A stretch of DNA of 64,000 bases from an uncultured Pelagibacteraceae bacterium. GTDB taxonomy: Bacteria; Pseudomonadota; Alphaproteobacteria; Pelagibacterales; Pelagibacteraceae. Within the stretch, counting starts at the first letter, position 1; each line of letters starts with the position of its first letter. The translations under genes were made by a program, and so were the position numbers. This document shows positions 1 through 64,000 of this stretch, piece after piece. The stretch covers positions 1-64,000 of the forward strand of contig CACNTW010000004.1 of NCBI GenBank assembly GCA_902623495.1, in the 5' to 3' direction. The notes under the pieces were generated by a model. The model did not search any database. It saw only the letters and a list, made by a program, of their open reading frames with translations, and had not been told where the DNA came from.

Positions 1-1
1 A

Positions 2-1636
2 GAGGAAGCTGCAAAAATTAATGAAGAAATGCTTCTTCCTTTAGCAAAAGCTGGAGACGAAAATCCTTGTGTCTATGAAAATGGAGTAGTTAGAACCCCT
101 CCAGGTTATAAAGAGGCATATTCAAAATTTATAGAAGATGGATGGGTATCTTTAACTTGTGATCCAAAATATGGTGGTCAAGGAATGCCAAAAACTGTAA
201 GTGCTTTTTTTGATGAAATGCTTTCATCATCAAGTTTATCTTTTAAATTATATAGTGAATTAAGTATAGGTGCATACAATTGTATTTTGAGTCATGCAAC
301 TGAAGAAATCAAAAACACATATCTTCCTAAAATTGTTGAGGGTAAATGGAGTGGGACAATGTGTTTAACAGAGCCTCAATGTGGAACAGATTTAGGATTA
401 ATAAAAACAAAGGCAATTAAAAATGAAAATGGTACTTATAATATAAGTGGACAAAAAATCTTTATTACTTCTGGTGACCACGATTTAACTGAAAATATTA
501 TACACCTTGTTTTAGCAAGAACGCAGGACGCACCAAAAGGAACAAAGGGGATAAGTTTATTTTTAGTACCAAAATATCAAATTAATGATGATGGATCAAT
601 TGGTACAAGAAACGGCGTCAACACTGTTTCAATTGAATCAAAAATGGGTATTAAAGGTTCACCCGCATGTGTATTAAGTTTTGATGATGCCAAAGGGTAT
701 ATGGTCGGACCAGAGAACAAAGGCTTAAATTCTATGTTTACAATGATGAACTTAGAAAGAATCGTTGTCGGTATACAAGGATTAGGTCTATCTGAAACAG
801 CTTATCAAACTGCTTTAAGTTATTCTAAAGAGAGAAAACAAGGTAAATCAAATAATAATTCTAATGGAGAAACAGATTTAATTATTAAGCACGCAGATAT
901 TCGAAGAAGTTTATTAAATATGAAGTCTATAATTGAGGGAGAAAGATCCTTATCTTTTTGGATGGCTCAGCAGGTAGATGTAAGCTTAAGTCATAGTTCA
1001 GAGGAAGTAAAAAAAGATGCATCGGATATTGTAGGTCTTATGACCCCAGTAATTAAGTCATTTTTTACAGATATGGGTATGGAAATAACCAATGAAGCAA
1101 TTCAGGTTTTTGGTGGCTATGGTTATACCAAAGACCAAGGGATAGAACAATTATTTAGAGATAATAGAATTACACCTATTTACGAAGGAACTAATTCTGT
1201 ACAGGCAATTGATTTTGTATTTAGAAAAATTAGTCAGAAAAAAGTTTTTGAAAATTTTATGAAATATGTAGATACAGAAATTCAAAATTGTTCAAAAGTA
1301 GACAATTTAAATGAACATGTAAAAAAAATATCTGAATTAAAAAATATATTGTCAGATTTCACTGACTGGATATCTCCTAATGGCAATACGCCAAAAGACG
1401 ATATAAGCGCATCATGTAACGATTATTTAAGATTTTTTGGTTATTTTTGTCTTTCATTTATATGGCTAAAAACAATGAGAAAAAGCTATGAAAATTTGGA
1501 AAACAATAAAGAGTTTTATGAAGATAAATTAAATACAGGAAATTATTATTTTGACAAAATTTTGCCTAGAGCTGAGAGCCATTATAAATCTGCTATTTCT
1601 GGTAGTAAATATACTATGAGCGCAAAATTTAACTGA
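2..1636 (+). CDS. dmdC: Acyl-CoA dehydrogenase family, DmdC-like methylmercaptopropionyl-CoA dehydrogenase (5' truncated by window edge)
   Basis: Reading frame is open from base 2, so the gene starts upstream. Motifs TEPQCGTDLG, FGGYGYTKDQGIEQLFRDNRITPIYEGTN. Adjacent to dmdB-like and dmdA-like genes. Confidence 0.85.
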   Translation, partial: EEAAKINEEMLLPLAKAGDENPCVYENGVVRTPPGYKEAYSKFIEDGWVSLTCDPKYGGQGMPKTVSAFFDEMLSSSSLSFKLYSELSIGAYNCILSHATEEIKNTYLPKIVEGKWSGTMCLTEPQCGTDLGLIKTKAIKNENGTYNISGQKIFITSGDHDLTENIIHLVLARTQDAPKGTKGISLFLVPKYQINDDGSIGTRNGVNTVSIESKMGIKGSPACVLSFDDAKGYMVGPENKGLNSMFTMMNLERIVVGIQGLGLSETAYQTALSYSKERKQGKSNNNSNGETDLIIKHADIRRSLLNMKSIIEGERSLSFWMAQQVDVSLSHSSEEVKKDASDIVGLMTPVIKSFFTDMGMEITNEAIQVFGGYGYTKDQGIEQLFRDNRITPIYEGTNSVQAIDFVFRKISQKKVFENFMKYVDTEIQNCSKVDNLNEHVKKISELKNILSDFTDWISPNGNTPKDDISASCNDYLRFFGYFCLSFIWLKTMRKSYENLENNKEFYEDKLNTGNYYFDKILPRAESHYKSAISGSKYTMSAKFN

Positions 1637-3264
1637 TGAATAAATATAATCAGAACTTAGATAAAAATCCTTCAAATTATGTCCCGTTAACACCGCTTAG
1701 CTTTCTAGATAGAGCAAAAGACATTTATCCAAATTATGAGGCTTTAGTATATGAAACAAAATCTTTCACATGGACTGAAGTATTTAACAGGTGCACCAAA
1801 TTTGCAAGTGCACTAGAGAAAATTGGTATTGTTGAAGGAGACACAGTTTCAGTTATGACCTTTAATACTCCAGAGATTTTTGAAGCACATTATTCTGTTC
1901 CTATGACAGGAGCCGTTTTAAATACAATTAATTCAAGACTTGATGCGAAAACTGTTGCCTATATTTTAGAACACAGTGAAGCAAAAGTATTAATAATAGA
2001 TAGACAATTGCATGCAGTTGCAGAAAAGGCTTTATCAACTTTAAAAGAAAAACCAATCGTAATTGATGTTCAAGATGATTTTGCTGACCAATCCTTGTTA
2101 AAAAAAATTGGAGATAGAGAATATGAGGAATTTTTAAGCACTGGTGATGAAAATTATATTTGGAAAAAACCAAAGGATGAATGGCAAGCAATTTCTTTAA
2201 GTTATACGTCTGGAACAACCGGAAATCCAAAAGGTGTTGTTTATCATCATAGAGGTTCTTATTTAATGTCAACAGGTAGTGCTGTTGCTTGGAATATGCC
2301 AAATAGATTAAATTTTTTAACAGTTGTACCAATGTTCCACTGTAATGGATGGGGGTACCCGTGGACAATACCAATGTTAAATGGAAAAACAGTTTGTTTA
2401 AGAGCTATTGATGTAAAAAAAATATTTGAATTAATTGAAAAGCACGACATTACCCATTTTGGAGGTGCACCTATTGTACTTAATATGATAACAGGTGCAT
2501 CACAAAATGATATCAAAGAATTAAAAAACAAAGTTTATGTTTTAACTGCTGGAGCACCACCTCCAAGTATTATTTTCAAAAAAATGAAAGCATTAGGATT
2601 TGAGGTAATGCATGTCTATGGTTTAACAGAAACATATGGACATGTTTTACAATGTGCTTGGAATGATGAATGGAATAGTTTTGAAGAAGACAAAATTAAT
2701 GAAATTAAAGCAAGACAAGGTGTGAGATTTCCAAACACAGAAGGAGTGGTTGTTTTAGATCCAGAAACTATGAAACCCGTGCCTATGGATGGAGAAACCA
2801 TTGGCGAGATAATGATCAAAGGTAATGTTGTTATGAAAGGGTATTTTAAAGACAAAGAGGCCACTGAAAAGGCTATGAAAGATGGATGGTTTCACTCTGG
2901 TGATTTGGCAGTTATTTATCCAGATGGATACATCAAGGTTAAAGATAGGTCGAAAGATATTATTATTTCAGGTGGAGAGAATATTTCTTCTATCGAAATC
3001 GAAAACACACTTTCTAAGCACCCAGCTGTTTCAATTGTTGCTGTAGTAGCAAAACCAGATGAGAAATGGGGAGAAGTTCCATGCGCATTTATAGAGAAAG
3101 TGGCAGATAAAGAGACAAATGAAAAAGAATTAATTGATTTTTGTAGAGAAACTCTAGCAGGGTTCAAAATTCCAAAAAAAATAGACTTCTGTGAACTTCC
3201 AAAAACATCAACAGGTAAAATCCAAAAATTTGAATTAAGAAAAAGAGCTAAGGAACTTACTTAG
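1636..3264 (+). CDS. dmdB: AMP-dependent acyl-CoA synthetase, DmdB-like MMPA-CoA ligase
   Basis: AMP-binding motif SYTSGTTGNPKGVVYHHRG, VYGLTETYG, GWFHSGDLAVI, KDIIISGGENISSIEIE; in dmd cluster context. Confidence 0.85.
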   Translation: MNKYNQNLDKNPSNYVPLTPLSFLDRAKDIYPNYEALVYETKSFTWTEVFNRCTKFASALEKIGIVEGDTVSVMTFNTPEIFEAHYSVPMTGAVLNTINSRLDAKTVAYILEHSEAKVLIIDRQLHAVAEKALSTLKEKPIVIDVQDDFADQSLLKKIGDREYEEFLSTGDENYIWKKPKDEWQAISLSYTSGTTGNPKGVVYHHRGSYLMSTGSAVAWNMPNRLNFLTVVPMFHCNGWGYPWTIPMLNGKTVCLRAIDVKKIFELIEKHDITHFGGAPIVLNMITGASQNDIKELKNKVYVLTAGAPPPSIIFKKMKALGFEVMHVYGLTETYGHVLQCAWNDEWNSFEEDKINEIKARQGVRFPNTEGVVVLDPETMKPVPMDGETIGEIMIKGNVVMKGYFKDKEATEKAMKDGWFHSGDLAVIYPDGYIKVKDRSKDIIISGGENISSIEIENTLSKHPAVSIVAVVAKPDEKWGEVPCAFIEKVADKETNEKELIDFCRETLAGFKIPKKIDFCELPKTSTGKIQKFELRKRAKELT

Positions 3265-3329
3265 ATTTCTTTCAAATAAACAACTTACTTTCTTTACAAA
3301 TAGATAAAAAGATGACACTAAGCTAAAAA

Positions 3330-4439
3330 ATGAAAAACTTTTCTATTGCAAAATCCAGAAGACTTAGAGGTACGCCTTATACATCAAGAATTGAAAAACA
3401 AGGTGTTACAGCTTACACAATATACAATCATATGTTGCTTCCTGCTGCATTTGGTTCTTTAGAAGACTCATATCATCATTTAAAAGAGCATGTTCAAGTT
3501 TGGGATGTGGCTGCTGAAAGACAAGTAGAGATTACTGGAAAAGATGCTGCAAAATTGGTTCAACTTATGACTTGTAGAGATCTTTCGAAATCAAAAGATG
3601 GAAGATGTTATTATTGTCCAATCATAGATGATAATGCTGGATTAATTAATGATCCAGTTGTTCTAAGATTTAATGAGAATAAATGGTGGGTTTCTATTGC
3701 AGATACGGATGTAATCTTATTTGCAAAAGGATTGGCAATTGGAAATAAATTTGATGTAAATATTATCGAACCCGAAGTTGACATTATGGCTGTGCAAGGG
3801 CCTAAATCTTTTAAATTGATGGAAAAAGTTTTTGGAGAAAAGATAACAAAATTAAAATTTTTTGGTTTTGATTATTTTGATTTTGCTGGAGCTAAACATT
3901 TAATTGCTCAATCAGGATGGTCTAAACAAGGTGGATATGAAATTTATGTAGAGAATAATGAGGCGGGTTTAAAACTATACGATCATTTATTTGAAATTGG
4001 AGATGAGTTTAATATTAGAGCAGGATGTCCTAATTTAATTGAACGTATCGAAAGTGGATTACTTTCGCAAGGAAACGATATGGACAATGGAGACAACCCA
4101 TACGAATGTGGCTTTGATAAATATATTAATATTGATAGTGATGTTGAATTTTTAGGAAAAGAGCAATTAAAAAAAATAAAGTCTGAAGGAATTAAAAGAA
4201 AACTAATGGGCGTTAAAATTGATACTGATAAAATAAGCGTAACTGGTTCAATGAATTTAACAGATGAAAAAAATAATATAATCGGAGAACTACGATCAGG
4301 TTGTTACAATCCAACTTTTAAACAGGTAATTGGTATAGCTATGATAAAAAAACCATATTTTGAAGCAAAGCAAACATTCAAAATTGGTATAAATGGTAAT
4401 AGTTTTAACGGAACAGTTTGCGATTTACCTTTCATTTAG
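3330..4439 (+). CDS. dmdA: Dimethylsulfoniopropionate demethylase (GcvT-like family)
   Basis: Protein [42 protein letters not shown]... strongly resembles SAR11 DmdA as I recall it; linked dmdB/dmdC. Confidence 0.92.
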
Positions 4440-4453
4440 TATAAATCTTTAAA

Positions 4454-5464
4454 ATGACTAATATAGCTATCATCGGTGCAACCGGTAATGTTGGAAGAAA
4501 GACACTAGAAGTTATAGAAAAAAAGGATATTAAATTTAATAACCTTTTTTTAGTAGCTTCTTCTAATAGTGCTGGAAAAAAAATAAGTTTTAAGGGCAAA
4601 GATTATGAAGTCCATGATCTTGAAAAATACGATTTTTCAAATGCAAATATAACTTTTTTTGCAGCAGGTGGTAAAATTGCAGAACAATATGCAGAAAGTG
4701 CAGCAAAATTAACAACTGTAATTGATAATTCTAGTTTTTTTAGAATGGATCCTGACGTTCCACTTATTGTACCTCAAGTGAATGCAGAAAAAATTAATGA
4801 AATGAAAAAAAATATTGTGGCAAATCCTAACTGCTCAACAGCTCAGTTAGTATTAGCTCTTAAACCATTACATGATTTATATAAAATAAAAAGAGTAATA
4901 GTTTCTACCTATCAATCTGTTTCTGGAGGCGGTAAAGCACCTATGGATGAATTGATTGAACAAACTAAATCTTATCTTGATGGAAATTCTGTTGAATCTA
5001 AAAATTTTACTAAACAAATAGCTTTCAATATCATTCCTCACATTGATGTTTTTTCGGATGATGGATACACAAAAGAAGAATTGAAAATGACTAATGAAAC
5101 AAAAAAAATACTGGACAATAATATAGAGCTAACAGCTACGTGCGTTAGAATTCCTGTTCTTGTATCACATTCAGAATCAGTAAATATAGAGTTTGAAAAT
5201 CCTTATTCTCTAGAACAAATCAGAGAAGCATTAAATAATGCTGATGGTTGTAGCGTTATAGATAAAAGAGAAAATGGAGGATATAGTACACCAATAGAAG
5301 CAACTGGTAGTGATGAAACATTTATCTCAAGAATTAGAGATGATAAAACAAAAGAGAATTCAATTAATTTGTGGATCGTTTCAGATAACCTATTAAGAGG
5401 CGCCGCATTAAATTCTGTTGAAATTGCAGAAACAATAATGAAAGCAAATCAAAATGGAAAGTAA
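4454..5464 (+). CDS. asd: Aspartate-semialdehyde dehydrogenase
   Basis: NAD-binding IIGATGNVGRKTLEVI, active-site VANPNCSTAQLV. Confidence 0.93.
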   Translation: MTNIAIIGATGNVGRKTLEVIEKKDIKFNNLFLVASSNSAGKKISFKGKDYEVHDLEKYDFSNANITFFAAGGKIAEQYAESAAKLTTVIDNSSFFRMDPDVPLIVPQVNAEKINEMKKNIVANPNCSTAQLVLALKPLHDLYKIKRVIVSTYQSVSGGGKAPMDELIEQTKSYLDGNSVESKNFTKQIAFNIIPHIDVFSDDGYTKEELKMTNETKKILDNNIELTATCVRIPVLVSHSESVNIEFENPYSLEQIREALNNADGCSVIDKRENGGYSTPIEATGSDETFISRIRDDKTKENSINLWIVSDNLLRGAALNSVEIAETIMKANQNGK

Positions 5465-5834
5465 TCCTTTATCTCCTCATATTCAAATTTATAGATGGCA
5501 TGTATCATCTTTAGTCTCAATATCTCATAGAATTACAGGAATAATAAATATATTAGCAATAACTTTAATTTGTATCTTTTTTATTTTTTTTTCATTTAGC
5601 GAAGGAAGTCATGAATTTATAAAATTATTCCTCCAATCTTTTATCGGGAAATTTTTCATCTTGGGTATTACATGGTCTTTTAGTTTTCAAATCTTAAGTG
5701 AGATAAGACATTTAATTATGGATTTTGGTTATGGATTTGAGTTAAAAACCACAAAAATTACTGGCTTAATTGTAATATTTGGATCTTTTATATTAACCGT
5801 TTCAATTTATTTAATAGGTCGAAATTTATTTTAA
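5454..5834 (+). CDS. sdhC: Succinate dehydrogenase cytochrome b556 subunit
   Basis: RPLSPHIQIYRW-like N-terminus (NPLSPHIQIYRWHVSSLVSISHRITG); directly upstream of sdhD/A/B. Confidence 0.93.
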   Translation: MESNPLSPHIQIYRWHVSSLVSISHRITGIINILAITLICIFFIFFSFSEGSHEFIKLFLQSFIGKFFILGITWSFSFQILSEIRHLIMDFGYGFELKTTKITGLIVIFGSFILTVSIYLIGRNLF

Positions 5835-6163
5835 TGAGAGCAGTAACAAAAAAATGGGTATTTTTAAAAGTGAGTTCTCTCATATTAGTACCTTTGATGT
5901 TATGGTTTGCTTTAAATTTGGTTAGTATTTATGACAAAAGCTACTTAGAGATATTAACTTTTCTAACTTCTCAACCTTCAAAGTTTATATTTAGTCTTTT
6001 TCTTATTTTTGCTTACTTTTTCTCGGCATTAAGCATCAGCGAGGTTTTTGAAGACTATATTAAAGATGAAAAAATCAAAAATGCCGCAAACAAAGCTTTA
6101 AATTTTTTTGCTATAACAATTCCTTTAATTACAATATTTGCGGTATTTAAAATAACTATATGA
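5834..6163 (+). CDS. sdhD: Succinate dehydrogenase membrane anchor subunit
   Basis: Small hydrophobic protein between sdhC and sdhA. Confidence 0.85.
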
Positions 6164-7935
6164 AATCTTATAATATTATAGATCATGAATACGATGTCGT
6201 TGTCCTTGGTGCTGGAGGTTCTGGCCTAAGAGCTGCGGTTGGCTTAAGTGAAGCTGGATTAAAAACTGCATGCATTTCTAAAGTCTTTCCAACCAGAAGT
6301 CATACATCAGCTGCCCAAGGTGGAATTTCAGCAGCCCTTGGAAACATGGGAGAAGACGATTGGCGTTGGCATATGTACGATACTGTAAAAGGAGCAGATT
6401 GGTTAGGCGATCAAGATAGTATTGAATATTTGTGTAAGGAAGCTCCAAAAGCAGTACTAGAATTAGAAAAGTATGGTGTTCCTTTTAGTAGAACAGAAGA
6501 TGGAAAAATTTATCAAAGACCATTTGGTGGAATGACAAAAAATTATGGAAATGGAATTGTACAAAGAACTTGTGCTGCAGCAGACAGAACTGGTCATGCA
6601 ATTCTCCATACATTATATGGTCAAGCACTTAAACATAATACAGAATTTTTTATTGAATATTTTGCATTAGACTTAATTATGAAAGATGGACAATGCAAAG
6701 GTTTAATTGCTTGGAATTTAAATGATGGAACAATTCATCGTTTTAGATCTCACATAACAATTATAGCCACAGGGGGATATGGGAAGGTGTATTACTCAGC
6801 AACATCTGCACATACTTGTACTGGTGATGGTAATGCAATGGTATTAAGAGCTGGATTACCTCTTCAAGATATGGAGTTTGTACAATTTCACCCAACAGGA
6901 ATATATGGACACGGAACACTTATTTCTGAAGGTGTAAGAGGTGAAGGTGGATATTTGGTAAACTCTAAAGGTGAAAGATTTATGGAGAGATATGCTCCCA
7001 ACGCTAAAGATCTTGCATCGAGAGATGTAGTTAGCAGATCAATGTCTATTGAAATCAATGAGGGAAGAGGTGTTGGTAAAGATCAAGACCATGTTCATTT
7101 ATATTTAAGTCATTTAGATAAAAAAGTTATTGAAGATAGATTGCCAGGCATTACTGAGGCAGCAAGATTATTTGCAAATGTAGATGTAACCAAAGAACCG
7201 ATACCAGTTGTTCCAACAGTTCATTATAATATGGGTGGTATACCAACAAATTATAAAGCTGAAGTTTTAACAGTAAATGGATCTCAAAAAACAGTCCCAG
7301 GTTTGATGGCGATTGGTGAGGCTGCGTGCGTATCTGTTCATGGAGCAAATAGATTAGGTTCAAATTCACTTATTGACTTGGTTGTTTTTGGAAGAGCAGC
7401 AGCAAAGAGAGCAGCGGAATTGGTAAAACCTGGAACGCCTCACGAAGAAGTTAGTGAAAGCGAAACTGAAAAATGTCTAAATAGATTTGATAAACTAAGG
7501 TATGCAGAGGGAGATAATGGAACTGCTGAACTTAGACTGGCGATGCAAAAAACAATGCAGTCTAAATGTGCTGTATTTAGAACTGAAAAGAATCTTAAAG
7601 AGGGTGTAGATGAGATCAGAAAAACATATGACAGCATGGAATCGATTTCTGTTAAAGATAAATCGTTGGTATTCAATACTGATTTAGTTGAGACTTTAGA
7701 ATTTGATAATTTAATTAGACAAGCGATAACAACTGTAGATTCTGCATATCACAGAAAAGAAAGCAGAGGAGCTCATGCTCGTGAAGATTATCCGAAAAGA
7801 AATGATGAAAAATTTATGAAACATACATTATCTTGGTGTGATGGAAAAAATACTAAAATTGAATACAGAGATGTACATACTTCAACATTAACAAATGAAG
7901 TCCAATATTTTCCTCCACAAGAAAGAGTGTATTAA
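6160..7935 (+). CDS. sdhA: Succinate dehydrogenase flavoprotein subunit
   Basis: [63 protein letters not shown]. Confidence 0.97.
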
Positions 7936-8708
7936 TGGTTCAATTAAATTTACCACAAAACTCAAAAGTTAATAAAGGTAAATATTTTAAAGACAAAACC
8001 GGTTCAAAGAATATCAGAAAAGTAAATGTTTACAGATGGGATCCATCAACTGGAGAGAACCCAAGAATAGACACATATGAAGTAGACATGGATAATTGTC
8101 CATCTAAAGTTTTAGACATACTAAATAAAATTAAAAACGAAATTGATCCAACACTTGCTTATAGAAGATCTTGTGCGCATGGAGTTTGTGGTTCTTGTGC
8201 AATGAATATGGGTGGAAAAAATGGTCTTGCATGTACTAAGCCACATGCAGAAATTAAGGGTGATATAGATATATACCCTTTGCCTCACTTAAAAGTAAAA
8301 AAAGATTTAATAGGAGACTTAAGTGGATTATATAAACAATACCAATCCATTGAACCTTGGTTAAAAAATAATTCAAAAAGTGAAACAACAGAAATTCATC
8401 AATCTCCAGAAGATAGAGCTAAACTTGATGGAGCTTATGAATGTATAATGTGTGCTTGTTGTTCTACGTCATGTCCTAGTTATTGGTGGAATGGCGATAA
8501 GTATTTAGGTCCTGCAGTTTTATTACAAGCTTATAGATGGATAATGGATAGCAGAGACGAAGATAGAAAGGAAAGACTTCAAAAGGTTGCAGATGAACTT
8601 AAGCTTTATAGATGCCACACGATTTTGAACTGCACTAACGCATGTCCAAAAGGATTAAATCCAGCAAAAGCTATTGCTGAGATAAAGAAAATGCTTGCAA
8701 CCACATAA
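7935..8708 (+). CDS. sdhB: Succinate dehydrogenase iron-sulfur subunit
   Basis: Fe-S motifs [42 protein letters not shown]. Confidence 0.97.
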
Positions 8709-8728
8709 TTACTTATTTAAATACATCC

Positions 8729-11189
<2,461 letters not shown>

Positions 11190-11192
11190 TTA

Positions 11193-12353
11193 ATGAATAT
11201 TCACGAACACCAAGCAAAGAATATACTTAGAAAATATGGAGCTAAAGTTCCGGATGGAGTTTATGCTCTAGATGTAAATGAATTATTGGAAAAAGCTAAA
11301 AATCTTAAAACTGATAAATATGTGTTGAAAGCACAAATTCATGCTGGAGGCAGAGGTAAAGCTGGTGGAGTTAAAATAGTAAATGATTTAAAAAGTCTTG
11401 AAATAGAGGCAAAATCCTTGCTTGGAAAAAAATTAATCACTCATCAGACAGGACCTAGCGGAAGAATTGTTAAAAGATTATATGTCGAAGTTTCATCTAA
11501 CATTGATAAAGAATTTTATTTGTCTTGTGTTGTAGATCGTGCGAGCTCAAAGATAGCTTTTATCTCAAGTGATCAAGGGGGTATGGATATAGAAGAAGTC
11601 GCAATCAAATCTCCTGAGAAAATTTTAAAAACAAAAGTAGATTTAGATAACGAAATATCTGATGAAAATTGTAATAAAATAATAAGTATTTTTAATCTAG
11701 ATGAAGAAACAAAAGAACAAGGAATTAGTCTAATCAAGTCCATATACAAATTATTTATAGAAACCGATGCTAATTTAATCGAAATTAATCCTTTAATTTT
11801 AACAAAAGAAAAAGAGTTGATTTGTTTAGATGCAAAAATGAATTTTGATGGAAATGCTTTATTCAGACATCCAGAGCTAATTGAGTTGAGAGACCTCAAT
11901 GAAGAAGAAGAAACAGAGATAGAAGCTAGCAAGCATGATTTAGCATATATTAAACTTGATGGAACAATTGGATGCATGGTTAATGGAGCTGGGCTTGCAA
12001 TGGCAACTATGGACATAATTAAATTATATGGAAAGGAACCAGCAAATTTTTTAGATGTTGGTGGTGGGGCTTCTAAAGAAAAAGTGGCAGCTGCTTTTAA
12101 AATAATTTTATCAGATAAGAATGTTAAAGGAATATTGATTAATATTTTTGGCGGAATAATGAGATGTGATGTTCTTGCCCAAGGTGTTGTGGATGCAGCA
12201 AAAGAAATAAAAATGAATGTTCCTTTAGTTGTAAGATTGGCCGGGACAAATTTTGAAGAGGGAAAAAAAATACTTGATAATTCAGGTCTTGAGTTAATTT
12301 CTGCTTCTGATTTATCAGATGCTGCTAAAAAAATTGTAGAGGCTATTAAATAA
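11193..12353 (+). CDS. sucC: Succinyl-CoA synthetase beta subunit
   Basis: MNIHEHQAKNILRKYGAKVPDGV, ATP-grasp, INPLILTKEKELICLDAKMNFDGNALFRHPE. Confidence 0.96.
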   Translation: MNIHEHQAKNILRKYGAKVPDGVYALDVNELLEKAKNLKTDKYVLKAQIHAGGRGKAGGVKIVNDLKSLEIEAKSLLGKKLITHQTGPSGRIVKRLYVEVSSNIDKEFYLSCVVDRASSKIAFISSDQGGMDIEEVAIKSPEKILKTKVDLDNEISDENCNKIISIFNLDEETKEQGISLIKSIYKLFIETDANLIEINPLILTKEKELICLDAKMNFDGNALFRHPELIELRDLNEEEETEIEASKHDLAYIKLDGTIGCMVNGAGLAMATMDIIKLYGKEPANFLDVGGGASKEKVAAAFKIILSDKNVKGILINIFGGIMRCDVLAQGVVDAAKEIKMNVPLVVRLAGTNFEEGKKILDNSGLELISASDLSDAAKKIVEAIK

Positions 12354-13229
12354 ATGTCAGTTTTAGTTAACAAAAACACAAAGTTAATTTGCCAAGGTTT
12401 TACGGGTAGTCACGGAACTTTTCATTCAGAGCAAGCAATTAAATATGGAACAAATTTAGTCGGAGGAGTTACACCAAAAAAAGGTGGTCAAACTCATCTA
12501 GATAGACCAGTATTTAATACAGTAAAGGAAGCAGTCGATGAAACTGGTGCCAACGCAACTATGATTTATGTTCCTGCGAAATTTGCATCCGCAGCAATCA
12601 TAGAGGCCATTGAAGCTAACTTAGAATTAATCGTTTGTATCACTGAGGGTATACCAGTTCTTGATATGATTAAGGTCAAAAAAAAGTTACTTAATTCAAA
12701 ATCAAGATTAATCGGTCCCAATTGTCCAGGGATAATTACGCCTGATGAATGCAAGATCGGAATAATGCCAGGAAATATACATAAAAAGGGTTCTGTTGGT
12801 ATTGTATCAAGATCTGGAACTTTGACCTATGAGGCTGTCGCACAAACTACAGAGAATGATTTGGGACAATCAACATGTATAGGTATAGGTGGTGATCCAA
12901 TAAATGGTACGAACTTCATTGATTGTTTAGATTTATTTTTAAAGGATGAGGAAACTAAATCAATTTTAATGATTGGTGAAATAGGAGGATCAGCTGAAGA
13001 AGAAGCAGCTGAATTTGTAAAAAATCATGAAATAAAAAAACCCATGGTTGGTTTTATTGCAGGTGTTACAGCACCACCGGGTAGAAGAATGGGACATGCA
13101 GGCGCCATAATATCAGGTGGCAAAGGTGGGGCCAAAGATAAGATCAAAAAAATGGAAGATTGTGGAATAGAAGTTGCCACATCCCCTTCAGAAATTGGAA
13201 AAACATTGTTAAATAAATTGTCCAATTGA
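12354..13229 (+). CDS. sucD: Succinyl-CoA synthetase alpha subunit
   Basis: [23 protein letters not shown], phospho-His motif [15 protein letters not shown]. Confidence 0.96.
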
Positions 13230-13259
13230 AAACAAAATTTAGTATTATATTAAAATAAA

Positions 13260-16157
13260 ATGAGCTCTCCTAAAAATCTGGAATATAAAAAAACATCATT
13301 TCTAAATAAAGCTAATAGTGCATTTATTGAGGAAATGTATGTAAAATTTATAAATAAAGATCCATCTCTATCTGAAAGTTGGATTGAATATTTCTCAGGT
13401 GTAGATGAGGATATGAAGATATTAGTCGATGAGATAAATGGACCGTCGTGGAAACCTTTCTCAAAAAAAATTAATATAGAAGATGTTGAGAAAACAGCTA
13501 AAGAAAATGAAAAAAACAAAGATAATTCTAGCAAGTTTAATTTTCAAGTAATTGCAAATTCAAATAAAAATTCAATAAGTGCCGTAGCCTTGATAAGAGC
13601 TTATCGCTTAAGGGGACATCTATTATCAAAATTAGATCCTTTAGAATTGATGAAGTCAGAATATTTAGACGAATTACATCCTGAGTACTATGGTTTTAAA
13701 AAAGAAGATTATGACAAAGAAATTTTTCTAAACGGAATAATAAATAAAAAAAGTGCAAATATTAGAGAAATACTGAAGTTTTTAAAAAAAACTTATTGTG
13801 GTCCCATAGGTTATGAATACATGCATATTTCAAATCCAACTGAGAGAATGTGGTTTAGAGATAGAGTTGAAAAAGACGAGAATGCACTCAAGTTTACAAA
13901 AAATGGAAAGCAAGCAATTTTAAATAAATTAATACAAGCAGAGGGATTTGAAAAATTTTTAAACACAAAATATGTTGGTACTAAAAGATTTGGTTTAGAT
14001 GGTGGAGAAAGTTTAATACCTGCTCTTGAGCAAATTATAAAAATCGGAGGACAATCCAAAATAAAAGAAGTTAAAATAGGAATGTCACATAGAGGAAGAC
14101 TAAATGTCTTAGCAAACGTTTTACAAAAGTCTTATAAAAGAATTTTTAATGAATTTGCTGGTGAAATGGATGGTTCAGAAGATGGTGCTGGAGATGTCAA
14201 ATACCATTTAGGAGCCTCATCTGATAGAGAATTTGATGGAAATCCTGTACACGTTAGTTTAACAGATAATCCTTCACATTTAGAGGCAGTTAATCCTGTT
14301 GTTCTTGGCCAAACTAGAGCTAAACAATTTTTTCACCAAGACAAACAAAGAAATAAAGTTATACCAATATTAATTCACGGAGATGCTGCATTTGCAGGGC
14401 AAGGAATAGTAGCAGAGTGTTTTGCGATGTCCGGACTTCCTGGTCATAACACTGGAGGGACAATCCATATTATTGTTAACAACCAAATTGGATTTACAAC
14501 AAGTCCTAGATTTGCGCGATCTTCCCCTTATCCTTCTGACGTAGGTAAAATGGTTGATGCACCAATCATCCATGTTAATGGAGATGATCCTGAGGCAGTT
14601 GTTTACGCAACTAGAATAGCAACTGAGTTTAGATTAAAATTTAATAGAGATGTTGTAATTGATTTAATATGTTACAGAAGATTTGGACATAATGAGGGAG
14701 ATGAGCCATCTTTCACCCAACCACTTATGTACAAAAAAATTAGATCTCATTCATCTACAATTAAAATTTATGGTGAAAAGCTAGTAAATGAAGGACTTTT
14801 TACGAAACAAGATTTAGATCAACAAATTATTGACTTTAAAAATTTATTAGATGATCAATTTAAAAATGCGAAAGATTATAAACCTAAAATTAGGTGGTTT
14901 GAGGGAACTTGGTCGAGATATAAACCCGAAAGAGGTAAAGATAAAAGAGGTGTAACTGGATCAGATTTGAAAATTTTAAATAATATTTCTGACAGAATTC
15001 ATGTTTTTCCAACTGATAAAAATATTCACAAAACCATAACAAAAATTATGGAAAATAGAAAAAAAACTATTGATGAAGGCTCAGGAATTGATTGGGCAAC
15101 AGCTGAGTCTTTAGCATTTGGTTCATTATTAGTTGAAGGTTATCCAGTTAGGTTAGTAGGTCAGGACTCAGGTAGAGGTACCTTTAGTCAAAGACACTCA
15201 GTTTTAAGAAATCAAATTGATAATTCAAGGTACATACCTTTAAACAATATATCTAGTAACCAAAAAAATTTTGAAATTGTAGATAGTTTTTTATCTGAAC
15301 TTGCAGTTTTAGGATTTGAATATGGATACAGTTTAGTAGAACCGAATACATTGACAATTTGGGAAGCTCAATTTGGAGATTTTGCAAATGGTGCACAAGT
15401 AATTATTGATCAATTTATATCATCTGGTGAAAGAAAGTGGAAAAGAGCATCAGGACTGGTTATGTTATTACCCCATGGTTATGAAGGACAAGGTCCAGAG
15501 CACTCTTCTGCGAGATTAGAGAGATTTTTACAATTATGTGCAAATGATAATTTACAAGTTATGAATTGTACTACACCTGCAAATTATTTTCATGCTTTAA
15601 GAAGACAGATGCACCGTGATTTTAGAAAACCTTTAATTATAATGACACCTAAGTCACTTTTGAGAAATAAATATTGTGTATCAAATTTAGAAGATTTTAG
15701 TAAAAAAAATTCTTTTCATAGAGTGCTATGGGATCATGCTAGAGATACTAAGCAAAAAGGTTTTATTAAGTTAAAAGAAGATAAAAAAATTAGAAAAGTA
15801 ATATTATGCTCTGGAAAAATTTATTTTGATCTTCTTGCGGCAAGAGAGAAACTAAAAATCAATGATGTGATTTTGTATAGAATTGAACAACTATATCCTT
15901 TCCCTGCAAAAAGTTTGGTTAAAGAGCTAAAACCATTTGCAAAAAATTCAAAATTTTATTGGTGCCAAGAGGAGCCCAAAAATATGGGTGCTTGGTTTGC
16001 TGTTAGAGATTATATACAATGGACATTAGAGACTATTAAGGCTAAAAACAATGCAATTTCTTACATTGGAAGAAGTCCAGATGCTACACCTGCTACAGGT
16101 TATGCAAGAAGACATAATTCTGAACAACAAGAAATTATAAATAAAGTATTTGAATAA
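13260..16157 (+). CDS. sucA: 2-oxoglutarate dehydrogenase E1
   Basis: AFIEEMYVKFINKDPSLSESWIEYF, GMSHRGRLNVLANVL, HGDAAFAGQGIVAE. Confidence 0.96.
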   Translation: MSSPKNLEYKKTSFLNKANSAFIEEMYVKFINKDPSLSESWIEYFSGVDEDMKILVDEINGPSWKPFSKKINIEDVEKTAKENEKNKDNSSKFNFQVIANSNKNSISAVALIRAYRLRGHLLSKLDPLELMKSEYLDELHPEYYGFKKEDYDKEIFLNGIINKKSANIREILKFLKKTYCGPIGYEYMHISNPTERMWFRDRVEKDENALKFTKNGKQAILNKLIQAEGFEKFLNTKYVGTKRFGLDGGESLIPALEQIIKIGGQSKIKEVKIGMSHRGRLNVLANVLQKSYKRIFNEFAGEMDGSEDGAGDVKYHLGASSDREFDGNPVHVSLTDNPSHLEAVNPVVLGQTRAKQFFHQDKQRNKVIPILIHGDAAFAGQGIVAECFAMSGLPGHNTGGTIHIIVNNQIGFTTSPRFARSSPYPSDVGKMVDAPIIHVNGDDPEAVVYATRIATEFRLKFNRDVVIDLICYRRFGHNEGDEPSFTQPLMYKKIRSHSSTIKIYGEKLVNEGLFTKQDLDQQIIDFKNLLDDQFKNAKDYKPKIRWFEGTWSRYKPERGKDKRGVTGSDLKILNNISDRIHVFPTDKNIHKTITKIMENRKKTIDEGSGIDWATAESLAFGSLLVEGYPVRLVGQDSGRGTFSQRHSVLRNQIDNSRYIPLNNISSNQKNFEIVDSFLSELAVLGFEYGYSLVEPNTLTIWEAQFGDFANGAQVIIDQFISSGERKWKRASGLVMLLPHGYEGQGPEHSSARLERFLQLCANDNLQVMNCTTPANYFHALRRQMHRDFRKPLIIMTPKSLLRNKYCVSNLEDFSKKNSFHRVLWDHARDTKQKGFIKLKEDKKIRKVILCSGKIYFDLLAAREKLKINDVILYRIEQLYPFPAKSLVKELKPFAKNSKFYWCQEEPKNMGAWFAVRDYIQWTLETIKAKNNAISYIGRSPDATPATGYARRHNSEQQEIINKVFE

Positions 16158-17432
16158 ATGAGTGAAAAAATATTAGTTCCAGTTTTGGGAGAAAGTATTA
16201 CAGAGGCTACGGTCACGAAATGGTTAAAGAAAAAGGGTGATAACGTAGTTGCTGATGAAGCTGTAGTAGAATTAGAAACTGACAAAGTAAACTTAGAAGT
16301 TCCTGCACCTGCGAGTGGTGTTATATCAGAGATCAACTCAAAAGATGGTGATACAGTCGAAGTTGGAACTGTATTAGGAATGATTTCAGAAGGTGGTGCT
16401 CTTAAAGAAGAAAAGGAAGCTGAGCCGGTTAAAGGAAACGTTGAAAAAAATAATGTAATAAATTTAGAAATCGAAAAGAAAAAAGATACAAAAAAAACTC
16501 AAGAACCTTTATTGCTTGACGAAGAACCATTGGTATTAACTGATGAAGTTAAAGAAACCAAGCCTATTAAACAAAATAAAACACTTTCTCCTGCTGTAAG
16601 AAAAATGGTTGTTGAAAATAAAATTAATTTAGATGAAGTAAAAGGGACAGGTAAAGATGGTAGAATTTTAAAAGGTGATTTAATAAGTTTAATGGGAGCT
16701 AACCCTCAACCTAACGAAAGAAAAATTCAATACGGCGAAGAAGAACGAATTAAAATGTCAAGACTAAGACAAACGATTGCTAAACGTTTAAAAGAGGCTC
16801 AAAATAATGCAGCTATGCTTACAACGTTTAATGAGGTTGATATGTCAAATATAATTTCAATGAGAAAAGATAACCAGGAAGATTTCCAAAATAGTTATGG
16901 AATTAAACTTGGCTTCATGTCCTTTTTTGTGAAAGCTTGTATAGTAGGATTAAAATTATTTCCTGCAATAAATGCTGAAGTTGAAAATGATGAAATGGTT
17001 TACAAAAATTATTATAATGTGAGCTTTGCAGTAGGAACTGAAAAAGGATTAGTAGTTCCAGTATTAAAAAATGCAGATGAAATGTCTTTTGCTGACATTG
17101 AAAAAAACATAAAAGATCTGTCAGACAAAGCAAAAAATGGCAGTCTTACCATAGAGGATCTTCAAGGGGGAACGTTTACAATTAGCAACGGAGGTGTTTA
17201 TGGATCAATGTTATCTACTCCTATTTTAAACCCTCCACAATCAGCAGTTCTTGGAATGCATAATATTGTTGAAAGACCTGTTGTTGTTGATGGTGAGATA
17301 AAAGCTAGACCTATAATGTTTTTAGCATTGTCTTATGATCATAGAATAATTGATGGAAAAGAATCTGTGAGTTTTTTAAAAACTGTTAAAGAAAACTTAG
17401 AAGATCCAAGAAGGTTATTTTTAAATTTATAA
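16158..17432 (+). CDS. sucB: 2-oxoglutarate dehydrogenase E2 (dihydrolipoyl succinyltransferase)
   Basis: Lipoyl domain [14 protein letters not shown]3-binding SPAVRKMV, catalytic [11 protein letters not shown]. Confidence 0.95.
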
Positions 17433-17433
17433 T

Positions 17434-18831
17434 ATGTCAGAAAAATTTGATGTTACAGTAATTGGTGGTGGTCCTGGTGGTTATGTTTGTGCAATTAGAT
17501 TGTCTCAACTTGGACTTAAAGTAGCATGCATAGAGTCTAGAGGATCTCTAGGAGGGACATGTTTAAATATTGGATGCATACCATCAAAAAGTTTACTTAA
17601 TTTATCTGAAAAATTTCACAGTGCTAAAAATTTTGAAAAAATTGGTATTGAGACTGGAGAAATAAAACTCAATTTAGATAAAATGATGAAAAATAAAGAC
17701 AAAGCTGTAACAGTTTTGACTAAAGGAGTTGAATTTTTATTCAAAAAAAACAAAGTCACTTATTTTAAAGGCAAAGGTTCATTTGAGAACAAAAATTCAA
17801 TAAAAATTGAAGGCTCTGAAGGCACTAAAATAATTCAAACTGATAAAACAATAATCAGTACAGGATCAGAGCCAGTTTCATTGCCTGGAGTAGATTTTGA
17901 TGAAGAAAGAATTCTATCTTCAACTGGAGCCCTATCTATTCCCAAGCTTCCTAATAAAATGATTGTTGTTGGAGGAGGATATATAGGATTAGAAATGGGA
18001 TCAGTTTGGTCAAGACTTGGCACTGAAGTTACAGTTGTAGAATTTTTAGACCACATAACTCCTGGAATGGATCGAGATATTTCAAATGAATTTATGAAAA
18101 TATTAAAGAAGCAAGGCATAAAATTCAACCTTAATACTAAAGTTGATAAAATAACTAAAAACTCTAATGGTGTAACGGTTGAGACTTCACAAAATGATGG
18201 CCAAAAAGTAAAACATGATGTTGATGTTGTTTTAATTTCTGTTGGACGAAGACCTTATACTAAAAACTTAAGTTTAGACAAAGTTGGTGTAGTTTTAGAT
18301 GAAAAGGGAAGAGTTAAAGTAAATAAAAATTTTGAGACAAATATTAAAAATATATACGCAATAGGAGATGTTATCGATGGTCCTATGTTAGCCCATAAAG
18401 CCGAAGAAGAGGGGATTGCCGTTGCAGAACTTATAGCAGGCCAATCAGGTCATGTGAATTATGATATTATTCCTGGAGTAGTTTATACATCCCCAGAGGT
18501 AGCTTATGTTGGTAAAACTGAGGAGCAATTAAAAAAAGAAAACATTGGTTATAAAATTGGTAAATTTCCTTTTATGGCAAATTCGAGAGCCAAAGCAATT
18601 GATGAACCAGAGGGTTTTGTAAAAATTTTGGCAGATCAATCAACTGATAAAGTACTTGGTGTACATATAATTGGTCCACATGCAGGAGAAATGATAGCAG
18701 AAATGTCCGTTGCAATGGAGTTTGGGGCCAGTTCAGAAGATATCGCAAGAACATGCCACGCACACCCAACATTTTCAGAAGCTATAAAAGAAGCGGCATT
18801 ATCTGTAGATAAAAGACAGATACACTCTTAA
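17434..18831 (+). CDS. lpd: Dihydrolipoyl dehydrogenase (E3)
   Basis: VIGGGPGGYVCAIRLSQLG, redox motif GGTCLNIGCIPSK, HAHPTFSEAIKEAAL. Confidence 0.95.
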   Translation: MSEKFDVTVIGGGPGGYVCAIRLSQLGLKVACIESRGSLGGTCLNIGCIPSKSLLNLSEKFHSAKNFEKIGIETGEIKLNLDKMMKNKDKAVTVLTKGVEFLFKKNKVTYFKGKGSFENKNSIKIEGSEGTKIIQTDKTIISTGSEPVSLPGVDFDEERILSSTGALSIPKLPNKMIVVGGGYIGLEMGSVWSRLGTEVTVVEFLDHITPGMDRDISNEFMKILKKQGIKFNLNTKVDKITKNSNGVTVETSQNDGQKVKHDVDVVLISVGRRPYTKNLSLDKVGVVLDEKGRVKVNKNFETNIKNIYAIGDVIDGPMLAHKAEEEGIAVAELIAGQSGHVNYDIIPGVVYTSPEVAYVGKTEEQLKKENIGYKIGKFPFMANSRAKAIDEPEGFVKILADQSTDKVLGVHIIGPHAGEMIAEMSVAMEFGASSEDIARTCHAHPTFSEAIKEAALSVDKRQIHS

Positions 18832-18835
18832 ACTA

Positions 18836-18858
18836 TAGGATTTTATAGGAAAATCCTA
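18836..18858 (+). terminator. Hairpin downstream of lpd, possible end of the TCA supercluster transcript
   Basis: TAGGATTTT-ATAGG-AAAATCCTA, 9-bp perfect stem and 5-nt loop, 5 nt after the lpd stop; no clean U-tract (AATTATCCTTTT follows). Confidence 0.5.
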
Positions 18859-18951
18859 AATTATCCTTTTGTATCAATAAGAATAATTAAATTTTTCAAA
18901 TTAAATAATCCTTTTTAGATCTATTATGATTGTTAACTTTTTTTTAACATT

Positions 18952-18984
18952 CATTTGTGTTGCTTGGTAAAGTCTTGTTAAGGA
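18952..18984 (+). repeat. 33-bp direct repeat, upstream copy
   Basis: CATTTGTGTTGCTTGGTAAAGTCTTGTTAAGGA; 27/33 identical to 20390-20422. Confidence 0.75.
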
Positions 18985-19025
18985 CTGCAAAACACTTTTG
19001 GTAAAATATTGGTAAATGTATGTAT

Positions 19026-19055
19026 TTGACTCTCTATTCAGACTTGTGATTTAAT
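19026..19055 (+). promoter_or_regulatory. Putative sigma70-type promoter of the PotD-like gene
   Basis: TTGACT (19026-19031), 18-bp spacer, TTTAAT (19050-19055), about 18 nt before the ATG; TTGGTAA heptamer pair immediately upstream. Confidence 0.45.
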
Positions 19056-19073
19056 ATTTATAGATTGCTATAT

Positions 19074-20345
19074 ATGAAAAAAATTTTAGGTTTTCTAATT
19101 CTGATTTTATTATTTAGTTCTAACTCTAATGCTGAAAAAGTAGTAATCGTTTCATGGGGAGGTGCTTACTCAGAAATGCAAAGACTAGGCCCAGCTGACT
19201 ATGCAGAAAAAAAAACTGGTATAAAAACTAAATTTGTTGATTACAACGGAGGCTTGTCTGATTTGAGAACTCAAAAAAAATCCAAAAGAATTAAATGGGA
19301 TATAATGGACGTATTCGTAAATGATACGATTGATGGATGTAAAGAAGGACTTTTTCATAAATTTGATTTTGATAAAGATTTTGCACCAGCACCTGATGGA
19401 ACTCCTGCTAGTAAAGATTTTATAAAATCAATGCCTTCCAAGTGCGCAGTTGGAAATATTTTATATTCATGGACATGGGGATATAATACAAATAACTTTG
19501 GTAGTGACCCTAAAACTATAGAAGATTTTTTTGATACAAAAAAATTTCCTGGAAAAAGAGCTCTTTATAAGGATGCTTTAACAAATTTAGAAATAGCTTT
19601 AGCTGCCGATGGAGTTAGACCAGGAAATGGTGGAGAAAATATTTATAAAATTCTTAAAACAAATGAAGGTCGTAAGAGAGCTTTTTACAAAATAAATGAT
19701 TTGTGTGCTGATCCTCAAGGTGGTTGTTTATTCTGGTCCAAGGGTGCTGAGCCAAAAGAACTTTTATCTAGTGGTAAAGTTGTAATGTCAACAGCATGGA
19801 ATGGAAGATTATTTAATGCTGAATTGGAGGGCGCACCAATAAAACAAGTTTGGGATGCTCAAATAATTGATTATGAGTATTTTGTTTTAGTAAAGAATGG
19901 TCCTAATTATAAAAATGGCAAAGCTTTAAAAATATTAAGAGAAATGACTAGTACCGCTGGAGGTGCTTCCCAATTAAAATATATTGCTTTTGCTCCTTGG
20001 AGAAGATCCGCAATTGATTTTGTTAAAGATCGAGAACCTTATTTTAAAGATGGAAAAACTAACATGTTACCACAAATGTCAACTTCTCCACAGAATACTA
20101 AAAACTTTGTTCTATTAGACCCAAATTTTTGGTCAGAAAATTCGAATACTATTAATAAATTGTGGGATGAGATGAAATCAAATATTTCTTTAGGTGTTTA
20201 TAAAATAAAAAAAAAAACTGAAGATATTAAAAATTCAACAGAGAGTAATTGGATAAAACAATTAGAAAATTTATCAAATTTATACAAATCTGGCGTTTTA
20301 ACTGAAGATGAATTTAAAAAATTAAAAAAAAGACTTTTGAATTGA
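19074..20345 (+). CDS. PotD/spermidine-putrescine-type extracellular solute-binding protein with C-terminal SHOCT-like segment
   Basis: Signal peptide MKKILGFLILILLFSSNSNA; body EKVVIVSWGGAYSEMQ...; C-terminus LENLSNLYKSGVLTEDEFKKLKKRLLN fits the SHOCT pattern. The track start at 19065 is TTG; ATG at 19074 is preferred. Confidence 0.85.
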   Translation: MKKILGFLILILLFSSNSNAEKVVIVSWGGAYSEMQRLGPADYAEKKTGIKTKFVDYNGGLSDLRTQKKSKRIKWDIMDVFVNDTIDGCKEGLFHKFDFDKDFAPAPDGTPASKDFIKSMPSKCAVGNILYSWTWGYNTNNFGSDPKTIEDFFDTKKFPGKRALYKDALTNLEIALAADGVRPGNGGENIYKILKTNEGRKRAFYKINDLCADPQGGCLFWSKGAEPKELLSSGKVVMSTAWNGRLFNAELEGAPIKQVWDAQIIDYEYFVLVKNGPNYKNGKALKILREMTSTAGGASQLKYIAFAPWRRSAIDFVKDREPYFKDGKTNMLPQMSTSPQNTKNFVLLDPNFWSENSNTINKLWDEMKSNISLGVYKIKKKTEDIKNSTESNWIKQLENLSNLYKSGVLTEDEFKKLKKRLLN

Positions 20346-20389
20346 AACATTGTGATAAAAGTAAGAGAATGATAAAAATATTTGTTAAA

Positions 20390-20422
20390 CATTTGTATTT
20401 CTTGGTAAATATTTGGTAAGGA
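20390..20422 (+). repeat. 33-bp direct repeat, downstream copy
   Basis: CATTTGTATTTCTTGGTAAATATTTGGTAAGGA; 27/33 identical to 18952-18984. Confidence 0.75.
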
Positions 20423-20523
20423 AATAAAAGATTGAATAGTGCTTCAAAAAGTGTTTTTTATCAACGGTTCTGTGTGTATGTTAAAAAGTCAAATACATTC
20501 ATAATATATATCATAATTAATTT

Positions 20524-22479
20524 ATGAAATATCCTGTTCTATTGCCTAATATATTTGATCATCCATTTACATATCTAAGTAATATTAAATTAAAACCAGG
20601 AGATTATGTAAAAGTACCTTTTGGTAAGAAAAATATTATTGGTGTAATTTGGGATATTTTTGAAGAAAAGAATAAGAAAGAATTTAAATTAAGATCTATA
20701 AATGAGAAAATTGAAATTGAACCACTAAGTAAAAGTACAATCAATTTTCTAAAGTGGTTTTCTAACTACAATCTTGTACCTCTAGGAATGTGTTTAAAAC
20801 TTCATTTAATTAATGACGAAAATTTAAAAATAAAAAATGACAGCGATCTATTAAAATATGCTCTATCAAGCGAAAAAGAAAGTTTTCAACTTTCTGAAGA
20901 GCAAGATAAGGCCTACAAAGAGTTATCTAAAAATGATAGCAGTTTTAGAGTTCATTTACTTCAAGGTACAACCGGTTCAGGAAAAACAATAGTTTATTTT
21001 AAAGCTATTGAAAAAATTATAAATATAGGATTACAAGCTCTAATTTTATTACCAGAAATAGGACTAACAAATGAATTTGAAAAAAAATTTAAATCTTATT
21101 TTGGATTTGAAGCTGCAGTTTGGCATTCAAAAGTCAGCCCAAAAAAAAGAAAAATTATATGGAATGGATTATCAGCAGGAAAAATTAAAGTTGTACTCGG
21201 AGCAAGATCATCTTTATTTCTGCCATTCAAAAAATTAGGTTTGATAACAGTAGATGAAGAGCACGATCAATCTTATAAACAAGATGAAGGAATTATCTAT
21301 AATGCTAGAGATATGGCAATATCAAGAGCTAAACACGAAAATATTCCAATAAATTTAGTAACTGCAGTTCCATCAATCGAAACATATGAAAATATTAAAA
21401 TTAAAAAATATAATTACTCAAGATTGCATAATCGATATAAAGGTGCCAATTTACCCAAACATCATGTTATCGATCTTTATCAAAATCAACTAGCGACCAA
21501 AAGCGCTATATCCCTCAAAACTCTTGAGAAAGTAAAAGAACATTTAAATAAAAAAGATCAAGTTCTCTTTTTCATAAATAGAAGAGGTTTTGCACCCTAT
21601 GTTTTATGTAAAAAATGTTTAAATGTTTTTACATGCCCAAGGTGTTCTATAAATTTAGTATTTCACAAAAATAAAAAAATTCTTTTGTGTCATTACTGCG
21701 GATATAATTCAAAATTAAATAGAGATTGTAAGAAAGGAAATGTTTGTGAGTTTGTATTTAGTGGACCTGGGGTAGAAAAAATTGCAGAGGAAGTTAAAAA
21801 CCTCTTTCCTAATAAAAAAACAATAATTTTTTCTAGCGACACAATGAATAAAGCATCTGGCAAAGATAAATTGAATAAAATTATATCTGGTGAAATAGAT
21901 ATTCTTGTAGGTACTCAATTAATATCAAAAGGATTTCACTTTCCAAAATTGAATTGTATTGTTGTATTAGATATAGATTTAACTTCTCAAGGACACGATC
22001 TTAGGAGCACTGAGAAAAATTTACAACTTTACCACCAGTTATCAGGAAGAGCAGGTAGAACCGGCAAACCAGCTAATATTTATTTCCAAACATATAACTT
22101 AAAACCAGAAGTTATAAATCAAATTACAAATGAAGATCCTTTTAAATTTTTAGAAAATGAATTAAATTTAAGAAAAAGAAATAGTTTACCTCCCTATGAA
22201 AGATTTATCGCTTTAATCTTATCTTCATCAAATGAAAAAAAACTTGATATAGATGCCGTAAAACTTAAAAATATTTTATCAAAATCTATAGATGCAAAAA
22301 TTTTAGGACCAGTAAATGCTCCAATATATAGAATTAATCAAAAATTCAGAAATAGACTATTAATAAGGGCAAAAAAAACATCTAATGTTCAGAAAAAATT
22401 GAAAGATGTATTGAAAGATTTTCAACTCTCCAAAGGAATGAAACTTTCAGTTGATGTTGACCCTATCAGCTTCAATTAG
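20524..22479 (+). CDS. priA: Primosomal protein N' (replication restart helicase)
   Basis: Walker A LLQGTTGSGKT, DEEHDQSYKQ, Cys-rich zinc-binding region, GRAGRTGKP. Confidence 0.93.
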   Translation: MKYPVLLPNIFDHPFTYLSNIKLKPGDYVKVPFGKKNIIGVIWDIFEEKNKKEFKLRSINEKIEIEPLSKSTINFLKWFSNYNLVPLGMCLKLHLINDENLKIKNDSDLLKYALSSEKESFQLSEEQDKAYKELSKNDSSFRVHLLQGTTGSGKTIVYFKAIEKIINIGLQALILLPEIGLTNEFEKKFKSYFGFEAAVWHSKVSPKKRKIIWNGLSAGKIKVVLGARSSLFLPFKKLGLITVDEEHDQSYKQDEGIIYNARDMAISRAKHENIPINLVTAVPSIETYENIKIKKYNYSRLHNRYKGANLPKHHVIDLYQNQLATKSAISLKTLEKVKEHLNKKDQVLFFINRRGFAPYVLCKKCLNVFTCPRCSINLVFHKNKKILLCHYCGYNSKLNRDCKKGNVCEFVFSGPGVEKIAEEVKNLFPNKKTIIFSSDTMNKASGKDKLNKIISGEIDILVGTQLISKGFHFPKLNCIVVLDIDLTSQGHDLRSTEKNLQLYHQLSGRAGRTGKPANIYFQTYNLKPEVINQITNEDPFKFLENELNLRKRNSLPPYERFIALILSSSNEKKLDIDAVKLKNILSKSIDAKILGPVNAPIYRINQKFRNRLLIRAKKTSNVQKKLKDVLKDFQLSKGMKLSVDVDPISFN

Positions 22480-22581
22480 CCCATTAAATCTTACCATTTT
22501 TCACAATCTGAGCCTTGAAGACTGATAATTCGTATGTTATCTAAGCGAAATTTTAAACATCTTCACAATTGAGAGTATAAA

Positions 22582-23136
22582 TTGAGCGAAAATAAAATAT
22601 CAATAACTTCTAATAACAGTTATTCCCAAGCATTATTTGAGCTGGCTAACGAAGATAAATCTCTAGCAAAAGTAGAGGAACAAGTCGTTGCAATTAGTAG
22701 ACTCATAAATGAAAGTGAAGAATTTAGATATTTAATCAAAAACCCTACGACTAGTATTGAGGATTTAACTAAAGTTATTGAAACAATTTCTGAAAAAAAC
22801 AATTTTGATAATCTTTTAAAAAGATTTCTAGTTTTTTTAATTCAAAAAAGAAGATTTTTTTATTTAGAAAAAATTTTAAGTGACTTTATAGAGGTATGTT
22901 CGAAAGCTAGAGGTGAAATAAAAGCAGAGCTTTTTTCAGCTAAAGAACTTAATGAAACAGATATTTCTAAAATTAAAGAAGAGCTATCTCAAAACTTTGG
23001 AGCAAAGATACAGTTAAATTATAAATTTGACCCAAGTTTAATTGGTGGCTTGGTATTAAAAGTGGGAAGTACAATGGTAGATAATTCTATTAAAAATAAA
23101 CTGCAACAAATTCAAAAACAAATGATAGAGGCATAA
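22582..23136 (+). CDS. atpH: F1-ATPase delta subunit (TTG start)
   Basis: YSQALFELANEDKSL; C-terminal DPSLIGGLVLKVGSTMVDNSIKNKL; first gene of atpHAGDC. Confidence 0.93.
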   Translation: MSENKISITSNNSYSQALFELANEDKSLAKVEEQVVAISRLINESEEFRYLIKNPTTSIEDLTKVIETISEKNNFDNLLKRFLVFLIQKRRFFYLEKILSDFIEVCSKARGEIKAELFSAKELNETDISKIKEELSQNFGAKIQLNYKFDPSLIGGLVLKVGSTMVDNSIKNKLQQIQKQMIEA

Positions 23137-24657
23137 ATGGAAATAAATCCTTCAGAAGTAACAAAAATATTAAAAGAACAGATAAAAAAACTTGGCGATA
23201 GAGCTGAGGTTTCAGAGGTCGGACAAGTATTATCTGTTGGAGATGGAATTGCAAGAATTTATGGCTTGGATAATGTTCAAGCAGGAGAAATGGTTGAGTT
23301 TTCTGATGGCTCTAAAGGAATGGCATTAAACTTAGAGAGTGACAACGTTGGTGTTGTTATATTTGGCGATGATAGAGAAATTAAAGAGGGTGATACTGTA
23401 AAAAGAACTGGTGCGATTGTTGATGTACCAGTTGGAAAACAACTTTTAGGAAGAGTTGTTGATGGATTAGGAAATCCAATTGATGGAAAAGGAGCTTTAG
23501 ATAAAAGTTTAGAAAGAAAAAGAGTTGAAGTTAAAGCTCCAGGAATTATTCCACGACAATCAGTTGGAGAACCAATGCAAACAGGTTTAAAAGCAATTGA
23601 TAGCTTAATTCCTGTTGGAAGAGGGCAAAGAGAACTTATAATTGGAGATCGTCAAACTGGTAAAACCGCAGTAGCTATCGATACAATTATCAATCAAAAG
23701 AAAATTAATGAATCAGACGACGAAAGTAAAAAACTTTATTGTATATATGTTGCAATTGGACAAAAAAGATCAACTGTTGCTCAGATTGTAAAAACTTTAG
23801 AAGACGCTGGCGCAATGGAATATACGACTATAGTTTCCGCAACAGCCTCAGACTCTGCGCCTCTTCAGTTTTTAGCTCCTTACACAGGATGTACTATGGG
23901 AGAATATTTTAGAGATAATGGAATGCATGCTTTAATTATTTACGATGATTTATCTAAGCAAGCAGTCGCATATAGACAAATGTCATTATTATTAAGAAGA
24001 CCACCGGGGCGTGAAGCATACCCTGGGGATGTGTTCTATTTACATAGTAGATTATTAGAAAGAGCTGCTAAATTAAGTGATGAAAATGGCGGAGGTTCTT
24101 TAACTGCGCTACCAATTATTGAAACACAAGCAGGTGATGTTTCTGCATATATTCCAACAAATGTAATATCTATTACAGATGGGCAAATATTTTTAGAAAC
24201 TGAACTATTCAATCAAGGAATAAGACCAGCAGTAAACGTTGGATTATCCGTATCTAGAGTAGGATCAGCTGCACAAACTAAAGCCATGAAATCTGTGGCT
24301 GGATCAATTAAATTAGAATTAGCTCAATACAGAGAAATGGCAGCTTTTGCTCAATTTGGATCTGATTTAGATGCATCTACACAAAAACTTTTAAATAGAG
24401 GTTCGAAGTTAACTGAACTTTTAAAACAAGGACAGTATTCTCCCATGACAGTTGCAGAACAAGTTATATCAATTTTCTGTGGCGTAAAAGGTTATTTGGA
24501 TGATATTGAACTTAAAGATGTAGCAGACTTTGAAAATAAAGTTCTACAAAAGTGTAAATCTGATAAGCCTGAGATTATGGAGTCTATTGCTAAAACTGGG
24601 AAGATTGAGGAAGACATTGAAAAACAATTAGTAGAATTAATTAAAGGAATTAAATAA
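23137..24657 (+). CDS. atpA: F1-ATPase alpha subunit
   Basis: [45 protein letters not shown]. Confidence 0.98.
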
Positions 24658-24663
24658 TCATAA

Positions 24664-26968
<2,305 letters not shown>

Positions 26969-26969
<1 letters not shown>

Positions 26970-27367
26970 TGAGTAATCTCTTTAATATAGATATTGTAAA
27001 TCCAGAACAATCTTTTCTTTCTAAAGATAATGTATTTGAGGTTGTAATACCCGCTGTAGAAGGAGAGATTGGTATTCTTAAAGACCATATTCCAATTATC
27101 TCTTTTTTAAAACCAGGTATAATTAGAGTATTCTCTGAGTCTGAGGAACAAAGTTTCTATGTTGAAGATGGTATTGTCGAATTTAAAGACAATACATTAT
27201 CTGTATTAACTAGTTCAATTTTTGATTTAAAAGATGCTGATAAAAATTTTGTATCTGAGTCGATAAGCAGTGCTGAAGCAGAATTATCAAAAGATAATAT
27301 TGATGATCAAAAAAGATTTCTTTTAAACCACAAAGTCGAAGTTTTAAAATCTATAAGTATTAATTAA
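26969..27367 (+). CDS. atpC: F1-ATPase epsilon subunit
   Basis: Small protein after atpD; VIPAVEGEIGILKDHIPIISFLKPGIIRV. Confidence 0.93.
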
Positions 27368-27836
27368 CCACTTTTTCTAGTTCTTTTTGAATTTCTTGGT
27401 AAACATGAAGTTTAAAATCTACAACTTTAGTTGTTAAATCTTTAATATCTATCCATTTCCAATCTAAAAATTCAGGATGTTTAGTTTTAATGTTAATCTC
27501 ATTTTCCTCTCCATTAAACTTTACAATAAACCACTTTTGCTTTTGGCCTTTATATTTTCCTTTCCAAATAATTCCTAAAAGGCGATCAGGAAGATCGTAA
27601 GTTGTGTATTTGCTTATTTCTTTAACTAGTTCTACTGACTTTATACTTGTTTCTTCTTTAAGTTCCCTCAACGCTGCATCAAAATAATTTTCACCTTCAT
27701 CAATACCGCCCTGAGGCATCTGCCAAAAATCAGCAGGATTATCAATTCTTTTTGCAACAAATATCTTATTTTTTTTATTTAGGACTGCGATACCAACACC
27801 ATTTCTTAATGGAAGTTTTTGAAATTTTTCTTTCAT
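27360..27836 (-). CDS. rppH: RNA pyrophosphohydrolase (Nudix)
   Basis: YRNGVGIAVLN-like start, FWQMPQGGIDEGE, Nudix box ALRELKEETSI. Confidence 0.9.
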   Translation of the reverse strand: MKEKFQKLPLRNGVGIAVLNKKNKIFVAKRIDNPADFWQMPQGGIDEGENYFDAALRELKEETSIKSVELVKEISKYTTYDLPDRLLGIIWKGKYKGQKQKWFIVKFNGEENEINIKTKHPEFLDWKWIDIKDLTTKVVDFKLHVYQEIQKELEKVVN

Positions 27837-27838
27837 TC

Positions 27839-28972
27839 TTAACCATTTAATAATTTAAGAGCAAATTCCAACTGGTTATCAGTATCTGTATTTATTCTAA
27901 ATTCATCTGAACCTTCAGCAATAACTATATCTGGATTCACACCTACTCTTGAAATCGATTTACCCGATGGGAGATAGTATTTAGAAACAGTAAGTCTTAT
28001 GGCACCTTCATTTTCTAAAGGAATAATTGATTGGACTGACCCTTTTCCATATGTACTCTCTCCTACTAATATTGCTCTTTTGTGATCTTGTAGTGCTCCT
28101 GCAACAATTTCAGATGCTGATGCAGACCCATAATTAATCAAAATAATCATTGTTTCTCCATCAATAATATCTCCTTTTTTTGCAAACCATTTTCTGTTTT
28201 CATACTTCCTTTTACTTTTTGTAGAAACTATTTCTCCATTTTCTAAAAAATAATCTGAAATTTTTATTGCTTGAGATAACAATCCACCAGGATTGTTTCT
28301 TAAATCTAATATGTAATTTTTAATTTTCTTATTTTTTTTAAATTCTTTGATTTTATTTTTTATTTGTTTACTACTATTCTCATTGAATGATGTTAATCTT
28401 ATATAAGCTGTTTGATCATCTTTAATTTCTGACTTTACAGATGCAACTTGTATAATTTCTCTTGTAATTGTAAATATAAGTGCTTTTCTTTCTCCCCTTC
28501 TTCTAACGGTAATCTCTATATCAGATCCAACTGGACCTCTCATTAATTCTACAGCTTCAGAAAGAGTTTTTCCTTGAACTTGAACATCATCAATTTTAAC
28601 GATGTAATCTCCGGCTTTGACACCAACCTCCTCAGCTGGCGAGTTATCAATTGGAGAAATTACTTTTACGACACCAGCCTCCATACTGACTTCAATGCCC
28701 AATCCTCCAAATTCTCCGCTAGTTTCAGTTTGCATATTTTTAAACGAGTCCGGAGACATATATGCTGAATAAGGATCCAAAGATTGCAAAACGCCGTTTA
28801 TAGCAGCATCCATTGCTTCACTCTGGTTTACTTCATCAACATATTCTTTATTAATTTTATCTAAGACTTCGCTGAATAAATCAATTTTTTTGTAAATATC
28901 GTTTTCATTACTCAAAATTGGATTTGTAAATAAGAAAAAAAATAATGAAGCTATAAGGTATACTTTTTTCAT
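27839..28972 (-). CDS. ctpA: S41 family C-terminal processing protease
   Basis: PDZ domain, catalytic region YGSASASEIVAGALQDHKRAILVGESTYGKGSVQ; signal peptide. Confidence 0.93.
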   Translation of the reverse strand: MKKVYLIASLFFFLFTNPILSNENDIYKKIDLFSEVLDKINKEYVDEVNQSEAMDAAINGVLQSLDPYSAYMSPDSFKNMQTETSGEFGGLGIEVSMEAGVVKVISPIDNSPAEEVGVKAGDYIVKIDDVQVQGKTLSEAVELMRGPVGSDIEITVRRRGERKALIFTITREIIQVASVKSEIKDDQTAYIRLTSFNENSSKQIKNKIKEFKKNKKIKNYILDLRNNPGGLLSQAIKISDYFLENGEIVSTKSKRKYENRKWFAKKGDIIDGETMIILINYGSASASEIVAGALQDHKRAILVGESTYGKGSVQSIIPLENEGAIRLTVSKYYLPSGKSISRVGVNPDIVIAEGSDEFRINTDTDNQLEFALKLLNG

Positions 28973-29319
28973 ATGATCAGTTTTTCTTTAGGAATTAATT
29001 CTGACCACATTTTTTCTAATTCGTAAAATTTTCTTTTTTCAGGATTGAAAATATGAACAACTAAGTCTATTCCATCTACAAGCTTCCAATCATTGCTATC
29101 CTTTCCTTCAATTTTACAATTGTTCACACCATTAATTTTTAATTTTTCAAAAACTTGTTCGGATAAAGCTTGAATATGTCTTGATGATGTACCACTAGCT
29201 ATAATCATGAAGTCCGCAACTGATGACTTTCCTTCGAGATCTATTGAAACTATGTCTAAGGCTTTATTAATATCAAGCGTTCTGATTATTTCATCTTTAA
29301 GAGCTGATATTTTTTCCAT
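28969..29319 (-). CDS. rsfS: Ribosome silencing factor
   Basis: ADFMIIASGTSSRHIQALSEQV, GIDLVVHIFNPEKRKFYELEKMW. Confidence 0.93.
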   Translation of the reverse strand: MEKISALKDEIIRTLDINKALDIVSIDLEGKSSVADFMIIASGTSSRHIQALSEQVFEKLKINGVNNCKIEGKDSNDWKLVDGIDLVVHIFNPEKRKFYELEKMWSELIPKEKLII

Positions 29320-29336
29320 TAATTAAATTAAGAGTA

Positions 29337-29879
29337 TCAAATTTTTCTTAATTGAGAAGATGAAATATTGACTTTATTAAACCTTACAAATTCAACTGCT
29401 TTTTTATTATATTTCTTAAATGATTTAGATCTAAAAGCCTTTGATTTGTATCCATTTCGATCAAATACCAATATTTTGCACATTTTAGTTATTGAATTGT
29501 ACCCTTTCCATTTATGAAAATTTATGAGGTTATCTGCCCCCATTAAAAAAAATATTTCTGAACGTTTAAATTTTTTTTTTAAATATTTAATTAAATCTAC
29601 TGTACGATTAGATTTTATTATTTCTTCAAAACATTTAACTTTTATAAATTTATTATTTTTATTAATTTTTTTTGCATAAGCTGTTCTTTTATATAGATCA
29701 TTTGGATTATTTTTTTTAAATGGATTTTGTTTTGTTATAGCCCATATAACTTGGTTCAAATTATAATTTTTTTTTGCTAATTTAGAAATTCTTACATGAC
29801 CAACATGTGCTGGATCAAACGATCCACCGAGTATACCAATCTTTTTATTTTCTAATTTGCCCTGAACCATAAACTTCAT
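29337..29879 (-). CDS. nadD: Nicotinate-nucleotide adenylyltransferase
   Basis: IGILGGSFDPAHVGHVRISKLA; FLMGADNLINFHKWKGY. Confidence 0.92.
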   Translation of the reverse strand: MKFMVQGKLENKKIGILGGSFDPAHVGHVRISKLAKKNYNLNQVIWAITKQNPFKKNNPNDLYKRTAYAKKINKNNKFIKVKCFEEIIKSNRTVDLIKYLKKKFKRSEIFFLMGADNLINFHKWKGYNSITKMCKILVFDRNGYKSKAFRSKSFKKYNKKAVEFVRFNKVNISSSQLRKI

Positions 29880-31092
29880 ATTTATAACTTACTAACTGAT
29901 TTAGACCGACAGGACCTCTTGGTGGTAAGGTGTTTGTTGAAATTCCAACCTCTCCACCAAAACCAAATTCTCCTCCGTCAGCAAATTGTGTTGATGAATT
30001 TTGAATAGCAATTGAGCTTTTTACATTCTTAATAAAGAATTTTGCTGTATTTTTGTTTTTGGTTACTATTGCATCTGTATGCATAGTTCCATATTTATTG
30101 ATATGTGTAACTGCTTCTTTGACATCATTCACTAATTTAACTGAAATAATGGGTGAAAGATGTTCTTTTGACCAAGTATTATTATTTGCAGGATATGTTT
30201 TGCCTTTAAATAATTTTCTTATTTTTCTATCAGCTAAAATTTTACAACCACTTTCAGCTAGTGAATTTAAAATTAAATTTACTGATTTTGATTTACTTTT
30301 ATGTATTAAGAGAGTTTCAGTTGCACCACATATACTAGTATTTCTCAACTTAGCATTTAATACTATTTTGTTTGCCATATTATTTTCTGCCTCTTTATCA
30401 ATATATGTATGACAAATTCCTTCCAAATGACCAATAACTGGTACCTTTGAAAGTTGTTTAACTTTTTTTACTAAATTTTTTCCGCCTCGTGGTATTACAA
30501 CATCAATGGAGTTTTCCATTTTTGATAATAAATAATCTACGAGTTTTCTGCTTTTATTGTTTATAAACTGGACGTAATTTTCGTTTACTTTATTTTTTTT
30601 TAGAGCTTTCCTAAATAAATTTACTAAAATTTTATTACTATTGTAGGCTTCCGAACCACCTCTTAATATAACAGCATTTCCAGATTTAAAACATAGTGCT
30701 GATACATCCGAAGTAACATTGGGTCTACTCTCAAATATTACACCTATAACTCCTATTGGTATTGTAACTCTTCTAATTTCAAGTCCATTTGGCCTTTTCC
30801 ATTTTGAAGTTACTTGATTAACTGGATCTTTAAAAGAAGTAATAGTTTTAATAGAGTCAATTATACTTTTTAATTTATTATTATTAAGAGCAAGCCTTTG
30901 AATTAAGTTTTCTTTTAATTTTTTTCCTCTTGCATAAAAAATATCTTTATTATTTTCACTAATAATTTTATTCTTATTAATCTCAATTAATTTTACAAAA
31001 TCTTTTAAAACTTTATTTTTTTTTTTTGGACTAATACTTGAATTCAAAGCTTTTCTAGAATTTAATCCAATTTTTTTTAGTAGTTTACTCAT
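29845..31092 (-). CDS. proA: Glutamate-5-semialdehyde dehydrogenase
   Basis: IGVIFESRPNVTSDVSALCFKSGNAVILRGGSEA. Confidence 0.95.
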   Translation of the reverse strand: MSKLLKKIGLNSRKALNSSISPKKKNKVLKDFVKLIEINKNKIISENNKDIFYARGKKLKENLIQRLALNNNKLKSIIDSIKTITSFKDPVNQVTSKWKRPNGLEIRRVTIPIGVIGVIFESRPNVTSDVSALCFKSGNAVILRGGSEAYNSNKILVNLFRKALKKNKVNENYVQFINNKSRKLVDYLLSKMENSIDVVIPRGGKNLVKKVKQLSKVPVIGHLEGICHTYIDKEAENNMANKIVLNAKLRNTSICGATETLLIHKSKSKSVNLILNSLAESGCKILADRKIRKLFKGKTYPANNNTWSKEHLSPIISVKLVNDVKEAVTHINKYGTMHTDAIVTKNKNTAKFFIKNVKSSIAIQNSSTQFADGGEFGFGGEVGISTNTLPPRGPVGLNQLVSYKYEVYGSGQIRK

Positions 31093-32198
31093 TAAATTTT
31101 AACCATATCATCTTTATGTATAACTTCAGACTTTGTAACATAGCCTAAAAGATTACTAATTTTGTTAGAATGTTCTCCTTTTATTTTAGATATCTCATCA
31201 GATGTAAAACTGCTCAACCCTCTAGCAAATTCTTTGTTATTTTTATCTAAAATTCTAACATGATCACCTTTAACAAATTTTCCTGAAACTTTTCTAATAC
31301 CTGCAGCTAATAAACTTTTTCCATTTTTTAAAGCACTTAAAGCGCCATCATCTATAATAATCTCTCCTTTTGGAGATATAGAGCTGATTATCCATTTTTT
31401 TCTTGCATCTAATTTAGATACTTTTGGTAAAAACCATGTCCCAGAATTATGTTCCAGTATATTTTTAATTGGTCTTTTAATTAAACCATTTGCAATAGCC
31501 ATATAGCAACCCGAGACTTGACATACTTTTGCAGCATCAATTTTCGTTTTCATTCCACCAGTACCATACTCACTTGTGCTTTTACTTGAAAAATTTTCAA
31601 TTTTAGAATCAATATTTTTTATTTCTTTAATCAGTTTAGCATTTTTATGAATTTTTGGGTTTTTAGAATACAATCCATCAACATCAGACAATAATATTAA
31701 GCAATCTGCACCTGATATTTGTGCAACTCTTGATGCTAATCTATCATTATCTCCGTATTTAATTTCAGAAGTTGCAATACTATCATTTTCATTAACAACA
31801 GGTATAAAATTAAGCTCAAATAAGTTTTCGAAAGTTCTTTTAGCATTTATAGCTCTTCTTCTTTGTTCAGTATCTTCTAAAGTAATTAGAATTTGAGAAA
31901 TATTTATTTTATTTGAGCCAAATGTCTTTTTAAAAAGATTCATTAATTCTATTTGTCCAATTGATGCAACAGCTTGGCTTTTATCAAGCTTTAAAGTTTT
32001 TTTATTTAATTGTAATTTTTTACACCCTAAAGCAATTGCTCCAGAACTTACTATAACAATATTCTTTTTAAGTTTTTGTAACTCTTTAATATCTTTAGCA
32101 AATTCCAAAAGCCATTTTTCTCTAATAATTTTATTGTCATTTATTAATAAAGATGAACCTATTTTTATTACTACAGTTTTGGAGTCTTTAAGATACAT
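31092..32198 (-). CDS. proB: Glutamate 5-kinase (with PUA domain)
   Basis: VIKIGSSLL, GTGGMKTKIDAAKVCQVSGC, C-terminal PUA-like segment. Confidence 0.94.
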   Translation of the reverse strand: MYLKDSKTVVIKIGSSLLINDNKIIREKWLLEFAKDIKELQKLKKNIVIVSSGAIALGCKKLQLNKKTLKLDKSQAVASIGQIELMNLFKKTFGSNKINISQILITLEDTEQRRRAINAKRTFENLFELNFIPVVNENDSIATSEIKYGDNDRLASRVAQISGADCLILLSDVDGLYSKNPKIHKNAKLIKEIKNIDSKIENFSSKSTSEYGTGGMKTKIDAAKVCQVSGCYMAIANGLIKRPIKNILEHNSGTWFLPKVSKLDARKKWIISSISPKGEIIIDDGALSALKNGKSLLAAGIRKVSGKFVKGDHVRILDKNNKEFARGLSSFTSDEISKIKGEHSNKISNLLGYVTKSEVIHKDDMVKI

Positions 32199-33171
32199 AG
32201 TTTACCAACTTTGACTTTATATCTGATACTGATTTTTTATCCATTGTTGACATGAAAAAGATATTTTTTTTTAATTTATTCTTGAGTTTTTTTATCTTCT
32301 CTTTTTTTTCCTCTTCATCTATTAAGTCAGTTTTATTTAAAACTACTATTTCTTTTTTTTTAACTAAATCTTTACTGTATTTTGATAATTCTTTTCTGAC
32401 TTGGTTGTAAGAAATAAATAAATCATCTTCAGTTATATCTATTAAATGTAGCAAAGTTTTGCACCTTTCTATATGTTTTAAAAATTTTATCCCAAGACCA
32501 GTTCCAGTATGAGCACCCTCAATTAAGCCTGGTATATCTGCTAAAGTAACTTCTTTGTCGTCATAACTAGCAACCCCAAGATTTGGATTAATTGTAGTAA
32601 ATTTATAGTTTGCTATTTTTGGATTTGCACTCGTCATTGATGCAAGCAAGCTTGATTTCCCAGCATTGGGCAATCCTATGATACCGATATCAGCAATTGT
32701 TTTTAGTTGAAGCCAAATCCAAAATTCCTCTCCTTGACCTCCTTTTGTAAATTTCTTTGGGGCTCTATTGGTTGAGGACTTAAACCTTGTATTTCCAAAT
32801 CCTCCTTTACCTCCGCTTGCTACTAAAAATTCCTCTTTCTGACTTTTAAAATCATAAATAAGTGTTTTATTATCTTCTTCAAATACTTGTGTTCCTAAAG
32901 GTACTTTTAAATATAAATCTTCACCACCTTTCCCAGTTTTGTTTTTTCCGCTGCCATCCTTTCCTCTTTCAGCTTTGAAGTGTTGTTGATACCTGTAATC
33001 AATCAAAGTATTAAGATTTCTTTCACTTATAAGAATTACAGATCCTCCTTTCCCTCCATCGCCGCCATCAGGGCCACCAAACTCTACAAATTTTTCTCTA
33101 CGAAAACTTGGAGATCCTGACCCTCCGTTGCCAGCTTTTACATATATCTTAACTTGATCTAGAAATTTCAT
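32188..33171 (-). CDS. obgE: Obg family GTPase
   Basis: MKFLDQVKIYVKAGNGGSGSPSFRREKFVEFGGPDGGDGGKGG, G1 GLPNAGKSSLL. Confidence 0.96.
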   Translation of the reverse strand: MKFLDQVKIYVKAGNGGSGSPSFRREKFVEFGGPDGGDGGKGGSVILISERNLNTLIDYRYQQHFKAERGKDGSGKNKTGKGGEDLYLKVPLGTQVFEEDNKTLIYDFKSQKEEFLVASGGKGGFGNTRFKSSTNRAPKKFTKGGQGEEFWIWLQLKTIADIGIIGLPNAGKSSLLASMTSANPKIANYKFTTINPNLGVASYDDKEVTLADIPGLIEGAHTGTGLGIKFLKHIERCKTLLHLIDITEDDLFISYNQVRKELSKYSKDLVKKKEIVVLNKTDLIDEEEKKEKIKKLKNKLKKNIFFMSTMDKKSVSDIKSKLVNYVS

Positions 33172-33198
33172 ATAACAACTATGTGAGTGTTGTATCTA

Positions 33199-33453
33199 TT
33201 AATTGGGCTTTACAGAAACGTAAGTTCTATCAGATTTTGATTTTTTAAATTCTACTTTACCTTTAACAACTGAAAAAATCGAATGGTCTTTACCCATGCC
33301 AACATTTTCTCCAGGAAATATTTTAGTTCCCCTTTGTCTTACAATAATGTTGCCAGGCACAACCATCTCGCCACCATATTTTTTCACACCCAGTCTACGA
33401 CCTGCACTGTCTCTTCCGTTTCTTGACGATCCACCTGCTTTTTTCGTTGCCAT
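33199..33453 (-). CDS. rpmA: Ribosomal protein bL27
   Basis: [29 protein letters not shown]. Confidence 0.97.
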
Positions 33454-33463
33454 AAATTACTTT

Positions 33464-33865
33464 TTATTTAGCTGCTTCCTTAGTTTCAACTGTTTTTTTT
33501 GATGGTATTTCTTTTCTTTTTTCTGCTTCAGAAATAACTTTTCCATCTTTTGAATAGATTTTACTTATTCTTACCATTGTAAATTTTTGTCTATGACCAT
33601 TTTTTCTTCTCGAATTTTGCCTTCTTCTTTTTTTAAAAATAAGAACTGTTCTATTTTTTCCATTTTTTATTAATTCAGCTTCAACTTTAGCTCCACTAAT
33701 AGTCGGCTCTCCTAACTCTAAATTTTTGTCATCTCCGTAAGCTAGTATTTCATTAAACTCTATTTTTGAATTTTCTTTTGAATCTTCGAGTTTTTCAACT
33801 TTAAGAATCTCTCCAGCTTTAACTTTATATTGTTTACCACCTGTTTGAATTACTGCGAATGACAT
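33464..33865 (-). CDS. rplU: Ribosomal protein bL21
   Basis: MSFAVIQTGGKQYKVKAGEI; start set to internal Met (33865) rather than ORF-track Met at 33892. Confidence 0.94.
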   Translation of the reverse strand: MSFAVIQTGGKQYKVKAGEILKVEKLEDSKENSKIEFNEILAYGDDKNLELGEPTISGAKVEAELIKNGKNRTVLIFKKRRRQNSRRKNGHRQKFTMVRISKIYSKDGKVISEAEKRKEIPSKKTVETKEAAK

Positions 33866-33871
33866 AGTTAG

Positions 33872-33887
33872 CCCTAATTTTATAGGG
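33872..33887 (-). promoter_or_regulatory. Hairpin overlapping probable SD of rplU
   Basis: On - strand CCCTA-TAAAAT-TAGGG then CTAACT-ATG; the 3' arm contains AGGG 6 nt before the ATG. Confidence 0.45.
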
Positions 33888-33890
33888 AGC

Positions 33891-33918
33891 AATATAGTCC
33901 GGGTTGTGTTATAGTCAA
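33891..33918 (-). promoter_or_regulatory. Putative sigma70-type promoter for rplU-rpmA
   Basis: - strand TTGACT, 16-bp spacer, TATATT. Confidence 0.5.
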
Positions 33919-33928
33919 GTTTAATAAC

Positions 33929-34648
33929 TTAAAAATTATCCTTTAAATCCCGCAATTTTTTGAAATTTTCTAGATCGTTTGACTTAAGAAAAATGTTACA
34001 ATTAAGTTCCTCACCAATCGTCGATGGCATACTAGTTTTGCCTTGTTTAATTTTTTCTTTAATTTCTTTAATTTTGTTTAGTAATTCATTGTTATTGGAA
34101 TCTTGTGCTAAACAAAATTCAGAATTCTTTAAAGTATACTCATGTCCACAATAAATTTTTGTATCTTTATCTAAATTTTTTAAAACTCGTAGTGAGTTGT
34201 ACATTTGCTCATAACTCCCTTCAAAAATTCTTCCGCATCCCAAAGAGAATAAAGTATCTCCTGTAAAAATTAACTTATTTTTAAAAAAATGAAAACAGAT
34301 ATGACCTATTGTATGGCCAGGGACATGATATATTTTTGCTTCAAAAATATCTTTCTTCCAAATTTCACCATCACTTAAGCAAATATCAATTTGAGGTATT
34401 CTGTTTTTATCTCCAACATAACCTACTACTTCTGCATTAAATTTTTTTTTTAATTCCTCATTCCCGCCAACATGGTCATGATGATGATGTGTATTTAATA
34501 TATATTTTAAATTTAATTTATTTTTCTCTAAATAATTTATAATTGGATCTGCTTCACCAGGATCAACAACACAACAATTTCTATTAGCTTCATTAATTAA
34601 AATGTAAGAAAAATTATCTTCCAGACACTTAATAATTTCTACTTTCAT
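33929..34648 (-). CDS. gloB: Hydroxyacylglutathione hydrolase (glyoxalase II)
   Basis: Metallo-beta-lactamase motif THHHHDHVGG, FTGDTLFSLGCGRIFEG, YCGHEYT. Confidence 0.92.
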   Translation of the reverse strand: MKVEIIKCLEDNFSYILINEANRNCCVVDPGEADPIINYLEKNKLNLKYILNTHHHHDHVGGNEELKKKFNAEVVGYVGDKNRIPQIDICLSDGEIWKKDIFEAKIYHVPGHTIGHICFHFFKNKLIFTGDTLFSLGCGRIFEGSYEQMYNSLRVLKNLDKDTKIYCGHEYTLKNSEFCLAQDSNNNELLNKIKEIKEKIKQGKTSMPSTIGEELNCNIFLKSNDLENFKKLRDLKDNF

Positions 34649-35245
34649 TTAACTTTCTATTAAAAATATACCTAAGTGAGAGTCAAGATTTTTATAATTT
34701 AAATTTGATTTATTTATTTCTGAAATTCGACTTTTTTTTAAAGCGATAGACTTAAATATTTTAATATTCTTACTACTGCAAAAATTATAAAAATCTTTAA
34801 TTGTGCACATATGTAAATTTGGTGTATTGTACCATTCATGAGGTAAATTTTCTGTTACAGGCATTGTACCTTTAAACAATAATTGTAGTCTAACTCTCCA
34901 GTAACCAAAATTAGGTATTGTAACAATTACTTTTTTTCCTACTTTAAGTAATTCATTAATTACTAATTCAGGATTAAGAAAAGCTTGTAATGTTTGGCTT
35001 AAAATAACGTAATCAAAAGACGATTTAGGAAATTGTTTTAAATCGCTTTCAGCATTACCCTCTATAACAGTTAATCCTTTTGATAAACAATTTTGAACTT
35101 TTTCTTTAGAAATTTCTAATCCACGAATATCTTTAGTTTTGTTTTCTTGTAAAAATTTCATCAAGTCACCATTGCCACAACCGACATCTAGAACTCTAGT
35201 ATTTTCCTCTATCAAATTAGATATAATGTTAAATTCTTCTTTCAT
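34649..35245 (-). CDS. metW: MetW-like methyltransferase-fold protein
   Basis: [39 protein letters not shown]; adjacent to metX. Confidence 0.92.
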
Positions 35246-36362
35246 TTATAACTTTGTAGGTTGAATTAATATAATCGCCAAGTGTCTTTAGGAAACTTGG
35301 AACATCAAGCAAAAAAGAGTCATGCCCCTTATCAGATTCTATTTCAACAAATCCGACATCTGCACCAATAGAATTTAGTGCCATAACTATTTCTCTATTC
35401 TCCGATGTTGGATACAACCAATCTGATGTAAATGATATTACGAAAAATTTTGTTTTGGTTTTTTTGAATGCATCAGATAAATTTCCTTTGTGCTGTTTGG
35501 ATAAGTCAAAATAATCCATTGCACGAGTTATATATAGATAACTATTAGCATCAAATCTATCAACAAATACAGATCCTTGGTATCTAAGATAACTCTCAAT
35601 TTGAAAATCTGCCTCAAATCCATATCTTAGGCTATCCCTATCTTGCAATTTTCTTCCAAATTTTTCCTGCAATCCTTTTTCAGAAAGATAAGTAATATGT
35701 GCTGCCATTCTTGCTACTGCTAAACCTTTGTCAGGATTTAATTTGTAATTACTATAAAATCCATTTTCCCACTTACTGTCAGCCATAATTGCTTGTCTTC
35801 CTAATTCATTAAACGCTATGTTTTGTGCCGAGTGACTAGATGTGCAAGCAATCGGTATTGCGAGTTTTGCTTTATCTGGAAAATTGGAAACAAATTGTAG
35901 CACTTGCATTCCACCCATTGAACCACCTACTACAGCAAAAAGTTTTTCAATTTCTAAATATTTAATTAGCTCATATTGAGCGTTAACCATGTCGTTAATA
36001 GTTATAATGGGAAAATCAGTTCCTATTTGTTTGCCAGTGGACTCATTTATTGTGCTAGGTCCATAAGATCCCATGCAGCCTCCAATAACGTTTGCACAAA
36101 TCACAAAAAATTTATTTGTATCTATTGGCTTATTTTTTCCAACAACATAACTCCACCAACCATCTTTATTAGTTATTGGGTTTTTTCCAGAAACATATTG
36201 ATCTCCAGTTAAAGCATGAAAAACTAATATCGCATTACTTTTTTCACTGTTTAATTCCCCATATGTCTCATATGCTATTGGAAAGCTATTAATTTCCTTG
36301 CCACAATCCAATTTTAGGGGATTTGATATAATTATTTTTTTTGTATCAATATTCTTATTCAT
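35229..36362 (-). CDS. metX: Homoserine O-acetyltransferase-family protein
   Basis: Alpha/beta hydrolase; [35 protein letters not shown]. Confidence 0.93.
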
Positions 36363-36396
36363 AATAATTGTACTGATTGAATTGTGAGAAAAAAAA

Positions 36397-36446
36397 CATT
36401 TTAGCGGTTTTTTTATAGCGCTCGCAATTCAGTATAAATCAGCGCA
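36397..36446 (-). ncRNA. SAM-II-like riboswitch upstream of metX
   Basis: - strand TGCGCTGATTTATACTGAATTGCGAGCGCTATAAAAAAACCGCTAAAATG; resembles the SAM-II pattern CGCUGAUUUA..UUGCAAGCG...GCUAAA and precedes metX. Confidence 0.83.
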
Positions 36447-36542
36447 TGCAGCTTTTACTTCAAAGGAATTTATATGTCAAATATTGCTCAATTATTTATT
36501 GTTTTATCTAGTTAAAAGACTATTTATAGTGAAATATTTACT

Positions 36543-37625
36543 ATGACATTGCCAAGATTTAAAAACATAAAATTACAGAGTTACAAACCAGGAAAATCCT
36601 TATTGGCTGGTAATAAAAATATTATTAAGTTATCCGCAAATGAGTCTGCTTTAGGTGTCAGTAAAAATGTCGAAAAAATTGTTAAGTCTAAATTTGATAT
36701 ATCAAAATATCCAGATAGTAAATTTTCGGAGTTAACACAAAAAATATCAAAGAAGTATGGTTGTGATAAATCCAAGATAATTTGTGGCTCTGGTTCTGAC
36801 GAAGTAATTCAAATGCTTTGTCAATTGTTCCTTAGAGAAAATGATGAAGTTGTTGTTCCTCAGTACAGTTTCCTCATGTATAGGATATATTCCAAAATCG
36901 TTGGAGCAAATGTAAAATTAGCTAAAGAAATTAATTTTAAAGTTTCAGTTAAAGAAATTCTTAAAAAGACATCAAAAAAAACAAAAATTGTTTTTATTGC
37001 AAATCCAAATAATCCAACAGGAACTTATTTAACAAAAAACGAGCTATTAGACTTAAGGAGAAGATTAAATAAAACTATTTTATTGGTTGTTGATGATGCA
37101 TATTTTGAATATATGAAGAATAAGGATTACAAATCTGGAATTGAATTATTTAAAAACTCTAAAAATGTATTTATTTTAAGAACATTTTCAAAAATCTATG
37201 GTCTAGCTTCATTAAGGATAGGCTGGGGATACGGTGATAAATCTATAATTAAAGAATTATATAAAATTAAACCACCTTTTAACGTAAATAAATTTGCTCA
37301 AATTTGTGCTGTTGAATCACTTAAAGACAATAAATTTGTTAAAAAGTCAGTAATACATAATCTTAAATGGTGCAAAAAAATTAAAAATGAGATGTTAAAA
37401 TTTAATATTGGTACAAACAAAATATCTGGAAATTTCTTTTTATTAGATTTCAAAAAAGCAAAATTTAACGCAGACACAACTTTAAAAAAATTACAGAAAT
37501 ATGGAATTATACTAAGAGAAATGAATTCCTATGGCATAAAAAATTGTTTAAGACTTACAATTGGCAACACAAAAGAAAACCAAATATTCCTCAAAAGAAT
37601 GAATACTATTTTTAAAAATGTTTAA
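36543..37625 (+). CDS. hisC: Histidinol-phosphate aminotransferase
   Basis: ANPNNPTGTYLTKNEL, RTFSKIYGLASLRIGWGYG, GSGSDEVIQML. Confidence 0.9.
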   Translation: MTLPRFKNIKLQSYKPGKSLLAGNKNIIKLSANESALGVSKNVEKIVKSKFDISKYPDSKFSELTQKISKKYGCDKSKIICGSGSDEVIQMLCQLFLRENDEVVVPQYSFLMYRIYSKIVGANVKLAKEINFKVSVKEILKKTSKKTKIVFIANPNNPTGTYLTKNELLDLRRRLNKTILLVVDDAYFEYMKNKDYKSGIELFKNSKNVFILRTFSKIYGLASLRIGWGYGDKSIIKELYKIKPPFNVNKFAQICAVESLKDNKFVKKSVIHNLKWCKKIKNEMLKFNIGTNKISGNFFLLDFKKAKFNADTTLKKLQKYGIILREMNSYGIKNCLRLTIGNTKENQIFLKRMNTIFKNV

Positions 37626-38511
37626 TAATATTCTTATTATTGGTTGTGGATTGATAGGCTCATCAATATTAAAGGCTTCAATACAAAAAAAAATTTCTAA
37701 AAATTTTTTTGTATTTGAAAAATCTAAAAAAAATAAATCTATTATTAAAAAATTTAACAAAAAAATTAAATTTTTAACAAGGTTAGATAAAAATTTAAAT
37801 AAAATTGATCTTGTGATTTTAAGCACTCCTATGAGTGAATATCCTAAATTTTTTTTGTCATTTAATAAAAATCTCAATCATAATTCAATTATAACTGACG
37901 TTGGTTCAACAAAAAAAAATCTTATTTCTTTAAAAAAAAAAAAGTTATCAAAAAATCTTGATTGGGTGATGAGCCATCCTATCTCAGGATCCGAAGTTAG
38001 TGGGCCCGAATATGGTAATGCTAATTTGTTCAAAAACAAATGGTGCATAATAATAAAAGATAAAAATGTTCTAAAACAAAAAAAAGTAGAGAGATTTTGG
38101 AAATCTTTAGGATCTAAAATAATTATTATGAACCCTGATGAACATGATAAAATTTTTTCAGTCACTAGCCATCTACCTCACTTGATTGCTTACAATTTAA
38201 TAAAAACTGCTCAGGATTTTCAGAAAAAAAAGAATAAAAATTTGATTAAATTTAGTGCAGGTGGATTAAGAGATTTCTCAAGAATTGCTGCATCCAACGA
38301 AATAATGTGGAGAGATATATTTTTTGAGAATAAAACTAATATGATTGAAGCAATAAATCTTTTTTTGAAAAATTTAAAAGATTTTAAGAAGAATATAAGC
38401 AAGAAAGAAAATTCGAAGATAATAAAAAAATTAATCAATTCGAAAGTCGTAAGAAAACAAATAATTTCTCAAAAACAAGACATTTCTAAACCTGATTTTG
38501 GTCGAGAATAA
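37618..38511 (+). CDS. tyrA: Prephenate/arogenate dehydrogenase
   Basis: ILIIGCGLIGSSILKAS, ITDVGSTK, SHPISGSEVSGPEYG, VTSHLPHLIAY. Confidence 0.9.
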   Translation: MFNNILIIGCGLIGSSILKASIQKKISKNFFVFEKSKKNKSIIKKFNKKIKFLTRLDKNLNKIDLVILSTPMSEYPKFFLSFNKNLNHNSIITDVGSTKKNLISLKKKKLSKNLDWVMSHPISGSEVSGPEYGNANLFKNKWCIIIKDKNVLKQKKVERFWKSLGSKIIIMNPDEHDKIFSVTSHLPHLIAYNLIKTAQDFQKKKNKNLIKFSAGGLRDFSRIAASNEIMWRDIFFENKTNMIEAINLFLKNLKDFKKNISKKENSKIIKKLINSKVVRKQIISQKQDISKPDFGRE

Positions 38512-38534
38512 CTCAGACCCTTGTTATTTTTTTT
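38507..38534 (+). terminator. Intrinsic terminator for hisC-tyrA lying inside the 3' end of the convergent NlpC/P60 gene
   Basis: AATAAC-tcagaccctt-GTTATT followed by T-tract TTTTTTTT (38527-38534); overlaps the tyrA TAA. Confidence 0.6.
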
Positions 38535-39259
38535 ACGTCTAATTTTGCAGTTTGTTTAATTAGTTTTATAGTTTTTTTTATTGGCATTATAATCACTCTT
38601 TTTTTTGGACCATAAGCATGAATAAGTTCATTTGTATTGATGCATATAGCAACATGTCCTTTCCAAAAAATAATATCACCTTTTTTAAATTTTTTTTTGG
38701 ATTCTACACCTTTTTTTAATTTAACTTGATCAATCGTATCTCTTGGAAAAAAATTATTATTAAATTTATAAAATATCTGCAATAGGGCTGAACAATCAAT
38801 TCCTTCGAATGTTTTTCCACCCCATTTATATTTACAATTTAGAAATTTTTTAAATATCTTTACAAAATCAGAATTTTTTTTTTGGATTGGAAATATGTCT
38901 TTTGATCTTAGCCATTTATCTTTTTTATACATAATGAAATTTTGATCCCTTTTTAAAATTTGAATCTTGCTCATAAATGGTAAAAACTTTTTCGATTTCT
39001 CTTTTTTATTACCTAAATAAATTCTAGCTTTTAAAATTCCAACTTTGTGAGTTGGATTGAATTTTTTGTAGCTATCAATTTTTTTTATAAAGCCTGAATA
39101 TTTGTCATATGAAGTCTTTATTTTAAAATAATTATTTTTTTTACTAATTATTTTAAAACTCTCACCGTAGATAAGTTGAGAGCTAATATTAGAGTTCTTC
39201 CTTGGTTCCTCTAATATATCGACAATAGGCTCTTTTAAAAAAAAACTATTTTGCACCAA
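38513..39259 (-). CDS. SH3/NlpC-P60 family peptidoglycan hydrolase
   Basis: CKYKWGGKTFEGIDCSALLQIFYKF (catalytic Cys), GHVAICIN; N-terminal SH3-like region. Confidence 0.85.
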   Translation of the reverse strand: MVQNSFFLKEPIVDILEEPRKNSNISSQLIYGESFKIISKKNNYFKIKTSYDKYSGFIKKIDSYKKFNPTHKVGILKARIYLGNKKEKSKKFLPFMSKIQILKRDQNFIMYKKDKWLRSKDIFPIQKKNSDFVKIFKKFLNCKYKWGGKTFEGIDCSALLQIFYKFNNNFFPRDTIDQVKLKKGVESKKKFKKGDIIFWKGHVAICINTNELIHAYGPKKRVIIMPIKKTIKLIKQTAKLDVKKITRV

Positions 39260-40619
39260 TTTTAATTTTATTCCTTATAAACCATAAACAAATTAAAGAT
39301 GGGATAACCATTAAAGTGGTAATTATAAAAAAGGTTCCCCAGTCTCCATTTAGCCAATCAACTAAAGCACCCGATGAAGAAGCAAGTGTCGTTCTTCCTG
39401 CAGTTCCAATCGAAGCTAAAAGTGCATACTGAGTAGCGGTATACGTCCTATCAACTAAAAGAGAGATAAAGGCCACGAAAGCAACAGTTGCGAATGCTGC
39501 AGATATATCATCAGCGATAACCGCTAAAGCAAACAACCATTCAGATTTTCCTGACCACGCGAGAGCAGCAAATAATAAATTTGTTGCTGCCATAAATCCA
39601 CCGGCAACAAACATTGTTTTTATTGTGCCAGCTCTCATAGCAAATATTCCACCTAATAATGTAAATACAACTGTAGTTATCCAGCCTAGAGTTTTAGAGT
39701 ATATCGCTATTTCGCCTTTTGAAAATCCAACCTCTTTATAAAAAACTATGGACATTCTTCCAAGAAAGGCTTCTCCAATTTTAAAAAGAAAAACAAAGCC
39801 CAGGATTCCAACTGCAATTGAGAAACCATTTTTTTTGAAGAAACTAATTATTGGACCTCCTATTGTACCAGTAATATAAGCAATAAATTTTGTTATTACA
39901 TTATTTGATCCAAGTTTTGATTGTATTATTTCGTCTGTTTCTTTTTGTTTGTTTTGCCTATCTGTTGTTACAGGCTCGTGTATGAACATTAAACCTATAT
40001 TCATCAGGATTACGACAACACCAAGAACTAAAAAAGTAGTTTGCCAGTAATCTTCAATTCCAATGTTTTGAAAAAATTCGGCAGTAAACAATGCTATAAC
40101 ACCACCTAACTTATATCCGGTCCACCAACCAACTACAGCCATAGCAGCACCTGCTGCCATAGATTTTCCTTCATCAGCATTGATTTGTTCAATTCTCAAC
40201 GCATCAACTGTAATATCTTGTGTAGCCGAAGCAATTGCTATAACTAATCCAACACTAATTAGTAACGCCAAATTTTCTGTAGGGTTAATAAAACTCCAAA
40301 CAATTAAACTAAATAAAATTATAATTTGCATAAGGACAATCCAGCCTCGTCGATGCCCTAATCTTTTTGTTAAAAATGGAATTTGTATTCTATCAATTAT
40401 TGGTGCCCACAAATAATTAAAGGCGTACACTCCAAAAATTAAACCTGCCCATCCAATAGTCGATCTACTTAAACCTTCTTCTTTTAGCCAAAGGCTTAAA
40501 CTGCTGGCAATTAAAACCCAAGGAAATCCACTAATTGCACCAAGAAGTAATATTCTTAGCATTCGAATATCCTTGTAAACTAAAATAGATTCTGACCAGG
40601 TTTGTTTTTTTTCAAACAT
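39246..40619 (-). CDS. ampG: MFS transporter, AmpG-like muropeptide permease
   Basis: LLGAISGFPWVLIASSLSLWLKEEGLSRSTIGW, RLGHRRGWIVLMQ, ASATQDITVDALR; start trimmed to internal Met at 40619. Confidence 0.85.
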   Translation of the reverse strand: MFEKKQTWSESILVYKDIRMLRILLLGAISGFPWVLIASSLSLWLKEEGLSRSTIGWAGLIFGVYAFNYLWAPIIDRIQIPFLTKRLGHRRGWIVLMQIIILFSLIVWSFINPTENLALLISVGLVIAIASATQDITVDALRIEQINADEGKSMAAGAAMAVVGWWTGYKLGGVIALFTAEFFQNIGIEDYWQTTFLVLGVVVILMNIGLMFIHEPVTTDRQNKQKETDEIIQSKLGSNNVITKFIAYITGTIGGPIISFFKKNGFSIAVGILGFVFLFKIGEAFLGRMSIVFYKEVGFSKGEIAIYSKTLGWITTVVFTLLGGIFAMRAGTIKTMFVAGGFMAATNLLFAALAWSGKSEWLFALAVIADDISAAFATVAFVAFISLLVDRTYTATQYALLASIGTAGRTTLASSSGALVDWLNGDWGTFFIITTLMVIPSLICLWFIRNKIKIGAK

Positions 40620-42067
40620 TAATATTTTCTCCAAAAAGATGGAATAAATAATACTAGAATTGCAAATAATTCCAACCTTCCAAGTATCATTGCAGCACTG
40701 AGGACCCATTTAGAAAAATCAGACAGGCTTGAAAAACTTCCATTTGGACCAATAATATCACCTAAACCTGGACCAACATTTGAAATTGACGTGGCGGCTG
40801 CTGAAATTGCTGTAATAAAATTTAATCCATCAAGCGACAAAAGCGCAGTCACAACAAAAAATATTAATATATAAAGGAATATAAAAGAAATAATTGAGTC
40901 CATAAATTTTTCATCCACATTATTATTTTGATATTTAATTTTGAAAATTCCTCGAGGATAAATTATTTTTTTCAGCTGGTTTGATATAAATTGATACAAA
41001 ATTTGAACTCTAAAAATCTTTATTCCACAAGTTGTAGAGCCCGCACACCCTCCAATGAACATTAAAATTATAAAATATACTAATGGAAATTGACCCCAAT
41101 TACTAAAATTTTCTGTAGCATATCCTGTTCCAGTTAAAATAGAAATTATATTAAAGCTAACAGATAAAAAACTTATCTCAGTTAAGCTTTTATTTATAAC
41201 AGATAAATAAAAAAACATTAAAAGAATTGAAATAATAACCAAAATTATAAAAGTTTTTATTTGTGTGTCTTTGAAAAATATTTTCTTATCTCCAGCTAAG
41301 TATTTGATGTAACTAATAAAAGGTATACTTCCAAGAATAATAAATATTATTGCATTAATTTCTATTAAAGAGCTGTTAAAATAACCTATAGATTCGTTAT
41401 AATTTGCAAAGCCTCCAGTTGCTATTGTTGTCATAGCATGCACGATGCTATCAAAAAAACTCATCCCAAATATAAAATAAAAAAATGCACAAGTTAGAGT
41501 TAATAAGGAATATATAAACAATAATCTCAAAGAAACTTCTTTAGTTTTAGGAAAAATTTTTTCAGAAGTATCATTAGATGAAATATTAAAAAGTTGCATA
41601 CCCCCTATATTCATTAAAGGCATTAAAGTGATTGCCATTACGATAATTCCAATACCACCAAACCACTGCAACATTCCTCTCCAAAGTAATATCGCTTTAG
41701 ATGTTTCATTTAAATTCGTGATAATTGTAGATCCTGTTGTTGTAATACCAGACATGCTCTCAAAAAACGCATCTGTAAAACTCAAATCAGTACTAGAAAA
41801 AATTAAAGGCAAAGAACCAAATATAGCAATACTTAACCATGAAAGTGCTGTGAGCAAAAAAGCTTGAGGCAAACTTATCTTTTTATCATGATCATAATTA
41901 GAAATGAAAAATAAAAATCCAAAAACAATAGTAACAATCATTGATCCGATAAATCCTGCATCAATTTGATCAAATATTAATTGAACCAAAATAGGTACAA
42001 TCATTGAAAGACCTAAAATAATTTGCAAAACCCCTAATGTAAAAAAGACAGTTTTATAATTGGACAT
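40619..42067 (-). CDS. trkH: TrkH family potassium uptake protein
   Basis: FFESMSGITTTGSTII, ATGGFANYN, GGCAGSTTCGIKIFR pore motifs. Confidence 0.92.
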   Translation of the reverse strand: MSNYKTVFFTLGVLQIILGLSMIVPILVQLIFDQIDAGFIGSMIVTIVFGFLFFISNYDHDKKISLPQAFLLTALSWLSIAIFGSLPLIFSSTDLSFTDAFFESMSGITTTGSTIITNLNETSKAILLWRGMLQWFGGIGIIVMAITLMPLMNIGGMQLFNISSNDTSEKIFPKTKEVSLRLLFIYSLLTLTCAFFYFIFGMSFFDSIVHAMTTIATGGFANYNESIGYFNSSLIEINAIIFIILGSIPFISYIKYLAGDKKIFFKDTQIKTFIILVIISILLMFFYLSVINKSLTEISFLSVSFNIISILTGTGYATENFSNWGQFPLVYFIILMFIGGCAGSTTCGIKIFRVQILYQFISNQLKKIIYPRGIFKIKYQNNNVDEKFMDSIISFIFLYILIFFVVTALLSLDGLNFITAISAAATSISNVGPGLGDIIGPNGSFSSLSDFSKWVLSAAMILGRLELFAILVLFIPSFWRKY

Positions 42068-42153
42068 TTTGAATGGACATTATTTTATGGTAAATAAATT
42101 TCAACTCTATATGAATTATTAAAAAGGCTGATATTAAGGATATTTAAGTAGTT

Positions 42154-43722
42154 GTGATAGACAAAACAAATTTTGACAAAACAAACGCCTGGCCATTTGT
42201 TGAGGCTAAAAAGCTATTAAGAGAGAGAAAATCGAACATAGAAAAAAAAAATAAAATAGTTTTACAAACTGGTTATGGCCCTAGTGGTCTACCTCATATA
42301 GGTACATTTGGAGAAGTTGCAAGGACAACAATGATTGTCAACGCCCTTAATCATTTAACAGATGTTCCAAAGGAAATTATTACATTTTCTGATGATATGG
42401 ATGGTCTTAGAAAAGTACCTGAAAATGTTCCAAATCAAGAAAAGCTCAAAAATAATCTTCACAGACCTTTAACGGATGTCCCTGATCCATTTGAAAAGTT
42501 TAGTAGTTTTGGAGAACATAATAATAATATGTTGAAACAATTTCTTGATAATTTTAAATTTCAATATTCATTTAAAAGTTCTACAGAACTCTACAAGTCT
42601 GGTTATTTTAATGACACCCTAAAATTAGTTCTAGAAAATTATGTAAAAATTATGGAAATAATTCTTCCAACTTTAGGTAAAGAAAGACAGAAGACTTATT
42701 CGCCCTTTTTACCAATATGCCCAGAGACTGGAAAAGTTCTTGAAATACCTGTTTTAGAAATTGACTCTAAATCTTCTAAAATCATATTTGACAATAATGG
42801 GTCAAAATTGGAAAAAAGTATTTTAGACGGGAACTGCAAATTGCAATGGAAAGTTGATTGGGCAATGAGATGGTACGCTTTAGATGTTGATTTTGAAATG
42901 TATGGAAAGGATTTAATTGAGAGTGCAATTCTTTCAACTAAGATTATTAAAACATTAGGTAAATCTAACCCATCTGGTTTTGCTTATGAACTTTTTTTGG
43001 ACGAAAAAGGTGAAAAAATATCTAAATCAAAAGGTAATGGAGTAACTATAGATGAATGGCTGAATTATGCATCTCCTCAAAGTCTATCTCTTTACATGTA
43101 TCAAAATCCAAAAAGAGCAAAAAAATTGTACAGAGAAGTTGTTCCAAAAGCTGTTGATGAATACTTAGATTTTATAGAAAAAGGAAAAACTCAAAATGAT
43201 TTACAGAAGTTAATGAATCCAGTTTGGCATGTACATAATGGATCAATGCCAGAGGAAAATACAATTATGACTTTTTCAATGCTTTTAAATTTAGTTGAAA
43301 CAAGTAATGCGGACAGCAAACAATTACTTTGGAAATTTGTAAAAAAATACAAGACAGAAATTAATGAAAATGATCATCCAATTTTTGATAATTTAATTGA
43401 ATATGCAATAAAATATTTCAATGATGTTATAAAAACAAAAAAAATTTACAAAACCCCAAATGAAAAAGAGAAAGTTGCACTGAAAGCATTAATTAAGTCT
43501 TTAGATAATTGTAATGATAAAATGGCTCCTGAAGATATTCAGACAAATATTTTTACCGTAGGAAAAGAAAATGGTTATAAAGAAAATTTAAGAGAATGGT
43601 TTAAGCTTATCTATGAGGTTGTATTTGGTGACGAAAATGGACCTAGAATGGGCTTCTTCATTAGTTTTTTTGGAGTAAATGAAACCAAAGAATTGATAAG
43701 AAAAAAGGTTGAAAATGTTTAA
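42154..43722 (+). CDS. lysS: Class I lysyl-tRNA synthetase (GTG start)
   Basis: TGYGPSGLPHIGTFGEVARTTM (HIGH-like), KISKSKGNGVTIDEWL (KMSKS-like). Confidence 0.93.
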   Translation: MIDKTNFDKTNAWPFVEAKKLLRERKSNIEKKNKIVLQTGYGPSGLPHIGTFGEVARTTMIVNALNHLTDVPKEIITFSDDMDGLRKVPENVPNQEKLKNNLHRPLTDVPDPFEKFSSFGEHNNNMLKQFLDNFKFQYSFKSSTELYKSGYFNDTLKLVLENYVKIMEIILPTLGKERQKTYSPFLPICPETGKVLEIPVLEIDSKSSKIIFDNNGSKLEKSILDGNCKLQWKVDWAMRWYALDVDFEMYGKDLIESAILSTKIIKTLGKSNPSGFAYELFLDEKGEKISKSKGNGVTIDEWLNYASPQSLSLYMYQNPKRAKKLYREVVPKAVDEYLDFIEKGKTQNDLQKLMNPVWHVHNGSMPEENTIMTFSMLLNLVETSNADSKQLLWKFVKKYKTEINENDHPIFDNLIEYAIKYFNDVIKTKKIYKTPNEKEKVALKALIKSLDNCNDKMAPEDIQTNIFTVGKENGYKENLREWFKLIYEVVFGDENGPRMGFFISFFGVNETKELIRKKVENV

Positions 43723-44755
43723 TCTTATAAGACCTTTTATATTTAAATTTAGCCCTGAAGTTGCACACTCACTAGCAATAAAGGCTTTAAAGCTAAATCA
43801 GATACCAGCTATAGATAAAACAACCAGAGTTACTATCCAAACTAAATTTTTAAACAAAACCTTAAATTCTCCTCTAGGTGTTGCTGCTGGATTTGATAAA
43901 AATGCAGAAGTTTACAATCCTCTATACAAACTAGGATTTGGTTTTGTTGAGGTAGGTACAATTACACCTAAACCACAAATAGGAAATCCGAAGCCAAGAG
44001 TGTTCAGATTGGAAGAAGATGAGGCTTTAATTAATAGACTTGGATTTAACAATATTGGATCAGAAGAAAGTAAAAAAAATATTGAAAATAATTCACCTAA
44101 TGGATTACTTGGTATTAATATAGGACCTAATAAAGATACCGAAAACAGAGTTGAAGATTATTTAATTTGTTTCAGAAAATTTCATAATTTAGCAGACTAT
44201 ATTACAATTAATATCTCTTCTCCTAACACAGAAAATTTAAGAAACTTTCACAAAAATGAAGAGTTAGATAATCTTTTAAAATGCATAAATGAAGAAAAGA
44301 AAAATTTAAATTCAAATGTGCCAATAGCAGTCAAAGTATCTCCTGATATTGATGAAAAAAGTATTGATGAAATCTCAGAAATTTTTTTAAAATATAATGT
44401 TCAAATAGTTATAGTTTCAAATACGACAGATAAAAATAGAGAAAATATATCTAATATAAATAAATTAGAGAAAGGCGGTTTATCTGGAAAACCACTTGAA
44501 AATATCTCTAACGAATTAATTAATAAATTTTTTAAATTAGTTGGAAAAAAAATCTTAATAATTGGAGTTGGAGGCGTTGACTCTGCCGATGGTGTTTTTA
44601 ATAAAATTGTAAGCGGTGCAACTCTTGTGCAATTGTATACAGGTATGGTTTATAAAGGGCCAACTATTGCTTCAAAGATTAATAAAGATCTCGACGAAAT
44701 TGTAAAAAGAGAAGGTTTTAAAAATATTTCTGAAGCTATCGGAACAAAAAATTAA
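43709..44755 (+). CDS. pyrD: Dihydroorotate dehydrogenase (quinone)
   Basis: LGVAAGFDKNAEVYNPLYKLGFGFVEVGTITPKPQIGNPKPRVFRL, INISSPNTENLR. Confidence 0.96.
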   Translation: MKMFNLIRPFIFKFSPEVAHSLAIKALKLNQIPAIDKTTRVTIQTKFLNKTLNSPLGVAAGFDKNAEVYNPLYKLGFGFVEVGTITPKPQIGNPKPRVFRLEEDEALINRLGFNNIGSEESKKNIENNSPNGLLGINIGPNKDTENRVEDYLICFRKFHNLADYITINISSPNTENLRNFHKNEELDNLLKCINEEKKNLNSNVPIAVKVSPDIDEKSIDEISEIFLKYNVQIVIVSNTTDKNRENISNINKLEKGGLSGKPLENISNELINKFFKLVGKKILIIGVGGVDSADGVFNKIVSGATLVQLYTGMVYKGPTIASKINKDLDEIVKREGFKNISEAIGTKN

Positions 44756-44757
44756 TC

Positions 44758-44786
44758 TTGACTGGTATTCTTTAAGACCATATACA
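44758..44786 (+). promoter_or_regulatory. Putative sigma70-type promoter for rpmB
   Basis: TTGACT, 17-bp spacer, TATACA, 12 nt before the rpmB ATG. Confidence 0.6.
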
Positions 44787-44798
44787 TCTTGAAAATTT

Positions 44799-45080
44799 AT
44801 GTCTAAAAAATGCGAACTTACCGGTAAAATCCCTCTAAAAGGCCATAATGTTAGTCACGCTAACAATAAAACTAAGAGAAGATTTCTTCCAAATTTAAAG
44901 AAAGTAAAATTTAAAAGTGAACTTTTAAAAAAATCTCTGAGATTAACAGTTTCAAATGCAGGTGTTAGATCTGTAGATAAAAAAGGTAGCTTTGATAATT
45001 TCTTAAAATCTGCAAAATCAAGAGATTTATCGTTAAGATTAAAAAAGCTTAAAAAATCAATAATTGCAAAAACAGCATAA
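44799..45080 (+). CDS. rpmB: Ribosomal protein bL28
   Basis: [33 protein letters not shown]. Confidence 0.96.
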
Positions 45081-45628
45081 TGAATAAAGTTTTCCTTACT
45101 CTCTCATTTTTAATGGGATTGGTTGTGCTAGCATCTAATTATTTAGTTCAATTTCCTATAAAATATTACCGTTTAGAGGAAATTTTAACTTACGGTGCTT
45201 TTAGTTATCCAATTGCATTTTTAATTACAGATTTAGCCAACAGATCCTTTGGAAAATTAGTAGCTAGAAAAATTGTTTATATAGGCTTCACAATTGGAAT
45301 TTTGTTTACTTTAATATTTTCAACTAATTTTACTGATCTTATTTCTATAAGAATAGCAATTGGTTCAGGAACTGCTTTTATAATTGCTCAACTTTTAGAT
45401 GTTCAGATATTTGATCAATTAAGACAAAAAAAGTGGTTTATAGCACCTTTAACATCTTCTTTGATAGGTTCAACAGTTGATACTTTTTTATTTTTCTCAA
45501 TATCATTCTATGGAACGGGAATTCCTTGGGTAACTTTATCGTTAGGAGATCTTGCGGTAAAAATATTTGTTGCTCTTGTAATGTTGATACCTTTTAGATT
45601 ATTACTCGGTACACTAAAAGCAGCATAA
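45080..45628 (+). CDS. Queuosine precursor transporter (YhhQ/VUT family)
   Basis: SYPIAFLITDLANRSFGKLVARKIVYIGF; LDVQIFDQLRQKKWFIAPLTSSLIGSTVDTFLFFSISF. Confidence 0.85.
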   Translation: MNKVFLTLSFLMGLVVLASNYLVQFPIKYYRLEEILTYGAFSYPIAFLITDLANRSFGKLVARKIVYIGFTIGILFTLIFSTNFTDLISIRIAIGSGTAFIIAQLLDVQIFDQLRQKKWFIAPLTSSLIGSTVDTFLFFSISFYGTGIPWVTLSLGDLAVKIFVALVMLIPFRLLLGTLKAA

Positions 45629-46681
45629 TTAAATTTTAGGTTCTTGTTGGGTCATGCAATGTATTGCACCAAATCCCCATATCAATTTGCTACAGTCAAC
45701 TGTTTCGATTTTTCTATTTCTAAAGTAATTTTTGAAAATTTTAATTGCAATATTGTCTTCTTTTACTTTGAATATTGGAAGAATTATTTTTTTATTACAA
45801 ATATAAAAATTCATATAACTTGCAGGAACTCTTGTATTCTCAATATAAATTGGTGAAGGCATAGGAACTTTTATAATTTTGAATTTCTTTCCTTTCTCAC
45901 ATTTACTTTCTTTCAATATATTTAAATTCTTATTTAAGTTTTTGTAATTTATATCTTTCTTATTATTTTCAACCGCAGTCATAATCGCATTTCTTGAAAC
46001 AAATCTTGTTATGTCATCTACATGTCCATGTGTATCATCGCCTGCAATTCCTTTTTTAAGCCATATAAAGTTTTTTATATTTAAGTATTTATTAAACATT
46101 TTTTCGTAGTCTTTTTTTTTAAAATTTTTATTTCTTTCTTGAACTTTGCTTAACAAACATTCTTCAGTTAATAGAATTGTACCTGAGCCATTTACATCAA
46201 ACGCCCCTCCTTCCATGATTATTTTTCTAATTCTGCCTTTTTTTTTGATTATTGGATCAATCTTTTTAAAATTGGCAATTTTACTAATACTATTATTGAT
46301 TTTATTGTCATTTTTATAATTATTATATTTTGACCATCCGTTAAAAGCAAAATTTAGTATTACTTTTTTCTTTTCAACTTTATTTGTTATAAATATGGGT
46401 CCAGAATCTCTTAACCATATTCTATCAGTTTTAATATAGTGGAAGTTGATATTTTTAATTTTATTAAGTTTTATTAATTTTTTTATATTTTTTATATTTT
46501 TGCTAACGATTAAGTTAACTTTCTGATTTTTTGAAATTTTTTTTATAATCTTTAAAATTACTTCAGGAATAAATTGATATAATCCAGGCCAATCATTTTT
46601 ATTATAAGGCCAAGCAATCCAAACTGAATTTTGAGGCTCCCATTCAGCCGGCATTCTAAATCCATTAAAGTTTTCATTCAT
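45629..46681 (-). CDS. aguA: Agmatine deiminase
   Basis: MPAEWEPQNSVWIAWP, RIWLRDSGPIFI, MEGGAFDVNGSGT, catalytic Cys GAIHCMTQQ. Confidence 0.93.
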   Translation of the reverse strand: MNENFNGFRMPAEWEPQNSVWIAWPYNKNDWPGLYQFIPEVILKIIKKISKNQKVNLIVSKNIKNIKKLIKLNKIKNINFHYIKTDRIWLRDSGPIFITNKVEKKKVILNFAFNGWSKYNNYKNDNKINNSISKIANFKKIDPIIKKKGRIRKIIMEGGAFDVNGSGTILLTEECLLSKVQERNKNFKKKDYEKMFNKYLNIKNFIWLKKGIAGDDTHGHVDDITRFVSRNAIMTAVENNKKDINYKNLNKNLNILKESKCEKGKKFKIIKVPMPSPIYIENTRVPASYMNFYICNKKIILPIFKVKEDNIAIKIFKNYFRNRKIETVDCSKLIWGFGAIHCMTQQEPKI

Positions 46682-47558
46682 CTGCAGGATTTTTTAGTAT
46701 GCCTTTATAAAAATCGATTCTTCTATCTCTTAAAAAAGGCCAATGCTCTCTGGCTGAATCAATTTTTTTATAGTTTATTTCACGAATTAAAATTTCTTCT
46801 TTTTTATTCCCAAGTTTTCCAATTATTTGCCCACTAGGATCTATAATCATTGAGTTTCCCCAGAATTCTATTTTCTTCTTACCTTTTTTTTCTGTTCCAA
46901 CTCTATTTATAGCAACCACATAAATACCATTTGCGATTGCGTGAGATTTTTGCATTGTTATCCAAGAGTCTAGTTGAGATTTTCCAAATTTTTTTTTCTC
47001 TTTAGGATGCCATCCAATAGCAGTAGGGTAAAAAATTATTTGTGCACCTTTAAGTGCAGTCAATCTTGCAGCTTCTGGGAACCATTGATCCCAACAAATT
47101 AAAGATCCAATTTTACCAAATTTTGTTTTAACAGATTTAAAACCTAAATCTCCAGGAGTAAAATAAAATTTTTCATAATAACCAGGATCATCTGGTATAT
47201 GCATTTTTCTATATTTCGATAAAATTTTACCTTTCTCGCTAATAACGATACTAGTATTATGATAGAAGCCATGTGTTTTTTTTTCAAATAATGAAATCAT
47301 TAATACTATTTGTAAATCTTTGGCTAATTCACAAAATATTTTTGTAGTTCTGCCAGGTATTTTTTCCGCTAGCTTAAAGTTGGAATGACTTTCTGTTTGA
47401 CAAAAATAATTTGATAAAAATAGTTCCGGCACACAAATTATTTTAGCTTTTTTTGATGCTGCTTTTTTTATATTTTTAACAGCTGAGTTTATATTTTTTT
47501 GAATATTATCTGAAATTTTACTTTGAATAATTCCAATTTTTACTTTTTTGATCATCAA
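46674..47558 (-). CDS. aguB: N-carbamoylputrescine amidase (nitrilase family)
   Basis: Catalytic triad motifs VPELFLSNYF, YRKMHIPDDPGYYEKFYF, GSLICWDQWFPEAAR. Confidence 0.93.
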   Translation of the reverse strand: MMIKKVKIGIIQSKISDNIQKNINSAVKNIKKAASKKAKIICVPELFLSNYFCQTESHSNFKLAEKIPGRTTKIFCELAKDLQIVLMISLFEKKTHGFYHNTSIVISEKGKILSKYRKMHIPDDPGYYEKFYFTPGDLGFKSVKTKFGKIGSLICWDQWFPEAARLTALKGAQIIFYPTAIGWHPKEKKKFGKSQLDSWITMQKSHAIANGIYVVAINRVGTEKKGKKKIEFWGNSMIIDPSGQIIGKLGNKKEEILIREINYKKIDSAREHWPFLRDRRIDFYKGILKNPADE

Positions 47559-48599
47559 TCAAAATATTTTAGAAAAGTTTTTTCTGTCTCTATTTTTCCA
47601 TTCTCCAGTATGATAGGCGTCACTTGCTATTAACGGTAAAACACTGGTAGCTTCAGCAAATACCATTTGTTCTTTAGTAGTATCAACCTTACCCCATGAA
47701 CTTGCTTCTTTTAATGTTGAACTACTGCAAGCTCCATCTCTTGAGTCAGCAACAGTAATTTGTATTGCATATTTGTGCATATCTACATTTTTTCCTAAAA
47801 GTTCAGCACAAATTACCGTGTCTTGTATAAAGTTTTTAGGAACTCCACCACCAATCATGAATAATCCCGAACCTTTAGATTTAATTTTAATCTCTGTTAA
47901 TTCTCTAAATTCTCTAATTGAGTCTATTGTAATATGATTTTTTGGATTTCTCTCTTGATGCATGACTAATCCAAAACCTGCACTTGAGTCTGTAAATGCA
48001 GGACAGAATATAGGTACATCGTTATCAAAAGCTGTTTCAATTAAAGAACCTTTCTTTTTAGAATTAGTTTTTAGATATTTACCAATCTCTTTAATGAATT
48101 CTCTCGATGTGTAAGACTTCGGCTCAAGTTTGTCAGCTATTTCTCCTATTGTTTTATCACAAACCTGGAGCTCCTCTTCATCGATGTAAGTATCATAAAT
48201 CCTATCTATATAATTGTCTCTAAGTTCATTATCATTTTGATATTGTGATCCTTGGTAATGTTTAAATCCAAGCGCTTCAAAAAAATCCATATCTATTATA
48301 GATGCTCCAGTTGCTACAATTGCATCTACCATGTTGTATTTAACCATATCTCTATAAATATGCATACATCCAGCGGCAGAAGTAGATCCTGCAAGAGTTA
48401 AGAATATTGTACAATCTTTATCTTTAAGCATTTCATTATATATCTTGGATGCATTAGCAGTTTCTCTTGAAACAAAAGACATTTTTTCCATAGAAGATAT
48501 AATTTTTCTAGAGTCAAAAGATGTAATATCAATATGCTCAACTTCTTTACTTAAAAAGTCTTTTTTTCTGTTATGATTAAGATTTTTTGTATCTGACAT
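47559..48599 (-). CDS. Deoxyhypusine synthase-like protein (possible homospermidine synthase or other aminobutyltransferase)
   Basis: DHS-family active-site segment DSRDGACSSSTLKEASSWGKVDT with the WGK lysine; FLTLAGSTSAAGCMHIYRDMV; polyamine operon context. Confidence 0.85.
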   Translation of the reverse strand: MSDTKNLNHNRKKDFLSKEVEHIDITSFDSRKIISSMEKMSFVSRETANASKIYNEMLKDKDCTIFLTLAGSTSAAGCMHIYRDMVKYNMVDAIVATGASIIDMDFFEALGFKHYQGSQYQNDNELRDNYIDRIYDTYIDEEELQVCDKTIGEIADKLEPKSYTSREFIKEIGKYLKTNSKKKGSLIETAFDNDVPIFCPAFTDSSAGFGLVMHQERNPKNHITIDSIREFRELTEIKIKSKGSGLFMIGGGVPKNFIQDTVICAELLGKNVDMHKYAIQITVADSRDGACSSSTLKEASSWGKVDTTKEQMVFAEATSVLPLIASDAYHTGEWKNRDRKNFSKIF

Positions 48600-49777
48600 T
48601 ATGCAACAAGAAACTCTTTATTTGTTTCTTTGTCATACATCGTCATTATTGGATTATCACATACTTCGTAAATACTATCAGAATAATATCCATTAAATTG
48701 AGTTCTAAATGTCAATCCGTATGCTCCTAATTGACCTAATTCAATGTAATCACCTTCTTTAATATTATTAGGTAGAATAAAAGGTCCCTTCATATAATCC
48801 ATGCTATCACATGTTGGTCCATAAAAATCAAATGAAGTCAATTTTTTTGATATAATTCTTCCACTTGTAATTATCCTTGATGGATAAACTATATTAGGCA
48901 CACCTGCATCAAATAAAGTTCCGTATGTTCCATCATTGATATATAGCTTTTGTTTTTTTCTTAAGTTTACTCTCACAATTGTCGAACCACTTTCTGCAAC
49001 AATTGCTCGACCTGGCTCACATATAATTTCTGGTTTTTTTTCTAATTTTAATTTATTTAACGAATTTTTTATTTCCTCAAAATAAGAGTCTAATGATTGA
49101 GGAACTAAGTCAGGATAGATTGTTGGAAATCCTCCACCTATATTTATAACATCTGGAACTATTTTTGTTTTTTTTATTATATATTTAATTTCATTAATCC
49201 CTTTTGAATAGGATATTGGATGCATACATTGCGAACCCACATGAAAACTTAATCCTATTTTTTTTGCATACTGTTTTGTTAATCTATAAAGCCCTATTGC
49301 TTCTGAAGTTTGTGCGCCAAATTTTTTAGATAAATCTATTTCTGCGTGTTCATTAGAAACTGCAACTCTCACAAATAACTCTAAATCCTTAGCTTGATTA
49401 GTGCTATTAAGAATTTTTATTAATTCATCTTTTGTATCTATTGAAAAAGTCTTAATATTATATTTGAAATATGCTTCGTTTATACTTTCCTTGCTTTTTA
49501 CAGTATGCATGTAGGAGCATTTTGCATCTGGGCTAACACTTCTAATTGCCTCAACTTCTTTAATTGAAGCGATATCAAAATCATTAATTCCACTTTCCAC
49601 GATAGTTTTTAATACTAATGGATGCGGGTTAGTTTTAACTGCATATAGGATTTTACCAGGAAATTTATTCTGAAAAAATTTAGAAGCTATGTTTATAGAA
49701 TCTCTTCTAATACAATAAACAGGTTCTGTTGGTCTCAGTTGATTTACTAATTTATCAACTGATTTAAATTTTTGCAT
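48599..49777 (-). CDS. Alanine-racemase-fold PLP decarboxylase (ornithine/lysine decarboxylase)
   Basis: ILYAVKTNPHPLVLKTIVESGINDFDIASI (PLP Lys), HVGSQC, INIGGGFPT, CEPGRAIVAESG, GPTCDSMDY. Confidence 0.88.
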   Translation of the reverse strand: MQKFKSVDKLVNQLRPTEPVYCIRRDSINIASKFFQNKFPGKILYAVKTNPHPLVLKTIVESGINDFDIASIKEVEAIRSVSPDAKCSYMHTVKSKESINEAYFKYNIKTFSIDTKDELIKILNSTNQAKDLELFVRVAVSNEHAEIDLSKKFGAQTSEAIGLYRLTKQYAKKIGLSFHVGSQCMHPISYSKGINEIKYIIKKTKIVPDVINIGGGFPTIYPDLVPQSLDSYFEEIKNSLNKLKLEKKPEIICEPGRAIVAESGSTIVRVNLRKKQKLYINDGTYGTLFDAGVPNIVYPSRIITSGRIISKKLTSFDFYGPTCDSMDYMKGPFILPNNIKEGDYIELGQLGAYGLTFRTQFNGYYSDSIYEVCDNPIMTMYDKETNKEFLVA

Positions 49778-49801
49778 TTAAAGCTCCAAAAAAAATTTAA
49801 C

Positions 49802-49832
49802 AAAAAAAACCGGCATAACTGCTATGCAAGTT
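49802..49832 (-). promoter_or_regulatory. Hairpin plus U-tract in the leader of the polyamine operon
   Basis: - strand AAC-TT-GCATA-GCAGT-TATGC-CG-GTT with T-tract TTTTTTTT, about 25 nt before the decarboxylase ATG. Confidence 0.4.
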
Positions 49833-49922
49833 TATATAAAACGAGCATTTATGCAGAAAATGAGCCAATGTAAAGTAAAAATGTACCCTTGAAATAATTT
49901 AGAATGTTTCCATATAAGGTCC

Positions 49923-50486
49923 ATGCCAGAGGCAGAAGTATTAAAAAAAATAACAGAATTTGAGGATAAATCTCTACTTATAGTAGATGATGATAACCCT
50001 TTTAGAGAAAGACTAGCTCGAGCAATGGAGAAAAAGGGCTTTTCTGTTTCACAAGCAGAGGGTGTAAAAATTGGAATAGAGTCTGTGAAATCAAAAAAAC
50101 CTGCTTTCGCAGTTGTTGATTTGAGACTAAACGATGGAAACGGACTAGAAGTTGTAAAAGAAATCCAGAAAAATAACTCAGAAAGTAGAATAGTGATGCT
50201 TACTGGTTATGGAAATATACCAACTGCAGTTGCAGCCATTAAAGAGGGTGCAATAGACTATTTAGCTAAACCAGCAGATGCAGATGACGTAGAAAAAGCA
50301 CTTTTAGCTGATCCAAATAAAAAAGCTGCTCCACCAGAAAATCCAATGTCTGCTGATAGAGTAAAATGGGAACATATTCACAGAGTCTTTGAGCTATGTA
50401 ACAGAAATGTATCTGAGACTGCAAGAAGACTTAAAATGCATCGAAGAACTCTTCAAAGAATTCTATCAAAAAGATCTCCAAGATAA
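49923..50486 (+). CDS. regA: RegA/ActR-like response regulator with Fis-type HTH
   Basis: LLIVDDDNPFRERLARAMEKKGF, VVDLRLNDGNGLEVV, MLTGYGNIPTAVAAIKEGAIDYLAKPAD, RVFELCNRNVSETARRLKMHRRTLQRIL. Confidence 0.9.
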   Translation: MPEAEVLKKITEFEDKSLLIVDDDNPFRERLARAMEKKGFSVSQAEGVKIGIESVKSKKPAFAVVDLRLNDGNGLEVVKEIQKNNSESRIVMLTGYGNIPTAVAAIKEGAIDYLAKPADADDVEKALLADPNKKAAPPENPMSADRVKWEHIHRVFELCNRNVSETARRLKMHRRTLQRILSKRSPR

Positions 50487-50488
50487 TA

Positions 50489-51040
50489 CTAAATATATTT
50501 TCTAAGTTTAATAATTTTATTAACTAAAGCTGTTAGTAATAACATCTTAAATAATTCAGCATAAAGAAATGGGTAAACGCCAAATTCTAATATTGGTTTA
50601 TCCCAACCGATTAAATTTCCAAGCCACAAAATACCCAAAATATATATTACCGATGTTGCTATTATAATTTTTAAAAAATTTAATATATGGTTTTTATCGT
50701 ATGTAAATATGCCTGCTATCAGACATGCAAATATAAAACCTATTAAATATCCCATTGTTGGACCAACAAAATAAGCTAATCCTATTCCTTTCTCTGGTGA
50801 GTTAGAAAATACCGGTAATCCCATAATTCCTTCTATCAAATAAAAAACTACCGAAAGTACCCCGACTTTATATCCAAAGGAAATTCCTAAAAACAAAACT
50901 ATAAATGTTTGCATAGTCATAGGAACTGGATAAAAAGGTATTTTAATTTTTGCAGATATTGTCAATAAAATAGAACCTATTAATGCAAATATTATGATTT
51001 TAATTATTTTATTATTAGAAATTGAATTTACTAATTCCAT
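50489..51040 (-). CDS. bioY: BioY biotin transporter substrate-specific component
   Basis: IKIPFYPVPMTMQTFIVLFLGISFGYKVGVLSVVFYLIEGIMGLPVFS, VGPTMGYLIGF. Confidence 0.93.
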   Translation of the reverse strand: MELVNSISNNKIIKIIIFALIGSILLTISAKIKIPFYPVPMTMQTFIVLFLGISFGYKVGVLSVVFYLIEGIMGLPVFSNSPEKGIGLAYFVGPTMGYLIGFIFACLIAGIFTYDKNHILNFLKIIIATSVIYILGILWLGNLIGWDKPILEFGVYPFLYAELFKMLLLTALVNKIIKLRKYI

Positions 51041-51140
51041 TAGCTTTAAATTACTATTTTAATAAAGTTTAATCCACTAATATTTATTAACAGGATGTTT
51101 TATTCTTACTATAATACGTCAATTTATTATAAATTAAATT

Positions 51141-53906
51141 ATGGGTAAAATTAAAAAAACAGATCATTTCTATCTTATTGATGGGTCCGGATACATATTT
51201 AGAGCCTATTATGCATTGCCACCATTAACACGAAAAAGTGATGGTTTGCCAGTAGGAGCAGTAAGTGGATTTTGTAACATGCTGTTTAAATTATTAGAGG
51301 ACTCTAAATCTAGCGAAAATTTAGAAAAACCAACTCATTTCGCAGTAATCTTTGACTCTGCAAGAAAGAATTTTCGAAACGAAATATATTCAGATTATAA
51401 AGGAAATAGGTCTGATGCTCCCGATGATCTAATTCCACAATTCGATTATATTAGAAAGTCAGTATTAGCATTCAATTTACCCTCTATAGAAATGTTAAAT
51501 TACGAGGCTGATGATTTGATAGCCACTTATGTAGAGCAAATATTAGACGAAGGTGCAAAGGTTACAATTGTATCATCTGATAAAGATTTAATGCAACTTT
51601 TCAAAAAAAAGGTTCGTATATACGATCCAATGAAGAATAAATTTATATCTAATGACGATGTAATAAATAAATTTGGGGTTGGTCCGGATAAAGTAATTGA
51701 TGTTCAATCACTAGCAGGGGATAGTACAGATAATGTACCTGGCGTTCCAGGTATTGGAGTAAAAACAGCAGCAGAATTAATTAAGGAATATGGAAATTTA
51801 GAAAACCTTCTCAAAAACGCAAATAAAATAAAACAGAATAAAAGAAGAGAAACACTTTTAGAAAATAAAGATAAGGCTCTGGTAAGTAAAAAACTAGTCA
51901 CATTAAAAAATGATGTTCCGGTGAAAGACAAATTAACTGACTTTGTTCTAAAAAAAGTAGACGTAGACAAGTTATACAATTTTTTGAGAGAAATGGAATT
52001 TAACAGGTTATTGAGTTCAGCAATTTCGACGTATGGTCAATCTAAATTTAGTGATGAAATAGAAGTCAAAAAAGAAACATCTAAAATATCAAAAGATAAA
52101 TATGTTTTGATAAAAAATTTATCTGAAATAAAAGATTGGATGCAAGAAGCCGAAGAAGCTGGTGAATTTTCTATTGATACTGAAACAGATTCTCTTGACC
52201 CACATCAGGCAAATTTAGTTGGTATATCAATTTCTAGCAAAATAGGTAAAGCTTGTTACATTCCAACAGGTCATATTGATAAAAATAATCTAAATGAAAA
52301 TGATGTTTTGAGAATTTTAAAACCATATTTAGAGGATAAAAGTTTAAAAAAAATTGGGCAAAATATTAAATTCGATTACATAATATTTCGTAAAAGGGAT
52401 ATAGATATTCAAAGCATGGAAGATACAATGTTGATGTCATACGTTTTAGATGCTGGGAAAAATAGACATAATATGGATACTCTTTCAGATATTCATCTTG
52501 GTCACAAAACAATTAAATATAAAGATCTTGTTGGATCTGGAAAAAAAGAAATTAAATTCAGCCAAGTAGAGTTAAATATTGCAAAAGATTATGCGGCAGA
52601 AGATGCTGATATAACTTACCGTTTATATAAAATATTTTTGAAATCGCTTAAATCAGAAAAATTACTAAATATTTATGAAATTTTCGAAAAACCTTTAATT
52701 AAAATTTTAGCATCAATGGAAATCAATGGCATAAAATTGGATAATAATTTTCTTAAAAAACTATCTGTTAAGTTTGAAAAAAAACTTCAAGATTTAGAAA
52801 AACAAATTTTTAAAATTTCAAAAAAAAAATTTAATATTGCATCGACTAAACAGTTGGGTGAAATAATGTATAATGACCTCAAAATTGCATCGCTAAAAAA
52901 GACTAAAAAAGGTAGTTTTGCAACTGGTGCAGCAGTTCTAGAGGATTTAGCTTACAAAGGGAATGAATTTCCTAAATTGGTTTTAGAATGGAGGCAATCT
53001 AGTAAATTGAAAAATACATATTCAGATTCTTTGCCAGAGCATTTAAATCCCAATACAAAAAGAGTGCATACATCTTTTCTGTTAGCAGCAACTACAACGG
53101 GTAGACTTGCATCCAGTGATCCAAATTTACAAAATATTCCTATTAAAACTGAGGAGGGCAAAGATATTCGAAAAGCCTTTATATCAGAAAAAAATAAAAA
53201 ACTTATATCAGCAGACTATAATCAGATCGAAATGAGAATTTTGGCTGATCTAGCTGATGTAAAAGAACTAAAAAAAGCTTTTAAAAATAATGAGGATATT
53301 CACTCATTAACCGCTAGCCAGGTTTTTGGTGCAGACATAAAAAAAATTGATGCTGATATGAGGAGAAAAGCGAAAGCTATTAATTTTGGAATAATTTATG
53401 GAATATCTCAATATGGTTTGGCCAAACAAATTGGTGTATCAAATAATGAAGCCGAAGAATTTCTAAATTCATATTTTATTAAATTTCCAGAAATTAAAGA
53501 ATACATGAATAACACAATTAAATTCTGTAGAAAAAGTGGATATGTAAGAAATATTTTTGGTCGAAAAACTCATATTCCAGGAATCAATGACAAAAATTTT
53601 AATGTTAGAAATTTTCAAGAAAGGGCAGCTATAAATGCACCTATCCAAGGATCTGCATCAGAAATAATGCGACTTGCTATGATTAGAATCAACGATGAGC
53701 TAGATACTAAAAAAACAAATGAATTTAATATGTTACTTCAAATTCACGATGAATTGATTTTTGAGGTAATTGATAATGGTACTAAATCTGCTTCTAAAAA
53801 GATTAAAGATATTATGACAAGTGTGAAAGATAGTGATTTGCATTCATTTTCAATACCATTATCGGTAGATGTAAACATAGGTGATAACTGGGGAGAGCTT
53901 CATTAA
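51141..53906 (+). CDS. polA: DNA polymerase I
   Basis: 5'-3' exo YLIDGSGYIFRAYYALP; 3'-5' exo FSIDTETDSLDP; polymerase SADYNQIEMRILADL, RRKAKAINFGIIYG, LQIHDELIFEV. Confidence 0.97.
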   Translation: MGKIKKTDHFYLIDGSGYIFRAYYALPPLTRKSDGLPVGAVSGFCNMLFKLLEDSKSSENLEKPTHFAVIFDSARKNFRNEIYSDYKGNRSDAPDDLIPQFDYIRKSVLAFNLPSIEMLNYEADDLIATYVEQILDEGAKVTIVSSDKDLMQLFKKKVRIYDPMKNKFISNDDVINKFGVGPDKVIDVQSLAGDSTDNVPGVPGIGVKTAAELIKEYGNLENLLKNANKIKQNKRRETLLENKDKALVSKKLVTLKNDVPVKDKLTDFVLKKVDVDKLYNFLREMEFNRLLSSAISTYGQSKFSDEIEVKKETSKISKDKYVLIKNLSEIKDWMQEAEEAGEFSIDTETDSLDPHQANLVGISISSKIGKACYIPTGHIDKNNLNENDVLRILKPYLEDKSLKKIGQNIKFDYIIFRKRDIDIQSMEDTMLMSYVLDAGKNRHNMDTLSDIHLGHKTIKYKDLVGSGKKEIKFSQVELNIAKDYAAEDADITYRLYKIFLKSLKSEKLLNIYEIFEKPLIKILASMEINGIKLDNNFLKKLSVKFEKKLQDLEKQIFKISKKKFNIASTKQLGEIMYNDLKIASLKKTKKGSFATGAAVLEDLAYKGNEFPKLVLEWRQSSKLKNTYSDSLPEHLNPNTKRVHTSFLLAATTTGRLASSDPNLQNIPIKTEEGKDIRKAFISEKNKKLISADYNQIEMRILADLADVKELKKAFKNNEDIHSLTASQVFGADIKKIDADMRRKAKAINFGIIYGISQYGLAKQIGVSNNEAEEFLNSYFIKFPEIKEYMNNTIKFCRKSGYVRNIFGRKTHIPGINDKNFNVRNFQERAAINAPIQGSASEIMRLAMIRINDELDTKKTNEFNMLLQIHDELIFEVIDNGTKSASKKIKDIMTSVKDSDLHSFSIPLSVDVNIGDNWGELH

Positions 53907-53957
53907 TAAACATTTAATTGCCCAATTTTAAACATTTTAGTATTTTTATAGTTAAAC

Positions 53958-54656
53958 ATGAAACAAACAATTGCCCTTGTTGATGATGATAGAAATATAT
54001 TAACTAGTTTAAGTATTGCTCTAGAGAAAGAGGGTTTTAATATTCAAACTTATTTGGATGGAGAAAGTGCCTTAATAGGTTTGTCAAGAAATCCCCCAGA
54101 CCTTGCGGTTATAGATATTAAAATGCCAAGAATGGATGGAGAAGAATTGTTAAAAAAATTGAGAAAAAAAACATCTATGCCCGTTATCTTTTTAACTTCA
54201 AAAGATGAAGAGGTGGATGAGCTCTTAGGACTAAAACTAGGGGCTGATGATTTTGTAAAAAAATCAGGTGGCTTTTCAACTAAAGTTCTTATTGAAAGAA
54301 TTCGTGTCCAACTTAGAAAAAAAGATAATAATTTAGAGGATAATAGAAATATAATTTCACATGGAAAATTAAAACTTGACCCTTCACAGCTAGAGTGTGA
54401 ATGGGATGGCAAGCAATTACCAGATAAATTAACAACAACAGAATTCTTAATTGTAAAGGAATTAGCAAAAAGACCTGGAATTATTAAAGAAAGATCTCAA
54501 TTAATGGATGTTGCTTACAGAGAAGACACAGATATTGAAGATAGAACAATAGATAGTCACGTAAAAAGGATTAGAAAAAAGTTTAAAAAAGTAGATAATA
54601 ACTTTTCAGCGATAGAAACCAGATATGGTAGTGGTTATCGTTGGAATGTTAAATAA
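53958..54656 (+). CDS. chvI: OmpR-family response regulator, ChvI-like
   Basis: IALVDDDRNILTSLSIALEKEGF, LKLGADDFVKK, winged helix DRTIDSHVKRIRKKFK; paired with kinase. Confidence 0.87.
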   Translation: MKQTIALVDDDRNILTSLSIALEKEGFNIQTYLDGESALIGLSRNPPDLAVIDIKMPRMDGEELLKKLRKKTSMPVIFLTSKDEEVDELLGLKLGADDFVKKSGGFSTKVLIERIRVQLRKKDNNLEDNRNIISHGKLKLDPSQLECEWDGKQLPDKLTTTEFLIVKELAKRPGIIKERSQLMDVAYREDTDIEDRTIDSHVKRIRKKFKKVDNNFSAIETRYGSGYRWNVK

Positions 54657-56188
54657 TGGCTACTTCAAGATCTAATAATCAATCTATTTTAAAAAAATTC
54701 TTAGTTATCAACTTTATTGTTTTTTTAGTGATAGGTGTATTAACATTATTTTACCTTAACACAGTAAAACCTACGCTCATTAAAAATAAAACTGCCTCGC
54801 ACATAAAAATTATTGATAATACAACAGAAAATATTGATCGTTTAAAAATAAATTTCTCATCTGAAGATATTAGAGAGTTTCTGTTTTCCACTAAATTTTT
54901 ATTTCAAAGTATAGATAGAGTACAGATATTTGATAGTGAATTTAATCTATTAGGAGATACCGACACATTAGACTTAGATCCAAATGCTTTCTCAAGAAGT
55001 CTAAACATAATTGAAATGAGTGACTTAAATAATCAAAGTATTCAAAATAAGAATTTGGAAGAGAGTAATAAAAGCTTTGAAAGTAAAGAAATATTTGAAG
55101 ATTTAAAAAAGTACTCATATTCATCAGATTATGGAAAACCGTTAACTTACTCTAAAGAAAACTATGATCAATTTTTACTAGTAACTGTTAAAAATGTAGT
55201 CAGTGAAAACAAAACAATAGGCTATTTAGCTATTACTGAAAATGCCAATGAAATAAAGGTTGCAATAGATGAAAGAAGAAATTTTATAATCAGAACTGCT
55301 TTGCTTGTAGCATTAGTAATTTTAATTTTTTCATATGTATTAAATAGATACTTCTTAAAACCAATTAAAAATTTGGTTCAATATACAAATATTATAAAAA
55401 ACAAAAGTAAGGAAAAGACCAATATTGGAAATATAAAAAAAAGAAATGACGAATTGGGAAAATTATCAAATTCTCTTGATGAAATGACTAATGAATTAAA
55501 CAAAAGAATTACTACAGCAGAAAATTATTCAACAGATCTTTTGCATGAAATCAGAAATCCTTTAGCATCTCTAAAAAGTGCCTCTGAGATAATTTCTGAA
55601 ACAAATGATAAATCTCAAAGAAACAAATTAATTAATATTGTATCACATGACGTAGAGAGAATTGAAAGATTAATAACTGATTACTCTCAAATGCTAAGAG
55701 ATGAGGCTGCAATTTCCTCTGAGAAAATGCAAAAATTAAATTTAAAAGAGATTGCTCAATCTGTTGTTGACGATTTTAACAGTATCTATGAAACAAAAAA
55801 ATCGATTGGAATTAAATTGAAATCTAATGGAATTAAAAATTATAGTATCTTAGGGATAGAAAATAGAATTGAACAAATTATTGCAAACTTATTAGAAAAC
55901 TCAATTTCTTTTAGTGAAAATAATCAAGAAATTACCGTTGAAATATCAAAAGATAAAAATGATAAAATTAAATTAGTTGTCGTTGATCAGGGATCTGGAT
56001 TTACTGAAAAGGATACAAATAAGATATTTAATAGATTTTATAGCAATAGACCTGAAAACTTTGGAGAACATTCGGGTTTGGGATTAAATATTGTCAAAAA
56101 TTTAGTTGAAATTCATGGTGGTGAAATCAACGCATCTAATAATAAAGATAAAGGGGCAAGAATTGAAATAATTTTCCCAGAAGCATAA
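54656..56188 (+). CDS. chvG: Sensor histidine kinase, ChvG-like
   Basis: HAMP-like segment, H-box DLLHEIRNPLASLKSASEII, N-box IIANLLENSISFS, HSGLGLNIVKNLVEIHGGEI. Confidence 0.85.
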   Translation: MATSRSNNQSILKKFLVINFIVFLVIGVLTLFYLNTVKPTLIKNKTASHIKIIDNTTENIDRLKINFSSEDIREFLFSTKFLFQSIDRVQIFDSEFNLLGDTDTLDLDPNAFSRSLNIIEMSDLNNQSIQNKNLEESNKSFESKEIFEDLKKYSYSSDYGKPLTYSKENYDQFLLVTVKNVVSENKTIGYLAITENANEIKVAIDERRNFIIRTALLVALVILIFSYVLNRYFLKPIKNLVQYTNIIKNKSKEKTNIGNIKKRNDELGKLSNSLDEMTNELNKRITTAENYSTDLLHEIRNPLASLKSASEIISETNDKSQRNKLINIVSHDVERIERLITDYSQMLRDEAAISSEKMQKLNLKEIAQSVVDDFNSIYETKKSIGIKLKSNGIKNYSILGIENRIEQIIANLLENSISFSENNQEITVEISKDKNDKIKLVVVDQGSGFTEKDTNKIFNRFYSNRPENFGEHSGLGLNIVKNLVEIHGGEINASNNKDKGARIEIIFPEA

Positions 56189-56232
56189 ATCTTTGTTGAT
56201 ATATTAAGTGAAATTGTTAAAAGCCTCTTTCT

Positions 56233-57519
56233 ATGGAAGATTTTAAAGTAAAAGATATATCCCAAGCAGAATTTGGAAGAAAAGAAATTTCACTGGCTGA
56301 AACTGAAATGCCAGGATTAATGGCTCTTAGAGAAGAATATAAGGGTAAAAAACCTTTAAATGGAGCTCGGATTGTTGGTTGTTTACACATGACAATACAA
56401 ACAGCCGTCTTAATAGAAACTTTAGTTGAGTTAGGAGCCGAAGTAAGATGGTCCTCATGTAATATTTTTTCGACACAAGACCATGCAGCGGCAGCGATTG
56501 CAAAAGCTGGCATTCCTGTATTTGCTTGGAAAGGCGAAACAGAAGAAGAATATTGGTGGTGTGTAAAGCAAACTATTGAAGGAAAAGATGGCTGGAAACC
56601 AAATATGATACTTGATGATGGTGGCGATCTTACAGCATTGATGCACAAAGATTATAAAGAATTATTAAATGATGTTAAAGGTTTATCAGAAGAGACAACT
56701 ACAGGAGTTTTAGCATTAAAAAAAATGGAAAGTGAAGGCAATTTACTTGTCCCAGCAATAAATGTTAATGACTCAGTAACAAAATCTAAGTTCGACAATT
56801 TATATGGTTGCAGAGAAAGTTTAGTTGATGGAATTAAAAGAGCTACTGACGTCATGATGTCAGGTAAGGTAGCTATTGTAGCTGGATTTGGAGATGTTGG
56901 AAAGGGTAGCGCTGCTTCTCTTCGTCAAAGCGGTGCAAGAGTTATGGTTACAGAAACAGACCCAATTTGTGCTCTGCAAGCTGCAATGGAAGGTTATGAA
57001 GTAGTTTTAATGGATGAGATGATAAAAGAAGCTGACATTGTTGTTACAGCAACAGGAAATAAAGATATTGTGACAGCTGACCATATGAGAGAAATGAAAG
57101 ATAGAGCAATTCTATGTAATATTGGTCACTTTGATAATGAGATCCAAGTAGATGCTCTTAAAAATTATAAATGGGATGAAATAAAACCACAAGTTCACGA
57201 AATTACATTGCCGGATGGAAAAAGAATTATTTTATTAGCAGAAGGTAGATTAGTTAATCTTGGATGTGCAACAGGACACCCAAGTTTTGTAATGAGTGCT
57301 TCTTTTACAAATCAAGTAACAGCTCAGATAGAATTATGGAATAACTCAGATAAATACGAGAAGAAAGTATATGTTTTACCTAAACATTTAGATGAGAAAG
57401 TAGCTAGACTTCATTTAGAAAAAGTTGGAGCTAAATTAACCAAATTATCAGATGATCAAGCAAAATATATAAGTGTAACACCAGAAGGACCTTATAAACC
57501 AGATGCCTATCGCTACTAA
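56233..57519 (+). CDS. ahcY: Adenosylhomocysteinase
   Basis: [61 protein letters not shown]. Confidence 0.97.
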
Positions 57520-57985
57520 AAGTAGCAAAATAGATATTTCAAAAGAAATTATCACACAAAAAATTGCTGAAAAAATTGCAAGTAAAGTTAGCAAAAATAC
57601 AACTTTGCTTTTTTATGGAAACATCGGAGTAGGTAAGACTACATTTATTAGGTATCTAATCAATTATCTTCAAATAAAAAATGGTTTAGAAACAACAGAA
57701 ATACCTAGTCCAACTTTTAATATTATAAATGAATATGAGATCAATTCTTTGATTGTTAGACATTTTGATCTTTACAGAATTAAAGATAAAAAAGAATTAA
57801 ATAATTTAGGAATTAATGAAAACTTAGAAGATTATGCTAGATTAATTGAATGGCCTGAAATCTTAGGTAAAAATATAGAAAGTACTTTTACATTAAAATT
57901 TGAATATGATGAAAAGCTTGAAAATAGGTACTTAATTATATCTAATAATATTGATTTTGATTTTAATGAATTTGAAAAAATTTAA
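57503..57985 (+). CDS. tsaE: tRNA t6A biosynthesis ATPase TsaE
   Basis: [50 protein letters not shown]. Confidence 0.93.
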
Positions 57986-58898
57986 AAAACTATCAGGAGA
58001 TGCATCTTTTAGACAATTTTATAGAACAAATAATTCAGTATTAGTTTATAGCAAAATTCAAAAGCGATCAAACCTGTTAAATTATGATGCAGTTAACAAA
58101 ATATTGATTAAAAATAAAATATTAGCCCCAGGTTTAATTAGTCAAAATTATAAAAAAAACTTTATAGAAATTGAGGATTTCGGTAATAAAAACATGTTGT
58201 ATAAAATTAAATCCTCCAAAAATAAATTAAATGAATACAAAAAAATACTAAAAATTCTATATCAAATTCAAAAAATTAAAAATTTTAAAACTCAAAATTT
58301 TCTTAAAAAAAAATTTAATTTATCAAACTATTCAAAAGGTAAAATACTTAAAGAGTCATACCTTTTTTTGGATTGGTACTTAGCAGCAAATAAATTAATT
58401 ATTCAAAAAGGATATTTAAAAAAAAATCTCAAAAAAATAATAGATAATTTGTATTTAAATTTAAAAATCAAACACAAAGTGTTTGTACATAGAGATTTTC
58501 ACGTCTCAAACATGATGTTTTATAAAAATAAAATTGCTTTAATAGATAGTCAAGATGCTGTCTTGGGTAATCCAGCATATGATTTGGCCTCACTTATAGA
58601 TGATGTAAGAATTAAAACTTCAAATAGTTTTAAGTCAAATATTTTAAAAGTATTTCTAAGTAAATTTAAATATAAAAATGAATCTCAATTTATTAATGAT
58701 TTTGAAATTTTATCTGTTTTAAGAAATCTAAAAATAATTGGTATATTCACAAGACTTGCAAAAAGAGATAAAAAAAGAAAATATCTAAAATTAATACCTT
58801 ACGCTTGGAAATTAATCGATAATCGTATCAAAAATAATACAAATTTTCATGATTTAAAAAATTTTCTACAAAAAAACCCAAGAATAAAAAAAATATGA
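57966..58898 (+). CDS. amgK: Aminoglycoside-phosphotransferase-fold sugar kinase, AmgK-like
   Basis: GDASFRQFYR, VHRDFHVSNMMF, IDSQDAVLGNPAYDLASLIDD; next to murU-like gene. Start set to ATG 57966 rather than TTG 57951. Confidence 0.85.
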   Translation: MNLKKFKKLSGDASFRQFYRTNNSVLVYSKIQKRSNLLNYDAVNKILIKNKILAPGLISQNYKKNFIEIEDFGNKNMLYKIKSSKNKLNEYKKILKILYQIQKIKNFKTQNFLKKKFNLSNYSKGKILKESYLFLDWYLAANKLIIQKGYLKKNLKKIIDNLYLNLKIKHKVFVHRDFHVSNMMFYKNKIALIDSQDAVLGNPAYDLASLIDDVRIKTSNSFKSNILKVFLSKFKYKNESQFINDFEILSVLRNLKIIGIFTRLAKRDKKRKYLKLIPYAWKLIDNRIKNNTNFHDLKNFLQKNPRIKKI

Positions 58899-59587
58899 AA
58901 GTTAAAACAGCAATAATTTTATGTGCAGGATTTGGAAAAAGATTAATGCCATTAACTGAGAAAACACCAAAACCACTTTTAAAAATTAATGAGATTAGCT
59001 TATTAGAAAATACTATAAACTTAATAAAATTATTAGAAATAAAATCTTTAAAAATTAATACTTTCTATTTAAGTGATAAAATAAAAGATTTCATTTTTTC
59101 AAATAATTTTGGTTTAGAAATTCAAATTATAGAAGATGGTAAGGAAATATTAGATACAGGGGGTGGTATTTTAAATGTAGTAAATAATTCAGTTGAAACA
59201 GATTTCGTAGTTTTTAATCCTGATACAATTTGGAACGCTCAATATGCAAATGAAATCAACCAGATGGAAAATATATATTTTAAAAATAACTTAGAAAATA
59301 TTTTAATGGTTGTAAAAAAAGATTTAAGTTTTGATAAAAGATTTAAAGGCGATTTTTCTCTGGATGGCAATAATTTAAAAAAGAACCATGATAAGAATTA
59401 TATTTATACAGGGTGTCAAATTATAAATAAAAAAATATTTAAAAATTTATCAAAAAAAATATTTTCAATGAATGAGATTTGGGATAATTACATCAAAAAA
59501 GAAAATTTGTATGGTTTCGAGAGTAGTATTGAGTTTCTTCATTTAACAGATAAAGATATTTACGAAAAACTTCTTCAAAAAGGTTAG
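58895..59587 (+). CDS. murU: Nucleotidyltransferase, MurU-like
   Basis: AIILCAGFGKRLMPLTEKTPKPLLKIN, DTGGGILNVV, FNPDTIWN. Confidence 0.85.
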   Translation: MKVKTAIILCAGFGKRLMPLTEKTPKPLLKINEISLLENTINLIKLLEIKSLKINTFYLSDKIKDFIFSNNFGLEIQIIEDGKEILDTGGGILNVVNNSVETDFVVFNPDTIWNAQYANEINQMENIYFKNNLENILMVVKKDLSFDKRFKGDFSLDGNNLKKNHDKNYIYTGCQIINKKIFKNLSKKIFSMNEIWDNYIKKENLYGFESSIEFLHLTDKDIYEKLLQKG

Positions 59588-60294
59588 AATTTAATTAAAT
59601 CCTTAGATCTACTCTGATCTAGGTATTTAGCTTCTTTTATATTCTTTTTTTCAAATTTCAAAAGTAGAGGATTTCCGGTTGGTATTTCAAGTTTAGAAAT
59701 TTCATTGTCATCAATTTTAAATAAATATTTCAAAAGCGATCTAATAGAATTTCCATGAGCAGATATAATTGTGTTATCGTGCAAATTTTTCTCTATGTTT
59801 TCAACAAAATAGGGCACAACTCTATCATAAGTATCTTTTAAGGACTCTGTATCTGGAATTAAGTTACGCGGTATATCATTATAAATACTTATATTTTTTG
59901 GATGATATGGACTATTTGTGTTCAATGGTTTTGGCGGATTATCCCAAGATCTTCTGAATTTGTGAACTTCTTCTTCTCCTAATTTTTTTCTCATTTCATC
60001 TTTATTTAATCCTGTAAGTGACCCGTAGTGCCTTTCATTTAATTGCCAGGCCTTAATTATATTATTTGGTTTTACTCTGATCGTATTTAAAATGAGCTTC
60101 AAGGTATCAATCGATCTTTGTTGATATGAAGTATAAAAATGTTTTATTTCTAAATTTAATTTTTTTATAAACTCACCAGCTTTACAGGCTTCCAATTTAC
60201 CTTGTGGTGCGAGCTCAACGTCGACCCATCCTGTAAATTTATTTTCTAAATTCCATTCGCTTTGACCATGTCTAACAAGTATTAAGTGACTCAT
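59584..60294 (-). CDS. gpmA: 2,3-bisphosphoglycerate-dependent phosphoglycerate mutase
   Basis: LILVRHGQSEWNLENKFTGWVDVELAPQG, LNERHYGSLTGLNK, ISAHGNSIRSLLKYL. Confidence 0.94.
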   Translation of the reverse strand: MSHLILVRHGQSEWNLENKFTGWVDVELAPQGKLEACKAGEFIKKLNLEIKHFYTSYQQRSIDTLKLILNTIRVKPNNIIKAWQLNERHYGSLTGLNKDEMRKKLGEEEVHKFRRSWDNPPKPLNTNSPYHPKNISIYNDIPRNLIPDTESLKDTYDRVVPYFVENIEKNLHDNTIISAHGNSIRSLLKYLFKIDDNEISKLEIPTGNPLLLKFEKKNIKEAKYLDQSRSKDLIKF

Positions 60295-60320
60295 TTGTGA
60301 AAATTTAATATAGATTAACT

Positions 60321-60692
60321 ATGAATTACTTAAAGCAGTTTTTTTATCTGTCTAACGTAGTTTTATTTATTTTTTACTTATATCCCGGTAGTATTTTTGG
60401 ATGTTTTATTTATAGTGATTGTAAAATTCAACCACAATTAACAAGAGATTTTTTAGTATCTTCAAATCACGTTTATGTTTTCTTTATTATATCAATTCTA
60501 GGATTAATTGTTTTTAAACATAAATTAAAAAATATATTTATTTATCTTATTTGTATTTCTATTGTTTTAGAAATTCTGCACTTAATAATTCCAGAAAGAG
60601 GATTTGAATTAGGTGATTTGTTTGGTAATATAATAGGTGTATTTTTATCGTTTTTAGTTTTTAAAATAATTTATAAAGGTAGATTGCAATGA
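60321..60692 (+). CDS. VanZ-like small membrane protein
   Basis: Multiple hydrophobic segments; EILHLIIPERGFELGDLFGNIIGVFLSFLVF fits VanZ-like pattern. Confidence 0.6.
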   Translation: MNYLKQFFYLSNVVLFIFYLYPGSIFGCFIYSDCKIQPQLTRDFLVSSNHVYVFFIISILGLIVFKHKLKNIFIYLICISIVLEILHLIIPERGFELGDLFGNIIGVFLSFLVFKIIYKGRLQ

Positions 60693-60997
60693 GTTCATTC
60701 GATGAAAGAAAAAAAGGTTTTGAAAAAAAATTTGCTCATGATGAGGAAAAACAATTTAAAATTAATGCAAGAAAAAATAAATATTTAGGGGAGTGGGCCT
60801 CACAAATTCTTGGATATGATGAAGAAAAAAAAAATCAATATATTCAAGATGTAATTAAAGCAGATTTTGCTGAGGCAGGTGATGAAGATGTGTATAGAAA
60901 GCTTTATGGAGATTTAAAAGATAAAAATATATCCGAAGATCAAATTAGAAAAAAAATGCTAGAATGCAATGAAAAAGCAACTACTGAAGTTAGTTAG
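60689..60997 (+). CDS. DUF1476 / F1-ATPase zeta inhibitor-like protein
   Basis: SSFDERKKGFEKKFAHDEEKQFKINARKNKYLGEWA, typical alphaproteobacterial DUF1476. Confidence 0.9.
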   Translation: MSSFDERKKGFEKKFAHDEEKQFKINARKNKYLGEWASQILGYDEEKKNQYIQDVIKADFAEAGDEDVYRKLYGDLKDKNISEDQIRKKMLECNEKATTEVS

Positions 60998-61481
60998 TTT
61001 TCTATTTTTATTTACATTTGCAGCAACTAATTACTTACTATCAGAAACAATCCTAATTTCAGATAAGATTAAAATAATTGATGGTGATACAATTTTATTA
61101 GATAATAAAAAAATTCGTTTTTCAGGTATAGATGCTCCAGAAACTAAATTTAAAGGGAAGCAACAGTTTTGCCTAAAAAATAAAAAAAAAATTAATTGTG
61201 GAAAAATTTCAAAAAATTCTCTTTCAGAAAAAATTATAAATAAAAAATTAAAATGTCTAATCGAGCCACAAAAGGACTATTTTGGTAGGTATTTAGGTGA
61301 GTGTTTTATAAATAATGAAAGTGTTTCAGCTTACATGGTAAGAAATGGATTAGCCTTCGACTATCCAAAATATTCGAAAAAAAAATATTCTAAAGATCAA
61401 ATTTATGCAAAAAACAATAAGTTAGGTTTATGGAGTATGGAATTTGATTACCCATGGATATGGAGAAAAAATAATAGATAA
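60969..61481 (+). CDS. Thermonuclease (SNase-like) family protein with signal peptide
   Basis: KIIDGDTILLDNKKIRFSGIDAPETKFKGKQ, QKDYFGRYLGECFIN, GLAFDYPKYSKK. Confidence 0.87.
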   Translation: MKKQLLKLVSFLFLFTFAATNYLLSETILISDKIKIIDGDTILLDNKKIRFSGIDAPETKFKGKQQFCLKNKKKINCGKISKNSLSEKIINKKLKCLIEPQKDYFGRYLGECFINNESVSAYMVRNGLAFDYPKYSKKKYSKDQIYAKNNKLGLWSMEFDYPWIWRKNNR

Positions 61482-61494
61482 TTTATATTAAACT

Positions 61495-62094
61495 GTGATT
61501 CTTTTTAGAAAGTATTTTTTATTTTTTGGTCTATTATTTTTAACTGCTTGCTCATCGATACCACAAAATACAGCAGATGGCTGTTCAATATTTTCTGAGA
61601 GATATCTTTGGTATAAACACGCGAAAAAAACTGAAAAAAAGTGGGGAACACCAATTAACTTACAATTAGCAATAATAAAAATGGAATCTGATTTTGACTG
61701 GCTCGCTAAGCCCGCACGTCAAAAATTATTTAAAGTTATACCTTATAAAAGACCTTCAAGTTCATTTGGATACTCACAAGCTATTAAAGGTACTTGGAAA
61801 CAATATAAAGATGAGACTGGAAATAAATATGCTTTAAGATCTAGATTTAAAGATAGTGTTGATTTTATTGGCTGGTATACAAACAAAACGGAAAAAATTT
61901 TAAAGGTTTCAAAAAAAGATGCTTTCAGACAATATATTGCTTATCATGAAGGCTGGGGAAATTATAAAAATTATAAAAACAATCAGAAAGTTATAGTATT
62001 GGCAAAAAAAGTAGAGGGTTATTCAAACAAATTCAAGAAGCAGCTTAATAAATGTAGTAAATCTTTGACTACTAGAAAATATATTATTTTTTAA
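61495..62094 (+). CDS. Lipoprotein with SLT-like (lytic transglycosylase-related) domain (GTG start)
   Basis: Lipobox LLFLTACSS; NLQLAIIKMESDFDW, SSSFGYSQAIKGTWKQYKDETG, IAYHEGWGNY. Confidence 0.7.
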   Translation: MILFRKYFLFFGLLFLTACSSIPQNTADGCSIFSERYLWYKHAKKTEKKWGTPINLQLAIIKMESDFDWLAKPARQKLFKVIPYKRPSSSFGYSQAIKGTWKQYKDETGNKYALRSRFKDSVDFIGWYTNKTEKILKVSKKDAFRQYIAYHEGWGNYKNYKNNQKVIVLAKKVEGYSNKFKKQLNKCSKSLTTRKYIIF

Positions 62095-64000
62095 TCAGCT
62101 GTTTTTCTAGCTCCAGATCTACTGCATCTATTCTCTTTGTATTTTTTGCTAGTGTTAAGTACATAGTTGGCGTCACATATAATGTAAAGAATGTTGAAAT
62201 AATCATTCCACCAAAGATTGTTGATCCAACTGCTAATCTAGACGCCTCACCTGCGCCTGGACCTATGTTACCTACTATAAGAGGTAACATTGCAATCATG
62301 GTACTTAATGAAGTCATTATGATTGGTCTTATTCTTAATTTGCAAGCTTCCATCAATGCTTCCTCAATTTTTGCACCTGTTGTTCGAATTTGATTAGTAT
62401 AGTCGACGATTAAAATACTATTTTTAGTGGATATACCGATTAATATAATCAAGGCGATTTGTGAAAATATATTTATCGAACTATTTAGAAATAAAATGAA
62501 TACAAGGCCTCCAAAAACTGCAAGAGGTACAGTCAATATTATAATAAAAGGATGGACAAACGAGTTAAAAGTAGCAGCCATTACTAAATATGCAGTTATT
62601 AATGCTAAAGCGAAAATAAGAAATATTTCGTTACTAGTCTCTTTTAGTTCTTCGGACTTACCTTTCCAAGTTATTTGATTTTGAGGAGCAACTCTCAACA
62701 TTACGTCTTCTAAATATTTTATAGCTTCAGACAATGTGTATTCTTCAGATAAAGCTGCCGATATAGTTACTGCTCGTTGTCTATTATATCTAGGTAATGA
62801 TTCAGCAGTTCCTTTCTCTTCAAATTCTACCAAACTTGCAACAGATACTAATTTTCCAGTAGTTTCAGATCTTACAAAAATCTTTGATAAGCCATCTTTA
62901 TCTCGTCTATCTGCTAAATATTGCTGAAGAATTATGGGATATTCTCTTCCTTCTTTATTATATGTTGTAACCCTCTTTCCACCGTATAATGTTTCGAGAG
63001 TTCTACCAATATTTTCTATTGACACTCCTAAATCATTTGCTCTATTTTTGTTAGTAATTAATTTTACCTCAGGTTTATTTTTTGTGTAATCACTTTCAAT
63101 TCTAAACATATTTCTATTTCTTCTTAGTTCTCTTAAAACTTGACTTTGAATTTGTTCTAACTCTTCATAACTTGTTCCATAAATCACCATTTGAACTGGT
63201 TTATTATAGCTAGAAACTCTTATAGATTGAGGTGATATAGGAAACGCAAACGTTTCAGGCACACTAACAACTTGTCCAATAGCTTCTCTTAAAACAACTT
63301 GTGTACTCTTTTCTCTATTTTTCCATTCATCTAAAAGTGCAATTATAATAAAGGTATTATATGAAGTTGCGGACTTACCAAAACCAGGTACCCTCATAAT
63401 TAATCTTTGGTAAGGGCTGTCTTCTGCTTGTAACAATTTTAATATTCTTCCCTCAATTATTTGGGCTTTTTCTTGTGTGTACTCGAATGAACTTCCTTCA
63501 TCTGTAGAACCAATTATTAAATAAGCCCCTCTATCTTCTAATGGTATCAATTCTTTTTTTGTGAAATTAAATAAATAAATAGATGCTGCAATTAATAAAA
63601 TTATAAATATTGAAATTGTTTTCTGTTTATTAATCCAAAATTTTAAGGTGTCGGCATAAAATTCTGTAAAAGATTTAAATCCATTATTGAATTTTTTTAC
63701 AAAAAAATTAATTTTTTCTTTTTTATTTAAAAACTTACTTCCTAACATTGGTGAAAGTGTTAAAGCCACAAATGAAGAAACAACTATTGAGAAAGATAGT
63801 GCTATTGCAGTTTCTTTAAACAAGGTACCAGCTATTCCCTCAATAAAAATTAAAGGTAAAAAAACTGCAACTAAAATTAAAGTTGTAGCTATTATCGCAA
63901 ATGTTATTTGTCTTGAGCCTTTATAAGCAGCTACAAGCGGCGTTTCTCCTTTTTCAATTCTTGTATAAATTGCATCTGTCATTATTACAGAATCATCAGT
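62084..64000 (-). CDS. RND family efflux transporter permease (AcrB-like), truncated by window edge
   Basis: Frame open to base 64000 (TDDSVIMTDAIYTRIEKGE); FLPLIFIEGIAGTLFKETAIALSFSIVVS, LIGISTKNSILIVDYTNQ. Confidence 0.93.
   Translation of the reverse strand, partial: TDDSVIMTDAIYTRIEKGETPLVAAYKGSRQITFAIIATTLILVAVFLPLIFIEGIAGTLFKETAIALSFSIVVSSFVALTLSPMLGSKFLNKKEKINFFVKKFNNGFKSFTEFYADTLKFWINKQKTISIFIILLIAASIYLFNFTKKELIPLEDRGAYLIIGSTDEGSSFEYTQEKAQIIEGRILKLLQAEDSPYQRLIMRVPGFGKSATSYNTFIIIALLDEWKNREKSTQVVLREAIGQVVSVPETFAFPISPQSIRVSSYNKPVQMVIYGTSYEELEQIQSQVLRELRRNRNMFRIESDYTKNKPEVKLITNKNRANDLGVSIENIGRTLETLYGGKRVTTYNKEGREYPIILQQYLADRRDKDGLSKIFVRSETTGKLVSVASLVEFEEKGTAESLPRYNRQRAVTISAALSEEYTLSEAIKYLEDVMLRVAPQNQITWKGKSEELKETSNEIFLIFALALITAYLVMAATFNSFVHPFIIILTVPLAVFGGLVFILFLNSSINIFSQIALIILIGISTKNSILIVDYTNQIRTTGAKIEEALMEACKLRIRPIIMTSLSTMIAMLPLIVGNIGPGAGEASRLAVGSTIFGGMIISTFFTLYVTPTMYLTLAKNTKRIDAVDLELEKQLIKK

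Follow-up and report, generated by a model that had tools for sequence, protein, structure and literature searches.

SAR11 bacteria are among the most abundant bacteria of the sea, and their streamlined genomes are usually called poor in mobile elements. Gene gain in these organisms is discussed mainly in terms of hypervariable regions and homologous recombination (e.g. PMC2217521), and no integron signature was reported for the hypervariable regions (PMC2217521). Several described systems come close to the locus that we report here. In KplE1, the attL site overlaps the int promoter, and the integrase IntS represses itself (PMC2951348). Tycheposons are described as elements of 4–200 kb that are located at tRNA genes and carry a recombinase (PMC10872708). 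CIMEs, finally, are cis-mobilisable elements, and this is the class to which we compare our locus. The window, that is, the whole stretch of DNA that we analyzed, comprises 64,000 nucleotides of an uncultured Pelagibacteraceae genome (G000 in our genome labels, 93% complete). We conclude that the block at about 18825–20497 of this window (~1.67–1.69 kb) is very likely a non-autonomous integrative cassette, inserted site-specifically at the 3' end of lpd. A description of an lpd integration site was not found in the literature that we searched, with preprints and most subscription papers lying outside the search.

The block is flanked by two host genes on the forward strand. On the left is lpd (17434–18831; Pfam Pyr_redox_2/Pyr_redox_dim), which encodes the E3 dihydrolipoamide dehydrogenase and serves as the integration target, and on the right is its conserved neighbour priA (20524–22479; Pfam PriA domains). 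An earlier note, made from the sequence alone, had pointed to a 33-bp direct repeat and a 16-bp inverted repeat around the solute-binding protein (SBP) gene between them, and to unusually long gaps of about 240 and 180 bp; it suggested that a regulatory region had been duplicated or that the insertion of a cassette had left scars. The coordinates and letters of the repeats held: 18952–18984 matches 20390–20422 at 27/33, which is the best direct repeat of the region, and 19016–19031 is an inverted match to 20487–20502 at 15/16. The gaps held as well; we measured 242 bp from the lpd stop to the SBP ATG (19074) and 178 bp from the SBP stop to the priA ATG. In the shuffle check, also suggested by the note, the direct repeat proved significant, with 27/33 reached by none of 1000 gap-versus-gap and none of 40 whole-region dinucleotide shuffles. 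The inverted repeat is not significant alone, 15/16 being reached in 10 of 1000 gap-versus-gap and 33 of 40 whole-region dinucleotide shuffles, and it is therefore credible only through comparison with sister elements. Chance repeats in AT-rich intergenic DNA would be the simplest alternative, and the inverted repeat, no better than shuffles over the region, speaks for it. The shuffles refute chance for the direct repeat, however, and the ends are conserved across genomes, so that this alternative is all but excluded. Inside the direct repeat we found a sharper unit, TTGGTAA-N4-TTGGTAA with an 11-bp period, which is present in the left gap at 18964 (1 mismatch) and 18998 (exact) and in the right gap at 20402 (exact). 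A pattern search of the whole 1.26-Mb genome gave only two exact copies of this unit, both in this block. Rfam gave no match within the window.

The final 21 bp of lpd exist in a second copy, and the right arm of the inverted repeat lies within that copy. This lpd end (AAAAGACAGATACACTCTTAA, 18811–18831, forward strand) recurs just before priA as AAAAGTCAAATACATTCATAA (20484–20504, forward strand). Compared with the empty sites of G010 and G110 (AAAAGACAGATACATTCATAATATATATC in G110) and with the cassette–cassette junction of G112 (AAAAAGTCAAATACACTCTTAAACTATAGG), the first copy is the attL core, the regenerated lpd 3' end, and the second is the attR core. Both junctions are chimeric. The attL is of host type to the left of ATACA and of cassette type (CTCTTAA ACTATAGG) to its right, reading host AGACAG, ATACA and cassette CTCTTAA, while the attR reads cassette AGTCAA, ATACA and host TTCATAA, the latter as in G110. 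These chimeras place the strand exchange in ATACA, and the element in G350 narrows the exchange point: host ATTCA is kept in its attL and cassette ATACA is found in its attR. Such a duplication with chimeric junctions is what site-specific recombination at the 3' end of a gene leaves behind. The same duplication of the target 3' end, as expected for an attL/attR core, is present at the right junction in the window and in its sisters (G000, G006, G036, G066, G112, G129, G146 and elements found later). Comparison additionally shows two tandem cassettes in G112 whose internal junction is attP-like, as predicted; the junction of an excised circle would read GTCAAATACACTCTTAAACTATAGG. The inverted repeat of the earlier note is the duplicated core paired with an inverted core-like site of the left end. 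The 33-bp repeat belongs to the cassette ends, where we read it as arm sites, and the duplication left in the host is that of the 21-bp lpd 3' end.

We were able to examine the spacing of lpd and priA in 106 SAR11 genomes with both genes on one contig, counted by hand from two tables. The two genes are joined by 21–46 bp in 74 of them, and an insert of 179 bp or more separates them in 32, showing that the lpd–priA junction is an insertion hotspot. The window block is absent from the nearest relatives (PriA 96–98% identical). Among these, G010 and G110 have lpd and priA directly joined, 22 bp apart, and together with 72 other genomes they provide the precise empty site. The earlier note had asked for such a joined strain with one repeat copy; the joined strains exist, but the expected copy does not, as they lack the 33-bp repeat. 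Many other inserts at lpd do not have the cassette ends (e.g. G002, G005, G012, G031, G136), and hence not all lpd inserts derive from this cassette system. Seven other close relatives contain an unrelated 702-bp insert at lpd–priA, a reverse-strand SAM methyltransferase gene without cassette ends (L040, L041, L042, L044–L047), which is also found to the right of the cassettes in G350 and G327. In G032, G035 and G161 (L165, L166, L162) we saw a three-gene block at lpd whose products were not identified, with a weak remnant of a cassette right end in G032 (26 bits). Large pilus-assembly clusters occupy the same site, one of 26 kb in G117 (L170/L171) and another within a stretch of ~43 kb in G177, as do many pilin-like genes (G177:C1, L236 and L273–L275; G117, L170/L171; G153, L235).

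Seven of the 32 inserts, including that of the window, have the same ends (G000, G006, G036, G066, G112, G129, G146). On the left, the lpd core is followed after ~100 bp by two arm pairs 34 bp apart, the inverted core and then the cargo; on the right, one arm pair lies ~85–90 bp before the duplicated core. For the wider search we used sequence-only profile models of the left (R1) and the right end (R2), which replaced a bare 18-bp pattern that also matches coding sequence by chance (e.g. L126, L131, L143). R1 found left ends in 19 of 399 genomes, all of them at the lpd 3' end. Twelve of these genomes had not been used in model building, and all twelve matches are at lpd; the gene is close by in eleven, the exception being G177, where lpd and priA bound a 43-kb stretch that includes a tandem junction. 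At most of these loci R2 locates the right end as well. G409 lacks the right arm pair, the contig of G153 ends before it, and some lpd inserts have decayed right ends (G007, G089, G032). Most cassettes measure 1–6 kb, that of the window ~1.67 kb. Shared ends at lpd in 19 genomes are thereby shown, and the suggestion of scars of a cassette insertion held: the same two ends flank other cargo at lpd in 18 further genomes. In viral contigs (IMG/VR), queried with three att/arm DNA patterns and with the integrase and SBP proteins, no cassette was found, and packaging is consequently not favoured. Matches there to AAGTCAAATACAYTCWTAA and TATGTATTTGACTYTC were rejected as chance by model R1 or by their context.

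The left end of the window cassette (18832–19073, forward strand), a conserved platform that reaches up to the cargo start codon, is recognised by model R1, and its first 228 bp are 87% identical to the left end in G418 (blastn 8e-77). The right end (20346–20483, forward strand) is 84.5% identical to that in G336 over 142 bp (blastn 4e-41), and R2 matches the window at 20398–20504 with E=1e-24, although the window copy is part of that model. The lpd genes of G418 and G336 are only 74.5% identical to ours at the DNA level. Because the ends are more alike than lpd, we conclude that they travel apart from the chromosome. This observation also bears on a second alternative, in which ordinary homologous recombination across lpd and priA brought the block in from another SAR11 cell, without site-specific integration into this lineage. 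SAR11 recombines freely, and lpd and priA offer conserved flanks. Against this, the flanks are native, the right junction matches the G110-type empty site, and the ends resemble those of genomes with so distant an lpd. Moreover, the cassettes in G350 and G327 are located between lpd and the clade-specific 702-bp insert, with neither disturbed. We consider homologous recombination very unlikely.

Under site-specific integration, the TTGGTAA pairs find a place as arm-type sites. Pair L1 (TTGGTAAAGTCTTGTTAA, 18964–18981) occupies the same place in the sisters, at +120 to +133 from lpd also in G006, G036, G066 and G112. Pair L2 (TTGGTAAAATATTGGTAA, 18998–19015) follows 34 bp after L1, and pair R (TTGGTAAATATTTGGTAA, 20402–20419) is located in the right end, all three on the forward strand. 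Arm repeats are thus present at both ends in conserved positions and look like arm-type integrase sites, an inference for which there are no binding data. The arm letters tend to co-vary between the two ends of one element (TTGGTAA, TTGGTAC, TTGGCAC). The arm-type reading is supported by pairs of 11-bp period that lie between att site and integrase at unrelated sites, namely at ssrA in G000 (TGGCGTCATGGTGGCGTCA) and at tRNA-Thr in G211 (CTGTCGGTCTTTCTGTCGG). One may also read the pairs as transcription-factor operators, 11-bp direct half-sites of the PhoB/OmpR type that were duplicated on either side of a regulated transporter gene, and the half-site spacing and the two pairs upstream of a solute-binding protein gene fit this idea. 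However, in G000 the exact motif does not occur outside this block. Unrelated kinds of cargo, and in two genomes an integrase, are preceded by the same array, in every case at lpd. In addition, the right end has a pair of its own ahead of attR, and a change in the arm letters at one end of an element tends to be matched at the other. Genome- and genus-wide pattern searches placed the motif at cassette ends and integrase attachment regions. We rejected the operator or regulon reading, which is very unlikely.

Next to the arm-type sites L1 and L2, the left end contains an inverted copy of the core site (ATGTATGTATTTGACTCT, 19016–19033, reverse strand). Its motif TATGTATTTGACT is invariant in 11 aligned left ends and includes TTGACT at a possible −35 position. 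It is conceivable, though only inferred, that TTGACT is the −35 box of a promoter for the cargo or the integrase; a promoter scan gave no more hits than in shuffles, and we claim no −10 box. When ten left ends of the same subtype were aligned with that of G000, the similarity ran to about +240 and then stopped, whatever the cargo. The first start codon is found at about +240 in most of them, and in G006 and G256 the first recognisable ORF lies further in. Because the distance to the cargo is constant in most cassettes of this subtype, we infer that the left end very likely supplies the cargo promoter. The idea of a regulatory region therefore held in part. By analogy with KplE1 IntS, a recombinase that binds the inverted core would occupy the promoter. 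Across subtypes the inverted core changes with the core, but this is weak evidence, as about 4–5% of permutations do as well.

Comparison shows an integrase gene in two sisters. In G036 and G146 the first gene after the left end, at +268, encodes a tyrosine recombinase of 509 and 514 aa, respectively (L174:612–2138 in G036), with PHROG integrase matches of E=4e-25 and 5e-20 and Pfam Phage_integrase matches of 5e-5 and 5e-4, the latter below the curated gathering cut-off. Both elements measure ~9 kb. The G036 element also has genes for DNA polymerase A and a small terminase; none for a capsid was recognised. Autonomous partners with the same ends plus an integrase thus exist, but not in the same genome as the window cassette. 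A search of 399 genomes for this integrase returned only G036, G146 and a distant one at tRNA-Thr in G211, with none in G000, and no matching phage record was found. The window block has no integrase of its own, the SBP gene being its only ORF, and 17 of the 19 elements, that of the window included, are without an integrase match. Since the assemblies come from single cells or metagenomes and differ in completeness, an integrase missing from one genome is weak evidence, while its absence from cassettes sequenced end to end is strong. From the lack of integrases in the cassettes, together with the shared ends, we infer that the cassette is moved in trans by a rare integrase, although no excised circle was seen and no experiment was performed. 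Possibly the matching integrase is located in the missing part of G000. Two further tyrosine recombinases are encoded in this genome: one, of 317 aa, on C1 and one on C19 (L185:7103–9013), the latter a phage-type integrase directly after ssrA (tmRNA) at the contig end and belonging to an integrated element that was cut by the assembly.

The missing integrase could also mean decay: an integrative element or satellite that lost its own integrase after insertion, with the SBP as a remnant and the block now immobile. In favour of this are the integrase-bearing sisters with the same site and the same ends, and the decayed right ends in G007, G089 and G032. Most of the elements without an integrase match, however, have retained both ends, and their cargo is intact and begins at a similar position. 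The 1.69-kb block contains no integrase remnant, and the cargo differs in each element, so that these are not deletion derivatives of one. We regard decay as unlikely and prefer the non-autonomous cassette. In our proposal, a tyrosine recombinase would have joined a circular cassette with an attP of the type AAAAAGTCAAATACACTCTTAAACTATAGG to the lpd 3' end (attB), such that lpd retained an intact 3' end and the second copy was left on the priA side. The arm-binding domain of the integrase would bind the TTGGTAA pairs, of which the left end has two and the right end one, and the inverted core-like site at 19016–19033 would be a further recombinase site that overlaps the promoter of the first gene. 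This first gene is the integrase in the integrase-bearing sisters; here it would have been swapped for the SBP–SHOCT cargo, and the cassette, without an integrase, would need to be moved in trans.

The cargo gene (19074–20345, forward strand) encodes a secreted SBP_bac_8 protein of 423 aa with a C-terminal SHOCT module (Pfam SBP_bac_8 1.9e-24, 87.4 bits versus a gathering cut-off of 27; SHOCT 1.3e-6). It has no ABC permease or ATPase of its own beside it, as the flanks are lpd and priA. A complete ABC transporter with a 58% identical SBP paralogue is encoded on C3 of G000 (genes read by eye). Most likely the protein is a variant binding component for the SBP_bac_8-type ABC transporter of the host or senses ligands at the cell surface, a role that we infer. 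PADLOC gave no match for the SBP. Its closest relative in the 399 genomes, 77% identical, carries a fused caspase domain. Its ~2.7-kb block in G349 (L069) is bounded by one partial and one complete tRNA-Leu gene, has repeat pairs of its own and contains no integrase. This SBP–caspase (L069:4700–7600, also L100) has 784 aa with Pfam SBP_bac_8 and Peptidase_C14, and the block, with repeated CAGTACC pairs near both ends, appears as a second cassette family with related cargo. A longer SBP, 57% identical to that of the window, is encoded by a 1250-codon open frame in L101; besides a SHOCT stretch it has low-complexity repeats, and its C-terminal part is caspase-like. Several secreted G000 proteins with unrelated N-terminal parts share a SHOCT-like tail (LYKSGVLSKEEFEKAKKKILN; L037:5399–6982, L038:4904–5833). 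The other lpd cassettes contain pilins, trypsin-like proteases (G129, G350), a type III restriction pair (G327), a Mokosh-like helicase (G006), PrsW-like and channel-like genes (G066, by eye) and, in G418, a gene with a weak beta-lactamase-fold match. Several of these are defence-like, judged by sequence only.

One may speculate about a general SAR11 cassette system of single- or few-gene cassettes that lack a recombinase. Each attB (lpd, tRNA-Leu and others) would have its own family, and rare integrases borne by satellites would move the cassettes in trans. The att end would be an expression platform with a recombinase site overlapping the promoter, and cargo such as surface or secreted proteins, proteases, and restriction and other defence-like genes would be swapped between families. 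Such swapping is suggested by the tRNA-Leu SBP–caspase relative of the window SBP, yet on balance we lean slightly against this bolder reading as a whole. If it were true, phage-type integrase sites would form the basis of a shuttle resembling an integron, in genomes that are regarded as nearly devoid of mobile elements. We also saw TTGGTAAATAGTTGGTAA in about 12 SAR11 genomes, mostly ~130 bp from a partial tRNA sequence (TTATGAGTGTACTGCTCTAACCAACTGAGCTACAGGCCC) and next to genes such as DNA cytosine methyltransferases (L127–L130, L138, L139, L142, L145, L146, L149, L151); a further family of elements probably has its att ends at these loci. Of the genomes examined, about 30% carry an insert at the lpd 3' end, and about 5% a cassette there whose recombinase end can be recognised. 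This fixed site is a concrete and testable route to the gain of single genes, defence-like genes included, and the paired repeats of 11-bp period together with the core duplication allow cassettes to be recognised by sequence. Should the integrase work, it could become a site-specific integration tool for SAR11.

Compared with known systems, the locus resembles the tyrosine-recombinase islands and prophages at gene 3' ends (lambda Int, KplE1 IntS, Islander-type islands) in its core duplication, the regenerated target gene and the arm-type repeats that flank the core. A promoter overlapping attL was shown for KplE1 IntS (PMC2951348), and the first gene of the window cassette is probably alike. 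In contrast to these elements, the cassette has no integrase, its target lpd is a protein gene, and its cargo is located beside attL. Judged by their layout alone, a core and 11-bp arm pairs that follow each other in fixed order where lpd ends, the cassette ends look unlike the attC sites of integrons. The ~9-kb elements of G036, with its integrase, DNA polymerase A and small terminase, and G146 are like the small marine phage satellites (PICMIs, PMC10803314; VEIMEs), whereas the window cassette lacks the packaging or phage-hijack genes of PICI, PICMI and VEIME satellites and has no viral-contig copies. Tycheposons of Prochlorococcus and OM43 (PMC10872708) are likewise cargo elements of streamlined marine bacteria that use a tyrosine recombinase; the window cassette, at lpd, only 1.67 kb long and without a recombinase, does not meet the tycheposon criteria. 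With CIMEs and with hitchers such as MITEs and CALIN arrays (PMC11389934 for the hitchers), the lpd cassettes share recombination ends and cargo without the enzyme, as well as tandem accretion (G112, G177). They do not, however, have the transposon ends of MITEs, and their ends do not look like the attC sites of CALIN arrays. Finally, they differ from CIMEs and hitchers in forming a population with exchangeable cargo at one site, in which integrase carriers are far rarer. Provided that the inferred trans-mobilisation is correct, the cassette would work like a CIME or an integrase-less island.
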